From: Prosthecobacter sp.
GTDB lineage: Bacteria > Verrucomicrobiota > Verrucomicrobiia > Verrucomicrobiales > Verrucomicrobiaceae
DNA: 44,010 nt
Direction of reading: 5' to 3'
NCBI RefSeq assembly: GCF_029946185.1
Contig: NZ_JAQSEA010000294.1
Location: 59,554-103,563, forward strand
Shown here: positions 1 through 44,010 of the stretch, in pieces
How the letters are laid out: every line of letters begins with the position of its first letter
Numbering within the stretch: the first letter of the stretch is position 1
Made by a program: the position numbers and the translations under genes
Notes under the pieces: model-generated
Database searches by the model: none
The model's input: only the letters and a program-made list of their open reading frames with translations
Told to the model about the DNA's origin: nothing

Positions 1-297
1 CAGGCGAAGATGCGGGAGCAACTGCTGCGGGCTGCTGTGGCATGCTACCGAAGGGAGCGCCGTTGGAATTCGCGCCCAAAGAGAAAGGCGACGCAGGGGA
101 AGAGGTGGGAGCAGCTGCTGCGGGCTGCTGTAGCATGCTGCCGAAGGGAGAGCCGTTGGAATTCGCGCCCAAAGAGAAAGGCGACGCAGGGGAAGAGGTG
201 GGAGCAGCTGCTGCTGGCTGCTGTGGCATGCTGCCGAAGGGAGAGCCGTTGGAATTCGCGCCCAAGGAGAAAGGCGACGCGGGTGGCTGCTGTACCG
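1..297. repeat. 93-bp tandem repeat inside the left-edge gene
   Basis: The word CATGCTRCCGAAGGGAG recurs at about 41, 134 and 227, exactly 93 bp apart, so each unit adds 31 codons without a frameshift. Units 2 and 3 are nearly identical; unit 1 carries a few substitutions. The array continues past base 1 to the left and decays after about 290. The short divergence suggests recent duplication by slippage or unequal exchange. Confidence 0.9.
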
Positions 298-970
298 CAG
301 GCGCTGCGGCCGGTTGAGTCATTTGGAACGGGGAGCCGGCGGCTGAGTGAGACGCAGGCGTTGCAGGCTGGGCGAACGAAAAAGGTGATGGCGATTGTGA
401 CGCACCATGTCCTTCGCGGGCCTGAGCGATCAACCCCGGAAGCTTCGCCGCTGGTAGTGCAACAAGACGTGGATCCTGAGGTGAAATAGGAACTTGGAAA
501 AGCGCCGGGCAGACACGATACAGCTCAAACAACGGCAATGCAGCCTGACCGCTGCGCAAAGCGTTTTCCAGCAGAGCGGGTGGCAGGGAAAGCGGCTGTT
601 GCGCTGGCAGTGCTCCCATTCGCACGACTTCGGCGGGCAGTTGATTGATTACATCTCCTACTGTAAGGGGCGAATTCGTGGCGGGTGCTCCAGTGACGTT
701 GAACGGCGACATTCCTGTGGATGAATTGATCGGCGGTGCCGCAATCGACTCGTTGCCAGCCGTTTTGAAAAGTGGATTGCCCCCGATTTGAAAGGGGGAA
801 GCACCAGCTGGAAACTGTAAAGGAGTAGACGCTTGCATGGATGAGAGGCTGTTTGTGCCCGAGCCAGCCACCCTCTGAAGAGGAGTTCCCGCCAAGCTTT
901 GATGAGCATCTTTCACCGGTTCGTTAGAACCGGCTCCACGCTGGAACAAACCTCGGAACGAAAAACTCAT
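1..970 (-). CDS. Low-complexity repeat protein, 5' part (runs off left edge)
   Basis: An open frame starts at an ATG at 970-968 and stays open to base 1, so at least 323 residues are encoded and the C-terminus is missing. The protein begins MSFSFRGLFQRG. Residues 1-100 are Ser/Gly/Pro/Ala-rich with spaced SPFQ/SPFN motifs and look disordered. Residues about 102-186 form a more ordinary globular stretch (LTVGDVINQLPAEVV, then LELYRVCP-type hydrophobic segments and KLPGLIAQ). The rest is low-complexity and ends in 31-residue tandem repeats containing SPFSLGANSNG and PFGSMPQQPAA. No signal peptide or catalytic motif is visible, and I do not recognise the family. The repeat region is also open on the plus strand, but that reading is basic, Arg/Trp-rich and has no family features. 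No clear ribosome-binding site precedes the start. The call rests on the long stop-free frame and sensible composition. Confidence 0.72.
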   Translation of the reverse strand, partial: MSFSFRGLFQRGAGSNEPVKDAHQSLAGTPLQRVAGSGTNSLSSMQASTPLQFPAGASPFQIGGNPLFKTAGNESIAAPPINSSTGMSPFNVTGAPATNSPLTVGDVINQLPAEVVRMGALPAQQPLSLPPALLENALRSGQAALPLFELYRVCPALFQVPISPQDPRLVALPAAKLPGLIAQAREGHGASQSPSPFSFAQPATPASHSAAGSPFQMTQPAAAPAVQQPPASPFSLGANSNGSPFGSMPQQPAAAAPTSSPASPFSLGANSNGSPFGSMLQQPAAAAPTSSPASPFSLGANSNGAPFGSMPQQPAAVAPASSP

Positions 971-1399
971 CGGCGGATAAAGCTGCCCGACTTAGCAAAG
1001 TAGCAAGCCTGTGTGAAAAATCTAGTAATTATAAACAAATACCTCGGCATTTGCCTTATTTAACCGAGGTTAAATATTTTGCCACTTAGTTCAAGATTTT
1101 TCATCGTTTTTCGACTGGCTGAATATTTTGCACCTGACTTGGGCCCGCAACACTCTTGTTTGCCGAGACTGGCAAGTCGCCTCGGCGGTGAAATGGGTTT
1201 TGTGCAGAGAGTTGCTTCTGCAGGTGTTACGCAGCGCCTTCTTCTACAGGTGGTGAAATCTGTATTTTATGGGTGCCGGTGAAGGGGGGGATGGGGCATT
1301 TGACGACTTGTGGAAAAATGAATTTCATCATTGATGAATTTTCCCTTGCGCAATCATAGTTTGAAAGCAATATCCCGGCCCGCTCAAACCGAGCAAAAC
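971..1399. other. Intergenic region between the repeat-protein gene and tRNA-Glu
   Basis: This AT-richer gap holds the 5' flank of the minus-strand repeat-protein gene and the upstream region of the tRNA gene. A 67-codon frame at 1079-1282 has no family features and is not called. A perfect 7-bp inverted repeat, TTCATCA-T-TGATGAA, lies at 1324-1338. A weak promoter match for the tRNA follows: TTGCGC at 1346-1351, 17 bp, then AATATC at 1369-1374. Neither element is strong enough to assign a factor. Confidence 0.4.
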
Positions 1400-1474
1400 G
1401 ACCCCTTCGTCTAGCGGTTAGGACACATCCCTTTCACGGATGCGACACGAGTTCGATTCTCGTAGGGGTCGCCA
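1400..1474 (+). tRNA. tRNA-Glu (anticodon TTC)
   Basis: The acceptor stem GACCCCT (1400-1406) pairs with AGGGGTC (1464-1470), the discriminator is G1471 and CCA is encoded at 1472-1474. The anticodon stem is CATCC/GGATG around the loop CTTTCAC (1431-1437), giving anticodon TTC at 1433-1435. The T-arm loop GTTCGATTC is canonical. The D-arm contains AGCGGTTAGG. Confidence 0.97.
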
Positions 1475-1492
1475 CTCTCTTTTAGAGAGTGG
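1472..1492 (+). terminator. Hairpin directly after tRNA-Glu
   Basis: A perfect 9-bp stem, CCACTCTCT (1472-1480) and AGAGAGTGG (1484-1492), closes a TTT loop and begins with the encoded CCA of the tRNA. No T-tract follows, so this may be a processing or weak termination structure rather than a canonical intrinsic terminator. Confidence 0.45.
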
Positions 1493-1663
1493 TGACCAGA
1501 GGTGGAATCCTCTCAAACCAAGTCCAAACCTCACTGAAAGCATCAAGCATGCTGCTACAACGAGATGTGGTAAATATGTCGCAGGCTAATTTTTAACCTG
1601 TAACTCACTCTTCGCCGTGAAGCTGTGCTGGACACCGCATCCGCATCCGCTAGGCATGCATGC

Positions 1664-2608
1664 ATGTCTTCATCTGGCGGCAAAATTTTCATCACCGGTC
1701 ATCAAGGGCTCGTCGGACGCGCACTGCTGCGCCACTACGCAAACAAACCCGAATGGCAGGTCATTACTCGCACCAAGGCAGAGCTCGATCTGCGTGATCA
1801 GCAGGCGACCAATGCCTTCTTCGCAGCGGAGAAGCCGGATCAGGTGATCCTGGCTGCGGCGACTGTAGGTGGCATCAAGGCCAGCTACACTCAGCCTGTC
1901 GATTTCCTGCTCAATAATCTGCAGATTCAAAACAGCGTGCTGTCTGCAGCACACCAGTATGAGACGAAGAAGCTGCTCTTCCTGGGTAGTACCTGCATTT
2001 ATCCCAAGGCGGTGGAAATGCCCATCCGTGAAGACAGCCTCATGACCGGGCCGATGGAGGAGACCAATGCTCCGTATGGGATCGCCAAGATCGCGGGGAT
2101 CAAGCTCTGCCAGGGCTACCGGCATCAGCATGGGCGTGATTTCATCTGCGGCATGCCGGCCAATCTGTACGGTTCCTTTGACAACTTTGATCCGGAACAT
2201 TCCCATGTGCTGCCTTCGCTGATCCGCCGCTTTCACGAGGCCAAACTGCACAACAAGCATTCCGTCACGCTCTGGGGCAGTGGTAACCCCACGCGCGAGT
2301 TCCTATTCGTGGATGATCTGGCTTCCGCCTGCGCCTTCCTGCTCGAAAACTACAGCAGCCCCGACATCATCAACATCGGCACCGGCGCGGAGATCAGCAT
2401 CCGCGATGCCGCAGAGGCGATCAAAACGATCATCGGCTACGAGGGCGAAATCCTCTGGGACACCACGCAGCCAGATGGGAATCCGCGCCGCCTGCTGGAC
2501 GTCAGTCGCATGGAAAAACTCGGCTGGAAGGCCAGCACCGACTTCCGTGAAGGCGTTGCCCGAACCTACCAGTGGTTTCTCGACAACCGGGCCACCGCCC
2601 GCGTGTGA
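1664..2608 (+). CDS. fcl: GDP-L-fucose synthase
   Basis: The enzyme converts GDP-4-keto-6-deoxy-mannose to GDP-L-fucose by epimerisation and NADPH reduction in the cytoplasm, supplying fucose for surface glycans. It is an extended SDR of 314 residues, the usual family length. The N-terminal nucleotide-binding motif is KIFITGHQGLVG (residues 7-18). The catalytic triad is visible as S109 (in GSTCIYP), Y138 and K142 (in PYGIAK). The C-terminal half has the REFLFVDDLA motif typical of the family. I chose the ATG at 1664 because it places the beta-strand near the N-terminus as in relatives; an in-frame GTG at 1625 would add 13 residues. No gmd (GDP-mannose dehydratase) is nearby, so the substrate must be made elsewhere. 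A methyltransferase follows 39 bp downstream on the same strand. Confidence 0.93.
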   Translation: MSSSGGKIFITGHQGLVGRALLRHYANKPEWQVITRTKAELDLRDQQATNAFFAAEKPDQVILAAATVGGIKASYTQPVDFLLNNLQIQNSVLSAAHQYETKKLLFLGSTCIYPKAVEMPIREDSLMTGPMEETNAPYGIAKIAGIKLCQGYRHQHGRDFICGMPANLYGSFDNFDPEHSHVLPSLIRRFHEAKLHNKHSVTLWGSGNPTREFLFVDDLASACAFLLENYSSPDIINIGTGAEISIRDAAEAIKTIIGYEGEILWDTTQPDGNPRRLLDVSRMEKLGWKASTDFREGVARTYQWFLDNRATARV

Positions 2609-2647
2609 TCTTGCGCATGAAGTCTAGCTGGACACGCCAGCACAACA

Positions 2648-3946
2648 ATGCCAATTGAGCCAATGGCCATCCAAGCTTTCCGCCCCGTCCTCATCACCCG
2701 CAACACCTGCCGTATTTGCGGCTCACGCAGCCTCACCCCTGTCGTCAGCCTTGGGGATCAATTCATTGGCGGCGTGCTCGCGAGTGCCGATGGCAGTGCG
2801 CTCATCAAGCGCAAAGTCCCTCTCGATCTCGTCCGCTGCGACCCCTCCCAGGATGAAAACGCCTGCGGTCTGGTGCAGATGCGCCACTCGGTGCCACCGA
2901 AGGTGCTCTACCACCGCTACTACTACGAGTCCGGCATCAATCAGTCCATGATCGACAACCTCGCGGGCATTACTCAGCTCGTCGAGCAAACCGTCACTCT
3001 CAAGGCCAAGGACATCGTGCTCGACATCGGTTGCAACGACGGCACGCTGCTCTCCAGCTATCAGACCCAAGGGCTCCGCCACATCGGCATTGATCCTTCA
3101 GACGTGGCCCTGAAAGCCCGTGCCAAAGGCTTTGAAGTCGTGAACGACTTCTTCTCCGCCCGCGCCTTCAAGAGCGTGCACGCCACAGAGAAAGCCCGCG
3201 TCGTCACCAGCATCTCCATGTTCTATGACTTGGAAAATCCGCATGCCTTCGTGCAGGACATCGCTGATGTGCTCGCCAACGACGGCATCTGGATTTTGGA
3301 GCAGAGCTATCTGCCTGCGATGCTCGACATCAACAGCTTCGACACCATCTGCCATGAGCACTTGGAGTACTACTCTCTCGCAGTGCTTGAGCGCCTCTTC
3401 GGTGATCACGGCCTCGAAGTCATCGACGTGCATCTCAACGACGTGAACGGCGGCAGCTTCCGCCTCGTGGTGGCCAATGCCGGTCAGGTCAAGCCTTCCG
3501 CTGAAGCACTTGTCCGCGTGCAGGACCTCCGCATCCGCGAATTCGAAATGGCGATCGATTCCGATGCTCCCTACGCCATCTTCCGCGACAACATCGAGCG
3601 CATCCGCACGGACCTCACCGCCTTCCTGCAGAAGGCCAAGGCCGAAGGCAAAGTGGTGCACGGCTACGGTGCCTCCACCAAGGGCAGCACCACACTGCAG
3701 TTCTGCAATGTTACCAATGACCTCGTGACCGCCATTGCCGACCGCAATCCGATCAAGTGGGGCAGCTACACCATCGGTACACAGATCAAGATCATCTCCG
3801 AAGAGGAATCCCGCGCCGCGAAGCCCGACTACTATCTTGTGCTTCCCTGGCACTTCATGCCTGAGTTCCTCAAGCGTGAGACAGAATTCCTGGCCCGTGG
3901 CGGCAAGTTCGTCGTCCCGATGCCACAGGTGCATCTGGTGGGCTGA
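2648..3946 (+). CDS. Class I SAM methyltransferase of the sugar C-methyltransferase type
   Basis: This 432-residue protein has the three-part layout of NDP-hexose C-methyltransferases. An N-terminal zinc-binding part carries C21xxC24 with C64 and C73. The SAM-binding core has VLDIGCNDG (residues 124-132). The C-terminal domain contains GYGASTKGST, a Methyltransf_14-type motif. The HEHLEYY segment in the middle matches the conserved catalytic region of this family. The likely role is methylation of a nucleotide-activated keto-sugar for a branched deoxysugar, or a related step in glycan synthesis. The location 39 bp after fcl suggests co-transcription and a shared polysaccharide pathway. The exact substrate cannot be read from sequence. 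An alternative start at 2663 would shorten it by five residues. Confidence 0.85.
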   Translation: MPIEPMAIQAFRPVLITRNTCRICGSRSLTPVVSLGDQFIGGVLASADGSALIKRKVPLDLVRCDPSQDENACGLVQMRHSVPPKVLYHRYYYESGINQSMIDNLAGITQLVEQTVTLKAKDIVLDIGCNDGTLLSSYQTQGLRHIGIDPSDVALKARAKGFEVVNDFFSARAFKSVHATEKARVVTSISMFYDLENPHAFVQDIADVLANDGIWILEQSYLPAMLDINSFDTICHEHLEYYSLAVLERLFGDHGLEVIDVHLNDVNGGSFRLVVANAGQVKPSAEALVRVQDLRIREFEMAIDSDAPYAIFRDNIERIRTDLTAFLQKAKAEGKVVHGYGASTKGSTTLQFCNVTNDLVTAIADRNPIKWGSYTIGTQIKIISEEESRAAKPDYYLVLPWHFMPEFLKRETEFLARGGKFVVPMPQVHLVG

Positions 3947-3977
3947 TCGTAGCGAAGGTGTTCGCTTAAGGTGCAAG

Positions 3978-4000
3978 AGCCTCCGAAATACTCGGAGGCT
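3978..4000 (+). terminator. Hairpin after the methyltransferase gene
   Basis: A perfect 9-bp stem AGCCTCCGA/TCGGAGGCT with a 5-base loop begins 31 bp past the stop codon. It is followed by GATTGG rather than a T-run, so it is a plausible but not canonical terminator. Confidence 0.45.
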
Positions 4001-4053
4001 GATTGGATTGCACTCGTGGAGTGTGGGCTAAATCGAGCCACTGCTTTGCGGAA

Positions 4054-4199
4054 CGTAGGTTGGGTGTGTTTGGCGGATGCCGCCTCCTCAAACTCACGGA
4101 CACCTCTCCGCCAAACCGCCCGACTGCGAGGACGCTCCTACGCCAGAGTGCTTGCGATGCGCTCGAAGACGGGCGGGCTGTCGCCACACCCATCCTACG
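4054..4199. repeat. REP/BIME-like inverted repeat element, 146 bp
   Basis: The ends are inverted copies of CGTAGGWTGGGTGTG (4054-4068 and 4185-4199, 14 of 15 matching). Just inside the left end is a small palindrome GGCGG-ATG-CCGCC (4072-4084), and TTTGGCGGA (4069-4077) pairs perfectly with TCCGCCAAA (4107-4115). Inside the right end GGCG and CGCC flank GGGCTGT. Two hairpin units in opposite orientation is the layout of bacterial REP pairs. Short open frames across it are not convincing genes. Confidence 0.65.
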
Positions 4200-4266
4200 A
4201 CCATACGCTGCCATTTCACATTCGGTTTGAATGTCGCGCCTTGCTCGCTCGTCTAGCCACTCACCC

Positions 4267-6018
4267 ATGGACGACAAGCCCGAGCCGATGACCAACAGCA
4301 GCGCGCTGCGCCGACTGCTCGCGTTTGCACGCGGCCACTGGCGCATCGCAGCGTGGCAGTTCACCCTGGCTGTCGCAGGGACCTCGCTCATCTTCGTTTT
4401 CCCCGGAGTGGTGCGCTGGTTCATGGATGAAATCATCCCGCAGAAGCGCAGCGATCTGATCTGGCGCGCGGGCGGTCTGGCGCTGCTGGCGTTCGCGTTG
4501 CGAGAGGGTTTGTTCTACTTCCGTACCCGGGTGAACTGCACCTTTGAGCAGCGCATGATCACCGATCTGCGCAGCCAGTTGCATCGCAAAATCGAGCTTC
4601 TCCCTCTACGCTGGTTTGACCATCAGAGCACCGGGGACATTCTCACCAAGCTGGCCGATGACGTGCCTGCTACGCAGCGGGTCATCCTCGAAAGCATCGA
4701 GCAGGGGAGCACCGCTGTGCTGCAGATCATCGTCACCGCCATCGTCATGCTGGTGGCAGATGCGAAGCTCGCGCTCATCGTCCTGGCCCCGACGCCGCTC
4801 ATTGCCGCCGGTGGCTGGATCTACTCACGCTGGGTCTCCCCTCGCGCCACAGCAGCACGTGAGGCCACCAGCGCGCTCAACGCCACCCTGCACGACACCA
4901 TCACGGGTATCCGCCAAATTAAGAGCTTCACCGCTGAGGAGATGCGGCAGTGGAAATTTCTCGCCGCCAGCCATCGCCTCAAAGAAAAACAGACCAACCT
5001 CATGGCGGCCTGGGCTTTCTACTCACCCTCCATGACCTTGCTCGGTAACGGCGGGCTTGTCCTGCTGCTTATGGCCGGTTCCTGGTGGTGTGTGCAAGGC
5101 AGCATGACCACTGGTCAGTTGATGGAATTTTTGCTCCTCGTTGGCTTCCTCTACGAACCCATCGCCCGTCTTCACGGCGTCAATCAAACCCTGCTCAACG
5201 GCCTCTCCGCAGCCAAGCGCGTCTTCGCCATCCTCGACAACGAAACCGAGGAGGAACTCGATGCCGGCCAGTCGCTTCCAGCCATCCGTGGCGAGATCGC
5301 ATTCAATGCCGTCACTTTCAGCTACCGTGCCGACAAGCCGGTGCTGCATGACATCTCGCTCAAGGCAGCTCGTCACCAAACCATCGCCATCGTCGGTGCC
5401 ACCGGTTCCGGCAAGAGCACGCTGTTTCAGCTTCTCACCCGCTTCTACGATCCGCAAAGCGGAAGCATCACACTCGATGGCGTGCCATTGCAGGACCTCA
5501 GCAAACGCTTCCTGCGCCAGTCCCTCGCCTATGTCACGCAGGAGGCCTTTCTCTTTGCCGGAACGGTGCGCGATAACCTCCTGCTCGGCCAAGCGTCTGC
5601 CACGGATGAAGAGCTCTGGACCGCCTTGCGCGACGCCTGCGCCGAAGACTTCGTGCAGCGCCAGCCCGAAGGCCTCGATGCTGAAGTGGGCGAACGCGGC
5701 GTACTTCTGAGCGGTGGCGAGCGCCAGCGCCTTGCTCTTGCCCGTGCTTTTCTCAAAGACGCCCCCATCCTCCTGCTCGATGAAGCCACCTCCGCCGTCG
5801 ATGTGAAGTCCGAGCACCTCATTCAAACGGCGCTGGCCAAACTCCGCGCCAACCGCACCAGCCTCATCATCGCCCATCGTCTCAGCACCATCGTAGAGGC
5901 AGATGTGATCTACGTGCTACATCAGGGCCACATCCTCGCGAGTGGGACGCATGAGGAGCTGTTGCAGACATCCCCATATTATCGCGAGATGGCTGCACTG
6001 GCGTTTGATGGGGGATAG
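4267..6018 (+). CDS. ABC exporter, permease and ATPase in one chain (MsbA-like)
   Basis: A half-transporter of 583 residues that should act as a homodimer in the inner membrane. The N-terminal half has about six hydrophobic segments of the type I exporter fold. The ATPase half contains Walker A GATGSGKST (377-385), the signature LSGGERQRLALARAF (from 481), Walker B ILLLDEATSA (from 501) and the H-loop IIAHRLSTI. The family includes the lipid A flippase MsbA and multidrug exporters; the substrate cannot be decided here. Placement after two sugar-nucleotide genes suggests export of a lipid-linked glycan or lipid, but a hairpin and a repeat element separate it from them. An in-frame ATG at 4231 would add 12 residues adjoining the repeat; I prefer 4267. 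The stop codon lies inside an inverted repeat. Confidence 0.9.
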   Translation: MDDKPEPMTNSSALRRLLAFARGHWRIAAWQFTLAVAGTSLIFVFPGVVRWFMDEIIPQKRSDLIWRAGGLALLAFALREGLFYFRTRVNCTFEQRMITDLRSQLHRKIELLPLRWFDHQSTGDILTKLADDVPATQRVILESIEQGSTAVLQIIVTAIVMLVADAKLALIVLAPTPLIAAGGWIYSRWVSPRATAAREATSALNATLHDTITGIRQIKSFTAEEMRQWKFLAASHRLKEKQTNLMAAWAFYSPSMTLLGNGGLVLLLMAGSWWCVQGSMTTGQLMEFLLLVGFLYEPIARLHGVNQTLLNGLSAAKRVFAILDNETEEELDAGQSLPAIRGEIAFNAVTFSYRADKPVLHDISLKAARHQTIAIVGATGSGKSTLFQLLTRFYDPQSGSITLDGVPLQDLSKRFLRQSLAYVTQEAFLFAGTVRDNLLLGQASATDEELWTALRDACAEDFVQRQPEGLDAEVGERGVLLSGGERQRLALARAFLKDAPILLLDEATSAVDVKSEHLIQTALAKLRANRTSLIIAHRLSTIVEADVIYVLHQGHILASGTHEELLQTSPYYREMAALAFDGG

Positions 6019-6110
6019 ACCTCCGGCCTGTCGATGGACTGGGGCTTCCAGCCTTAGATCAGAAACGAAGGCGGGACGCCTCGATCCGGTGACAGGCCGG
6101 AGGTCTATCC
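6013..6110. repeat. Inverted repeat element overlapping a stop codon, 98 bp
   Basis: Perfect 20-bp inverted arms at 6013-6032 and 6091-6110 (outer end GGATAGACCTCC, inner end GGCCTGTC). The TAG stop of the ABC exporter (6016-6018) is part of the left arm. The 58-bp interior contains no gene. It probably acts as a strong structure between convergent genes, next to the efp terminator. Confidence 0.8.
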
Positions 6111-6116
6111 TCCCAA

Positions 6117-6150
6117 CAAAAACGCCTGACCGTTTTCACGATCAGGCGTT
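6117..6150 (-). terminator. Intrinsic terminator of the EF-P gene
   Basis: Read on the minus strand, AACGCCTGATCG pairs with CGGTCAGGCGTT (one G-T pair) around TGAAAA and is followed by TTTTGTTGG. It begins 27 bp after the EF-P stop codon and fits a Rho-independent terminator. Confidence 0.8.
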
Positions 6151-6176
6151 CGTTGATTCAATGATCTCAGCTCAGC

Positions 6177-6746
6177 TTAGTTCGAGCGGCCAAGATAGGT
6201 ATTGTCTTCGGTTTTGATGCTAACCTTGTCACCGTTGTTGATGAACAGCGGCACCTGCACGCGCATACCAGATTCGGTGATGGCTTCCTTATAAACGTTG
6301 TTCGCGGAGTCACCCTTCACGCCAGCAGGGCTGTCGGTGATCGTCATGACGATGTTGGCTGGCAGTTCGATGCCGGCGACGACGTCATCCGCGAAGACGA
6401 CGAGGTACTTCTGACCTTCGATGAGGTAGCCACGGGTCTTGGCGTCCAGCTTGTCTTCACCGATGAGCACGTCTTCAAACGTTTCCGGGTGGATGAAGTG
6501 GTAGCCGTCGCCGTCTTTGTAGCTGAACTCGTGGTTGTCGCGGACAAGGTTCACGGATTCGAGCGACTCATTGGAAGTCATGCGCAAATTGTACATCTTG
6601 CCGATGGTGATGCTGCGGACGGACATCTGCACGAACGAGGCCATGCGCGGTGGCGTCTTGAGTTCGGTGTCGGTAACGACGCAAACGTCGTTGTTGTGGC
6701 GGACGGCATGTCCTTTGCGGAGATTGATAACTGGTGTGGCTGGCAT
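6177..6746 (-). CDS. efp: Elongation factor P, YeiP/EfpL-like
   Basis: A 189-residue protein with the three beta-barrel layout of EF-P, which enters the ribosomal E site and relieves stalling at polyproline. The length is normal. The ending VPLFINNGDKVSIKTEDNTYLGRSN is typical of the family C-terminal domain. The tip loop of domain I reads KTPPRMASF, so the modified lysine of the E. coli PGKG loop is replaced by R34. The stretch RDNHEFSYKDGDGYHFI and the C-terminal YLGR resemble E. coli YeiP (EfpL) more than EF-P. I chose the ATG at 6746, which gives MPATPVINLRKG; an upstream start at 6785 would add a non-conserved tail. No modification enzyme (EarP, EpmA) is visible nearby. A terminator follows. 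Confidence 0.92.
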   Translation of the reverse strand: MPATPVINLRKGHAVRHNNDVCVVTDTELKTPPRMASFVQMSVRSITIGKMYNLRMTSNESLESVNLVRDNHEFSYKDGDGYHFIHPETFEDVLIGEDKLDAKTRGYLIEGQKYLVVFADDVVAGIELPANIVMTITDSPAGVKGDSANNVYKEAITESGMRVQVPLFINNGDKVSIKTEDNTYLGRSN

Positions 6747-6857
6747 AAGAGCGTGTTTCCTTGGCGAGTTTGGCGTGCATTGCAAGCGCCGGTTCGAGGC
6801 CCCCCGCGCTTCAGGCGGACGGCGGAGGATTGATTTCGGAGTTTATTGGCAGGCTGT

Positions 6858-8174
6858 TTAAGACAGATTCAGGGCACCGCCTTCGCAGAGCTCCTTCTTG
6901 CCGAAGGTCTGCAGGTCGTGCCCCATGCCCTGTGCCACGGACATCCAGAGGCGGTTGTGAGCGGCTTTGTCGAATTTCAGGCTGCGACCCATTTTGAAAC
7001 CGCAGCCGCCGCCGATCATGATGTAGGGGATGTTGTCGAGCGTGTGGCTGTTGCCCTTGCCGAGTTCATTGGTCCAAACGAGGAGCGTGTTGTCCAGCAT
7101 GCTGCCACCTCCGGTGGCTTCGGGCGTTTCACTCAGACGCTTCGCCAGATAGGCAAACTCACCGGCAAACCAAGTGTTGATCTTCATCAGCTTTTCGTAG
7201 CTGTCCTTCTTGTCATCCGGATCGTGCGAGAGGGAGTGGTGCCCCTCCTGGATGCCCAGCCAGCGCATCTGTGCCATGCCGACGGAGCGCATGTACTGCA
7301 GCGTGCCCACGCGCGCCATGTCATTGGCCAATGAGTTCACCAGCAGGTCGATCTGAATGCGGCTGATCTGCGGGGTGTTGTCGTTCACGAGTTCGATGCT
7401 CGGGTCCACCTGCGGTACGGCGTGTGCCAGCTTGCCCTGTTTGTCGGCATCGGCCAAATCCTGCTCCATGCTGCGCACCAGGGTCATGTGCTGGTCCAGC
7501 AGCGCCTTATCCCGGGCGCTGAGTTTGGCAGATACACGTTTCAGATCATCGCGCACATCGTCCAAAATGCTGACGAGGCTGTCCTTGTCTTTCATGCGAC
7601 CATAGACTTTTTTCAGAATCTGATGCGGATCATCAATGGGAGCGACGGGTTGATTGCCACCGGCATAACTCATGCGCGTCCACGGGTCAGCACGCTCTGG
7701 CACCGCCACGCCAAACTCCAGAGAGCCAAAGCGGGTCTTGGTCTCCGCGCGGCTTTGCAGGAAGTTCTTCAATTCCTGATCGATGGAGATGTTGCTGGCC
7801 CAGCCCGCCGGATTGCCACCGCCACCCATGATGTTTCCCTTGAGCAGTTCATCGCAGGTGAGCAGACAGCTCATGCCACGCATGTGGCTGTCGCCATCGC
7901 CCTTCACTTTGTTGGCGATGCCGTGCAGGATGAGCATCTGCTTTTTGAACGGCTCCAGCGGCTTGAGGATTGATTTGAAACTGAAATCCGCGCCTTCCTG
8001 ATCCGGCCAGAACTCATTCGGCAGCGTGCCGTTCGGCGAGAACATGATGATCAGCCGCTGCTTCCTCTGCGGGGCAGGGGCACCTGTGATGCTCGGCAGC
8101 CCGGCAAGAAAGGGCAGGGCACCGGCAGAGATGCCGAGATCACGCAGGAATTGGCGGCGGTGAAGGTGTTTCAT
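6858..8174 (-). CDS. Tat-exported DUF1552 protein
   Basis: A 438-residue protein with a Tat-type N-terminus (HRRQFLRDLGISAGALPFLAGLP) followed by the conserved DUF1552 body: RLIIMFSPNGTLPNEFWP near the N-terminus, GIANKVKGDGDSHMRGM, and LLVWTNELGKGNSHTLDNIPYIMIGG near the C-terminus. The family resembles the alkaline phosphatase/sulfatase-like DUF1501 group and is abundant in Planctomycetes and Verrucomicrobia; its reaction is not established. It is usually linked to genes for large cytochrome-domain proteins (DUF1592/DUF1588/DUF1585), and none is present here. A DUF1080 gene lies 57 bp upstream on the same strand, so the two may be co-transcribed and act on periplasmic carbohydrate. No Shine-Dalgarno sequence precedes the ATG. 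Confidence 0.92.
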   Translation of the reverse strand: MKHLHRRQFLRDLGISAGALPFLAGLPSITGAPAPQRKQRLIIMFSPNGTLPNEFWPDQEGADFSFKSILKPLEPFKKQMLILHGIANKVKGDGDSHMRGMSCLLTCDELLKGNIMGGGGNPAGWASNISIDQELKNFLQSRAETKTRFGSLEFGVAVPERADPWTRMSYAGGNQPVAPIDDPHQILKKVYGRMKDKDSLVSILDDVRDDLKRVSAKLSARDKALLDQHMTLVRSMEQDLADADKQGKLAHAVPQVDPSIELVNDNTPQISRIQIDLLVNSLANDMARVGTLQYMRSVGMAQMRWLGIQEGHHSLSHDPDDKKDSYEKLMKINTWFAGEFAYLAKRLSETPEATGGGSMLDNTLLVWTNELGKGNSHTLDNIPYIMIGGGCGFKMGRSLKFDKAAHNRLWMSVAQGMGHDLQTFGKKELCEGGALNLS

Positions 8175-8231
8175 GGGGGTATAAAAGCTACGCAGAAGAT
8201 ACGCACATCTTGCGCTCCCGCGTAGGCGAAA

Positions 8232-8837
8232 TCACTTCAGCTCCTTGAGCTGGATATGCCGGTACTCCATCACGCCGCGATCACCCTCAAGGCCGATGGG
8301 CCCAGTCGGGGGCATGGGCATCACGGCGGGGAGGACTTCGCCATTGCAGGTGCAGACTGTGACGCCGTCTTTCACGGTGACTTCGATCTGGTTCCACTCC
8401 TGCGGCTTGTAGGCTTTCAGGTCGGTGAAGGGACCGGCGACGAGGTAATCGCGGCATTGGAGCTGGGGCTTGCGCACAAAGATGCCGCTGTCGGCATTCA
8501 CTCCGGCGCGGAATTCGAGCTTGAGCACGAAGTTCGTCGGAAACTCGGCCACCGTGTAGATCTGCCCGGTGAGCTTGTCCATCTCGGTGGGGAAGTTCAC
8601 GGTGAAGATGCCGTCCTTCACGAAGTACTGGCCTGCATCCTTCGCCTCGGTCTTGCCATCGTGCTTCGCGGTGATGGTGCCCGGGTTCGGATCGTCCTTC
8701 TTCGTCTTTTCACGGAAGCACCAGCCGGTGAGGTCCTTGCCATTGAAGAGCGAAGTGAAGCCGCCCTCCGGCTTCCAGTCTTCAGCATGCAGTGAGGTGG
8801 CGGCGAGGGCGAGGAGGAGGGCGGCGGTGCGTTTCAT
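8232..8837 (-). CDS. Secreted DUF1080 protein (3-keto-disaccharide hydrolase family)
   Basis: A 201-residue protein with a signal peptide (MKRTAALLLALAATSLHA) and one DUF1080 (PF06439) beta-sandwich domain. Family landmarks are FTSLFNGKDLTGWCF at about 28-42, FVLKLEFRAGVNADSGIFVR in the middle and GPIGLEGDRGVMEYRHIQLKEL at the end. The fold is of the concanavalin/laminarinase type and members act on oxidised disaccharides or bind glycans; the specific substrate is unknown. The DUF1552 gene follows in the same direction. A palindrome array lies directly upstream. Confidence 0.92.
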   Translation of the reverse strand: MKRTAALLLALAATSLHAEDWKPEGGFTSLFNGKDLTGWCFREKTKKDDPNPGTITAKHDGKTEAKDAGQYFVKDGIFTVNFPTEMDKLTGQIYTVAEFPTNFVLKLEFRAGVNADSGIFVRKPQLQCRDYLVAGPFTDLKAYKPQEWNQIEVTVKDGVTVCTCNGEVLPAVMPMPPTGPIGLEGDRGVMEYRHIQLKELK

Positions 8838-8928
8838 GGTTGGGAGGTGGGAAAGCCGGAAATGGGCAGGCAGTTAACGCTGCGTTTTCTGCGGAGCTGA
8901 CGAAAAAAGCAAAACAAAAGCGTGGGGA

Positions 8929-9179
8929 GCTCTGGGCGGTTTGGAAGGAGCGGGACCATCTTGGTCCCGGCTTGGGAAGAGCGCTGGGTGAACTCGGAGC
9001 GTTGAGGGATCAGGATGATCCCTCTCCTGCCTGAGGCTCTGGGCGGATTGGAAGGAGAGGGACCATCCTGGTCCCTCACGCTCCGCACACACCCTCCATT
9101 CCGCGCTAACAAAACGCGGCTTGCTTTTCGCTGACGCCGCCGCTTTCGCCAGCGCATGGAGGGATCAGGATAATCCTTC
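8929..9179. repeat. Array of four palindromes with a 107-bp direct repeat
   Basis: This gene-free gap (8838-9187) holds palindromes at 8951-8969 (stem CGGGACCA, loop TCT), 9004-9024 (stem GAGGGATCA, loop GGA), 9057-9077 (stem GAGGGACCA, loop TCC) and 9159-9179 (GAGGGATCA/TAATCCTTC, imperfect, loop GGA). Their centres are about 54, 53 and 102 bp apart. The segment GCTCTGGGCGG...GGAAGGAG at 8929 is repeated at 9036, exactly 107 bp later. The last copy lies 9 bp from the cysS stop and may also serve termination. No coding frame is convincing. Confidence 0.8.
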
Positions 9180-9187
9180 TCCTCCAG

Positions 9188-10594
9188 TTACTTTGCCACC
9201 ACGGTGAAGCCTTCCTTGTTGTCCTTGATCAGCCAGCCTGCGGCTTCGAGCTGCTTTCTCAAAGTGTCGGCGGCGGCCCAATCTTTCGCCTGTTTCGCAT
9301 CCCAGCGCTGTTGCGCCAGCGCCTGGATGTCGGCGGGCACGTCGGTGGCGGCTTCATCGGCGAGGGCGGGCAGGGTGAGGCCGAGGGCCTTCAGCATGAA
9401 ATGCAGGCCGTTGCGTGCGGCGGTAGCTTCTTCGACGGAGAGCGTGGTGGGCTTGAGCTTGTTCAGCACGCCGAAGATAGCACCGGTGGCACCGGGGACG
9501 TTCAGGTCGTTCAGCAGCGTTTCCCAAGCTTCGGCAAACGGGCCTGCCGCTTTCCCGTCGGGCAGGGAAGGGGAGATGGTCGAAAGCGCCTTGTCAGCCT
9601 TCGCGAGCTTTTGCAGCGCCTGACGTGCGGAGTCGAGGCTATGCATGGTGAAATTCAGCGGCGCACGGTAGTGGCCGGAGATCAGCACATAGCGCACCTC
9701 CACGGCGCTGTAGCCGCGTTTGGCCAAGTCTTCGAGCGTGTAAAGATTGCCGATGCTCTTGCTCATCTTGCCGCCATCGACCATGAGATGCGCTACGTGC
9801 ATCCAGTGATGGGCGAAGTGCCCGTGAGTGCTGCAGCAGCTCTGGGCGATCTCGTTTTCGTGATGCGGGAAGATCAGATCCACGCCGCCGCTGTGCAGGT
9901 CAAAATCCTCGCCGAGGTATTCGAGAATCATCGCGCTGCATTCCAGATGCCAGCCGGGCCGTCCTTCGCCCCAGGGGCTGGGCCAGAAGTTCTCGCCGTC
10001 CTCCGGCTTGCGTGCTTTCCAGAGCGCGAAGTCGGTGAGGGAGTCCTTGGTGTACTCATCGCTGTCTGTCGCGCTGGCCGCCACGCTGGCACCGAGGCGC
10101 AGTTCGCGATCTTCCAGGTGGCTGAGCTTGCCGTAGTCTTTGTAGGAAGAGACGCGGAAATAAACGCTGCCATCTGCGGCGGCATACGCATGATCACCGG
10201 CGATGAGTTTTTCAATCATCGTCACCTGCTGGGGGATGTGCGCGACAGCAGACGGTTCGATGTGCGGCGGCAGCAGATTCAGCGCGGCGCAGTCGGTGTG
10301 AAATTTCTGCGTCCAGCCCTGGGTGAAGTCGAGCAGGCTCTGCCCCGCTTTCTGCGAATCGCGGATCGTTTTGTCATCCACATCCGTGATGTTGCGCACA
10401 TGCAGCGTTGGCGTGCCGGAAGCTTCGACCACACGGCGCATGACATCCTGCGCCACAAAGGTGCGGAAGTTGCCGATGTGGGCCGGGCCATAGACCGTGG
10501 GGCCGCAGCAGTAGAAACGCAGCGTCTTGCCATCGAGAGGCGTGGTTTCGCGGTCGGTGCGGGTCAGGGTGTCGTGGAGCTTCAGGGCGGGCAT
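9188..10594 (-). CDS. cysS: Cysteine--tRNA ligase
   Basis: A 468-residue class I aminoacyl-tRNA synthetase that charges tRNA-Cys. Visible landmarks are [17 protein letters not shown] with zinc ligand C30 and the HIGH-type motif HIGN (39-42), the WHLECSAM and [11 protein letters not shown] zinc and cysteine pocket motifs, and KMSKS at 276-280. The C-terminal end ([16 protein letters not shown]) is typical for the bacterial enzyme. I chose the ATG at 10594 because it matches the family N-terminus (LKLHDTLTR). An upstream in-frame start at 10657 would translate a heptamer repeat into an RHSxF-type tail, which I consider leader rather than protein. Confidence 0.97.
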
Positions 10595-10610
10595 GGGGGC
10601 GGAGAAAATG

Positions 10611-10645
10611 AATGACGAATGACGAATGTCGAATGCGGAATGACG
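10611..10645. repeat. Heptamer tandem repeat in the cysS leader
   Basis: Five consecutive 7-bp units: AATGACG, AATGACG, AATGTCG, AATGCGG and AATGACG. The array ends 17 bp upstream of the cysS ATG. On the coding strand it reads as repeated CGTCATT. A related array lies in front of the topoisomerase gene. Confidence 0.85.
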
Positions 10646-10652
10646 GGCGGAG

Positions 10653-10685
10653 GTCAAGGCGTCAAGGGGTGGTCAAGAGGTCAAG
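10653..10685. repeat. GTCAAG direct repeats
   Basis: GTCAAG occurs at 10653, 10661, 10672 and 10680, with spacings of 8, 11 and 8 bp. The same word with 8/11 spacing recurs at 18046-18070. Confidence 0.75.
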
Positions 10686-10927
10686 ACGGTGCGCCGAAGC
10701 CAAATCGTCCTCGTTCTCGTTCACGTGCCGCTCTCGAAAGCTCTGCTGCCACGCGGGATCATCCCGCAAACGCCTCAATTGCCGCTCCTCCGGCTTCCGG
10801 GGATTGCTTTCGGATCATCCGATCCGCCAGCGGAAGCTTCTTGATCGAGCAGGAGGACGAGGTCGAATTACAAAACCTCCGCACTCCAACACCCCGGCCT
10901 CTCTCTACCCGCCTCTTCCGAAGCCCC

Positions 10928-10955
10928 TTGACCCCGCCCCATCATGGCGTATCTT
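10928..10955 (+). promoter_or_regulatory. Candidate sigma-70 promoter of ssrA
   Basis: TTGACC (10928-10933), 16 bp, TATCTT (10950-10955). A start near 10962 would leave a short 5' leader to be removed by RNase P before the mature end at 10972. Confidence 0.4.
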
Positions 10956-10971
10956 GGTTCCTCTCCAAAAC

Positions 10972-11321
10972 GGGGGCGTACTGGTTTCGACGGGTAGCCT
11001 TAGTTCGGAGCTGCATGCCGAGGATGATTCGTTGGCCTCGTTAAACACCGGATCAAAAAACATAAATGCAAACTCTAACGAGCTAGCACTCGCAGCTTAA
11101 GCCCTGCGACATCCTTCAGGCAATGTCTGGTAGCCTGAACGATGCCACTACCAGGCTGGTTTGTTGATCGGGCGACCGGGTCACAAACGAGATACAACAG
11201 GACGCTGGGTGAAGAGTAGGCCGTCTCAAGCCGCCTCCCACCGAGACCAAACATGAGACTGAGCATGGAGACGCTACGGATGATGGTTATTCGGACAGGG
11301 GTTCAACTCCCCTCGCCTCCA
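10972..11321 (+). ncRNA. ssrA: tmRNA
   Basis: Transfer-messenger RNA rescues stalled ribosomes and tags the nascent chain. The 5' end GGGGGCGTACTGGTTTCGACGG is diagnostic and pairs with CGCCTCC (11314-11320). The T-arm AGGGGTTCAACTCCCCT lies just before the 3' end. The tag frame starts at GCA (11068) and encodes ANSNELALAA followed by TAA (11098-11100). The discriminator is A11321 and the next bases are CTT, so the 3' CCA is not encoded and must be added. The 350-nt length is normal. There is no duplicated 3' end of the gene in the next few kb, so no tmRNA-type integration site can be shown. Confidence 0.97.
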
Positions 11322-11645
11322 CTTCTTTATTAACGGGTTAAATCACTGATAATGAAGGGGTGGAGTGGGTTTTAAGGAATGGTGTCAAAAGGCTGAAAAT
11401 GGCTCTTTATGGCCTTTGCTGGCTCTGTTTGATGTTTAAAAATGGGTGAATTAAGGTCGCCAAACTGCCGCTGAATAGATCCAATATGGTGGACTAGATC
11501 GATGAGGAAGGCAGATCCGTGCCCCAGCGTGCATGAAGGACGGGGCAGTGGGGGCATGCAAGGCCAAGGCGCGGTCGACGGAACAAGCAAAGGCCGAAAA
11601 AGCAAGGTGGGCAAAATGGAGAGAAGAACGGGAGAGCAAATCTGA
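11322..11645. other. Gap between ssrA and the Abi-alpha-like gene
   Basis: This gap holds no supported gene. Several short frames on the minus strand lack family features. No T-tract hairpin is obvious after ssrA. Composition becomes more AT-rich than in the flanking genes. Confidence 0.4.
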
Positions 11646-12524
11646 TTAATAGTGTTCCCTGCCAAATCCAACTTCGCGAGCTCTGTGGATGATCTCCGCA
11701 CCAAGCCATGTCGGTTTGAGAACACGGATAGTGCAGTCGTTTCTCATCCAATATACCAGCAAAGTGCCCCAGTATAATGCGGTCGTAACCCATGTGAAAG
11801 GCTTCACAAATGCAATACCCGGAGAGGATGCCATGGTTATATTGATTTCAGGAAGCATGATACTCGCTGCGAGACTTGCAGTGAGAAGCGCAATCCCCAT
11901 TACGAAAAATAAAGGGTATTGTCGGCCAACAACTCCGCTGGCAAGATTTTTCTCCAAGAGCCATTTTTCAGATAAGCGGTCGCGAGGTGCATTTCTGGCT
12001 GGTCGGAAACGGTCATCTTCAATCGAAAGTAGTTCCTTTAACTCGACAGATTTCATACCTCGAAGAGTTTCAATGACGAGATCGTCGACGTCTTCATTAT
12101 TTAAAAGGTCAGCAAGTATGCGTTGCCAGATGGGTGCCGATTCCTCATCGGGGTCCACTTCTCGTGCAGCTTCAGTCCATTTTTCGATGGCTTTTATAGC
12201 CTTCACACTGGGTTCCTCGGGTTCTACGGGATGATCTTGGGCCTGCTCTGGCGGGGAGATCTTTTTAGTGCGTTTCCTTGTCTTTCTTTTGGGACGCGTA
12301 ACCGCCATTTTCTGGGCCTCATCAATATGATGATGTAGGTTTGCTCTCTTTTTTTCTTCGATCCACTCTTTGACTTGGATTCCCAACTCGTTTCCAATCA
12401 CTTTGGCTGCTGGGTTCAAAAGGAGTCCCATGAATGCTGCTCCGCCTTTCAAGGCGCTTTTACCCACTGCTAGGGCCGCTGTTGTTCCTACTACTACCGC
12501 AGCCGTTGTTGGTACATCACTCAT
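11646..12524 (-). CDS. Abi-alpha/DUF4393-like protein with two C-terminal membrane helices
   Basis: A 292-residue protein. The N-terminus is hydrophobic and Ala/Gly-rich (7-37), followed by LGIQVKEWIEEKKRANLHHHIDEAQKMA (48-74), which resembles the start of DUF4393/Abi-alpha abortive infection proteins. A basic stretch RPKRKTRKRTKK (78-88) leads into an acidic Pro linker. Residues 127-168 (DEESAPIWQRILADLLNN ... IETLRGMKSVELKELLSI) fit the second conserved block, where family members read as Trp-x-x-Leu-Leu-Ala followed by a Leu-rich helix. Two transmembrane helices follow at about 203-224 and 236-259. GC content in sampled lines is about 42-48%, below the roughly 60% of neighbours, which suggests transfer. 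It lies alone downstream of ssrA, convergent with it, a common island insertion place. A phage-defence role is inference; I cannot run a profile search. Confidence 0.6.
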   Translation of the reverse strand: MSDVPTTAAVVVGTTAALAVGKSALKGGAAFMGLLLNPAAKVIGNELGIQVKEWIEEKKRANLHHHIDEAQKMAVTRPKRKTRKRTKKISPPEQAQDHPVEPEEPSVKAIKAIEKWTEAAREVDPDEESAPIWQRILADLLNNEDVDDLVIETLRGMKSVELKELLSIEDDRFRPARNAPRDRLSEKWLLEKNLASGVVGRQYPLFFVMGIALLTASLAASIMLPEINITMASSPGIAFVKPFTWVTTALYWGTLLVYWMRNDCTIRVLKPTWLGAEIIHRAREVGFGREHY

Positions 12525-12609
12525 TCATCAAACAAGGAGCACCCATAAACGAGGTCAACTGCGAATTCTGAGCGCCATGCCTTCGGTGGCATGAGTCTTG
12601 AGCCACACC

Positions 12610-13872
12610 TCAATGAATCGACACCACCACGCCCGCTCTCACATGCGTGGCCAGGCGGGCGATGTCCCAGTTCGCCAGGCGCACGCAGCCGTGGCTGGCG
12701 CTGCGGCCGATGGTGTCGGGATCGCTCGTGCCATGCAGGCCGATGCCGGGCTTGTTCAGCGCAACCCAGATCACTCCCACGGGATCGTTGGGGCCGGGCG
12801 CGAGCAGATAAGTTTCATCGCCGCGCTCGCCGGTCTTCAGGAAAGACAGGTCATAGCGAAAGTCAGGCAGGCGGGCGATTCCCTTTACCTTCCACTCGCC
12901 CAAGGGGGACACCGTCTGCGCTGAGCCGATGGTCACGGGATAAGCGGCGACGAGTTTTTCGTTCTCAAACAAACGCAGCATGTTGTCCTTCGTGTCCACC
13001 TTGATGGCGATTTGGTCAGCCGTCAGCAGGCCTTCCTTGGGAGCCGGTTTCTCTTCGGCAGCCTCGGCTTCCTTCGTGGTCTTGGCGTCCTTGGCCTTAT
13101 GGGTGACTTTGCCCTTCGCTTCGGTGCTCTTCTTGCCAGCCTCGTCCTTCGGCTTCTGCTGGCCCTTTTCTTTCTTGTGGGCCGCCGCCGTGGCTGCTTC
13201 CTTCGCGGCGATTAGATCCAGCAGCGGCAGCGTTTTCACGCCGCCTATTTCAAAAGGTTCCACATTCGGCACCTTCAGCGTGTCCCCGGCTTTGAGGGTG
13301 TCCAGCTTGCCCGGGTTCAGCTGCTTGAGGTAATCGACGTCCACGTGGAATTTCTCGCCCACCGCCTCCGTCAAGTTCGCATACGGCAGCCATTTCAGCT
13401 TGGCCATTTCCGGTACTTCCTTCGGCAGCTTGCCGGTGGCTTTGACGTCGGCCTCCGTCACCACATAGTCGATGAAGACGTCCTTTACGCTGGTCAGGTC
13501 CATGTCGGAGATATCCGGCAGGGGCATGGTTTTCTCGGGCTGGCCTTCCACCTTCACAGGAGCGGGTGCAGCAGGCAGGGGAGGGAGGCTGTGAGCCTCC
13601 CGATACAAGCCCAACGCCTTCTCTGAAAAACCGCCGAAACGTCCGTCGATCTTCCCCGGCCCGAAGTTTGCGCGGTCGAGAAACACCTGCAGCCGCGTCG
13701 CTGCCTCATGATCGGCGGGCATGGAGGGGGGGGCTTTTTCGCCTTCAGCGGTGGCAGCGGGTTGGTCCGCAGCCTTCGCCGCTTTTTTGTCAGCAGCCGC
13801 AGAGGATAGAGAAAGCCCGCAAAGCAGGCTGAAGGTGAAGAGAAGGGGCAAGCGAAGCACTGGGGGATTCAT
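12610..13872 (-). CDS. L,D-transpeptidase (YkuD domain) with LysM-like region
   Basis: A secreted protein of 420 residues acting on peptidoglycan in the periplasm, forming 3-3 cross-links or anchoring proteins. The signal peptide is MNPPVLRLPLLFTFSLLCGLSLSSAAA. A peptidoglycan-binding-like segment follows (RLQVFLDRANFGPGKIDGRFG). Next come a LysM-like segment (VDVDYLKQLNPG ... LKAGDTLKVPN), a Lys/Ala/Glu-rich linker of about 60 residues and the YkuD domain. The catalytic motif HGT...GRSASHGCVR is complete with C396. The long open frame extends another 129 codons upstream, but this part is Arg-rich and would bury the signal peptide, so the ATG at 13872 is chosen. Confidence 0.92.
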   Translation of the reverse strand: MNPPVLRLPLLFTFSLLCGLSLSSAAADKKAAKAADQPAATAEGEKAPPSMPADHEAATRLQVFLDRANFGPGKIDGRFGGFSEKALGLYREAHSLPPLPAAPAPVKVEGQPEKTMPLPDISDMDLTSVKDVFIDYVVTEADVKATGKLPKEVPEMAKLKWLPYANLTEAVGEKFHVDVDYLKQLNPGKLDTLKAGDTLKVPNVEPFEIGGVKTLPLLDLIAAKEAATAAAHKKEKGQQKPKDEAGKKSTEAKGKVTHKAKDAKTTKEAEAAEEKPAPKEGLLTADQIAIKVDTKDNMLRLFENEKLVAAYPVTIGSAQTVSPLGEWKVKGIARLPDFRYDLSFLKTGERGDETYLLAPGPNDPVGVIWVALNKPGIGLHGTSDPDTIGRSASHGCVRLANWDIARLATHVRAGVVVSIH

Positions 13873-14394
13873 ACCCTGACTTCGCCCGTGCCGCGACAAA
13901 CGGCTGTGCGCGATTCCGCAAGCGTATGCGAGGACGGCCTTGGCGGCGTGGATTTCGTGTCCTTTTTTTTCAAAACCACCGAGCCGCGATGCCCCTATAT
14001 GGAGTGCGGTCACAGGGCTGCGAATATGAACCGCTGCGTGCGGCGCGTTCCGCCAAGCCGCAATCCGCCGGCAAACCCACACGGCAGCGGTCCTCGCCAA
14101 GGTCAGCATCGTCAGCCTGAGGTTGCTCCCGCGCTCTTCAGAGCGCCGCCTTGGGCGGAAAGGGGGATGATCGTGCCTGACCCAGGGCTTTGCTGCGCTG
14201 CGCCTTGGGCTGAATCCTGCGGGCCTGCGGCTCACGGCTGGCACCTTGTCGGAGGGCATGCCTCCGCAGGAGGTTGGCCGGATGGCACGGCGCCAGCGTG
14301 ATTCGAGGCCACGCAGCCTGTGAAAATATCTGCGTTATTGACGCGGCCATTCCTTGCGCCTGCTCGTTAATCCAGCCATGCATCCCGCTAACAC
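13873..14394. other. Intergenic region between divergent genes, no gene seen
   Basis: This 522-bp gap separates the L,D-transpeptidase gene from the flavoprotein gene. It contains a T-tract near 13962-13969 and GC-rich stretches. One small hairpin, CCTCC-GCA-GGAGG, lies at 14261-14273. Frames in it are Arg/Pro-rich shadows. It should contain both promoters, but no match is clear enough to list. Confidence 0.4.
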
Positions 14395-15651
14395 ATGAGC
14401 CAACAAACTTGGGATGTCATTGTCATCGGCGGCGGGCCTGCGGGCGCGACTGCTGCGGCCACTTTGCGGCAGGCTGGGCGCTCCGTGCTGGTGCTGGAAA
14501 AGGCCAAATTTCCACGCTTTCACATCGGTGAGTCGCTGCTGCCTTACAATCGCGAGATATTTGATGAACTGGGAGTCTGGTCCAAGATTCAGGCTGCGGG
14601 ATTCATGGTGAAGCGCGGCGCGCAGTTCTGGATGGGCGATGGCTCGATGCACACGCGGATGGATTTTTCGCAGGGCTCGTTCACCGAGTTTTCGGAGTCG
14701 CTGCAGGTGGAGCGCGCGAAGTTTGACGACATCCTGCTGCGCCATGCGGAGGAGTTGGGCGCGGACGTGCGGGAGGAGGCGCTGGTGACGGAGTACCTCG
14801 TGCAAAAGGAGCGTGTCACGGTTAAGTTTCGCGTGAAGGGCGGGGAGGTGCAGGAGGCGCATGCGGCCTTCCTGATGGATGCGAGCGGCCTGGGCAATTT
14901 CACCGCGAACAAGGAAAACCTGCGGGACTACTACCCGGGGCATAAAAAGATTTCCATCTTCGGCCATTACAGCGGGGTGCAGATGACGACGGGGAATGAG
15001 AAGGGCGATATCCTGATCATTCGCCGTGAAAATTCATGGTTCTGGATGATCCCTCTGGCAGACGACAAGGTGAGCGTGGGGCTGGTGCTGGATCAGGCGC
15101 AGTTCAAGGCGCTGAAGATGGAGCCGCAGCAGGTGTTTGACGAAGCGGTGCTCAAAACGCGGGCGGTGAGGGAACGCATGATTAACGCCAAGGCGATTTC
15201 ACAGGGGCATGTGCTCACCGATTTTTCCTACACGAATCGCAAGCTGGTGTCTGAACGGTTGGTGCGTGTGGGGGATGCGGCTGGGTTCATCGATCCGGTT
15301 TTCTCCAGTGGTGTGATGCTGGCGATGATCACCGGCCGGCAGGGTGCCAAGGTGGTGCATGCCGCTATCGCCGCTGGCAAGGCGTGGACCTTTGCCATGA
15401 AGCGCTATGAGTGGGCGACGCGCCGGAAGGTGGGCCGCTTCTGGCAGTTCATTGAGAGGTTTTACACCAAGCACTTTGCGCAGATTTTCTTCCAGCCGAC
15501 CAACAAGTTCCGCCTGCTCTGCGCAATCAACTGCGCGCTGGCAGGCCGCACCCGAATGACGTTTGGCGCGAAGTGGCGGCTGCGGCTTTTCTTCACGCTG
15601 GTGTGGATCCAGAAGTACCACCCGATTGCGAAGCCGATACGGATTCGGTGA
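14395..15651 (+). CDS. FAD-dependent oxidoreductase of the tryptophan-halogenase-like group
   Basis: A 418-residue flavoprotein. The FAD motif is VIGGGPAGATAAA (GxGxxG at residues 12-17), followed by FPRFHIGESLLPYN, which is shared by flavin-dependent halogenases and related monooxygenases. The motif W215-F-W217-M-I219-P220 matches the WxWxIP signature of flavin-dependent halogenases. The second flavin motif GDAAGFIDPVFSSG (293-306) is close to that of FAD-dependent halogenases of the CmlS type. I see no signal peptide. The substrate is unknown, and close relatives include geranylgeranyl reductase-like enzymes, so halogenation is a possibility, not a conclusion. The gene stands alone, with no biosynthetic cluster around it. 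Confidence 0.82.
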   Translation: MSQQTWDVIVIGGGPAGATAAATLRQAGRSVLVLEKAKFPRFHIGESLLPYNREIFDELGVWSKIQAAGFMVKRGAQFWMGDGSMHTRMDFSQGSFTEFSESLQVERAKFDDILLRHAEELGADVREEALVTEYLVQKERVTVKFRVKGGEVQEAHAAFLMDASGLGNFTANKENLRDYYPGHKKISIFGHYSGVQMTTGNEKGDILIIRRENSWFWMIPLADDKVSVGLVLDQAQFKALKMEPQQVFDEAVLKTRAVRERMINAKAISQGHVLTDFSYTNRKLVSERLVRVGDAAGFIDPVFSSGVMLAMITGRQGAKVVHAAIAAGKAWTFAMKRYEWATRRKVGRFWQFIERFYTKHFAQIFFQPTNKFRLLCAINCALAGRTRMTFGAKWRLRLFFTLVWIQKYHPIAKPIRIR

Positions 15652-16032
15652 GGGGGGAGTGCCTTTGCGCACGGGCGTTTTGAGTTGGCGCTGGGTGGCC
15701 GGAACCGGCTGAAGCCGGGACTGCAGTACGTGCCTTGGGTGGCCGGGACGGGAGCGCGGCAGGGATGTAATTTTATACCACGATCAGTTTAAAAAGGTCT
15801 TAAATTCCTCATTGCTGGGAACCTCCGAATTGGGTGCCCTATAGGAATGGGGATTTCATTTCAAAGCGGCGCAAGAAGACAGGATTCACATGATGACAGA
15901 ATAAGGCAGGATTCCCCAAGCAGAGAATTTTGTGAATTCTGTCATCCTGTGAATCCTGTCCCAATCGGCGTCACTCGTCCGAAGCCACCTCTATGAGAGC
16001 TGTACAGACGTCTTTTTAACGATCGATGTTAT
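15652..16032. other. Convergent intergenic region
   Basis: The first part repeats GGGTGGCCGG twice (near 15694 and 15739). The second part holds the long inverted repeat at 15878-15960. No gene is supported. Confidence 0.5.
15878..15960. repeat. 25-bp inverted repeat, probable bidirectional terminator
   Basis: The arms 15878-15902 and 15936-15960 are inverted copies with 24 of 25 bases matching, and contain GACAGGATTCACA and GATGACAGAAT. The 33-bp loop carries another GCAGGATTCC. It lies between convergent genes. Confidence 0.8.
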
Positions 16033-17454
16033 TTAGCGCAGCTTCACGCGCAGCATCGGGGCGGAGCGGGTGCCGTTCTCCTTGGTGGCAAAGGCGTGCA
16101 CGAGGCCGCTGTCTTGGGTCTCGTTGGTCTCGCGGCAGATCATGAGCGTGGCGATCTGATTGGTGTCGGCATTGAGGAAATCGGCGAGGTCTTTGCCGCG
16201 CAGCTTGCGGGTGCCGCGGTTGATGCCCTGGGCGATCTCGAACTTGCCGAGCAGCTTCACCTTGCTGGCGGCGGGGAGGTGGCGCTCGGCCTGCTCAGGA
16301 TCATGCGCGGGGGCGTGCTGCCAGCTCAGGCCGGTTTCCTCCCACGCGTCTTCGACTTCATCGAGCACGCCATACACGGCGAAGGTGCTGTCCGGGACGA
16401 AGCTGGCAAAGCCGAGCTCGCTGGGCTCGATGGTGAGGACGAGTTCGGCGTCTTCGATGGGGCGGCCGCTGAACTTGCTCAGGTCAAAGGCAATGTAGCC
16501 TTTGCGGTTGAGGTCGGGTTTGATGTCCCGGCTGCGCTTGACGCGGAAAAAGGGGTGCGTGCCGAAGTCGTTTGGCTTCTTTTCGGAGGACTGGATGTAG
16601 CTGTCCTTGCCACGGCCAAAGGCGGTGGTGACGGCCTGCCAGCCGTCGCCGGTGTCCAGCACGATGGAGGGCTGCCAGAGGCTGGGTTCTGCGTCGTCGC
16701 CGCCGGGCGGGTGCATCTGGCTGCGGGACCAGCCGTGGTCCACGCGCTGGCCTTTTTCGAGCATCTTGGTGGAGGCGCCGGATTTATCGTCCACCTCCAC
16801 GAGGCCTTCGAGCACCTGCACCATGTACTTGCCATCTTCACCGGCGCTGAGCCCGAACTTGGTGCCCCAGTCGATGACTTTGGCGTCCTTGGTGTCGATG
16901 CTGAATCCTTTCGCCTGGGGCGGGACTTCGGCGACGAGGGTGCCACGGCGGAGCTTGCAGTTCATGCCGTCGATGACTTCCACGGTGGCGGGGGCTTCGA
17001 GCACGAGTTCCGCGCCGCTGTCAAAGCGCAGTACGGCGAGGCCTTCGATGAGATCCAGCATGCCGGGCTTCAGGCGTGCGCCTTCCACCGTGGGCAGGCT
17101 GCTGCCGGCCCACTGGCACTGCTGCGCACGGATGAGGGTGGCCACGGTGCCGTCGCGGGTGCTTTGCAGCCAGACGAGGCCAAAGGTCACGCAGGCGGCT
17201 GCCGCTGCGGTGAGGGCATGACGCCACCAGACGGGCTTGGAGGCGGCGGCAGGGGCTGCTGAGGCGGCCTGGGTGTGCCAGCAGTCGTCAAAGCTCAGCT
17301 CGGCACGTTGATGCAGGGCCTTGGCAAAGAAGGCGCGGGCGTCGGCGGAGGCCTTGAGTTCGGCCTCCAGCGCGGCCACTTCTGCGGCGCTAAGTTTTTC
17401 ATCGGCGTAGCGTTCGGAGAGTTCGAGCAGTCGAAATTGATCCGCTGGTTTCAT
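16033..17454 (-). CDS. FecR-like membrane protein, putative anti-sigma partner with DNRLRE-like C-terminus
   Basis: A 473-residue protein. The N-terminal 60 residues are helical and Glu/Ala-rich (LLELSERYADEKLSAAEVAALEAEL), as in anti-sigma domains that face the cytoplasm. One transmembrane helix is predicted at 79-96. A FecR-type domain follows (LDLIEGLAVLRFDSGAELVLEAPATVEV, CKLRRGTLVAEVPPQAKGFSIDT, DWGTKFGLS, VQVLEGLVEV). The C-terminal half has beta-rich segments (YIAFDLSKFSGRPIEDAELVLTI ... APMLRVKLR) like DNRLRE/CBM96 domains found in secreted PVC proteins. The ATG overlaps the sigma factor stop in an ATGA junction, so the pair is translationally coupled. A good ribosome-binding site, AAGGAG, lies 7 bp before the start. 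It likely controls the sigma factor according to an extracytoplasmic signal. Confidence 0.85.
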   Translation of the reverse strand: MKPADQFRLLELSERYADEKLSAAEVAALEAELKASADARAFFAKALHQRAELSFDDCWHTQAASAAPAAASKPVWWRHALTAAAAACVTFGLVWLQSTRDGTVATLIRAQQCQWAGSSLPTVEGARLKPGMLDLIEGLAVLRFDSGAELVLEAPATVEVIDGMNCKLRRGTLVAEVPPQAKGFSIDTKDAKVIDWGTKFGLSAGEDGKYMVQVLEGLVEVDDKSGASTKMLEKGQRVDHGWSRSQMHPPGGDDAEPSLWQPSIVLDTGDGWQAVTTAFGRGKDSYIQSSEKKPNDFGTHPFFRVKRSRDIKPDLNRKGYIAFDLSKFSGRPIEDAELVLTIEPSELGFASFVPDSTFAVYGVLDEVEDAWEETGLSWQHAPAHDPEQAERHLPAASKVKLLGKFEIAQGINRGTRKLRGKDLADFLNADTNQIATLMICRETNETQDSGLVHAFATKENGTRSAPMLRVKLR

Positions 17455-17981
17455 GATTCGGCTCCTTCCAGTTGCAGTTCTTTTTCCACGCAGGTCATGA
17501 GGTTCATGCGGATGCGGCTCAGGGCGCGATACACCGCGCCCACGGTGCTGAGGATGCGCTCGGCCACGCCATCGATCTCCAGGTCTTCGTAGTAGCGCAG
17601 GGTCACCAGCTGACGGTGTGCGGCGGGCAGCTTGGCCACACAGGCACGCAGGGCATCGCCTCGGCGGTCGCCGCTGTCGCTGAGCTTGGAGACTTCATCG
17701 TGCAGGAGTTCCAGCATCTCGTCGCTGAGGGGCGCGGCCTCGCGCTTTTTCTGGCGGCGATGCGTGAGCACCTGATGAAAGGCTGTCTTGCGCGCCCAAG
17801 CCAGGAAGTTGGTGCCGCTTTCAAACTGATCAAAGCAGCGCCATAGGATCATCTTCGTCTGCTGCAGGATGTCATCCGCGTCATGCGGTGCCGGGACCAG
17901 GCTGTAAACGTACACGCCCAGCGCGCGATCATGCCGCGTGAGCAGTTCGAGAAATTCCTGGGTGCGGTCGGGGGAGGACAT
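17451..17981 (-). CDS. ECF-type RNA polymerase sigma factor, Rhodopirellula/Verrucomicrobium family
   Basis: A 176-residue sigma-70 factor with only regions 2 and 4. Region 2 is seen in DADDILQQTKMILWRCFDQFESGTNFLAWARKTAFHQVL and region 4 in LRYYEDLEIDGVAERILSTVGAVYRALSRIR, where the helix-turn-helix lies. The length and the pairing with a FecR protein fit the family named for Rhodopirellula and Verrucomicrobium. It should direct RNA polymerase to a small regulon, released when the membrane partner senses a signal. The downstream gene starts within its stop codon. No Shine-Dalgarno sequence precedes its ATG. Confidence 0.93.
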   Translation of the reverse strand: MSSPDRTQEFLELLTRHDRALGVYVYSLVPAPHDADDILQQTKMILWRCFDQFESGTNFLAWARKTAFHQVLTHRRQKKREAAPLSDEMLELLHDEVSKLSDSGDRRGDALRACVAKLPAAHRQLVTLRYYEDLEIDGVAERILSTVGAVYRALSRIRMNLMTCVEKELQLEGAES

Positions 17982-18045
17982 GGCGCTAGTAGTACCTTAA
18001 GGCTGCGGGGGCGGGGATTTGGACAGAGAATTTGGGGAGAGGGCT

Positions 18046-18115
18046 GTCAAGAGGTCAAGGAATGGTCAAGGAACGCTCAGGTGTCGAGCCTTGACCCTGT
18101 TGACTGCTTCTTGAC
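18046..18115. repeat. GTCAAG direct and inverted repeats
   Basis: GTCAAG occurs at 18046, 18054 and 18065. The complement CTTGAC occurs at 18090 and 18110, with GTTGAC at 18099. The two groups can fold on each other. It lies between the sigma factor start and the thioredoxin-like gene stop. Confidence 0.7.
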
Positions 18116-18130
18116 CTCCGCCCAATCTCC

Positions 18131-19075
18131 TCAATGTCCCGGCGCTTCAATCGTCGGATCCACCTTCTTCAGCGCGACCCACAATGCCGGGTCTTCCGGG
18201 TGCCCATTGAAGAGCACCTTGCCTTCAGGCGAGAGCAGGACCATGCGTGGAATGGTGGCGATTTCGAGCGCCTTGGTGTACGGGCGTTCCGCTGGCTCCA
18301 CGAGCCATGGCAGGGTGGCATTCTGCTCCTGGCGGATGCGTTCGGCCGTGGCCTCTGCCGTGGCCTCGGCGCTGCCGTCGTCCTTGTTCATCGCGGCAAC
18401 GACGATGCCGTGCGAAGGGAGCATCTTGGCCTTCTCTTTGAGCGCAGGCATGAGGGCCATGCAGGGGCCGCACCAGGAGGCCCAGAAGTCCAGCAGCAGA
18501 GCCTTCCCGCTGCCGAGCTGGTCGCTCAGCGTGGTGGCCTCTCCCATTGAGGTGGTCAGCGGAATTTTCAAATCAATGACGAGTGCTGCCATCTTCGCTT
18601 CGAGATGAAACTTCTCGATGGCCTGGATGAAGACCTGGGCCTGTTGTGGATTGAGCCAGATGGCTTCGAGGATGTTTTGTTTAAAACCAGCGGCATCCTG
18701 CGCCTCACCTGCCTTCAACGCTTTGATGTAGGCAATGAAGGCTTTCACCGCTGCGACATTGGGCAGTGCGGCGGCGCTGGCCGGATCAAAACTGTTGGCG
18801 AGGATTTCCACTTCTGGCAGGATTTTGAGGAGGAATGGCGTGCTTTGATGCCGCAGGCCCCAGACGAGCTTGGCTTCGATGATCTGCTGGCGCGGCACCC
18901 CTATCTTGTTGGCCTCTTTGGCGAGGCTCTGCAGATCTTCCTCGGTCGTGTCTTGAGCAAAAAGCCGCTGCATCAGTGCCTGAACACCTGCCTTGGCCTC
19001 GTCAGTCGCAGGGGCTTGGGCATGCAGAGAGAACTGGCCGCAGCAGAGGAGGAAAGCACAGATAAAAGGTTTCAT
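18131..19075 (-). CDS. Secreted thioredoxin-like (TlpA/ResA-type) protein
   Basis: A 314-residue protein with signal peptide MKPFICAFLLCCGQFSLHAQA. Residues about 20-170 are an unassigned helical domain with Leu/Ala-rich repeats. The C-terminal 140 residues form a thioredoxin fold with the active site WASWCGPC (C202 and C205) and the cis-proline region IATIPRMVLLSPEGKVL. TlpA-like proteins reduce disulfides or serve cytochrome maturation outside the cytoplasm. Its gene diverges from a double-DUF1080 gene, 111 bp apart. The frame continues far upstream on this strand, but that part lies antisense to the DUF1080 gene and is rejected. The ATG at 19075 is chosen because it starts the signal peptide. 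Confidence 0.9.
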   Translation of the reverse strand: MKPFICAFLLCCGQFSLHAQAPATDEAKAGVQALMQRLFAQDTTEEDLQSLAKEANKIGVPRQQIIEAKLVWGLRHQSTPFLLKILPEVEILANSFDPASAAALPNVAAVKAFIAYIKALKAGEAQDAAGFKQNILEAIWLNPQQAQVFIQAIEKFHLEAKMAALVIDLKIPLTTSMGEATTLSDQLGSGKALLLDFWASWCGPCMALMPALKEKAKMLPSHGIVVAAMNKDDGSAEATAEATAERIRQEQNATLPWLVEPAERPYTKALEIATIPRMVLLSPEGKVLFNGHPEDPALWVALKKVDPTIEAPGH

Positions 19076-19186
19076 GGCGGGAGAACGGTCCCGATTTTTG
19101 TGACCAATGTCGAGCAGAAAGTGACCTTCCTTAGGCTGAATGAAAGATGCCTTCCATGGGGTGCGACTCCTGTGCCTAATATTCTC

Positions 19187-20632
19187 ATGAAACAAACACT
19201 GACACTGACTCTCATCCTCGCAGCGGCCACGCTCTGCAGCGCTGCGGACAACACCCCGCCCGAAGGCTTTACGCCACTCTTCAATGGCAAGGACCTCTCC
19301 GGCTGGTACGGCTGGGGCACCCAGGACCCGACCGACTTGGCCAAAATGACGCCGGAAGAACAGGCCGTTTATAAGAAGAAGTCCCTCGATGGCGGCCTCG
19401 TGGATGCCAAAGGCAATGAGAAGGGCGACAACGTCAATGCGCATTGGAGTGTTCAAAACGGTGAACTTGTCAATGACGGCAAAGGTTTGTACCTCACCAC
19501 CGACAAGGACTACGGCGACTTCGAGCTGATGGTCGATTACAAGATGCTCCCCCTTGGCGACAGCGGCATCTACCTGCGCGGCATTCCCCAGGTGCAGATC
19601 TGGGACTTCACGGAGAAGGACGAAAAAGCCGTGGCGCTGGGCAAGCCCTTCGGTTCCGGTGGTCTTTGGAACAATAAGAATCCAGAGGGTAAGAATCCCC
19701 TGAAGCTCATGGACAAGCCCCTGGGCGAATGGAACACCTTCCTCATCCGCATGATCGGCGAGCGCGTGACAGTGACCTTCAACGGTGAAGTCGTCGTGAA
19801 GAACGAGGTGCTGGAAAATTTCTTTGCCAACCGCAAAGCCGGCTACCTCGCCTATGGCAAAAAGGACGCCAAGGCCAAGGATGCACCTGCTGAGAAAATG
19901 CCCAACGGCTGGTTCCCAGATCCGGCTTTTGCCAAAGGCCCGATCCAGCTCCAAACCCACGGCAGCGAAATCCGCTGGAAGAATGTGTACATCCGCGAGA
20001 TCCCTGCTGAAGAAGCCAACAAGGAACTCGAAGGCAACTGGGCCGAAGACGGCTTCAAGGAATACGTCAACGGCAAGGACCTCAGCGACTGGCAGGGTGC
20101 GGTGGACAGCTACGAAGTCGTGGACGGTGCCATCACCTGCAAGCCCGGCAAAGGCGGCGATCTGCTGACCAAGGACGAATTTGAAAACGGCACCATCCGC
20201 GTCGAGTTCAAGCTCCCCCCCGCTGGCAACAACGGCATCGCCCTGCGCACCCCGCTGGGTGGTCACTCCGCCTCCGACGGTCTTGAGCTTCAGGTCATCG
20301 ACAGCGACGGCTACAACGCCAAGCAAGCTGCTGCCGGCAAGAAAGGCCTTGAGCCCTATCAGTACCACGGTTCCCTCTATCACACCGCAGCTGCCAAACA
20401 CGGCTACCTCCGCCCCGTGGGCGAGTGGAACGTCGAAGAGATCCAGATCGATGGCCAGAAAATCAAAGTCATCCTCAACGGCACCAAGATCCTCGACGTG
20501 GACATCGACAAACTCGACCGCAGCCAGATCGCCCATCCGCCAAAGGGACTGGACCACACGAAGGGCTTCATCGGCTTCGCCGGGCATAGCGATCCCGTGG
20601 TGTTCCGCAGCTTCAAGGTGAAGCAGAAGTAA
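19187..20632 (+). CDS. Secreted protein with two DUF1080 domains
   Basis: A 481-residue protein with signal peptide MKQTLTLTLILAAATLCSAA. Two DUF1080 domains follow in tandem. The first begins FTPLFNGKDLSGWYGWG (about residue 27) and includes LPLGDSGIYLRGIPQVQIWD. The second begins KEYVNGKDLSDWQGAV (about residue 288) and includes PPAGNNGIALRTPLGG and GLELQVID. This doubles the usual single-domain size. The family is linked to 3-keto-disaccharide hydrolysis and glycan binding in the periplasm. A frame open upstream to 18605 is antisense to the thioredoxin-like gene and is not used. An intrinsic terminator follows. Confidence 0.93.
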   Translation: MKQTLTLTLILAAATLCSAADNTPPEGFTPLFNGKDLSGWYGWGTQDPTDLAKMTPEEQAVYKKKSLDGGLVDAKGNEKGDNVNAHWSVQNGELVNDGKGLYLTTDKDYGDFELMVDYKMLPLGDSGIYLRGIPQVQIWDFTEKDEKAVALGKPFGSGGLWNNKNPEGKNPLKLMDKPLGEWNTFLIRMIGERVTVTFNGEVVVKNEVLENFFANRKAGYLAYGKKDAKAKDAPAEKMPNGWFPDPAFAKGPIQLQTHGSEIRWKNVYIREIPAEEANKELEGNWAEDGFKEYVNGKDLSDWQGAVDSYEVVDGAITCKPGKGGDLLTKDEFENGTIRVEFKLPPAGNNGIALRTPLGGHSASDGLELQVIDSDGYNAKQAAAGKKGLEPYQYHGSLYHTAAAKHGYLRPVGEWNVEEIQIDGQKIKVILNGTKILDVDIDKLDRSQIAHPPKGLDHTKGFIGFAGHSDPVVFRSFKVKQK

Positions 20633-20660
20633 GGGCTGCGCTGATTGTTTGATTCCATCA

Positions 20661-20693
20661 CCCGTCAGGCCGCAAGGTCTGGCGGGTTTTTTT
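20661..20693 (+). terminator. Intrinsic terminator of the double-DUF1080 gene
   Basis: CCCGTCAGGCC and GGTCTGGCGGG form an 11-bp stem with two G-T pairs around a GCAA tetraloop, followed by seven T. It lies 28 bp after the stop codon. Confidence 0.93.
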
Positions 20694-20700
20694 CTTTGAG

Positions 20701-20808
20701 TAGTGCGGGCAATCCTGCCCGCTAACGACGTGCTCTACACGGGCAGGATTGCCCGTGCTACTTCGGCGTGTCACACACCTCCGGCGGGAGCGGGATCATC
20801 CTGATCCC
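20701..20808. repeat. REP-like inverted repeat plus palindrome
   Basis: Two 21-bp arms (20701-20721 and 20740-20760, 19 of 21 matching as inverted copies) each contain GGGCA-ATCC-TGCCC or its complement. A third palindrome, GGGATCA-TCC-TGATCCC, lies at 20792-20808 and matches the array at 8951-9179. No gene is present between 20633 and 20845. Confidence 0.75.
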
Positions 20809-20845
20809 TTCTGGAAAAGGGTGCGGGATGCTTCCAGCCTGTTTT

Positions 20846-21634
20846 CTACTTTTTACCCTGCAATAATCTGCGGCACCAACTGAACAGTCCAGGCTTGGCC
20901 GCCTTAAGTTGCGCCTCGATCTTATGGACCAGCTCCTTCGCTTCTTCGTATGGCAGAACATCAGCCGAACCCACCACGTAAAGTCCGCCTTCCAGCAGTG
21001 AAGCACTTGTGACAACAGGGGCCAAGGCAGCCACGGCTGCTTCGGGTGTGATTTTGTATTTTTTAAGGAGCACCCAGTCGGCCATGAAAAAGATAGGATA
21101 AAGTTCGCACCCAGAGGCACGTGGGCCGCCCACTTTGATCATTCCTTCACTGCTGATCACTGGATCCTCAAACCTTTGATCACCCATCGTAAGCATGTAG
21201 GGATTCATGCCTCTGATTAAAGCAGGGATAAAATCCTCGATGATATCTTTGTAAAACTCGCTGTCTGCTTTGAACTTAAGGAATGCGGAGTCGCCACCGT
21301 GCGGTGCTCCGGCATCAGGCCTGTACACATAGCTGAAGTAACCTTTCATGCCAGAGGGGAGGAATTTAGCGGGATCGCAGATCGCGAGGCTGTCCCCCCC
21401 TTTGATTTTAGGAGCTACGGGAATGATTCTTCCCCGGCACATTTTTGAGTGAGAACTCAAGTGCTGAAAGATGCGATCATGCACATGGGCAATGGCCTCG
21501 TCGGGTTCTACAAGAGCATAGGCATCAAGGCAGTATTTCACCATGGGTTGGAAAATGTCAGGCGCTAGTGAGCCTGCAACTCCCGATAATGCTCCGGGCG
21601 GTTCCAAAAAAAGGCAACCTAAGTTCCACAACAC
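20846..21634 (-). CDS. Hypothetical protein, uncertain start
   Basis: A 262-residue reading with ordinary composition and lower GC (about 45% in a sampled line) than its neighbours. I do not recognise it. Visible features are conserved-looking stretches such as SYVYRPDAGAPHGGDSAFLKF and GGPRASGCELYPIFFMADWVLLKKYKITPEAAVAALAP, and a basic C-terminus (CRRLLQGKK). There is no clear signal peptide. The start is doubtful: GTG at 21634 or ATG at 21544 are available. The same frame stays open and protein-like (QFYVHRQALKPGNELTD) up to a TGA near 21726 without an upstream ATG. A T7 tract lies near 21605 (A7 on the plus strand). The gene follows the topoisomerase gene in the same direction and may be a 5'-damaged import. 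Confidence 0.6.
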   Translation of the reverse strand: MLWNLGCLFLEPPGALSGVAGSLAPDIFQPMVKYCLDAYALVEPDEAIAHVHDRIFQHLSSHSKMCRGRIIPVAPKIKGGDSLAICDPAKFLPSGMKGYFSYVYRPDAGAPHGGDSAFLKFKADSEFYKDIIEDFIPALIRGMNPYMLTMGDQRFEDPVISSEGMIKVGGPRASGCELYPIFFMADWVLLKKYKITPEAAVAALAPVVTSASLLEGGLYVVGSADVLPYEEAKELVHKIEAQLKAAKPGLFSWCRRLLQGKK

Positions 21635-21742
21635 GGCACCGAGGTCTGTGAGCTCGTTTCCCGGCTTCAGCGCCTGACGGTGAACATAGAACTGGGAAAA
21701 ATGCGCTACGCGAGTTTGGTTGGTTCAGTAGGATCGCTACTC

Positions 21743-23692
21743 TCACGCCGCCACCGCCAGCGCCTCAGGCTTCGCCGTGTCCTTGAACTCCAGCTCTTCT
21801 TCCACCCGCAGATTTTCCACGATGTAGGTCTGGCGCTCGGGGGTGTTCTTGCCCATGTAAAACGAGAGCATCTCCTTCACGCTGCGGTGCTCGGAGGGGA
21901 TGGCCTTGCCTTCGGCATCCACTTCGTGCTCACGGATTTTGACGGGCTCCAGACGGATGTTCGGTCCGATGAAATGCTTGAACTCATCCGGGCTGATTTC
22001 ACCGAGGCCTTTGAAGCGGGTGATCTCGGCGGTCTTGCCGCAGCGGTGGATTGCGCGCTGGCGCTCTTCGTCGCTATAACAGTAGTAGGTCTCCTTCTTG
22101 TTGCGCACGCGGAAGAGCGGCGTCTGCAAAATGTACAGGTGGCCTTTGCGCACGAGCTCGGGGAAGAACTGCAGGAAGTATGTGATCATCAGCAGGCGGA
22201 TGTGCATGCCGTCCACATCGGCATCGGTGGCGAGCACGACGCGGTTGAATCGAAGTTCTTCGAGGTCCTCTTCAATCTGCAAGGCGTTGGCGAGGAGATA
22301 AAACTCCTCGTTTTCATACACGATCTTGCGGCTGAGGCCGAAGCAGTTGAGCGGCTTGCCGCGCAGGCTGAAGACGGCCTGCGTTTCCACATCGCGGCTC
22401 TTGGTGATGCTGCCTGAGGCGCTGTCACCTTCGGTGATGAAGAGGGTGCTGTCCTCGCGGCGCTTGTCCTTGGTGTCGAAGTGCACACGGCAGTCGCGCA
22501 GCTTCTTGTTGTGGACCTTGGCCTTACGGGCGTTTTCACGGGCGGCCTTCTGGATGCCGCTGATTTCTTTGCGCTCCTTCTCGTTGGAGTTGATCTTGTC
22601 CTGCAACGACTTGGCGATGTCCGCGTGCTTGTGCAGAAAGTTGTCGAGCTGCGCGGTGATGACACTAGTGATGTGCCCGCGCAGATTGCGCCCGGCCGGC
22701 TCCATGTGCGTGGAGCCGAGCTTTGTCTTGGTCTGCGACTCGAAGATGGGCTCCTGCACCTTGACGCTGACGGCGGCGATGAGGCTGCCGCGCACGTCGG
22801 CGGGATCGAACTGCTTTTTGTAAAACTCGCGGCACTCCTGTACGATGGCCTCGCGGAAGGCAGCGAGGTGTGTGCCGCCCTGCGTGGTGTGCTGGCCGTT
22901 GACGAAGCTGTAGTACTCTTCGCCGTAGCCGCTGCCGTGCGTGAAGGCGACTTCCACGTCCTTGCCGACAAGGTGGATGATGGGGTACTGCGGTTCTTCA
23001 GAGAGCTTGGCGCGGATGAGGTCCATCAGGCCGTCCTTGGACTTGAACTTCTCTTCGCCGGACGAAGTGCGCAGCAGCATCGTAAGGCCAGGATTGAGCC
23101 AGGCGTAGAAGCGCAGCATCTCGCGCACAAAGTCGATGCGGTAATGGGTGTCTTCCGCGAAGCTCTCGGCATCGGCACGGAAGGCGATGCGGGTGCCGTT
23201 CGGCTCGGTGCAGGGCGTGGGCTTGCCCATGTCATAAACGACGATGCCCTGGCTGAACTCGATGGAGCGCGTCTGATTTTCGCGGATGGCCTGGATCTCG
23301 AAGAACTCGGACAGGGCGTTCACCGCCTTGATGCCGACACCGTTCAGACCGACGGAGCGCTTGAAGACTTCGCTGTCGTATTTCGCTCCGGTGTTGATCT
23401 GCGCGGCGCACTCCAGAAGTTTGCCCAGCGGGATGCCACGACCGAAGTCGCGCACGTTGACGGTTTGATCATCGGCGATGTTGATCTCGATGGAATTCCC
23501 GTAGCCCATGACGTGCTCGTCGATGCAGTTGTCCAGCACCTCCTTGAGCAGCACGTAGATACCATCCTCAGGCAGGGCGCCGTCTCCCAGCTTGCCAATG
23601 TACATCCCCGGGCGCAGGCGGATGTGCTCGCGCCAGTCGAGGGATTTGATGGAGTCTTCAGTGTAACCGTGTGCAGGGGCGGGGGTGGCCAT
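21743..23692 (-). CDS. Type IIA DNA topoisomerase subunit B (GyrB/ParE family)
   Basis: A 649-residue ATPase subunit that, with an A subunit, passes DNA strands through breaks. The GHKL ATPase domain shows [24 protein letters not shown] and [14 protein letters not shown]. The TOPRIM domain shows EGDSASGSI (from 421) and the metal-binding DADVDGMHI (D490, D492, D494). The C-terminal part has [29 protein letters not shown] and [13 protein letters not shown]. The length is between ParE and GyrB; the absence of a partner gene here prevents deciding which. The ATG at 23692 is chosen because an upstream extension to 23764 would translate a heptamer repeat (RHSDFVIR). No clear ribosome-binding site is present. 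Confidence 0.95.
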
Positions 23693-23703
23693 GAGAGGAA
23701 AAG

Positions 23704-23731
23704 GACGAATGACGAAATCTGAATGACGAAT
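23704..23731. repeat. Heptamer tandem repeat in the topoisomerase leader
   Basis: Four 7-bp units: GACGAAT, GACGAAA, TCTGAAT and GACGAAT. The array ends 12 bp upstream of the ATG. On the coding strand it shares TTCGTCATTCGTC with the array in front of cysS. Confidence 0.8.
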
Positions 23732-23896
23732 GAGGGCACCGAGCCAAGCGGCTCGGCGACTCAAGGTCGATTGTAACCCTTTGAAATGGCAGAGAGGGGA
23801 GGGGGAGTCAAGGGCATGTGCCGATGACGCCGACAGCGATACGATCTGCAGCAGGTTAAAGCTGAGGTGAAATGGGGAGGTGAAGGTTCAATCCTT

Positions 23897-23935
23897 GTCA
23901 AACGGGTCAATAGTCAAGCCTTGCCCCCGCTTGAC
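23897..23935. repeat. GTCAA-type repeats before the TIM-barrel gene stop
   Basis: GTCAA occurs at 23897, 23906 and 23913, followed by CTTGAC at 23930. It belongs to the same word family as 10653-10685 and 18046-18115 and can fold into a weak hairpin. Confidence 0.55.
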
Positions 23936-23943
23936 GACTCCGC

Positions 23944-24831
23944 TCAGTCTTTGATTGCCTTGCGCGCCTCGGTCACGAGGTTCATGAACAGCTCCCGTTG
24001 CTCGGCAAGTGCGGCGACGCGGTCTCCCGCAGGCAGCTTGTGCGCTTCCAGGAGCACATGGCCTTCATAGTCGGCTTCCACTAGCAGTTTGACCAGTTGG
24101 TCGAGCGGGTAGTCGCTCTGATTGACCCCGCGAAAGTGGGACGTGTGCCCCAGGCGGTCTTTGACGAGGGCAAAGTTGGCCGCGAGACCTGCGCCGGTGA
24201 GATCGGCGTCATTGGAGTTCCAGCAGACGCGTACGTTGTCACGGTCGGCTGCGTCCATGATGGTTTTGATGTGCGGCAGTTCACAGGTTTCCTTGCCATG
24301 GACTTCGAGCCGGATTTCCTGGCCAAAACCGAGCGCATAGTCCCCCAACTCCGCCAGCGACTTGCCGATCTGTGCGAGGGTTTTCTCCACAGGCACATCC
24401 TTGGGCAGTGCGTTGGGCTTCACTTTGACGCCGCTGGCGCCGAGATCATGAGCGAGCTTGATGTACTTCTTGGCTCCATCAATGTTCTTCTTCAGTTCGT
24501 CTTCCTTGGGAGAGTGAAATTCAAAATTGGTGCCCATGCCCAGGAGGGCCACCGAGGAGTCTTCAAACTGCTTCCGCACTGCTGCTCGTTCCTCGGGGGT
24601 GAGATCAGTGCTGACCTTGTGAGCGTGGTCGATTCGCAGTTCAACTCCGCGGACCTTGGCCGTCTCGCAGTTTTTGATCAGCGTGGGCAGATCCCAGTCT
24701 GCCGCCCACATGTAGGTGACGAGTCCGAACTGGATGTTCTCCCCTTTGTAGGTGAGCTTTGAATCAGCGGCGAAGGCTGCGGCGGCACTGGTGCCGAGGA
24801 CGGTATGGAGAAAGTGGCGGCGGGAGGACAT
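23944..24831 (-). CDS. Tat-exported sugar isomerase/epimerase-like TIM-barrel protein
   Basis: A 295-residue protein of the xylose isomerase-like (AP endonuclease family 2) superfamily. The N-terminus MSSRRHFLHTVLGTSAAAAFA is a Tat signal with RRHFL. The barrel shows FGLVTYMWAADWDLPTLIKNCETAKVRGVELR, LGASGVKVKP, IRLEVHGKETCELPHIKTIMD (candidate Glu/His metal ligands), VRVCWNSNDAD and GHVLLEAHKLPAGD. Such exported members are common in Verrucomicrobia and Planctomycetes and probably isomerise or epimerise sugars; the substrate is unknown. It lies downstream of the secreted hypothetical gene's stop in tandem orientation. The ATG at 24831 is chosen since it begins the Tat signal. Confidence 0.9.
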   Translation of the reverse strand: MSSRRHFLHTVLGTSAAAAFAADSKLTYKGENIQFGLVTYMWAADWDLPTLIKNCETAKVRGVELRIDHAHKVSTDLTPEERAAVRKQFEDSSVALLGMGTNFEFHSPKEDELKKNIDGAKKYIKLAHDLGASGVKVKPNALPKDVPVEKTLAQIGKSLAELGDYALGFGQEIRLEVHGKETCELPHIKTIMDAADRDNVRVCWNSNDADLTGAGLAANFALVKDRLGHTSHFRGVNQSDYPLDQLVKLLVEADYEGHVLLEAHKLPAGDRVAALAEQRELFMNLVTEARKAIKD

Positions 24832-24893
24832 GGTGGTGGGTGTAAACGCCTGCCAGCCTTGCCTCATTGCACCAGCCTGTCAAAACCAACAGC

Positions 24894-26213
24894 CTAGGGC
24901 GAATCTTCCGCTGCTTTTTTCTCAGCGGCGATGTCCTTGCGGCGAAATCCCTGCACCCGCCCGTCGCCCTTGTAGAGGTAGATTTTTCTGACATCTTCCA
25001 ACCTCATGATCACCCAGGGGGACAGGATGTTTCGTCCGTTCTTGGTATAGACAATGTTGTCCGCCAGGTGCACGCAAGAGTGAAAGGCGTCGCCGGTGGT
25101 GTTGTCGAGAAAGAAGAGGATGTCGGCGAACTGGTAAGGGGGCTCCACAGGGGTGAACTGTTCCAGCACTTGACTGGTCGCCAGTCGGGCATCCAGCAGA
25201 TACTCATGTGGCTCGTAGTTGAAAAAATTGAGCGAAGTCCAGTGGCAGTCCGGCATGACGCCGTGCTTTGCCATGTCGAGGCCAGGATAGGTGTAGAGCA
25301 GCTTGCGCGCGAGAGCGGGCAGAATGTGCGAAATGCCAAGATCATCGACACCGTCGAGTTCAATGACCGAACGAACCAAGGGTTCCAAGTCCTTGCGGCG
25401 GATGCCTGTGCCAAAACTCCAGTATTTGATGACTTCGTCGGCGTTGGAGTTTTTGTCCAGCATGAGACGGATCATCAGCGTGCGCGTCCGGGTGCAGGCC
25501 TTGAAGATGGTCCGGGCTTCGGAATCCGACTGAGCATAATTCAACAAGACTGGAATGTCGCTGAAAGCAATGGCTTCACCGCGTGTGTAGCTGAGCTGTT
25601 TGATTTTACTGATAATTTCAGGCCGCAGCTTGCTGCCCTTGTACCATTCTTCAACCGTGGTACCAATGATGAGAACCGGATCAGCTTGATATTCATTCTC
25701 AGGGTACTTCGCCAGTTCTGAGTAAATCACCGCCCGCGTCTCCGGAGTAATGCCTTCCAACTCAGCCAAGGGCGGGAGCAAATGCACAAACGCACCTTCT
25801 TTGACCAGATGTTTTGGGTCGAGGATGGTTGTGACCAAAGACTCTGACAGACCTGCTTTGGCAAAAAAAGCGGGCAAACTGAAAAGTGAAGACGCAGGGA
25901 AGGTCCAGCGTGAAATCGGACTGGGTAGCGGGAACTCTTCAATCAGGCTGGCGGGGGCCTCCAAATAAACATAGGCACACTTCATCTGCCCCCAAGGCCC
26001 AGGATTGGTGTCGAAAACGGACGAGTTGGATTCCGTGACTGCAGTTGGCTGGGGCTGAGCGAGCCCTGAGCCGCTGAGGATGAGGCTGAGATTTTCAGCA
26101 CGGTTAATTTGGGCATCAGCGCCAGCAGGGAGCAACACGCCAAAAACGATTACAGCCAGCAATGGAAAGCTCACTTTGCGAGCAATGAAAATGTTTTCTC
26201 GAAGGCTAGGCAT
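24894..26213 (-). CDS. Secreted hypothetical protein, possible NlpC/P60-like C-terminus
   Basis: A 439-residue protein with a signal peptide (ARKVSFPLLAVIVFGVLLPAGADAQ, about residues 11-34). I do not recognise the first 330 residues, which contain PGPWGQMKCAYVYLEAPASLIEEFPLPSPISRWTFP and many helical segments. Near the C-terminus, FADILFFLDNTTGDAFHSCVHLADNIVYTKNGRNILSPWVIMRLEDVRKIYLY has a pattern of Cys, His and a following KNG that resembles permuted NlpC/P60 peptidases. This is a resemblance only. The upstream frame to 26270 adds a short tail ahead of the signal peptide and is not used. GC is a little below that of neighbours. Confidence 0.75.
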   Translation of the reverse strand: MPSLRENIFIARKVSFPLLAVIVFGVLLPAGADAQINRAENLSLILSGSGLAQPQPTAVTESNSSVFDTNPGPWGQMKCAYVYLEAPASLIEEFPLPSPISRWTFPASSLFSLPAFFAKAGLSESLVTTILDPKHLVKEGAFVHLLPPLAELEGITPETRAVIYSELAKYPENEYQADPVLIIGTTVEEWYKGSKLRPEIISKIKQLSYTRGEAIAFSDIPVLLNYAQSDSEARTIFKACTRTRTLMIRLMLDKNSNADEVIKYWSFGTGIRRKDLEPLVRSVIELDGVDDLGISHILPALARKLLYTYPGLDMAKHGVMPDCHWTSLNFFNYEPHEYLLDARLATSQVLEQFTPVEPPYQFADILFFLDNTTGDAFHSCVHLADNIVYTKNGRNILSPWVIMRLEDVRKIYLYKGDGRVQGFRRKDIAAEKKAAEDSP

Positions 26214-26335
26214 GGGTTTGAGGCGTGCATGAAAGCATGTGCTGATTGCACATGGTGTGGGTAATCCCATGGTTGGGGGGATTCTAAATATAAACGTGCA
26301 GTAGAACTGGAAAGATTCACGCTGAATCAGCAGGC

Positions 26336-26366
26336 AAAAAAATCTCCGCCGACAGCGGAGATTTTT
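26336..26366 (-). terminator. Intrinsic terminator of the long greA gene
   Basis: On the minus strand, AAAAATCTCCGC and GCGGAGATTTTT close a 5-base loop and are followed by more T. A-tracts on both sides could make it bidirectional. It begins 17 bp after the stop codon. Confidence 0.92.
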
Positions 26367-26382
26367 ATCGAGAGGCCGTTGG

Positions 26383-28224
26383 TTACGGTTTGAAAGCTTG
26401 AATCGCGGTGATTTTCACCTTGCGGGTGACGTTCAGATTGTCGGTGGGCAGTTCCAGTTCCTCACCGACTCCCTTGCCGATCAAAGCTTTGGCGGATTCA
26501 GAGAGGTAGCTGATGATGTTCTTGTCCAGGTCACCATCCCAAGCTCCCAAAATCGTGAAGGTTTCCTTTTCTCCTGAAGGAATGTCCTCGACGGCCACTG
26601 CCGTGCCGATGCCGACTTTATCCGTGGGCACGTTCGCGAAGTCAGTGCCACGGGCATTGCGCAGTTCGCGTTCGAGTTTGCCCTGCATGCGCAGGAGGAC
26701 GGACTGCTGATCGCGGGCGGCCTTGTAACCACCGTTTTCGCGCAAGTCACCTTCATCACGAGCGATCTGGATCTCCTTTTTGTTGTCCGGGATCTTGACG
26801 TTGACGAGGTCTTCCAGTTCCAGCTTCTTCTTCTCCAAGCTTTCCCAGGAGACGATGAGGGAGTCATCTTTGTGGGAGCCGGCGTTTTCGTCCATCATGG
26901 CTTCCATTTCAGGGCGCACCTTGATGATGCGGGCCATGAGGGAACGGCGGGTCAGTTCATCAAAAAGGGAGCCATTGATCAGGCGCTTGGCCAGCAGGCG
27001 CACATCTTCGTCTTCGGCTTCGGCCACCATTTCGCCCAGCAGGGTCTTGTCATCCGAGAGCAGGTCTTGGAGACGGCCGGTGCGTTTAGGGCCACCTTCC
27101 ATGTGGTCACTTTCAATGACGCCGAGGATGGCATGACCGAGATCGATGTCGAAAACGGATTCCGCCAGGCCTTTGCGCTCGCGGGCCATCCAGATCAGCA
27201 GATCAGCGGAGAGCATGCGGTTGCGCAGGGATTTCTTCAAAGCTTCAGCCAGCACATCGAGTTCGTCGTTGGCATCCAGCACCGTGGCGATTTCAGCGAC
27301 GGCGCGGCCACCCGTTTTGGTAAGATGGTGCAGGATTTCAGGAACCCAGCCGCGATTCGGGAAGGCTTCCGGGAACGCACGGTAGATGCGGCCCAGCAAG
27401 CTGGCGGAAAGGCCCTTGATCGAATCCGCGAGCACTTCCTTCGTCTCGGTGATCAGATCGGAAATTTTCATGGAGCCCATCGGCGCAGCGGCGCTGAGGC
27501 TTTCGAGAAGTTCGTCCCGGGCGAGCAGGAGTTGCAGGCACTCCTTGAGGTTGAGCTTCACGCTTTTGCGGGCGGAGTCGGAGATGTCTTGGAAGACGGG
27601 GATCAACTCGGTCTTCGGCTCGCCGAAGAGGTCAATGTCCTTCTGGATGCTGGCCAGGGTGGCGAGCTTGGTCTTCAAGTCGCGGGCAGCGAGGAAGGAC
27701 TTCACCATCTGGGTGCCAGCGTTTTCCGCCTGATCACGCAGCACCAGCTTTTCAGAGCGCTTGGCAGGGACGACGACGTGGCGGTGCGTTTTGAGCGCAC
27801 GCTTGGCGCCTTCCCACCACTTTTTGTAGTCGGCGTCGGAAACGATGCGGCCTTTGAGCAGTTTTTCGAGATCGTCCAAGTGCAGCGTATTGCCGCTGCT
27901 CTTCAGGGCGAGCTCCACCAGCGCCGGGGCATCCTTCGTCGCCATTTCCTTGAGCGAGTCGAGATCTCCCAGACGACGGGCGAGAATATGATCAGGTGAA
28001 ATGATTTCCAACGAACTGATAGCAAAGGTGAGCTTCAGCGGATGCGCGGGCTTGCCTTCGAAATCGATCAGCAGGCGGTCACCCAGCAGGTCCCATTCGG
28101 CGATTTTGCCGACGCCCCAGCTTTTGTGGAGACAAAAAGTTTCGGGTTCAAGTTTGGAAAGTTTTTCGCCGTCAGCAGCAGGGAGCTTACCTGCGGCCAC
28201 AATGTTTTGCACCTCTGGATTCAT
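26383..28224 (-). CDS. greA: GreA-type transcript cleavage factor with long N-terminal extension
   Basis: A 613-residue protein. The C-terminal 150 residues are GreA/GreB. A coiled coil carries the acidic tip D493-L-R-E496-N (EGDLRENGGYKAARDQQ), which reaches the RNA polymerase active site and promotes cleavage of backtracked RNA. An FKBP-like domain follows (VGIGTAVAVEDI ... LIGKGVGEELELPT). Ordinary GreA is about 158 residues; here about 455 residues precede it. The extension begins with SWGVGKIAEWDLLGDRLLIDFEGKPAHPLKLTF, a beta-rich segment, and continues as a long helical domain. Chlamydial GreA is similarly long (about 715 residues), so this fits a PVC-wide form. The start at 28224 gives MNPEVQNIVAAGKLP. 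A terminator follows. Confidence 0.9.
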   Translation of the reverse strand: MNPEVQNIVAAGKLPAADGEKLSKLEPETFCLHKSWGVGKIAEWDLLGDRLLIDFEGKPAHPLKLTFAISSLEIISPDHILARRLGDLDSLKEMATKDAPALVELALKSSGNTLHLDDLEKLLKGRIVSDADYKKWWEGAKRALKTHRHVVVPAKRSEKLVLRDQAENAGTQMVKSFLAARDLKTKLATLASIQKDIDLFGEPKTELIPVFQDISDSARKSVKLNLKECLQLLLARDELLESLSAAAPMGSMKISDLITETKEVLADSIKGLSASLLGRIYRAFPEAFPNRGWVPEILHHLTKTGGRAVAEIATVLDANDELDVLAEALKKSLRNRMLSADLLIWMARERKGLAESVFDIDLGHAILGVIESDHMEGGPKRTGRLQDLLSDDKTLLGEMVAEAEDEDVRLLAKRLINGSLFDELTRRSLMARIIKVRPEMEAMMDENAGSHKDDSLIVSWESLEKKKLELEDLVNVKIPDNKKEIQIARDEGDLRENGGYKAARDQQSVLLRMQGKLERELRNARGTDFANVPTDKVGIGTAVAVEDIPSGEKETFTILGAWDGDLDKNIISYLSESAKALIGKGVGEELELPTDNLNVTRKVKITAIQAFKP

Positions 28225-28298
28225 GGGACGCTAAGAGTAAGCAGTCAGAATAAGGTAGCAAAGGAAACCTGTAACGGATTCGAGGGTGGGGTGGGGGC

Positions 28299-28339
28299 AG
28301 ACAATCAGACAGACGGGCATGCTCCCCATCTGATTGTCT
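28299..28339. repeat. AGACAATCAG inverted repeat with CAGACA words
   Basis: AGACAATCAG (28299-28308) is perfectly complementary to CTGATTGTCT (28330-28339), and further CAGAC and GTCTGA words continue to about 28354. It lies between the greA start and the RlmI-like gene stop, 24 bp from the latter. Confidence 0.7.
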
Positions 28340-28362
28340 CATTGTCTGACAGACTTCCCTCG

Positions 28363-29604
28363 TCACCAAGCAATGCACCACAGCACCTTCAAATACCGGC
28401 TCTCAGGGCAGTTTGACATCACCGGGTGGTCAGCACCGGCTCCGGTGCGGTCGATGATCTGCAGGCGGCGTTTGTTGCGGTGCGCAGCACGCATGACAAT
28501 TTCCTCAAACTCAGCGACATCCAGCAGGCCGGAGCAGGAGCAGGTGACGAACAGGCCGCCGCGCTTCAGCAGGCCAAGGGCCACGGCGTTCATGTCGTAG
28601 TATTTGTTGCGGCCGAGCTGGCCTTCCTCGGGGTCGCGGGAGAAAACGAGTTTCGGCGGATCAAGCACTACGGCTTCCCAGAGCGCGCCGTTTTGCTGCA
28701 TCTGGCGGCCCCAGGTGAAGGTGTCGGCATGCACCCAGTCGATGCGGACCTGATTCAAGTCTGCGTTCTTTTTCGCCTGAGCGATGGCTTTTTCATCGAG
28801 ATCGACGGCCGTGACATCCTCGCAGCCGCCGTGGATGCGTGCGCTGAGCGCAAAGCCCCCCGTGTAGCTGCACAGGTCCAGCACACGCCGCCCACGGGCC
28901 AGGTGGCCGAATTTTAGGCGGTTGTCACGCTGATCGCAGAAGAAGCCGGTCTTGTGCCCGTCTTCGAATCCGACCTGATAGCGCACACCATTCTCACGGA
29001 TGCGCACTCCGCGTGGGGCGTCCGCTTCCGCTTCCGGTACCTCAGAATAGCGCATGCCTTCGATGCGGGCGATGTCGGGATCGACATCGATAAGGTGCTG
29101 CTTGGTGCCCAGTGCGGCGTGCAGTTTCGGCAGCCAGCGGCTCAGTCGGCGCCAGACGCCCAGCGTGGTGACTTCGATGGAAAGCACATCGGCATAGCGA
29201 TCGACCGTCAAGCCGCTGAGGCCATCCCCGTCTGAAGAGATCACACGCCAGGCATCGGTGGTGTCATTGAGCTTGAGTGTCTTCAGCCGCAGATCCAGCG
29301 CGGCATCCACCCGGGCATCCAGGGCTTCTTCCGTGAGCACGTCTTCGCCATGCTGGAGCACCCGCAACGGTACCTTGGCATTCGGATTGAAGAAGCCGCT
29401 GCCAAAAAGCTGCCCTTCTTTGTCATAAACGTTCACCAGATCTCCCGCGCCAGCGTCCGGGGACACGGCGCGAAGCATGTTCGGATACACTGCAGGGTGA
29501 AACGAAAAGTACTTCATCTGCGCCCAAGGTCTCAACCAGTCGGCACTCCCTGGAGGGGGCGGAGCGGGAGAATCACGGCGGGGATAGCGCGGGGGAGGGG
29601 GCAT
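28363..29604 (-). CDS. RlmI-like 23S rRNA cytosine methyltransferase
   Basis: A 413-residue class I SAM methyltransferase of the COG1092 group. An N-terminal PUA-like domain (MLRAVSPDAGAGDLVNVYDKEGQLFGSGFFNP) binds RNA. The central part (WRVISSDGDGLSGLTVDRYADVL) is characteristic of RlmI. The catalytic domain has GRRVLDLCSYTGGFAL (SAM motif), VVLDPPKL (DPPK 315-318) and TCSCSG with the catalytic-type cysteines. RlmI methylates C1962 in E. coli 23S rRNA; the exact target here is inferred. The ATG at 29604 gives MPPPPRYPRRDSP. The frame remains open to 29751, but that stretch is repeat-derived. A divergent gene starts 198 bp away. Confidence 0.9.
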   Translation of the reverse strand: MPPPPRYPRRDSPAPPPPGSADWLRPWAQMKYFSFHPAVYPNMLRAVSPDAGAGDLVNVYDKEGQLFGSGFFNPNAKVPLRVLQHGEDVLTEEALDARVDAALDLRLKTLKLNDTTDAWRVISSDGDGLSGLTVDRYADVLSIEVTTLGVWRRLSRWLPKLHAALGTKQHLIDVDPDIARIEGMRYSEVPEAEADAPRGVRIRENGVRYQVGFEDGHKTGFFCDQRDNRLKFGHLARGRRVLDLCSYTGGFALSARIHGGCEDVTAVDLDEKAIAQAKKNADLNQVRIDWVHADTFTWGRQMQQNGALWEAVVLDPPKLVFSRDPEEGQLGRNKYYDMNAVALGLLKRGGLFVTCSCSGLLDVAEFEEIVMRAAHRNKRRLQIIDRTGAGADHPVMSNCPESRYLKVLWCIAW

Positions 29605-29616
29605 GGCGGAAAGGTG

Positions 29617-29727
29617 AAGTTTACAGTGTTTGACGGTGGCTGAAGGCCCGCTGCGCGAGCGTTGACAGTGGTTTGGCTCTTTCTTTCCACCGTCAACCAT
29701 CGTCAACAACTGTAAACTACTGTCAAC
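29617..29727. repeat. GTCAAC repeats in a divergent promoter region
   Basis: GTCAAC occurs at 29692, 29702 and 29722 with GTAAAC at 29712, an exact 10-bp period (one DNA turn). Inverted words TTTACAGTG, TTTGACGGTGG and GTTGACAGTGG lie at 29619-29670. It separates the RlmI-like and acyltransferase/ligase genes, where an operator would be expected. Confidence 0.7.
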
Positions 29728-29802
29728 TTCCCTCTGCTTTCCCGCTGGCATGCGCGTTGCTCCCCGCTTAGTTACCCTACATCTGCATTCTGCTCATTTA
29801 CC

Positions 29803-31989
29803 ATGGCCTCTGAAAAGCCCGTCACCCTCAAAGACCTCACAATCCTCGGCAAAGAGAATCTTCCCTCAGGGGGGGGGTACATGATCCTGCCCAGCCAGTT
29901 GGGTTATTTTGATCTTTTGCGACTGGAACTCCTCCTAGAAGGCCGGGAGGTGATCTATGTGGTGAAAAAGAGCGCGGCCCTGCACCCATTGCTGCGGGCG
30001 CATCTGGAGCGCGAAAGCGTTCATGCCATGGAGTTCACGCCGGGTGAAACGGAGATTTCAGCCTACCGCAGCGCCATCGCGGATGCTGCTAAAAGCGGAG
30101 CCGTCATCATCTACCTGCCTGCCGAGGCTGCGACGATGGTCTCGCCCATGACCACCGTGCCCGGCACGAAGCTCGAATTTTTGCTCAAAGCCGAAATTCC
30201 GGTGCTGCCGCTGCATGTGCACCGCCGTCAGGACACCGCACTGCCGATTGAGCGGCGCTACAGCGATGCCGAGGTGATCTTCAATTTCGGCAAATTGCTC
30301 CAAGGTTCCGAGACCAATCTCCCCAATTATCAGGAGTGCCTGCTGCTGCTCTCAGAGCAGAGCATCAACGAATGTGCGGCACTTGATCTCAGTCTCGGCT
30401 ACGCCCTGATTCTGGGCTTTAAAAAGCATGGCACTCGCAACAGCGTAGTGGATGGCAAGGACGAGAAGGTCCTGCGCTTCGACAAAGTTTTTGCCACCGC
30501 TCTGGCCCTGTCAGAGGTCATTAAGCGGGAGACCAAAAAGGCACGCGTCGGCATCATCCTGCCGCCCGGTTTGGGTGGTCTCATCTGCAATGTGGCCGTC
30601 GTCATGGCCGGGAAAATTCCGGTGAATCTCAACTTCACCGCCGGACGCTCCGCCATTGAAAGCGCCATCCGCCGTGGCGAAATCGACCGCTTCCTCACCG
30701 CTGACATCTTTGTGCGCAAGATGCAGAGTTTCCCATGGCCGCCGAGCAAGCAGCTCATTCTCATCGAGCGCATTCTGCCAAAAATGAAGGTTACCATCGC
30801 CAAATGGCTGGTGCTCAGCAAGGTGCTTCCCGCCGCCATTTTGGCCGCGATGCTTGGCATCTCTAAAAAAGGCGGGCGCAAGGAAGCACTGCTGCTCTTC
30901 ACCAGCGGAAGCTCCGGCGAGCCCAAAGGCGTCGCGCTCACACATCGTAATCTGGTCGCCAACGTCCTGCAGTTTGGCAGCCGTCTCGGCATGCAGAGCA
31001 ACGACAGCATTCTTGGCTGTCTGCCGCTCTTCCACAGTTTCGGTTGCACTGTCACGCTGTGGTTTCCCATCATCTACGGGTTGCACCTCGTCACCTACCC
31101 ATCACCGCTGGAGGTGAAGAAGCTCGCGCAGCTCATCGAGAAGTATCGCATCACGCTCATGATCTCCACGCCGACCTTCCTGCGCAGCTACCTGCGCGGC
31201 GTGAATCGTGAGTCGCTGGCCTCCATCAAGTACTGTGTCACCGGTGCGGAAAAACTCCCCAGCAGTGTGGCGGACGCGTTTGAAACCCGTTTTGGCAAAA
31301 CCGTGCTCGAAGGCTACGGCCTCACCGAAACCTCCCCGGCTTCGAACTTGAACCTGCCCAACCCAGAATCACTCGGCGACGAGAGCAGCGGCTACGCCTG
31401 GCTGCCCAGCCATCGGCAGGGCTCCGTCGGTCACGTCGTGCCGGGCATGGCGGTCCGCATCACCAATCCTGAGACTGACGCGCCCCTCTCGCTGCATCAG
31501 AGCGGCATGATCTGGTTTAAGGGAGCTAACGTCTTTGAAGGCTATCTCAACGATCCGAAGCGCAGCGCCGAGGTGCTGAAGGACGGCTGGTTCCGCACCG
31601 GGGACATCGGTCGCGTCGATCTCGACGGCTTCCTCTACATCGAAGGCCGCCTCAGCCGCTTCTCCAAGATCGCCGGTGAGATGGTACCGCACGAAACCGT
31701 CGAAGAAGCCCTGGTAAAAGCCATGGGCCTCGAAAACGAAACCGTGCGCAAGATTGCCGTCGTCGGCGTCCCCGATATCGACAAAGGTGAGGCCCTCATC
31801 CTCCTCACCAGCATGCCCGGCGGTCCCGAGCATCAGGAGATCCTCGACCTCCGCTACCGCCTCCTCGATAAAGGCATGCCACCACTCTGGATTCCGAAAA
31901 AGATGATCCGCGTCAGCGACATCCCCGTCCTCGCCTCCGGCAAACTCGATGTGCAGAACTGCGAGAAGATCGCGAAATCGGGGGCTTGA
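29803..31989 (+). CDS. Acyltransferase-like domain fused to AMP-dependent acyl ligase (Aas-type layout)
   Basis: A 728-residue protein with the domain order of Aas (2-acylglycerophosphoethanolamine acyltransferase/acyl-ACP synthetase). Residues 20-200 look like a PlsC acyltransferase, but the HX4D motif is degenerate: S31-Q-L-G-Y-F-D37 lacks the histidine, and the usual FPEGT block reads LPAEAAT (E108). The adenylating domain is intact, with TSGSSGEPKG (367-376), GYGLTETS (from 504), GWFRTGDIG and the C-terminal catalytic K714 in ASGKLD. I infer that the ligase activates fatty acids or lysophospholipid acyl chains, while the acyltransferase part is inactive or structural. The start at 29803 is supported by the match to the Aas N-terminus. 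Confidence 0.88.
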   Translation: MASEKPVTLKDLTILGKENLPSGGGYMILPSQLGYFDLLRLELLLEGREVIYVVKKSAALHPLLRAHLERESVHAMEFTPGETEISAYRSAIADAAKSGAVIIYLPAEAATMVSPMTTVPGTKLEFLLKAEIPVLPLHVHRRQDTALPIERRYSDAEVIFNFGKLLQGSETNLPNYQECLLLLSEQSINECAALDLSLGYALILGFKKHGTRNSVVDGKDEKVLRFDKVFATALALSEVIKRETKKARVGIILPPGLGGLICNVAVVMAGKIPVNLNFTAGRSAIESAIRRGEIDRFLTADIFVRKMQSFPWPPSKQLILIERILPKMKVTIAKWLVLSKVLPAAILAAMLGISKKGGRKEALLLFTSGSSGEPKGVALTHRNLVANVLQFGSRLGMQSNDSILGCLPLFHSFGCTVTLWFPIIYGLHLVTYPSPLEVKKLAQLIEKYRITLMISTPTFLRSYLRGVNRESLASIKYCVTGAEKLPSSVADAFETRFGKTVLEGYGLTETSPASNLNLPNPESLGDESSGYAWLPSHRQGSVGHVVPGMAVRITNPETDAPLSLHQSGMIWFKGANVFEGYLNDPKRSAEVLKDGWFRTGDIGRVDLDGFLYIEGRLSRFSKIAGEMVPHETVEEALVKAMGLENETVRKIAVVGVPDIDKGEALILLTSMPGGPEHQEILDLRYRLLDKGMPPLWIPKKMIRVSDIPVLASGKLDVQNCEKIAKSGA

Positions 31990-32024
31990 ACAGCGCCTGC
32001 GAACGCGCAGTTTGATAGAAGGTC

Positions 32025-32408
32025 ATGTCGAAACCGCTGATCACCTACTCCATTGAACCGGACGATGAGTTCATCATCGAGACGTGGTCGGGGCAAATCA
32101 CCGGTGACGATCTGGCCGCCCATTGGAAGGTGTATCTGGCGGACCCCGCAGTGATGCAGATTCGCCGTACACTCGTTGACATGCGCGATGCTGAGATCCT
32201 GTTTTACGGACCCGAGCTTAGCGACCTCATCCAAACCATCGTGGCGCCTAGGCTGGGAGCGTTGGATTGGAAAACCGCCATCATCGTGCGTGATGCCGTC
32301 CAGTTTGGAGTCAGCCGTCAGTATCAAACTTTTGCCAAGTGGTACAGCATGGATTCCATCTTTGATAACTTCGCTGCCGCCAAGGCATGGCTCCTCGCTC
32401 AGAAGTGA
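32025..32408 (+). CDS. Small protein resembling SpoIIAA-like/STAS domains
   Basis: A 127-residue protein beginning MSKPLITYSIEPDDEFIIETWSGQITGDDLAAHW. The alternation of short strands and helices, with RRTLVDMRDAEILF and KTAIIVRDAVQFGVSRQYQTFA, resembles SpoIIAA-like (STAS) domains that occur as single-domain proteins in many bacteria. No signal peptide or catalytic residue is visible. AGAAGG lies just before the start but is too close (2 bp) to be a normal ribosome-binding site. It follows the acyl ligase gene by 35 bp and may share its transcript. Function unknown. Confidence 0.75.
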   Translation: MSKPLITYSIEPDDEFIIETWSGQITGDDLAAHWKVYLADPAVMQIRRTLVDMRDAEILFYGPELSDLIQTIVAPRLGALDWKTAIIVRDAVQFGVSRQYQTFAKWYSMDSIFDNFAAAKAWLLAQK

Positions 32409-32424
32409 CGTGGGCACCCTTAAT

Positions 32425-33405
32425 TCACACAATCAGCATGCAGTCTCCATAGCTGAAAAAGCGATACCGCTCGCGAATCGCTTCCTCGTACGCCTGCATC
32501 ACCAGCTCTTTGCCTGCAAAGGCGCTTACCAGCATGATGAGCGTGGACTTAGGCAGGTGGAAATTCGTCAGCAGTCCGCCCGCCACTTTAAACTCAAAGC
32601 CCGGGTGGATGAAAATATCCGTGCTGCCGTGGGCGGGGATGACTTTTCCGTGATCGCGCGCCACCGTCTCCAAGGTGCGCAGCGCCGTGGTGCCGACTGG
32701 GATGACACGCTTGGCGGATTGCACCGCCTGTGCCGTGGCCGCCGGGACCTCATACATCTCGGAGTGCATCTTGTGATCGGCGATGTTCTCCACCTTCACC
32801 GGCTGAAACGTGCCGACTCCAACATGCAGCGTCACAAACGTGCGGGGCAGGGGACTCAGCACCTCCGGCGTGAAATGCAGCCCCGCCGTCGGCGCTGCAA
32901 TAGAACCTTCGCTGCGCGCAAAAACCGTCTGGTAGCGCTCGCGGTCCGCAGGCTGATCATCACGGCCCATGTAGTGCGGTAGCGCCAGATGCCCGTGCTT
33001 CGATTCATCCACGACGCGGTCGAACTCGATGATGCGATCGCCATTGTCCTCCAAGATATCCACCACAGTCCCCGTGGCTTCGCCAATCGACACGGTATGA
33101 CCGAGGCGGAATTTCTTGCCCGGCTTCACCATGCAGCGCCAGCGCGTGGGTGTCTGCGGTTCCAGGCGCAGCACTTCGTAGCCTTGATTCGTGAAGTAGC
33201 GGGCCGGAACTACGCGCGTGTCATTCAGCACCAGCATGTCCCCGGCTTCACGAGAGATGAACTCACCGATCTCCCGAAACATCCTGTGCTCAATCCTCCC
33301 CGCATCCCGGTGCAGCACCATCATCCGCGACGCTGAGCGTTCCGTCAGCGGTTCACTGGCGATGAGTTCGGGCGGCAGGTGGTAGTCGAAGTCGGAAGTC
33401 AGCAT
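32425..33405 (-). CDS. queA: S-adenosylmethionine:tRNA ribosyltransferase-isomerase
   Basis: A 326-residue enzyme of queuosine synthesis that transfers the ribosyl part of SAM to preQ1 in tRNA. Family landmarks are DFDYHLPPELIASEPL at the N-terminus, LVLNDTRVVPAR, HLALPHYMGRDD, ERYQTVFARSEGSIAAPTAGLHFTPEVL, THVGVGTFQPV-like HVGVGTFQPV, and GLLTNFHLPKSTLIMLVSAFAG near the C-terminus. The length is slightly short of the usual 340. The ATG at 33405 gives MLTSDFDYH; a GTG at 33420 would add five residues. No other queuosine gene is visible. It is convergent with the SpoIIAA-like gene, 16 bp apart. Confidence 0.96.
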   Translation of the reverse strand: MLTSDFDYHLPPELIASEPLTERSASRMMVLHRDAGRIEHRMFREIGEFISREAGDMLVLNDTRVVPARYFTNQGYEVLRLEPQTPTRWRCMVKPGKKFRLGHTVSIGEATGTVVDILEDNGDRIIEFDRVVDESKHGHLALPHYMGRDDQPADRERYQTVFARSEGSIAAPTAGLHFTPEVLSPLPRTFVTLHVGVGTFQPVKVENIADHKMHSEMYEVPAATAQAVQSAKRVIPVGTTALRTLETVARDHGKVIPAHGSTDIFIHPGFEFKVAGGLLTNFHLPKSTLIMLVSAFAGKELVMQAYEEAIRERYRFFSYGDCMLIV

Positions 33406-33424
33406 GGATTGCTGGTTCACTAAC

Positions 33425-33452
33425 TTGAAACTTCAAACCTGAAACCTGAAAC
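33425..33452. repeat. Heptamer tandem repeat in the queA leader
   Basis: Four 7-bp units: TTGAAAC, TTCAAAC, CTGAAAC and CTGAAAC, ending 20 bp upstream of the queA ATG. The word differs from those before cysS and the topoisomerase gene, but the period and position are alike. Confidence 0.8.
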
Positions 33453-33543
33453 TTCATCTTCCCCGTCCGATTCCCCCCAAACTTTGTCCTTCCCATGTCG
33501 CACCGTTCCCGCCTATAAGAGCCGCGTCATCCTTCCAATCATC

Positions 33544-34671
33544 ATGTCAGACAAAAAGCTCAACATCGCCGTCGTTGGCCTCGGTTTCGGGGCGGAATTC
33601 ATCCCCATCTGGCAGCGCCATCCGCTGACCACCTGCTACGCGATCTGCCAGCGCGATGAAAAGAAGCTCAAGACCATCGGCGATGCCTTCGGCGTGGACG
33701 TGCGTTACACGGATTTCAAGACGATGCTCAAGGACCCGAACATCGACGCCGTCCACATCAACTCACCCATTCCCGACCACGGCTGGATGAGCATTGAAGC
33801 CCTCAAGGCGGGCAAGCATGTCGCCTGCACCGTGCCGATGGCCACCAGCATCGAAGACTGCAAAAAGATCTGCGACCTCGTCAAGAAGACCGGCCTCAAG
33901 TACATGATGATGGAGACCGTCGTCTATGCCCGCGAGTATCTCTTCATGAAGGAGCAGCTCGATCAGGGCAAGCTGGGCAAGCTGCAATTCGTGCAGGCCT
34001 CCCACCAGCAGGACATGGACGGCTGGCCGAACTACTGGCCCGGCCTGCCGCCGATGTGGTACGCCACGCACTGCGTCGGTCCCGTAGCAGGAATGATCGG
34101 CAAGCCTGCCGAATACGTGAGCTGCTTCGGCTCTGGCACCGTGCGCAAAGAACTGCAAAAGTGCTACGGCTCGCCCTTCGCCGTCGAGACCGCTCACATC
34201 AAATTCAAAGGCACTGATGTCAGCGCCCGCATCATTCGCAGCTTGTTTGACACCGCCCGGCAGTATCGTGAAAGCATCGACGTTTATGGCGACAAAGCCT
34301 CCATCGAATGGCCGCTCATCGAGCATGAGCCGCTCATCATGCACCGCGCCAAACTGCCCGAGCACAAGATCCCGAAACTGATCAAGACCCCCGATTTCGC
34401 CAAACGCTTGCCGAAGCCAATCCAGCGCTTCACCACCAAGGGCGTCTACGATCTCGGCAAGAAAACACATCTCAGCTTCACCCAAGGCAGCGGCCACGGC
34501 GGCAGCCACCCGCATCTCGCCAACGAGTTTGCCAATGCCCTCGCCGAAAAGCGCCAGCCCTTCCCGAACGCCGCCCAATCCGCCAACTGGACCTGCGTAG
34601 GCCTCTGCGCCCACCAGTCAGCCCTCGCCGGCGGCAAGATCGTGAAGCTGCCAGCATTCACGCTGGGTTGA
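33544..34671 (+). CDS. Gfo/Idh/MocA family oxidoreductase lacking the EKP lysine
   Basis: A 375-residue NAD(P)-dependent oxidoreductase. The Rossmann motif is NIAVVGLGFGAEF (7-19). The signature after the nucleotide-binding domain normally reads EKP, with a catalytic lysine; here it reads T96-V97-P98 in ACTVPMATS. The C-terminal alpha/beta domain is present, with the PGLPPMWYATHCVGPVAGMIG segment and a histidine at its centre. The change suggests altered catalysis or a non-classical substrate. No sugar transport or catabolism genes are adjacent. The ATG at 33544 is chosen over an upstream frame start that would add 20 residues ahead of the Rossmann strand. Confidence 0.88.
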   Translation: MSDKKLNIAVVGLGFGAEFIPIWQRHPLTTCYAICQRDEKKLKTIGDAFGVDVRYTDFKTMLKDPNIDAVHINSPIPDHGWMSIEALKAGKHVACTVPMATSIEDCKKICDLVKKTGLKYMMMETVVYAREYLFMKEQLDQGKLGKLQFVQASHQQDMDGWPNYWPGLPPMWYATHCVGPVAGMIGKPAEYVSCFGSGTVRKELQKCYGSPFAVETAHIKFKGTDVSARIIRSLFDTARQYRESIDVYGDKASIEWPLIEHEPLIMHRAKLPEHKIPKLIKTPDFAKRLPKPIQRFTTKGVYDLGKKTHLSFTQGSGHGGSHPHLANEFANALAEKRQPFPNAAQSANWTCVGLCAHQSALAGGKIVKLPAFTLG

Positions 34672-34812
34672 GAAAGTAGTCCAGAGCTTCAGCTCGTTCT
34701 GGGAAGCCCCGCGCCACCCAGAGCGAGCGCACCACTGCGAAGGGATTTTCACCCTTAAAATCTGGCATTCAGGTGTATTGCCTGCGGTTCAATTCTTGAC
34801 CCATTGCCCCTC

Positions 34813-35496
34813 ATGTCCTCACCGCCCGCAAATTCACCCCCCACCGCCCTCATCACCGGCGGCCAAGGCGATTTGGCGCAGGCCATGCGCGCCGAGCTTC
34901 AGCAAGCTGGCTTCGTCGTCCTCACTCCGGGACGCGATACCCTCGATGTCACAAACCCCGATTCCGTGCGCGCCTTCTTCACCGCATTGCCGCAGCTCGA
35001 TCTCCTCATCAACAACGCCGGCGTCTGCCAGGACATCTCCGTCGCCAAAATGACCGAAGAGCAATTCGATCACGTCCTCGATGTGAATCTGAAAGGCACC
35101 TTCCTCGTCTCACAGGCCGCGCTGAAGCTGATGTCAAAACAGCGCCACGGCCACCTCGTCAACATAGGCTCCTACTCAGCGCTGAGCGGGCCCGCTGGCC
35201 AGGCGAATTACGCCGCCTCCAAGGCAGGCTTGATCGGCCTCACGCAAAGCATCGCCAAAGAATACGGCATACGCAATGTCCGCGCCAACTGCGTGCTGCC
35301 CGGCTTCCTTGAAACCAAGATGACCCGCCAACTGCTGGAAGATGCCGCATGGCGCGAAACCCTGCTCACCCAGCACACCCTCGGCCGCCTCAACACAGCG
35401 CAAGACGTCGCACGCTTCATCACCTTCCTGCACAGCATGGAGAACATCAGCGGCCAAGTCTTCCAACTCGACAGCCGCGTGCGCCGCTGGGCATAA
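34813..35496 (+). CDS. SDR family oxidoreductase (FabG-like)
   Basis: A 227-residue classical short-chain dehydrogenase. The nucleotide-binding motif is TGGQGDLA (15-22), a variant of TGxxxGxG in which the last Gly is replaced by Leu. NNAG and the catalytic triad S120, Y133, K137 (SYSALSGPAGQANYAASK) are present. LGRLNTAQDVARFITFL and GQVFQLDS are typical of FabG-like enzymes. The likely role is a ketoreductase for acyl or sugar-type substrate; the exact one is unknown. Start at the ATG at 34813. Its stop TAA touches the long inverted repeat that follows. Confidence 0.9.
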   Translation: MSSPPANSPPTALITGGQGDLAQAMRAELQQAGFVVLTPGRDTLDVTNPDSVRAFFTALPQLDLLINNAGVCQDISVAKMTEEQFDHVLDVNLKGTFLVSQAALKLMSKQRHGHLVNIGSYSALSGPAGQANYAASKAGLIGLTQSIAKEYGIRNVRANCVLPGFLETKMTRQLLEDAAWRETLLTQHTLGRLNTAQDVARFITFLHSMENISGQVFQLDSRVRRWA

Positions 35497-35665
35497 GTAC
35501 GATGGGCACTCTTGCCCGTCGATCAGCGCTCCGCCACAACATGCGGCTTACATGCCAGCCAGCGACATCGCTACGGCGGAGCGATGCTCTTGGTCGCCGA
35601 GTTCATGAGTGAACGGTTTCTGTCAGCGGTGCCGCTTACCGACGGGCAGGAGTGCACATCGTACT
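35496..35665. repeat. 170-bp inverted repeat element joining two stop codons
   Basis: Arms 35496-35521 and 35640-35665 match as inverted copies in 24 of 26 bases and begin AGTACGATGKGCACTC. The last A of the SDR stop (TAA, 35494-35496) is the first base of the left arm. The stop of the pseudouridine synthase gene (TAG on the minus strand, 35664-35666) ends on the right arm. A second fold lies inside: CGCTCCGCC (35527-35535) with GGCGGAGCG (35575-35583). One arm alone recurs at 43237-43262 (25 of 26 bases). Confidence 0.88.
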
Positions 35666-36401
35666 ACAAACCAAACTCCACCGGCACCGGCGCGTCCCAC
35701 CCCGCCGGAAAGCCTTCCAGATTCAACTCCAGCCGCGATGAATGGAGCGCCTGCCGTGGCAAAATCAGCCTCTTCTCCAACGACTCCGTCCATCCCGTCT
35801 CGATGAACTCCAGGTAGCAGCGATCATCACGACCATAGAGTTTGTCCCCCACGATGGGCAGCCCGAGGTGATTCAGATGCACGCGGATCTGATGCATGCG
35901 CCCGGTTTTTGGCTTGGCCTCAATCAGCGCGAACTTTTCACCCTCACGCTCAAATCGATTCAGCGTACGAAACCCCGTGCGGCACTCGGCTCCCTGCGGA
36001 TGCACCATCTGTTTCACCCAGATGTCAAAGGCCTGCACGTCGCGCGCATTCAGGATCGGCGCATCCAGCGTCTGCTCCTCCCACTCCGGCCAGCCATGCA
36101 CGAGGGCAGTGTAAGTCTTGTGAATCTTACGCTCCTGCATCGCCATGCCGAAGAGACGCGCCAGTTCGTGATTCTTGGCAATGAGCACCACGCCGCTCGT
36201 TTCACGGTCAAGCCGGTTGATGATGGAGACCTGTCCGCCGTTGGCGATCTCATACGAAAGCAGGTCGCACACGCGATGCCAGAGCGTGGGCGGCCCCTTC
36301 GGATCACTCGGATGAATCAGCAGCGGCGCGGGTTTGTTGACGACGATGTAGCCTTCCGCCTCGTCGATGACGGTGAAAGTGGCGTTATTGCGAATGCTCA
36401 C
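35664..36401 (-). CDS. RluA family RNA pseudouridine synthase
   Basis: A 245-residue pseudouridine synthase that isomerises uridine in rRNA or tRNA. The catalytic motif reads NRLDRETSG with D65 as nucleophile; the first residue is Asn where HRLD is usual, which occurs in some members. Other landmarks are VVNKPAPLLIHP, HKTYTALVHGWP, EAKPKTGRMHQIRVHLNHLGLPIVGDKLYG and LHSSRLEL. The protein has no S4 domain. The GTG start (36401-36399) overlaps the stop codon of the VanX-like gene, so the two are translationally coupled. The stop lies on the inverted repeat. Confidence 0.92.
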   Translation of the reverse strand: MSIRNNATFTVIDEAEGYIVVNKPAPLLIHPSDPKGPPTLWHRVCDLLSYEIANGGQVSIINRLDRETSGVVLIAKNHELARLFGMAMQERKIHKTYTALVHGWPEWEEQTLDAPILNARDVQAFDIWVKQMVHPQGAECRTGFRTLNRFEREGEKFALIEAKPKTGRMHQIRVHLNHLGLPIVGDKLYGRDDRCYLEFIETGWTESLEKRLILPRQALHSSRLELNLEGFPAGWDAPVPVEFGL

Positions 36402-37129
36402 GGCGCTGACATCCCGGGTAGGGCAATCTGCCAGCCATAGACGATGGGCTGAGGATGGTTGAGGTAGTCGGCGTCATCGAAGTGCCACCACTCGGATTCC
36501 AACTGCGTGAAGCCAGCCTGCTTCATGGCAGTCTGGAGCACCACCAGGTTTTGCCTCACCACCGGATCTGCGCCACGATAGTTTCGGCTCGCATTGGCAA
36601 AGTCCTGGTCAAAGCCAGTGGGCATGCGCTGCTCGTTGCCATGTGCGTCCACCAGGGTGAGATCGACGGCGATTCCTCCGCAGTGACGACTCCACCCCGC
36701 ATTCGGCGAAAGAAACATGCCGGTGCTGCCACCGTGCTTGTGCAGGGCCTCCTGCGCCTCCGGCGGGCGGTACGCATCCCAGATGCGCAGGCCGTAACCC
36801 TGCGCGCGCAGGATCGCCTGCGCCCGTTTCAGTTTTTTCGCCGTCTCAGTCCGTAGCAGGCAGGGCATCTGGGAGGGGTAGAGGGGCTCGCCCGTGACGT
36901 TCGTGGAAGTTGCGTAGCGCAAATCAATGTCGATGCCGGGAATCACCCGGCGCACATCCGCAAGGCCGCGTTTTTGCGCGAGTTCGACGGATCGGGTGGG
37001 CTGCAGTTCACTGGCACCCAGCATGGCCGTTCCGTGCGTGGTGGTTCCCGGCCCCTGATGGGTACAGGAACTCATGAGGGCAACAGCGAGTGGGATGATG
37101 CGCAGGCTGCGCCAGGAATCTGAAGTCAT
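36398..37129 (-). CDS. M15 family D-alanyl-D-alanine dipeptidase (VanX/DdpX-like), putative lipoprotein
   Basis: A 243-residue zinc peptidase. The catalytic pattern SxHxxGxAxD is present as S-R-H149-C-G-G-I-A-V-D156, and ExxH as E213-W-W-H216. DAYRPPEAQEAL and the PGIDIDLRYATSTNVTGEPLYP segment match VanX and DdpX. The N-terminus (SLRIIPLAVALMSSC) is a signal with a possible lipobox Cys, so the enzyme may be anchored outside the cytoplasm and recycle D-Ala-D-Ala from peptidoglycan. It is not accompanied by vanA/vanH-like genes, so vancomycin resistance is not implied. The stop overlaps the start of the pseudouridine synthase gene. Confidence 0.92.
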   Translation of the reverse strand: MTSDSWRSLRIIPLAVALMSSCTHQGPGTTTHGTAMLGASELQPTRSVELAQKRGLADVRRVIPGIDIDLRYATSTNVTGEPLYPSQMPCLLRTETAKKLKRAQAILRAQGYGLRIWDAYRPPEAQEALHKHGGSTGMFLSPNAGWSRHCGGIAVDLTLVDAHGNEQRMPTGFDQDFANASRNYRGADPVVRQNLVVLQTAMKQAGFTQLESEWWHFDDADYLNHPQPIVYGWQIALPGMSAP

Positions 37130-37191
37130 GCTTAGTTTTTGCTTCCGTACTCACGCACGGCAGGCCAAGTTTGCAAACTCAGCCAACATCC

Positions 37192-38355
37192 ATGCGCTTT
37201 CAAATTCTTAACACCCTGCTCCACCTGCTGGCCTTCTACATGGGCGCGGGGATCGGCTCTTTCCTCAATGTGGTCATCTACCGCATGCCGCTGGACATAT
37301 CAGTAAACAATCCCAAGCGCAGTTTCTGCCCGTCCTGCAAATACAAGATCCCGATATGGCAGAACATTCCGCTGCTGAGCTGGCTGCTCCTGCGGGGTAA
37401 ATGCGCCAACTGCGGTGGCAGGATTTCCATCCGCTACTTTCTGGTGGAGTTGCTCACGGGCGTGATGTTCTACATGGTCTTTCTGAAGATCAGCGGAGAG
37501 TATGCTGAGGGCGTCAATCCCTGGTTCATGATCCACGCCTGGGGGCCGCATGTGCTCTGCCTGTGGGTGTTCATGAGTCTGCTGATCTCGGGCACCTTCA
37601 TAGACATCGACCACTTCATCCTGCCGCATCGCATCACCATTGGCGGAGCGGTAGTGGGCGTCCTTGCTTCTTGGTGGGTGCCCGCACTGATGGCGGAAAC
37701 CACCCATACTCGCGGATTGCTGATCTCGCTGGCCAGCGCCGCTCTGGGCCTTGGCGGCCTGTGGATGGTCGTGGAGCTGGGCAAGCTGGCCTTTGGCCGC
37801 AAGAAGTTCGTTTTTGCCAAGGAAGAAAACTGGGAGGTGACGCAACCCGATGAAAACGAGCCGCCGGTCGTGACCTTCGGCGAGCACAAGTATGACTGGG
37901 CTGACCTCTTCATGCGTGCGACGGACCGCATGGTGGTCTCCTGCAGCAGTTTGCAGGTCAATGCCCGATCCTTCGGTGCCGTGACCGCAGAGTTGTGGAT
38001 GGAAAAGCTCAAGGTGCGTGAAGGAACGAGCCTGGAAGAATTTCCGCTGGATGGGGTGACGACGCTGAAGGCCAGAACCACCCAGGTCGTGATCCCACGC
38101 GAAGCCATGGGCTTTGGTGATGTGCTCTTCCTGATGATGATCGGTGCCTTCACCGGCTGGCAGTCCGTGCTCTTCACCATCCTCGCCGCCTCGGTGATAG
38201 GCACCTTGTTTGGGATGCTCCACCGCCTCACTGGCAAAGCCGAATGGGGAGCCAAAATTCCCTTCGGGCCTTACCTCGCGATGGGAGCCGCGCTCTGGGT
38301 CTTCTATGGCCCACAATTCGTCGAATGGTATGTGAGTAAAACAATGTGGCGGTGA
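37192..38355 (+). CDS. Prepilin peptidase (A24 family) with large internal insertion
   Basis: A 387-residue membrane aspartic protease that cleaves type IV pilin-like leader peptides and N-methylates them. The N-terminal domain has C46xxC49 and C71xxC74, the zinc site of the methyltransferase part. The catalytic aspartates are in FIDIDHFILP (D138/D140) and GFGD (D310). About 170 residues lie between them, against about 64 in Pseudomonas PilD, because of an extra hydrophilic stretch of roughly 105 residues (from FAKEENWEVTQPDENEPPVV to EFPLDGVTTLKARTTQVV). No pilin or secretion genes are adjacent. The ATG at 37192 gives the hydrophobic N-terminus; an upstream frame start adds seven residues. 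Confidence 0.93.
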   Translation: MRFQILNTLLHLLAFYMGAGIGSFLNVVIYRMPLDISVNNPKRSFCPSCKYKIPIWQNIPLLSWLLLRGKCANCGGRISIRYFLVELLTGVMFYMVFLKISGEYAEGVNPWFMIHAWGPHVLCLWVFMSLLISGTFIDIDHFILPHRITIGGAVVGVLASWWVPALMAETTHTRGLLISLASAALGLGGLWMVVELGKLAFGRKKFVFAKEENWEVTQPDENEPPVVTFGEHKYDWADLFMRATDRMVVSCSSLQVNARSFGAVTAELWMEKLKVREGTSLEEFPLDGVTTLKARTTQVVIPREAMGFGDVLFLMMIGAFTGWQSVLFTILAASVIGTLFGMLHRLTGKAEWGAKIPFGPYLAMGAALWVFYGPQFVEWYVSKTMWR

Positions 38356-38380
38356 GCGGGTCATCCTCATTGTAGCCATC

Positions 38381-38722
38381 TCAAAGAGTGGGTCCGAACA
38401 GTCCCCAGTGCGGACCCACTATCACCTGCACCTCCATGCCGAACTGAAAAACTCTTCTCACGTGCGTACGCGCTTTAAAATCGACGATGCGAAGCTCGTC
38501 CACAGGGCCATCGTGCCAGTAAGGCACAAGAAATGGTCGGGAAGCCTTCACTTTGAGATAGCGCCCAGCGGCGTCAGTGATCAGGTAATCTGCGTCCTCG
38601 TTCCAACAACTGCGTTGGATTTCTGCCAACAGCCGTAGAACCAACCTGCGTTCTGCGGCCTTCATGCCTAGCACTGTGTGCAATACATCCTCATCCTGCA
38701 CGATTTTGGGCAGGGCGGGCAT
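38381..38722 (-). CDS. Small protein of unknown function, second of a pair
   Basis: A 113-residue protein with ordinary composition: EDVLHTVLGMKAAERRLVLRLLAEIQRSCW, then YLITDAAGRYLKVKASRPFLVPYWHDGP and a beta-rich end (VFQFGMEVQVIVGPHWGLFG). I do not recognise it. It starts 3 bp after the stop of the upstream small gene in the same direction, a layout typical of antitoxin-toxin pairs, but it lacks RelE, BrnT, PIN or similar motifs. It is convergent with the prepilin peptidase gene, 25 bp apart. Confidence 0.65.
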   Translation of the reverse strand: MPALPKIVQDEDVLHTVLGMKAAERRLVLRLLAEIQRSCWNEDADYLITDAAGRYLKVKASRPFLVPYWHDGPVDELRIVDFKARTHVRRVFQFGMEVQVIVGPHWGLFGPTL

Positions 38723-38725
38723 GAC

Positions 38726-38929
38726 TCACATGCCTTCACGTTCCGGCGCATGATGCAGACGTTCCGATTGCTCCAAGGACACCTTTTGAACTGAGTCCAT
38801 ACGCTGCATGCGCTCGCTCAGCTTCATGCGATATGCAGCATCCTTGGCATTCGAGAGATGCTCAAGGTATGCAGCCGCAAGAAAGCGATCTTCGTCTGAC
38901 ATGGCGTCGATTTGCTGTTTGACCTGCAT
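38726..38929 (-). CDS. Small helical protein, first of a pair
   Basis: A 67-residue protein from ATG 38929 (MQVKQQIDAMSDEDRFLAAAYLEHL), or 76 residues if TTG 38956 is used. It is helical and charged (AYRMKLSERMQRMDSVQKVSLEQSERL), a composition seen in small antitoxins. It has no membrane segment or cysteine. The next gene begins 3 bp after its stop. The function is unknown, and the toxin-antitoxin idea rests only on gene layout and size. Confidence 0.6.
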   Translation of the reverse strand: MQVKQQIDAMSDEDRFLAAAYLEHLSNAKDAAYRMKLSERMQRMDSVQKVSLEQSERLHHAPEREGM

Positions 38930-38973
38930 CGTTGTTGCATTGTTCGACTCCTGCAAGCCGGACGACAGGGGAG

Positions 38974-40566
38974 CTACTTCGCCTTCTGTGCCCCGGCTTT
39001 CTTCTTGCCACCCCCTTTTCCTTTGCCCTTCGGCTGCACCGGCGGATTGACCTCGCCTTCGAAGGCCTTGTTCCCAAAGGCAAAGCGCGGTGGCGGCATC
39101 GTTTCCTTCACTTCGTCCTGCAGGCGCAGAATTTCAGCCTTCAGTTCCTTCACGGTGTCGGCATAGGCTGGGTCGTTGTAGAAGCTCTTCACTTCGAGCG
39201 GGTCTTTCTCGCGGTCCATCAGCTCCCAGTCATCCACATCCGGCTTGTAGTAATGGATCAGCTTGTACCGGTCCGTGATCACACCGTAGTGCGGGCGCAC
39301 GCGATGCGGCACCGGATATTCGTAGTAGTGGTAGTAGAGTGATTTGCGCCAGTCGTCCGGCGTCTCGCCTTTGAACAGTGGCACCATGCTGCGGCCATGC
39401 ACATCCGCCAGATTCGGCGCGCCCGCCAGATCGAGGAAGGTGCTGGCGAAGTCGATCAGGCTCACAATCTTGTTGTTCACCGTGCCGGGCTTGATCACCC
39501 CGGGCCAGCGCACCATGAACGGCGTGCGCAGCGATTCCTCAAAGATCCAGCGTTTATCGAACCAGCCGTGCTCGCCCAGATAAAAGCCCTGGTCGCTGCT
39601 GAGCATGACAACGGTGTTCTCCGTGAGGCCTTCCTTGTCGAGGTAATCGAGTACACGGCCTACATTGTCGTCCACCGCTTTCACGCAGGCGAGGTAGTCG
39701 TGCATGTAGCGTTGGTAGCGCCATTTCACGAGGTCGCGTCCCGCCGGGGCTGCCTCGCGGTACTTGGCGTTGCGTGGCTCATAGTAGGCGTCCCAGTCTT
39801 TCTTTTGCTCCGGGGTCAGATTGGCCGGGGCGACGAGTTTGACATCCTTTTCTGTCATCGTGCGATCTATGCCCATGTCGTGATCACTCACCGCCTTGCT
39901 GCGGCCAGAATAGCTGTCGAACAGAGTCTCAGGTTCCTCATACACACGGTCCTTGTCAAAGTTGAGATAGCGCACGGGCGACTCCCATTCGCGATGCGGC
40001 GCCTTGTGCTGGCTCATCATCATGAAGGGCTTGGTTTTGTCGCGATTCTTGAGCCATTCGAGGGTGAGATCTCCGATGATGTCAGTGACGTAGCCTTCGT
40101 ATTTCACTGGCTTGCCATTGTCGATCATCGGCGGGTTGTAGTAGGCACCCTGGCCGGGCAGCACGTTCCAGTAGTCGTAACCCACGGGGTCGGTCATGAG
40201 GTGCCATTTACCGATCATCGCCATCTGGTAGCCGCTTTTCTGCATCACCTTCGGGAACGTCGGCTGGCTGCTGTCGAACTTGCTGTTGCTGTTGTTGTAG
40301 AAGCCGTTGGCATGCGAGTACTTGCCGGTCTGGATCACCGCACGGCTTGGCCCGCAGATCGAATTCGTCACCAGGCAGCGGTCGAAACGCATGCCTTCCT
40401 TGGCGATGCGATCCATGTTTGGTGTTTCGAGCAGCTTGCGGCTGTCGCCGTAGCAACTGATCGCCTGGTAGGCTAGGTCATCGCAGAAGATGAAGACGAT
40501 GTTGGGCGGCGGCGCAGCGCTGGCGGCAGTCGCGAGGACGAGGGTGGCAAGGAGAGAACGAATCAT
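38974..40566 (-). CDS. Secreted sulfatase
   Basis: A 530-residue type I sulfatase. Signal peptide MIRSLLATLVLATAASA. Metal ligands DD at 29-30 (FIFCDDLAYQ). The active-site motif is C71-G-P-S-R75 (SICGPSRAVIQTGKYSH), where the Cys is converted to formylglycine. Further landmarks are KVMQKSGYQMAMIGKWHL, MMSQHKAPHREW, VMLSSDQGFYLGEHGWFDKRW and a C-terminal DUF4976-like domain ending in a Lys/Gly-rich tail (PKGKGKGGGKKKAGAQKAK). It removes sulfate from sulfated sugars or glycans in the periplasm. Nearest group by sequence feel is heparan/N-acetylglucosamine-6-sulfatase. No maturase is nearby. The ATG at 40566 begins the signal peptide. Confidence 0.93.
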   Translation of the reverse strand: MIRSLLATLVLATAASAAPPPNIVFIFCDDLAYQAISCYGDSRKLLETPNMDRIAKEGMRFDRCLVTNSICGPSRAVIQTGKYSHANGFYNNSNSKFDSSQPTFPKVMQKSGYQMAMIGKWHLMTDPVGYDYWNVLPGQGAYYNPPMIDNGKPVKYEGYVTDIIGDLTLEWLKNRDKTKPFMMMSQHKAPHREWESPVRYLNFDKDRVYEEPETLFDSYSGRSKAVSDHDMGIDRTMTEKDVKLVAPANLTPEQKKDWDAYYEPRNAKYREAAPAGRDLVKWRYQRYMHDYLACVKAVDDNVGRVLDYLDKEGLTENTVVMLSSDQGFYLGEHGWFDKRWIFEESLRTPFMVRWPGVIKPGTVNNKIVSLIDFASTFLDLAGAPNLADVHGRSMVPLFKGETPDDWRKSLYYHYYEYPVPHRVRPHYGVITDRYKLIHYYKPDVDDWELMDREKDPLEVKSFYNDPAYADTVKELKAEILRLQDEVKETMPPPRFAFGNKAFEGEVNPPVQPKGKGKGGGKKKAGAQKAK

Positions 40567-40621
40567 GGTGGGTGGTAAGGCTGTATGTCGAACGCAGAAA
40601 CGGTTGTCGCATTTCAAAAAA

Positions 40622-42133
40622 TCAGCCCGCATGCCCCATCGCGGCGGCCATGAGTTTTTCCTGCGTGGCCTCGGCACGGCTGAAGGCACCGCCGACGCGG
40701 CCGGCATTGAGCATGAGAATGCGGTCGCTCATGCCAATGAGTTCCGGCAGTTCGCTGGAGACGAGGGTCACCGCTTTGCCTGCGGCGGTGAGTTGGTTGA
40801 TAATTTCGTAGATTTCCAGCTTGGCACCCACGTCGATGCCTCGAGTAGGCTCATCCAGCAGGATGACCGTAGGTTCCGTGAGCAGCGCTTTGCCCAGCAC
40901 CACCTTCTGCTGATTCCCTCCTGAGAGCTTGCCCACGACCGCTTCGAGCCCGGTCGCTTTGACGCGGAGCGAGTCAAACATGCTCTGATTGCGCCGGATC
41001 TCCGCGTTGCGCTGGATGAATCCACCCCGCGTGACGCTGGCCAATGATGACAGCGAAAGATTGAATCCGATCTCCTGCTCCAAATGCAGGCCGTAGCGGC
41101 GGCGATCTTCGGAGGCCAGCACCAGCCCGCGCTGGATGATCGTTTCCGGCGTGAGGCCACCGAGCGGCTGACCATGCAATTGCATGCTGCCAGAAACATG
41201 ACGCCCCCATGCCCCGAACAAGTGCATCAGCAATTCCGTGCGCCCTGCCCCCATCAGTCCCCCAATGCCGAGCACCTCACCAGCACGCAATTCAAAGCTG
41301 ATGTCATGCAGCCGTGGGCTGCCAGTTTCTGCATCGGCGACACTCAGGGAATCAACGCGCAAAATCACCTCTCCCGGCTGTGACGTCCGGCGTGGAAACA
41401 GATCGCCAATTTCGCGCCCCACCATCTGACGGATGACTTCGGTCTTGCTCGTGTCAGTGGCGTTGCTTGTGCAAACCGTCGAGCCATCCCGCAGCACCGT
41501 GATGCGGTCTGCGATGCCGAAGACTTCATCAAGCTTGTGTGAAATGTAGATGCTCGCGATGCCGCGCTGCCGGAGATCACGCAGAATGTCGAGCAGGATC
41601 AAAACCTCGTGTTCGGCCAGCGCCGCAGTCGGTTCATCAAGAATCAAAATCTTCGAGTTCTTGGCGAGCGCCTTGATGATCTCCACGAGCTGTTTCTGCC
41701 CCACCCCCAGCGTGCGAACAGGTGCAGCAGGATCGAGATCCACTTTGAACCGGTTCAGCAGCGCCTGCGCTTCTCGATACATGCGCGGCCAGTCAATGAA
41801 CACCCCCCAGCGGTGTGGCTCACGCCCCAGGAAAATGTTTTCCGCCACCGTCATTTCTTCGACGAGAGCCAGTTCCTGGTAGATCACTGCCAGCCCTGCC
41901 CGCTCTGCATCTTTGATCGTGGCAAAGCGTGCTTCTTCACCGGTTACGTCAAAACGTCCCTCATAACTGCCATGCGGATGGATGCCGGACAGCAGCTTGA
42001 TCAGCGTACTCTTGCCTGCTCCGTTTTCTCCGCACAGCGCATGAATCTCGCCCTCCCGTAGATCAAAGGAGACATCTTTGAGCGCAGTGACACCAGGGAA
42101 GCGTTTGGTGATGTTTTGAGCACGAAGGATCAT
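40622..42133 (-). CDS. xylG: Sugar ABC transporter ATP-binding protein (XylG-type)
   Basis: A 503-residue protein with two ATPase domains, as in RbsA, MglA and XylG. The first has Walker A GENGAGKST (35-43), LGVGQKQLVEIIKALAKNSKILILDEPTAAL and SHKLDEVFGIADRITVLRDG. The second has the degenerate Walker A GLMGAGRTELL and LSGGNQQKVVLGKALLTEPTVILLDEPTRGIDVG. It energises uptake of a monosaccharide. The start overlaps the xylF stop by 4 bp (ATGA), so they are coupled. The permease (XylH-type) expected in the same operon is absent; the next gene downstream is the sulfatase. The symbol follows from its pairing with a XylF-like protein. Confidence 0.92.
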   Translation of the reverse strand: MILRAQNITKRFPGVTALKDVSFDLREGEIHALCGENGAGKSTLIKLLSGIHPHGSYEGRFDVTGEEARFATIKDAERAGLAVIYQELALVEEMTVAENIFLGREPHRWGVFIDWPRMYREAQALLNRFKVDLDPAAPVRTLGVGQKQLVEIIKALAKNSKILILDEPTAALAEHEVLILLDILRDLRQRGIASIYISHKLDEVFGIADRITVLRDGSTVCTSNATDTSKTEVIRQMVGREIGDLFPRRTSQPGEVILRVDSLSVADAETGSPRLHDISFELRAGEVLGIGGLMGAGRTELLMHLFGAWGRHVSGSMQLHGQPLGGLTPETIIQRGLVLASEDRRRYGLHLEQEIGFNLSLSSLASVTRGGFIQRNAEIRRNQSMFDSLRVKATGLEAVVGKLSGGNQQKVVLGKALLTEPTVILLDEPTRGIDVGAKLEIYEIINQLTAAGKAVTLVSSELPELIGMSDRILMLNAGRVGGAFSRAEATQEKLMAAAMGHAG

Positions 42134-43179
42134 GGCTGGGTGGATTGGAACACATCGCTCTCCTTGCGGAAGCCATCCTTCACAACGGTGCCACGCAGGT
42201 TTTCCTTCGTGACCGTGACGATGTCGAGCAGGATGGAAGGCACGTCAGTCTTGCCATTGGCAACCGCATCCCGTGCGATGATCGGCTTCCCCTGTGCAAG
42301 CTTCAGCGCGAGTTCTGCCGCCTGCGTCGCGATGCTCTTGATCGGCTTGTACACCGTCATGGCCTGCGTGCCCTGGGCGATGCGCTGGCAGGCTGCGAGA
42401 TCCGCATCCTGCCCCGTCACGATGATCTTGCCCGCGAGTCCTTCCTCCGTCAGCGCCTGGATCGCGCCGCCCGCCGTGCCATCATTGCTCGCGAGGATGG
42501 CGTCGAAGTTCGGCCCGTTTTTGGTGATCGCGGCGTTGGTGATCTTCTTCGCGCTCTCGGGCTTCCAGTCCTCCGCCCAGTCTTCAAAGATCACCTCGAC
42601 TTTGCCTGCTGCGATCAGCGGTTGCAGTATGTTGTCCTGCCCCTGCTTGAAGAGCTTGGCGTTGTTGTCGGTCTTCGCCCCGTAGATGCGAATGAGGCGC
42701 AGCTTGCCGCCTGCGGGGATTCTATCTACAAGGAACTTCGCCTGTAACTCGCCCACCTTCACATTGTCAAAAGTCAGGTAGAGATCGAGATCACAGTCTG
42801 TGATGAGACGATCATACGACAGCACCGGAATGCCGGCCTGATGCGCGAGGTTCACCGCCTTGGCCATCGCCGCGCCGTCGTGTGGAATGATGACGAGCGC
42901 ATCGACTTTCTGCGTGATGAGGCTCTCGACATTCTGCAACTGGACCGCGTCGTTGCTGTTCGCAGACTGCACCAGCACATCAGCCCCTGCCGCCTGCACT
43001 TGGGCGGTGAACAGGTCTCGATCCACCTGCCATCGTTCTTCTTTGAGCGTGTCCATGGACAGGCCAATCAGCGGGCGCTGCCGGGCTGCGGCGACGCCTG
43101 CTCCACCACGAGCGATCACAAGGCCGGTGACGACGCTGAGGGCACAGGAAACGAGAATGAGCAGGATGCGGGAGGGCAT
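42130..43179 (-). CDS. xylF: D-xylose-type periplasmic sugar-binding protein
   Basis: A 349-residue substrate-binding protein. The signal peptide is SRILLILVSCALSVVTGLVIA. The mature part closely follows E. coli XylF: LIGLSMDTLKEERWQVDRD, VQSANSNDAVQLQNVE, LVIIPHDGAAMAKAV, LTFDNVKVGELQAK, NDGTAGGAIQAL and GQDADLAACQRIAQGTQAMTVYKPI. It should bind xylose or a similar aldopentose outside the inner membrane and deliver it to the permease. Start at ATG 43179; an upstream in-frame start at 43215 adds residues ahead of the signal. Its stop overlaps the ATP-binding gene start. Confidence 0.93.
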   Translation of the reverse strand: MPSRILLILVSCALSVVTGLVIARGGAGVAAARQRPLIGLSMDTLKEERWQVDRDLFTAQVQAAGADVLVQSANSNDAVQLQNVESLITQKVDALVIIPHDGAAMAKAVNLAHQAGIPVLSYDRLITDCDLDLYLTFDNVKVGELQAKFLVDRIPAGGKLRLIRIYGAKTDNNAKLFKQGQDNILQPLIAAGKVEVIFEDWAEDWKPESAKKITNAAITKNGPNFDAILASNDGTAGGAIQALTEEGLAGKIIVTGQDADLAACQRIAQGTQAMTVYKPIKSIATQAAELALKLAQGKPIIARDAVANGKTDVPSILLDIVTVTKENLRGTVVKDGFRKESDVFQSTQP

Positions 43180-43211
43180 GCCTGCTTGTTTAGCGAATTT
43201 GGCCCCGTAGT

Positions 43212-43262
43212 GCAAGCCTCCGGCTTGCCCTTCCGAAGTACGATGGGCACTCCTGCCCGTCG
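43212..43262. repeat. REP-like palindrome and single arm of the 170-bp element
   Basis: The palindrome GCAAGCC-TCC-GGCTTGC (43212-43228) is followed by a 26-bp segment (43237-43262) matching the arm at 35496-35521 in 25 positions, which itself contains GGGCA-CTCC-TGCCC (43245-43258). The second arm is missing. Confidence 0.75.
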
Positions 43263-43372
43263 GCGAGCGTGTCGCCAGAACTCGTGATTTTCAAACAGAC
43301 CCACAATGCCGCCATAACAAAGGCATGGGGTTTACCACGCGTTCGCTTGGGGTAAATCGTGAGTCAGTGTTA

Positions 43373-43388
43373 TTAGCGGTAACGCTAA
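43373..43388. terminator. Short palindrome over the rsfS stop codon
   Basis: TTAGCG-GTAA-CGCTAA forms a 6-bp stem that includes the rsfS stop codon (TAG at 43387-43385). No T-run follows, so a termination role is weakly supported. Confidence 0.35.
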
Positions 43389-43864
43389 TCGACGGACTTT
43401 TTCTTCGCCGCTTTCTTGGCTGGAGCCTTCTTTGCAGCAGTTTTTTTCACGGCTGCTTTCTTGGCAGGTGCCTTCTTCACCGCTTTGGGCTTCGGCTCGG
43501 GAGGCGGCACAGGCACTTCGAGGTTCGGCTCCATCTCCGGGGCGTCTCCCCACAGCTCTTCAAGAGCGTAGAACTCGCGCTTCTCCGGCGTGAGGATGTG
43601 AACCATGACACTGCCATAGACGAGGATGATCCACTGGCTCTCAAAATTGCCGTCTTTCACGTCAGGCGGAGTGTTGTGCTCCTCCTTCATACGTTCGACA
43701 ATCTCGTCGCGCACGGCACGCAGTTGGGGCGTGGACATGGCCGTGACGAGCACGAAGTAGTCGGAGATGGGCGAGAGTCCGCGCAGGTCCAGAATGCGGA
43801 TGTTCTCCGCTTTTTTGTCATCGGCGTAAAGGGCGCAGGCGCGGGCGATTTCGAGGTCTTCCAT
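43385..43864 (-). CDS. rsfS: Ribosome silencing factor with Lys/Ala-rich tail
   Basis: A 159-residue protein. Residues 1-115 match RsfS (Iojap/DUF143), which binds ribosomal protein uL14 and prevents subunit joining under starvation: ALYADDKKAENIRILDLRGLSPISDYFVLVTAMSTPQLRAVRDEI, WIILVYGSVMVHILTPEKREFYALEELW. The last 40 residues are an extra Pro/Glu linker and a histone H1-like tail of repeated PAKKAA and VKKTAAKK, not present in typical RsfS (about 105-120 residues). The tail may bind RNA or DNA. The ATG at 43864 gives MEDLEIARACALYADD. No Shine-Dalgarno sequence is visible. Confidence 0.93.
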   Translation of the reverse strand: MEDLEIARACALYADDKKAENIRILDLRGLSPISDYFVLVTAMSTPQLRAVRDEIVERMKEEHNTPPDVKDGNFESQWIILVYGSVMVHILTPEKREFYALEELWGDAPEMEPNLEVPVPPPEPKPKAVKKAPAKKAAVKKTAAKKAPAKKAAKKKSVD

Positions 43865-43984
43865 GGTTGTATTGTAACTGACAGGCAGTCATAAGCACGG
43901 ATTCGCGGCTTTTGACAGAACTTTTACACTCCCGTCATGCAGCGTTGACGCAAGCTGCCCCCCATGCGCCACTCTCCCGGCACC

Positions 43985-44010
43985 ATGAAACTCCACCTCT
44001 GCCTCTTCCT
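43985..44010 (+). CDS. Possible start of a secreted-protein gene (runs off right edge)
   Basis: An ATG at 43985 begins MKLHLCLFL, which looks like the start of a signal peptide. Only nine codons are inside the window. TTGACA occurs at 43912-43917, but no good -10 element follows at proper distance, and no ribosome-binding site is clear. The call is a guess supported only by composition and position. Confidence 0.35.

Follow-up and report, generated by a model that had tools for sequence, protein, structure and literature searches.

Our results suggest that the gene at positions 11646-12524 of a 44,010-nucleotide stretch of Prosthecobacter sp. DNA (contig NZ_JAQSEA010000294.1; hereafter the window) encodes a horizontally acquired anti-phage protein of the Abi-alpha type, produced from a single gene and probably located in the inner membrane; to an anti-phage protein of the Abi-alpha type we give a probability of roughly 0.58. 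Both relatives known for it were met in arrays of integron-like cassettes, so that the gene is probably a one-gene phage defence. The features on which the argument draws are the following, in window coordinates.

10972-11322, plus strand: ssrA (tmRNA), the convergent neighbour, an integration point in the genus.
11329-12607 (ends approximate), no strand: insert of foreign DNA, about 1.28 kb long and low in GC3, separating ssrA from the YkuD gene and delimited by congener comparison.
11646-12524, minus strand: Abi-alpha-like gene of 292 aa (an ORF), read as core, membrane hairpin and conserved tail; homologous to L002:1405-2214 and L004:11998-12732.
11688-11735, minus strand: conserved tail TIRVLKPTWLGAEIIH, residues 264-279, resembling in the alignments the T-x-F-G motif at the end of Abi-alpha proteins.
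11745-11810, minus strand: second hydrophobic segment, residues 239-260, weak here and strong in the relatives by hydropathy.
11838-11912, minus strand: first hydrophobic segment, residues 205-229, with a best 19-residue window of 2.23.
12018-12215, minus strand: core matching PF14337, EKWTEAAREVDPDEESAPIWQRILADLL..., residues 104-169 (hhalign residues 120-178 and 30-168).
12261-12296, minus strand: Lys/Arg cluster, residues 77-88, in a linker missing from the relatives (alignment A2).
12327-12413, minus strand: block around IGNELGIQVKEWIEEKKRANLHHH, residues 38-66, common to both relatives (alignment A2).
12610-14259, minus strand: gene with a YkuD (L,D-transpeptidase) domain across the insert (PF03734, E 9.6e-21; start codon not refined).

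The 292-residue product described by the first-pass annotation corresponds to an ORF with exactly these ends, and both sequence blocks quoted there are found in the protein. A spurious ORF was considered and ruled out: the frame is real, since two relatives, one from a Verrucomicrobia MAG and one from Vibrio, align across it. The plus strand across 11646-12524 is interrupted by stops. Lying on the minus strand, the gene is therefore convergent with the plus-strand ssrA, on whose other side is cysS (a PF01406 match), and 85 bp separate it from the end of the same-strand upstream YkuD gene. Its composition departs from that of its surroundings, with a GC content of 0.479 and a GC3 of 0.44 against ranges of 0.573-0.621 and 0.71-0.84 over nine of the window's genes, in agreement with the lower GC first noted. 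Near the window edge, at 1-280, a 93-bp unit is repeated three times in tandem within an open frame (10-489).

The gene is acquired DNA, as had been proposed, and arrived recently in this genome, because the protein was found in just one of the 68 family genomes searched, its own, and because the site is nearly empty in a congener. Similarity to the congeners G021 (L056) and G038 (L054) ends after CACTTCTTT and returns at or just before CTCAATGAATC. From the tail of ssrA to the stop of the YkuD gene there are 81 bp in G021 versus 1288 bp here, and G038 has about 1.2 kb of different DNA at the same place. The DNA of the insert gave the same picture as the protein, occurring in one of 67 family genomes searched, again its own. 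Searches with the 292-aa protein returned its own genome only from the class sample (384 genomes), and two matches beyond its own genome, one genuine and one dropped, from the phylum sample (387 genomes). Twenty congener stretches downstream of ssrA, taken from 45 genomes with an ssrA match and including eight that are shorter than 10 kb owing to a contig end, contain the YkuD gene in two cases and the 292-aa gene in none. A core gene, present at this locus in all relatives, is ruled out by these counts. In the G021 stretch, about 11 kb lie between the YkuD gene and a Trp_halogenase-like FAD gene that are near neighbours in the window; this interval is a second variable spot beside the one between ssrA and the YkuD gene.

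ssrA was considered from the start a frequent point of integration, and in this genus it is one. An ssrA match is present in 45 of the 47 genus genomes, and extra copies of the ssrA 3' end lie away from ssrA in nine of the 47 (G025, G027, G032, G034, G047, G048, G052, G053 and G055), the displaced tail being the sole match in G034 and G052. In G025 (L062), two ssrA 3' ends enclose an 8.2-kb island downstream of ssrA with a Phage_integrase gene at L062:11503-12675 (PF00589, E 1.4e-18). In the window no second ssrA 3' end was found at up to three mismatches, the whole genome gave a single ssrA match, and no integrase ORF was seen in the insert; an intact ssrA island, from which both would be expected, is thus unsupported. 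Since the insert has no second ssrA end, its arrival through an ssrA-targeting element is proposed only as possible. The missing end would also suit a decaying or non-functional gene, the remnant of a larger ssrA island stripped of its ends, as would a non-coding stretch of approximately 320 bp that follows the gene, the flanks devoid of an intact attC pair, and the 85 bp before the gene, in which there is no promoter-like site (such sites being overall at chance level). The frame, however, is open over its full length and has kept the residues that are conserved in core and tail, and we regard such a remnant as very improbable.

What are the relatives of this protein, and where are they found? 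The first, of 269 aa, was detected in G381 when the phylum sample was searched with the 292-aa protein (E 2e-11), and BLASTP aligns the two over residues 26-169 with a single-comparison E-value of 3e-17. Its contig is taken to be JAJFLO010000281.1, from a Verrucomicrobia MAG, and a search for further relatives among 197 genomes of the G381 class returned G381 alone. The second, of 244 aa, is encoded by plasmid pVeu-CECT8426 of Vibrio europaeus and was reached from the MAG relative (E 2e-18, 93% covered). It shares 21.8% identity with the 292-aa protein over residues 35-280 (BLASTP E 1.3e-8, again a single-comparison E-value), and the alignment spans the hydrophobic segments and reaches into the tail. 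With the 292-aa protein as query, no relative was found directly in genome contigs and plasmids, and none was found in viral contigs and phage records. A match in G111 (L003; E 7.5e-4, residues 194-254, in a 1085-aa frame) was dropped as a relative because it covered the hydrophobic part alone.

Both relatives are in a cassette-like setting. On its plasmid, the Vibrio gene forms a one-gene unit flanked by copies of a repeat; this repeat occurs up to seven times in 4 kb and looks like the Vibrio attC repeat. A KwaB-like gene (PF16162, E 2.4e-20) lies 1.6 kb from it, Hhe about 3.5 kb and a type I restriction-modification system 3.6 kb, all inside a 24.7-kb stretch of the plasmid in which there is no integrase annotation. 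The contig of the MAG relative (L005:1-8443, 8.4 kb) consists of small ORFs with intervening repeats about 90-120 nt long. A RadC-like JAB gene directly precedes the relative, and the contig looks like an integron cassette array. When the flanks were examined for a gene followed by an attC with RYYYAAC and GTTRRRY ends, the strict pair was found in one of the four flanks of the two relatives, namely 3' of the MAG gene, where a 70-bp element carries the attC end motifs exactly; the flanks of the Vibrio gene are repeat copies, each short of one strict end. The Vibrio relative, a single gene between attC-like repeats near defence genes, can thus be likened by its setting to the defence genes carried in Vibrio integron cassettes, which Darracq, Getz, Kieffer and colleagues (2025) have reportedly studied. 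The window copy differs from them: its flanks have no attC end pair on either strand, and no integron integrase in its genome passes the family cut-off. The best match there reaches 77 of 265 bits, and matches below the threshold are present in all 14 control genomes as well. An intact integron cassette in the window is therefore unsupported.

Integron cassettes are a known reservoir of defence genes (PMC12409362, PMC12444791), with at least 16 of 179 cassettes of V. cholerae described as defence (PMC12409362), and the setting of the relatives agrees with Vibrio integrons storing such genes. Many integron cassettes have non-defence roles, which counts against the defence reading. Mobile cargo of another kind, such as half of a toxin-antitoxin pair, an immunity protein, or a membrane protein involved in stress or signalling, would be in keeping with PMC12409362, which gives the majority of cassettes as being without known function, with the scarcity of Pfam matches among the cassettes adjoining the Vibrio and MAG genes, most of which have none, and with the PADLOC defence models, none of which significantly matched the 292-aa protein or its two relatives. 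The profile relation to Abi-alpha set out below speaks against such cargo, as does the insert itself, which carries one long ORF without a partner gene, and we find it doubtful.

The protein and its two relatives very probably belong to the Abi-alpha superfamily, judging from profile-profile comparison. An alignment of the window, MAG and Vibrio proteins (A2) was compared with a second alignment, A5, of 14 PF14337 members taken from phages, plasmids and the phylum (10 of 11 regions fetched from the 20 phage and 6 plasmid matches listed, and four others; L070, an unannotated Abi-alpha match, was omitted). hhalign aligned them over residues 120-178 with a score of 46.3 (Prob 86.8, E 4.3e-6), while 200 column shuffles reached at most 24.2, the reversed profile 16.1, and the best of 46 unrelated proteins, compared with A5 as single sequences, 21.3. 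The score was 43.6 without the window protein, 41.2 without the MAG protein and 34.1 without the Vibrio protein. An earlier set of four PF14337 members gave 38.6 with A2 over residues 30-168, and restricting the comparison to two members, L008 and L009, left no match (Prob 0.2). The 292-aa protein alone obtained 23.9 (Prob 4) with A5, barely over the best unrelated protein, and -0.3 bits with the HMM of A5 in HMMER; because of these weak scores, its link to Abi-alpha rests on its relatives.

The individual sequences stay below the curated models. Searched alone at E 10, the 292-aa protein matched no Pfam family, PF14337 included, and no PADLOC family; PHROGs returned one row (0.12), NCBIfam one row (0.084, far under its cut-off) and the PDB sequences two (E 1.2 and 1.3). 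The PF14337 model had no match at E 10 in the genome of the window, and likewise none in the control genomes. The MAG relative alone matched PF14337 with E 6.8e-4 and 20.1 bits, the Vibrio relative matched no Pfam family at E 1, and all three proteins miss the gathering cut-off of 29 bits for PF14337. The DUF4393/Abi-alpha-like core read in the first-pass annotation thus stands for the three-protein family, by HMM-HMM comparison, and barely for the single sequence. On these comparisons we classify the protein as a superfamily-level relative and not as a strict PF14337 member. Profile searches of the PDB sequences returned nothing for A2 and seven rows for A5 (E 0.5-0.99), among which PDB 3H35, named in the Abi-alpha paper (PMC6356687), did not figure.

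With Abi-alpha (PF14337, formerly DUF4393; PADLOC candidate PDC-S47) the protein shares a middle block, made of an acidic turn, a WQ/LLA-like helix and a next helix ending 'S/P.EA..LL', as well as a C-terminal T-x-x-G motif, a single gene of 210-300 aa and a mobile setting. It differs in falling under every curated cut-off, in having relatives in cassette arrays and not in prophages, and in the two hydrophobic segments between its core and C-terminal motif. In another genome of the phylum Verrucomicrobiota (L009:1372-3331), a PF14337 member is next to genes matching the PADLOC AbiLi and AbiLii models, in what is likely a small defence cluster.

In each of the three proteins, two hydrophobic segments separate the core from a conserved tail with the pattern T-W-[LI]-G. 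The two C-terminal transmembrane helices first described are recognisable in these segments (about residues 205-229 and 239-260), but they are not terminal, being followed by a tail of about 30 residues, and the second is weak here, with a best 19-residue window of 1.03 against 2.39 and 1.79 in the relatives. The basic cluster assigned to the C-terminus is actually in the linker at residues 77-88, a gap in both relatives. A 19-residue window of at least 1.6 was found in none of the 14 Abi-alpha proteins (maximum 1.41), an absence that is a property of the 14 members compared and no formal family criterion; a membrane form would be unusual among them, as was anticipated. Once the hairpin columns were removed, the C-terminal part still aligned with 18 columns at the end of the profile for Abi-alpha (23.5, Prob 32.8; 200 shuffles at most 17.3), matching the T-x-F-G-x-x-F motif with loss of the phenylalanines (TWLGAEI). 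From these alignments, we read the protein as having a membrane hairpin inserted in a variable loop ahead of the last Abi-alpha motif. The C-terminal part may be a winged helix. Against the weight of this C-terminal match, it spans 18 columns and T-x-x-G is frequent in winged helices. For the Abi-alpha helix that precedes the variable loop (N-L-x-R-L-G-L), the relatives have by eye L-x-x-L...N-L, scored by HMMER at -1.0 bits in L004 and lying outside the hhalign match. Structure predictions made from two-sequence alignments had pLDDT values of 44.6 and 45.9 and were unusable.

How could such a protein act? According to PMC6356687, Abi-alpha from an Enterococcus prophage stops phage Idefix while leaving phage adsorption unreduced, and the infected cells die, lysis coming about 10 minutes early; its discoverers weighed a holin or a membrane-potential effect to account for the lysis. 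The same paper presents AbiZ of Lactococcus, a single-gene Abi that hastens lysis and is thought to act at the membrane with a holin, as having no sequence similarity to Abi-alpha. The gene described here is likewise single, and AbiZ is likened to it by description. We lean towards an anti-phage role for the 292-aa protein, against which it counts that no defence gene is recognisable beside it in the window, and more tentatively we suggest membrane failure upon infection as the mechanism. The helical core and the tail would stay cytoplasmic, serving as sensor and regulator, until an infection signal released the hairpin, or the assembled protein; the membrane would then be depolarised or permeabilised, and the cell would die or lyse ahead of phage assembly, as in the premature lysis caused by the Enterococcus Abi-alpha. 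The possession of its own membrane hairpin would fit an arrangement in which sensing by the core is coupled to failure of the membrane. A two-helix membrane anchor, a single gene and the mobile setting of the relatives could also belong to superinfection exclusion or an entry block, in which a membrane protein halts the injection of incoming phage DNA and the cell survives, and prophage-borne proteins of such a type are mentioned in PMC6356687. The conserved core, however, which looks cytoplasmic, resembles Abi-alpha, which spares adsorption and lets cells die, and no prophage gene was seen in the window insert; exclusion therefore seems improbable to us.

If the Abi-alpha-type reading is extended to the whole family, one could speculate that the Abi-alpha superfamily includes a membrane-embedded lineage whose C-terminal domain, winged-helix-like, has gained a transmembrane hairpin within its variable loop. 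The hairpin would couple cytoplasmic phage sensing directly to a membrane pore, and the lineage would have spread between phyla as integron cassettes and then to other hotspots such as ssrA; we consider this broader scheme unlikely in its entirety. A literature search with the names Abi-alpha family, PF14337 and PDC-S47 returned nothing, a result that cannot show the membrane form to be unpublished. With a relative that brings a membrane hairpin of its own, the idea that Abi-alpha causes early lysis through the membrane becomes directly testable. Moreover, a defence family can hide under curated profile cut-offs, the only relatives found here being in cassette arrays.
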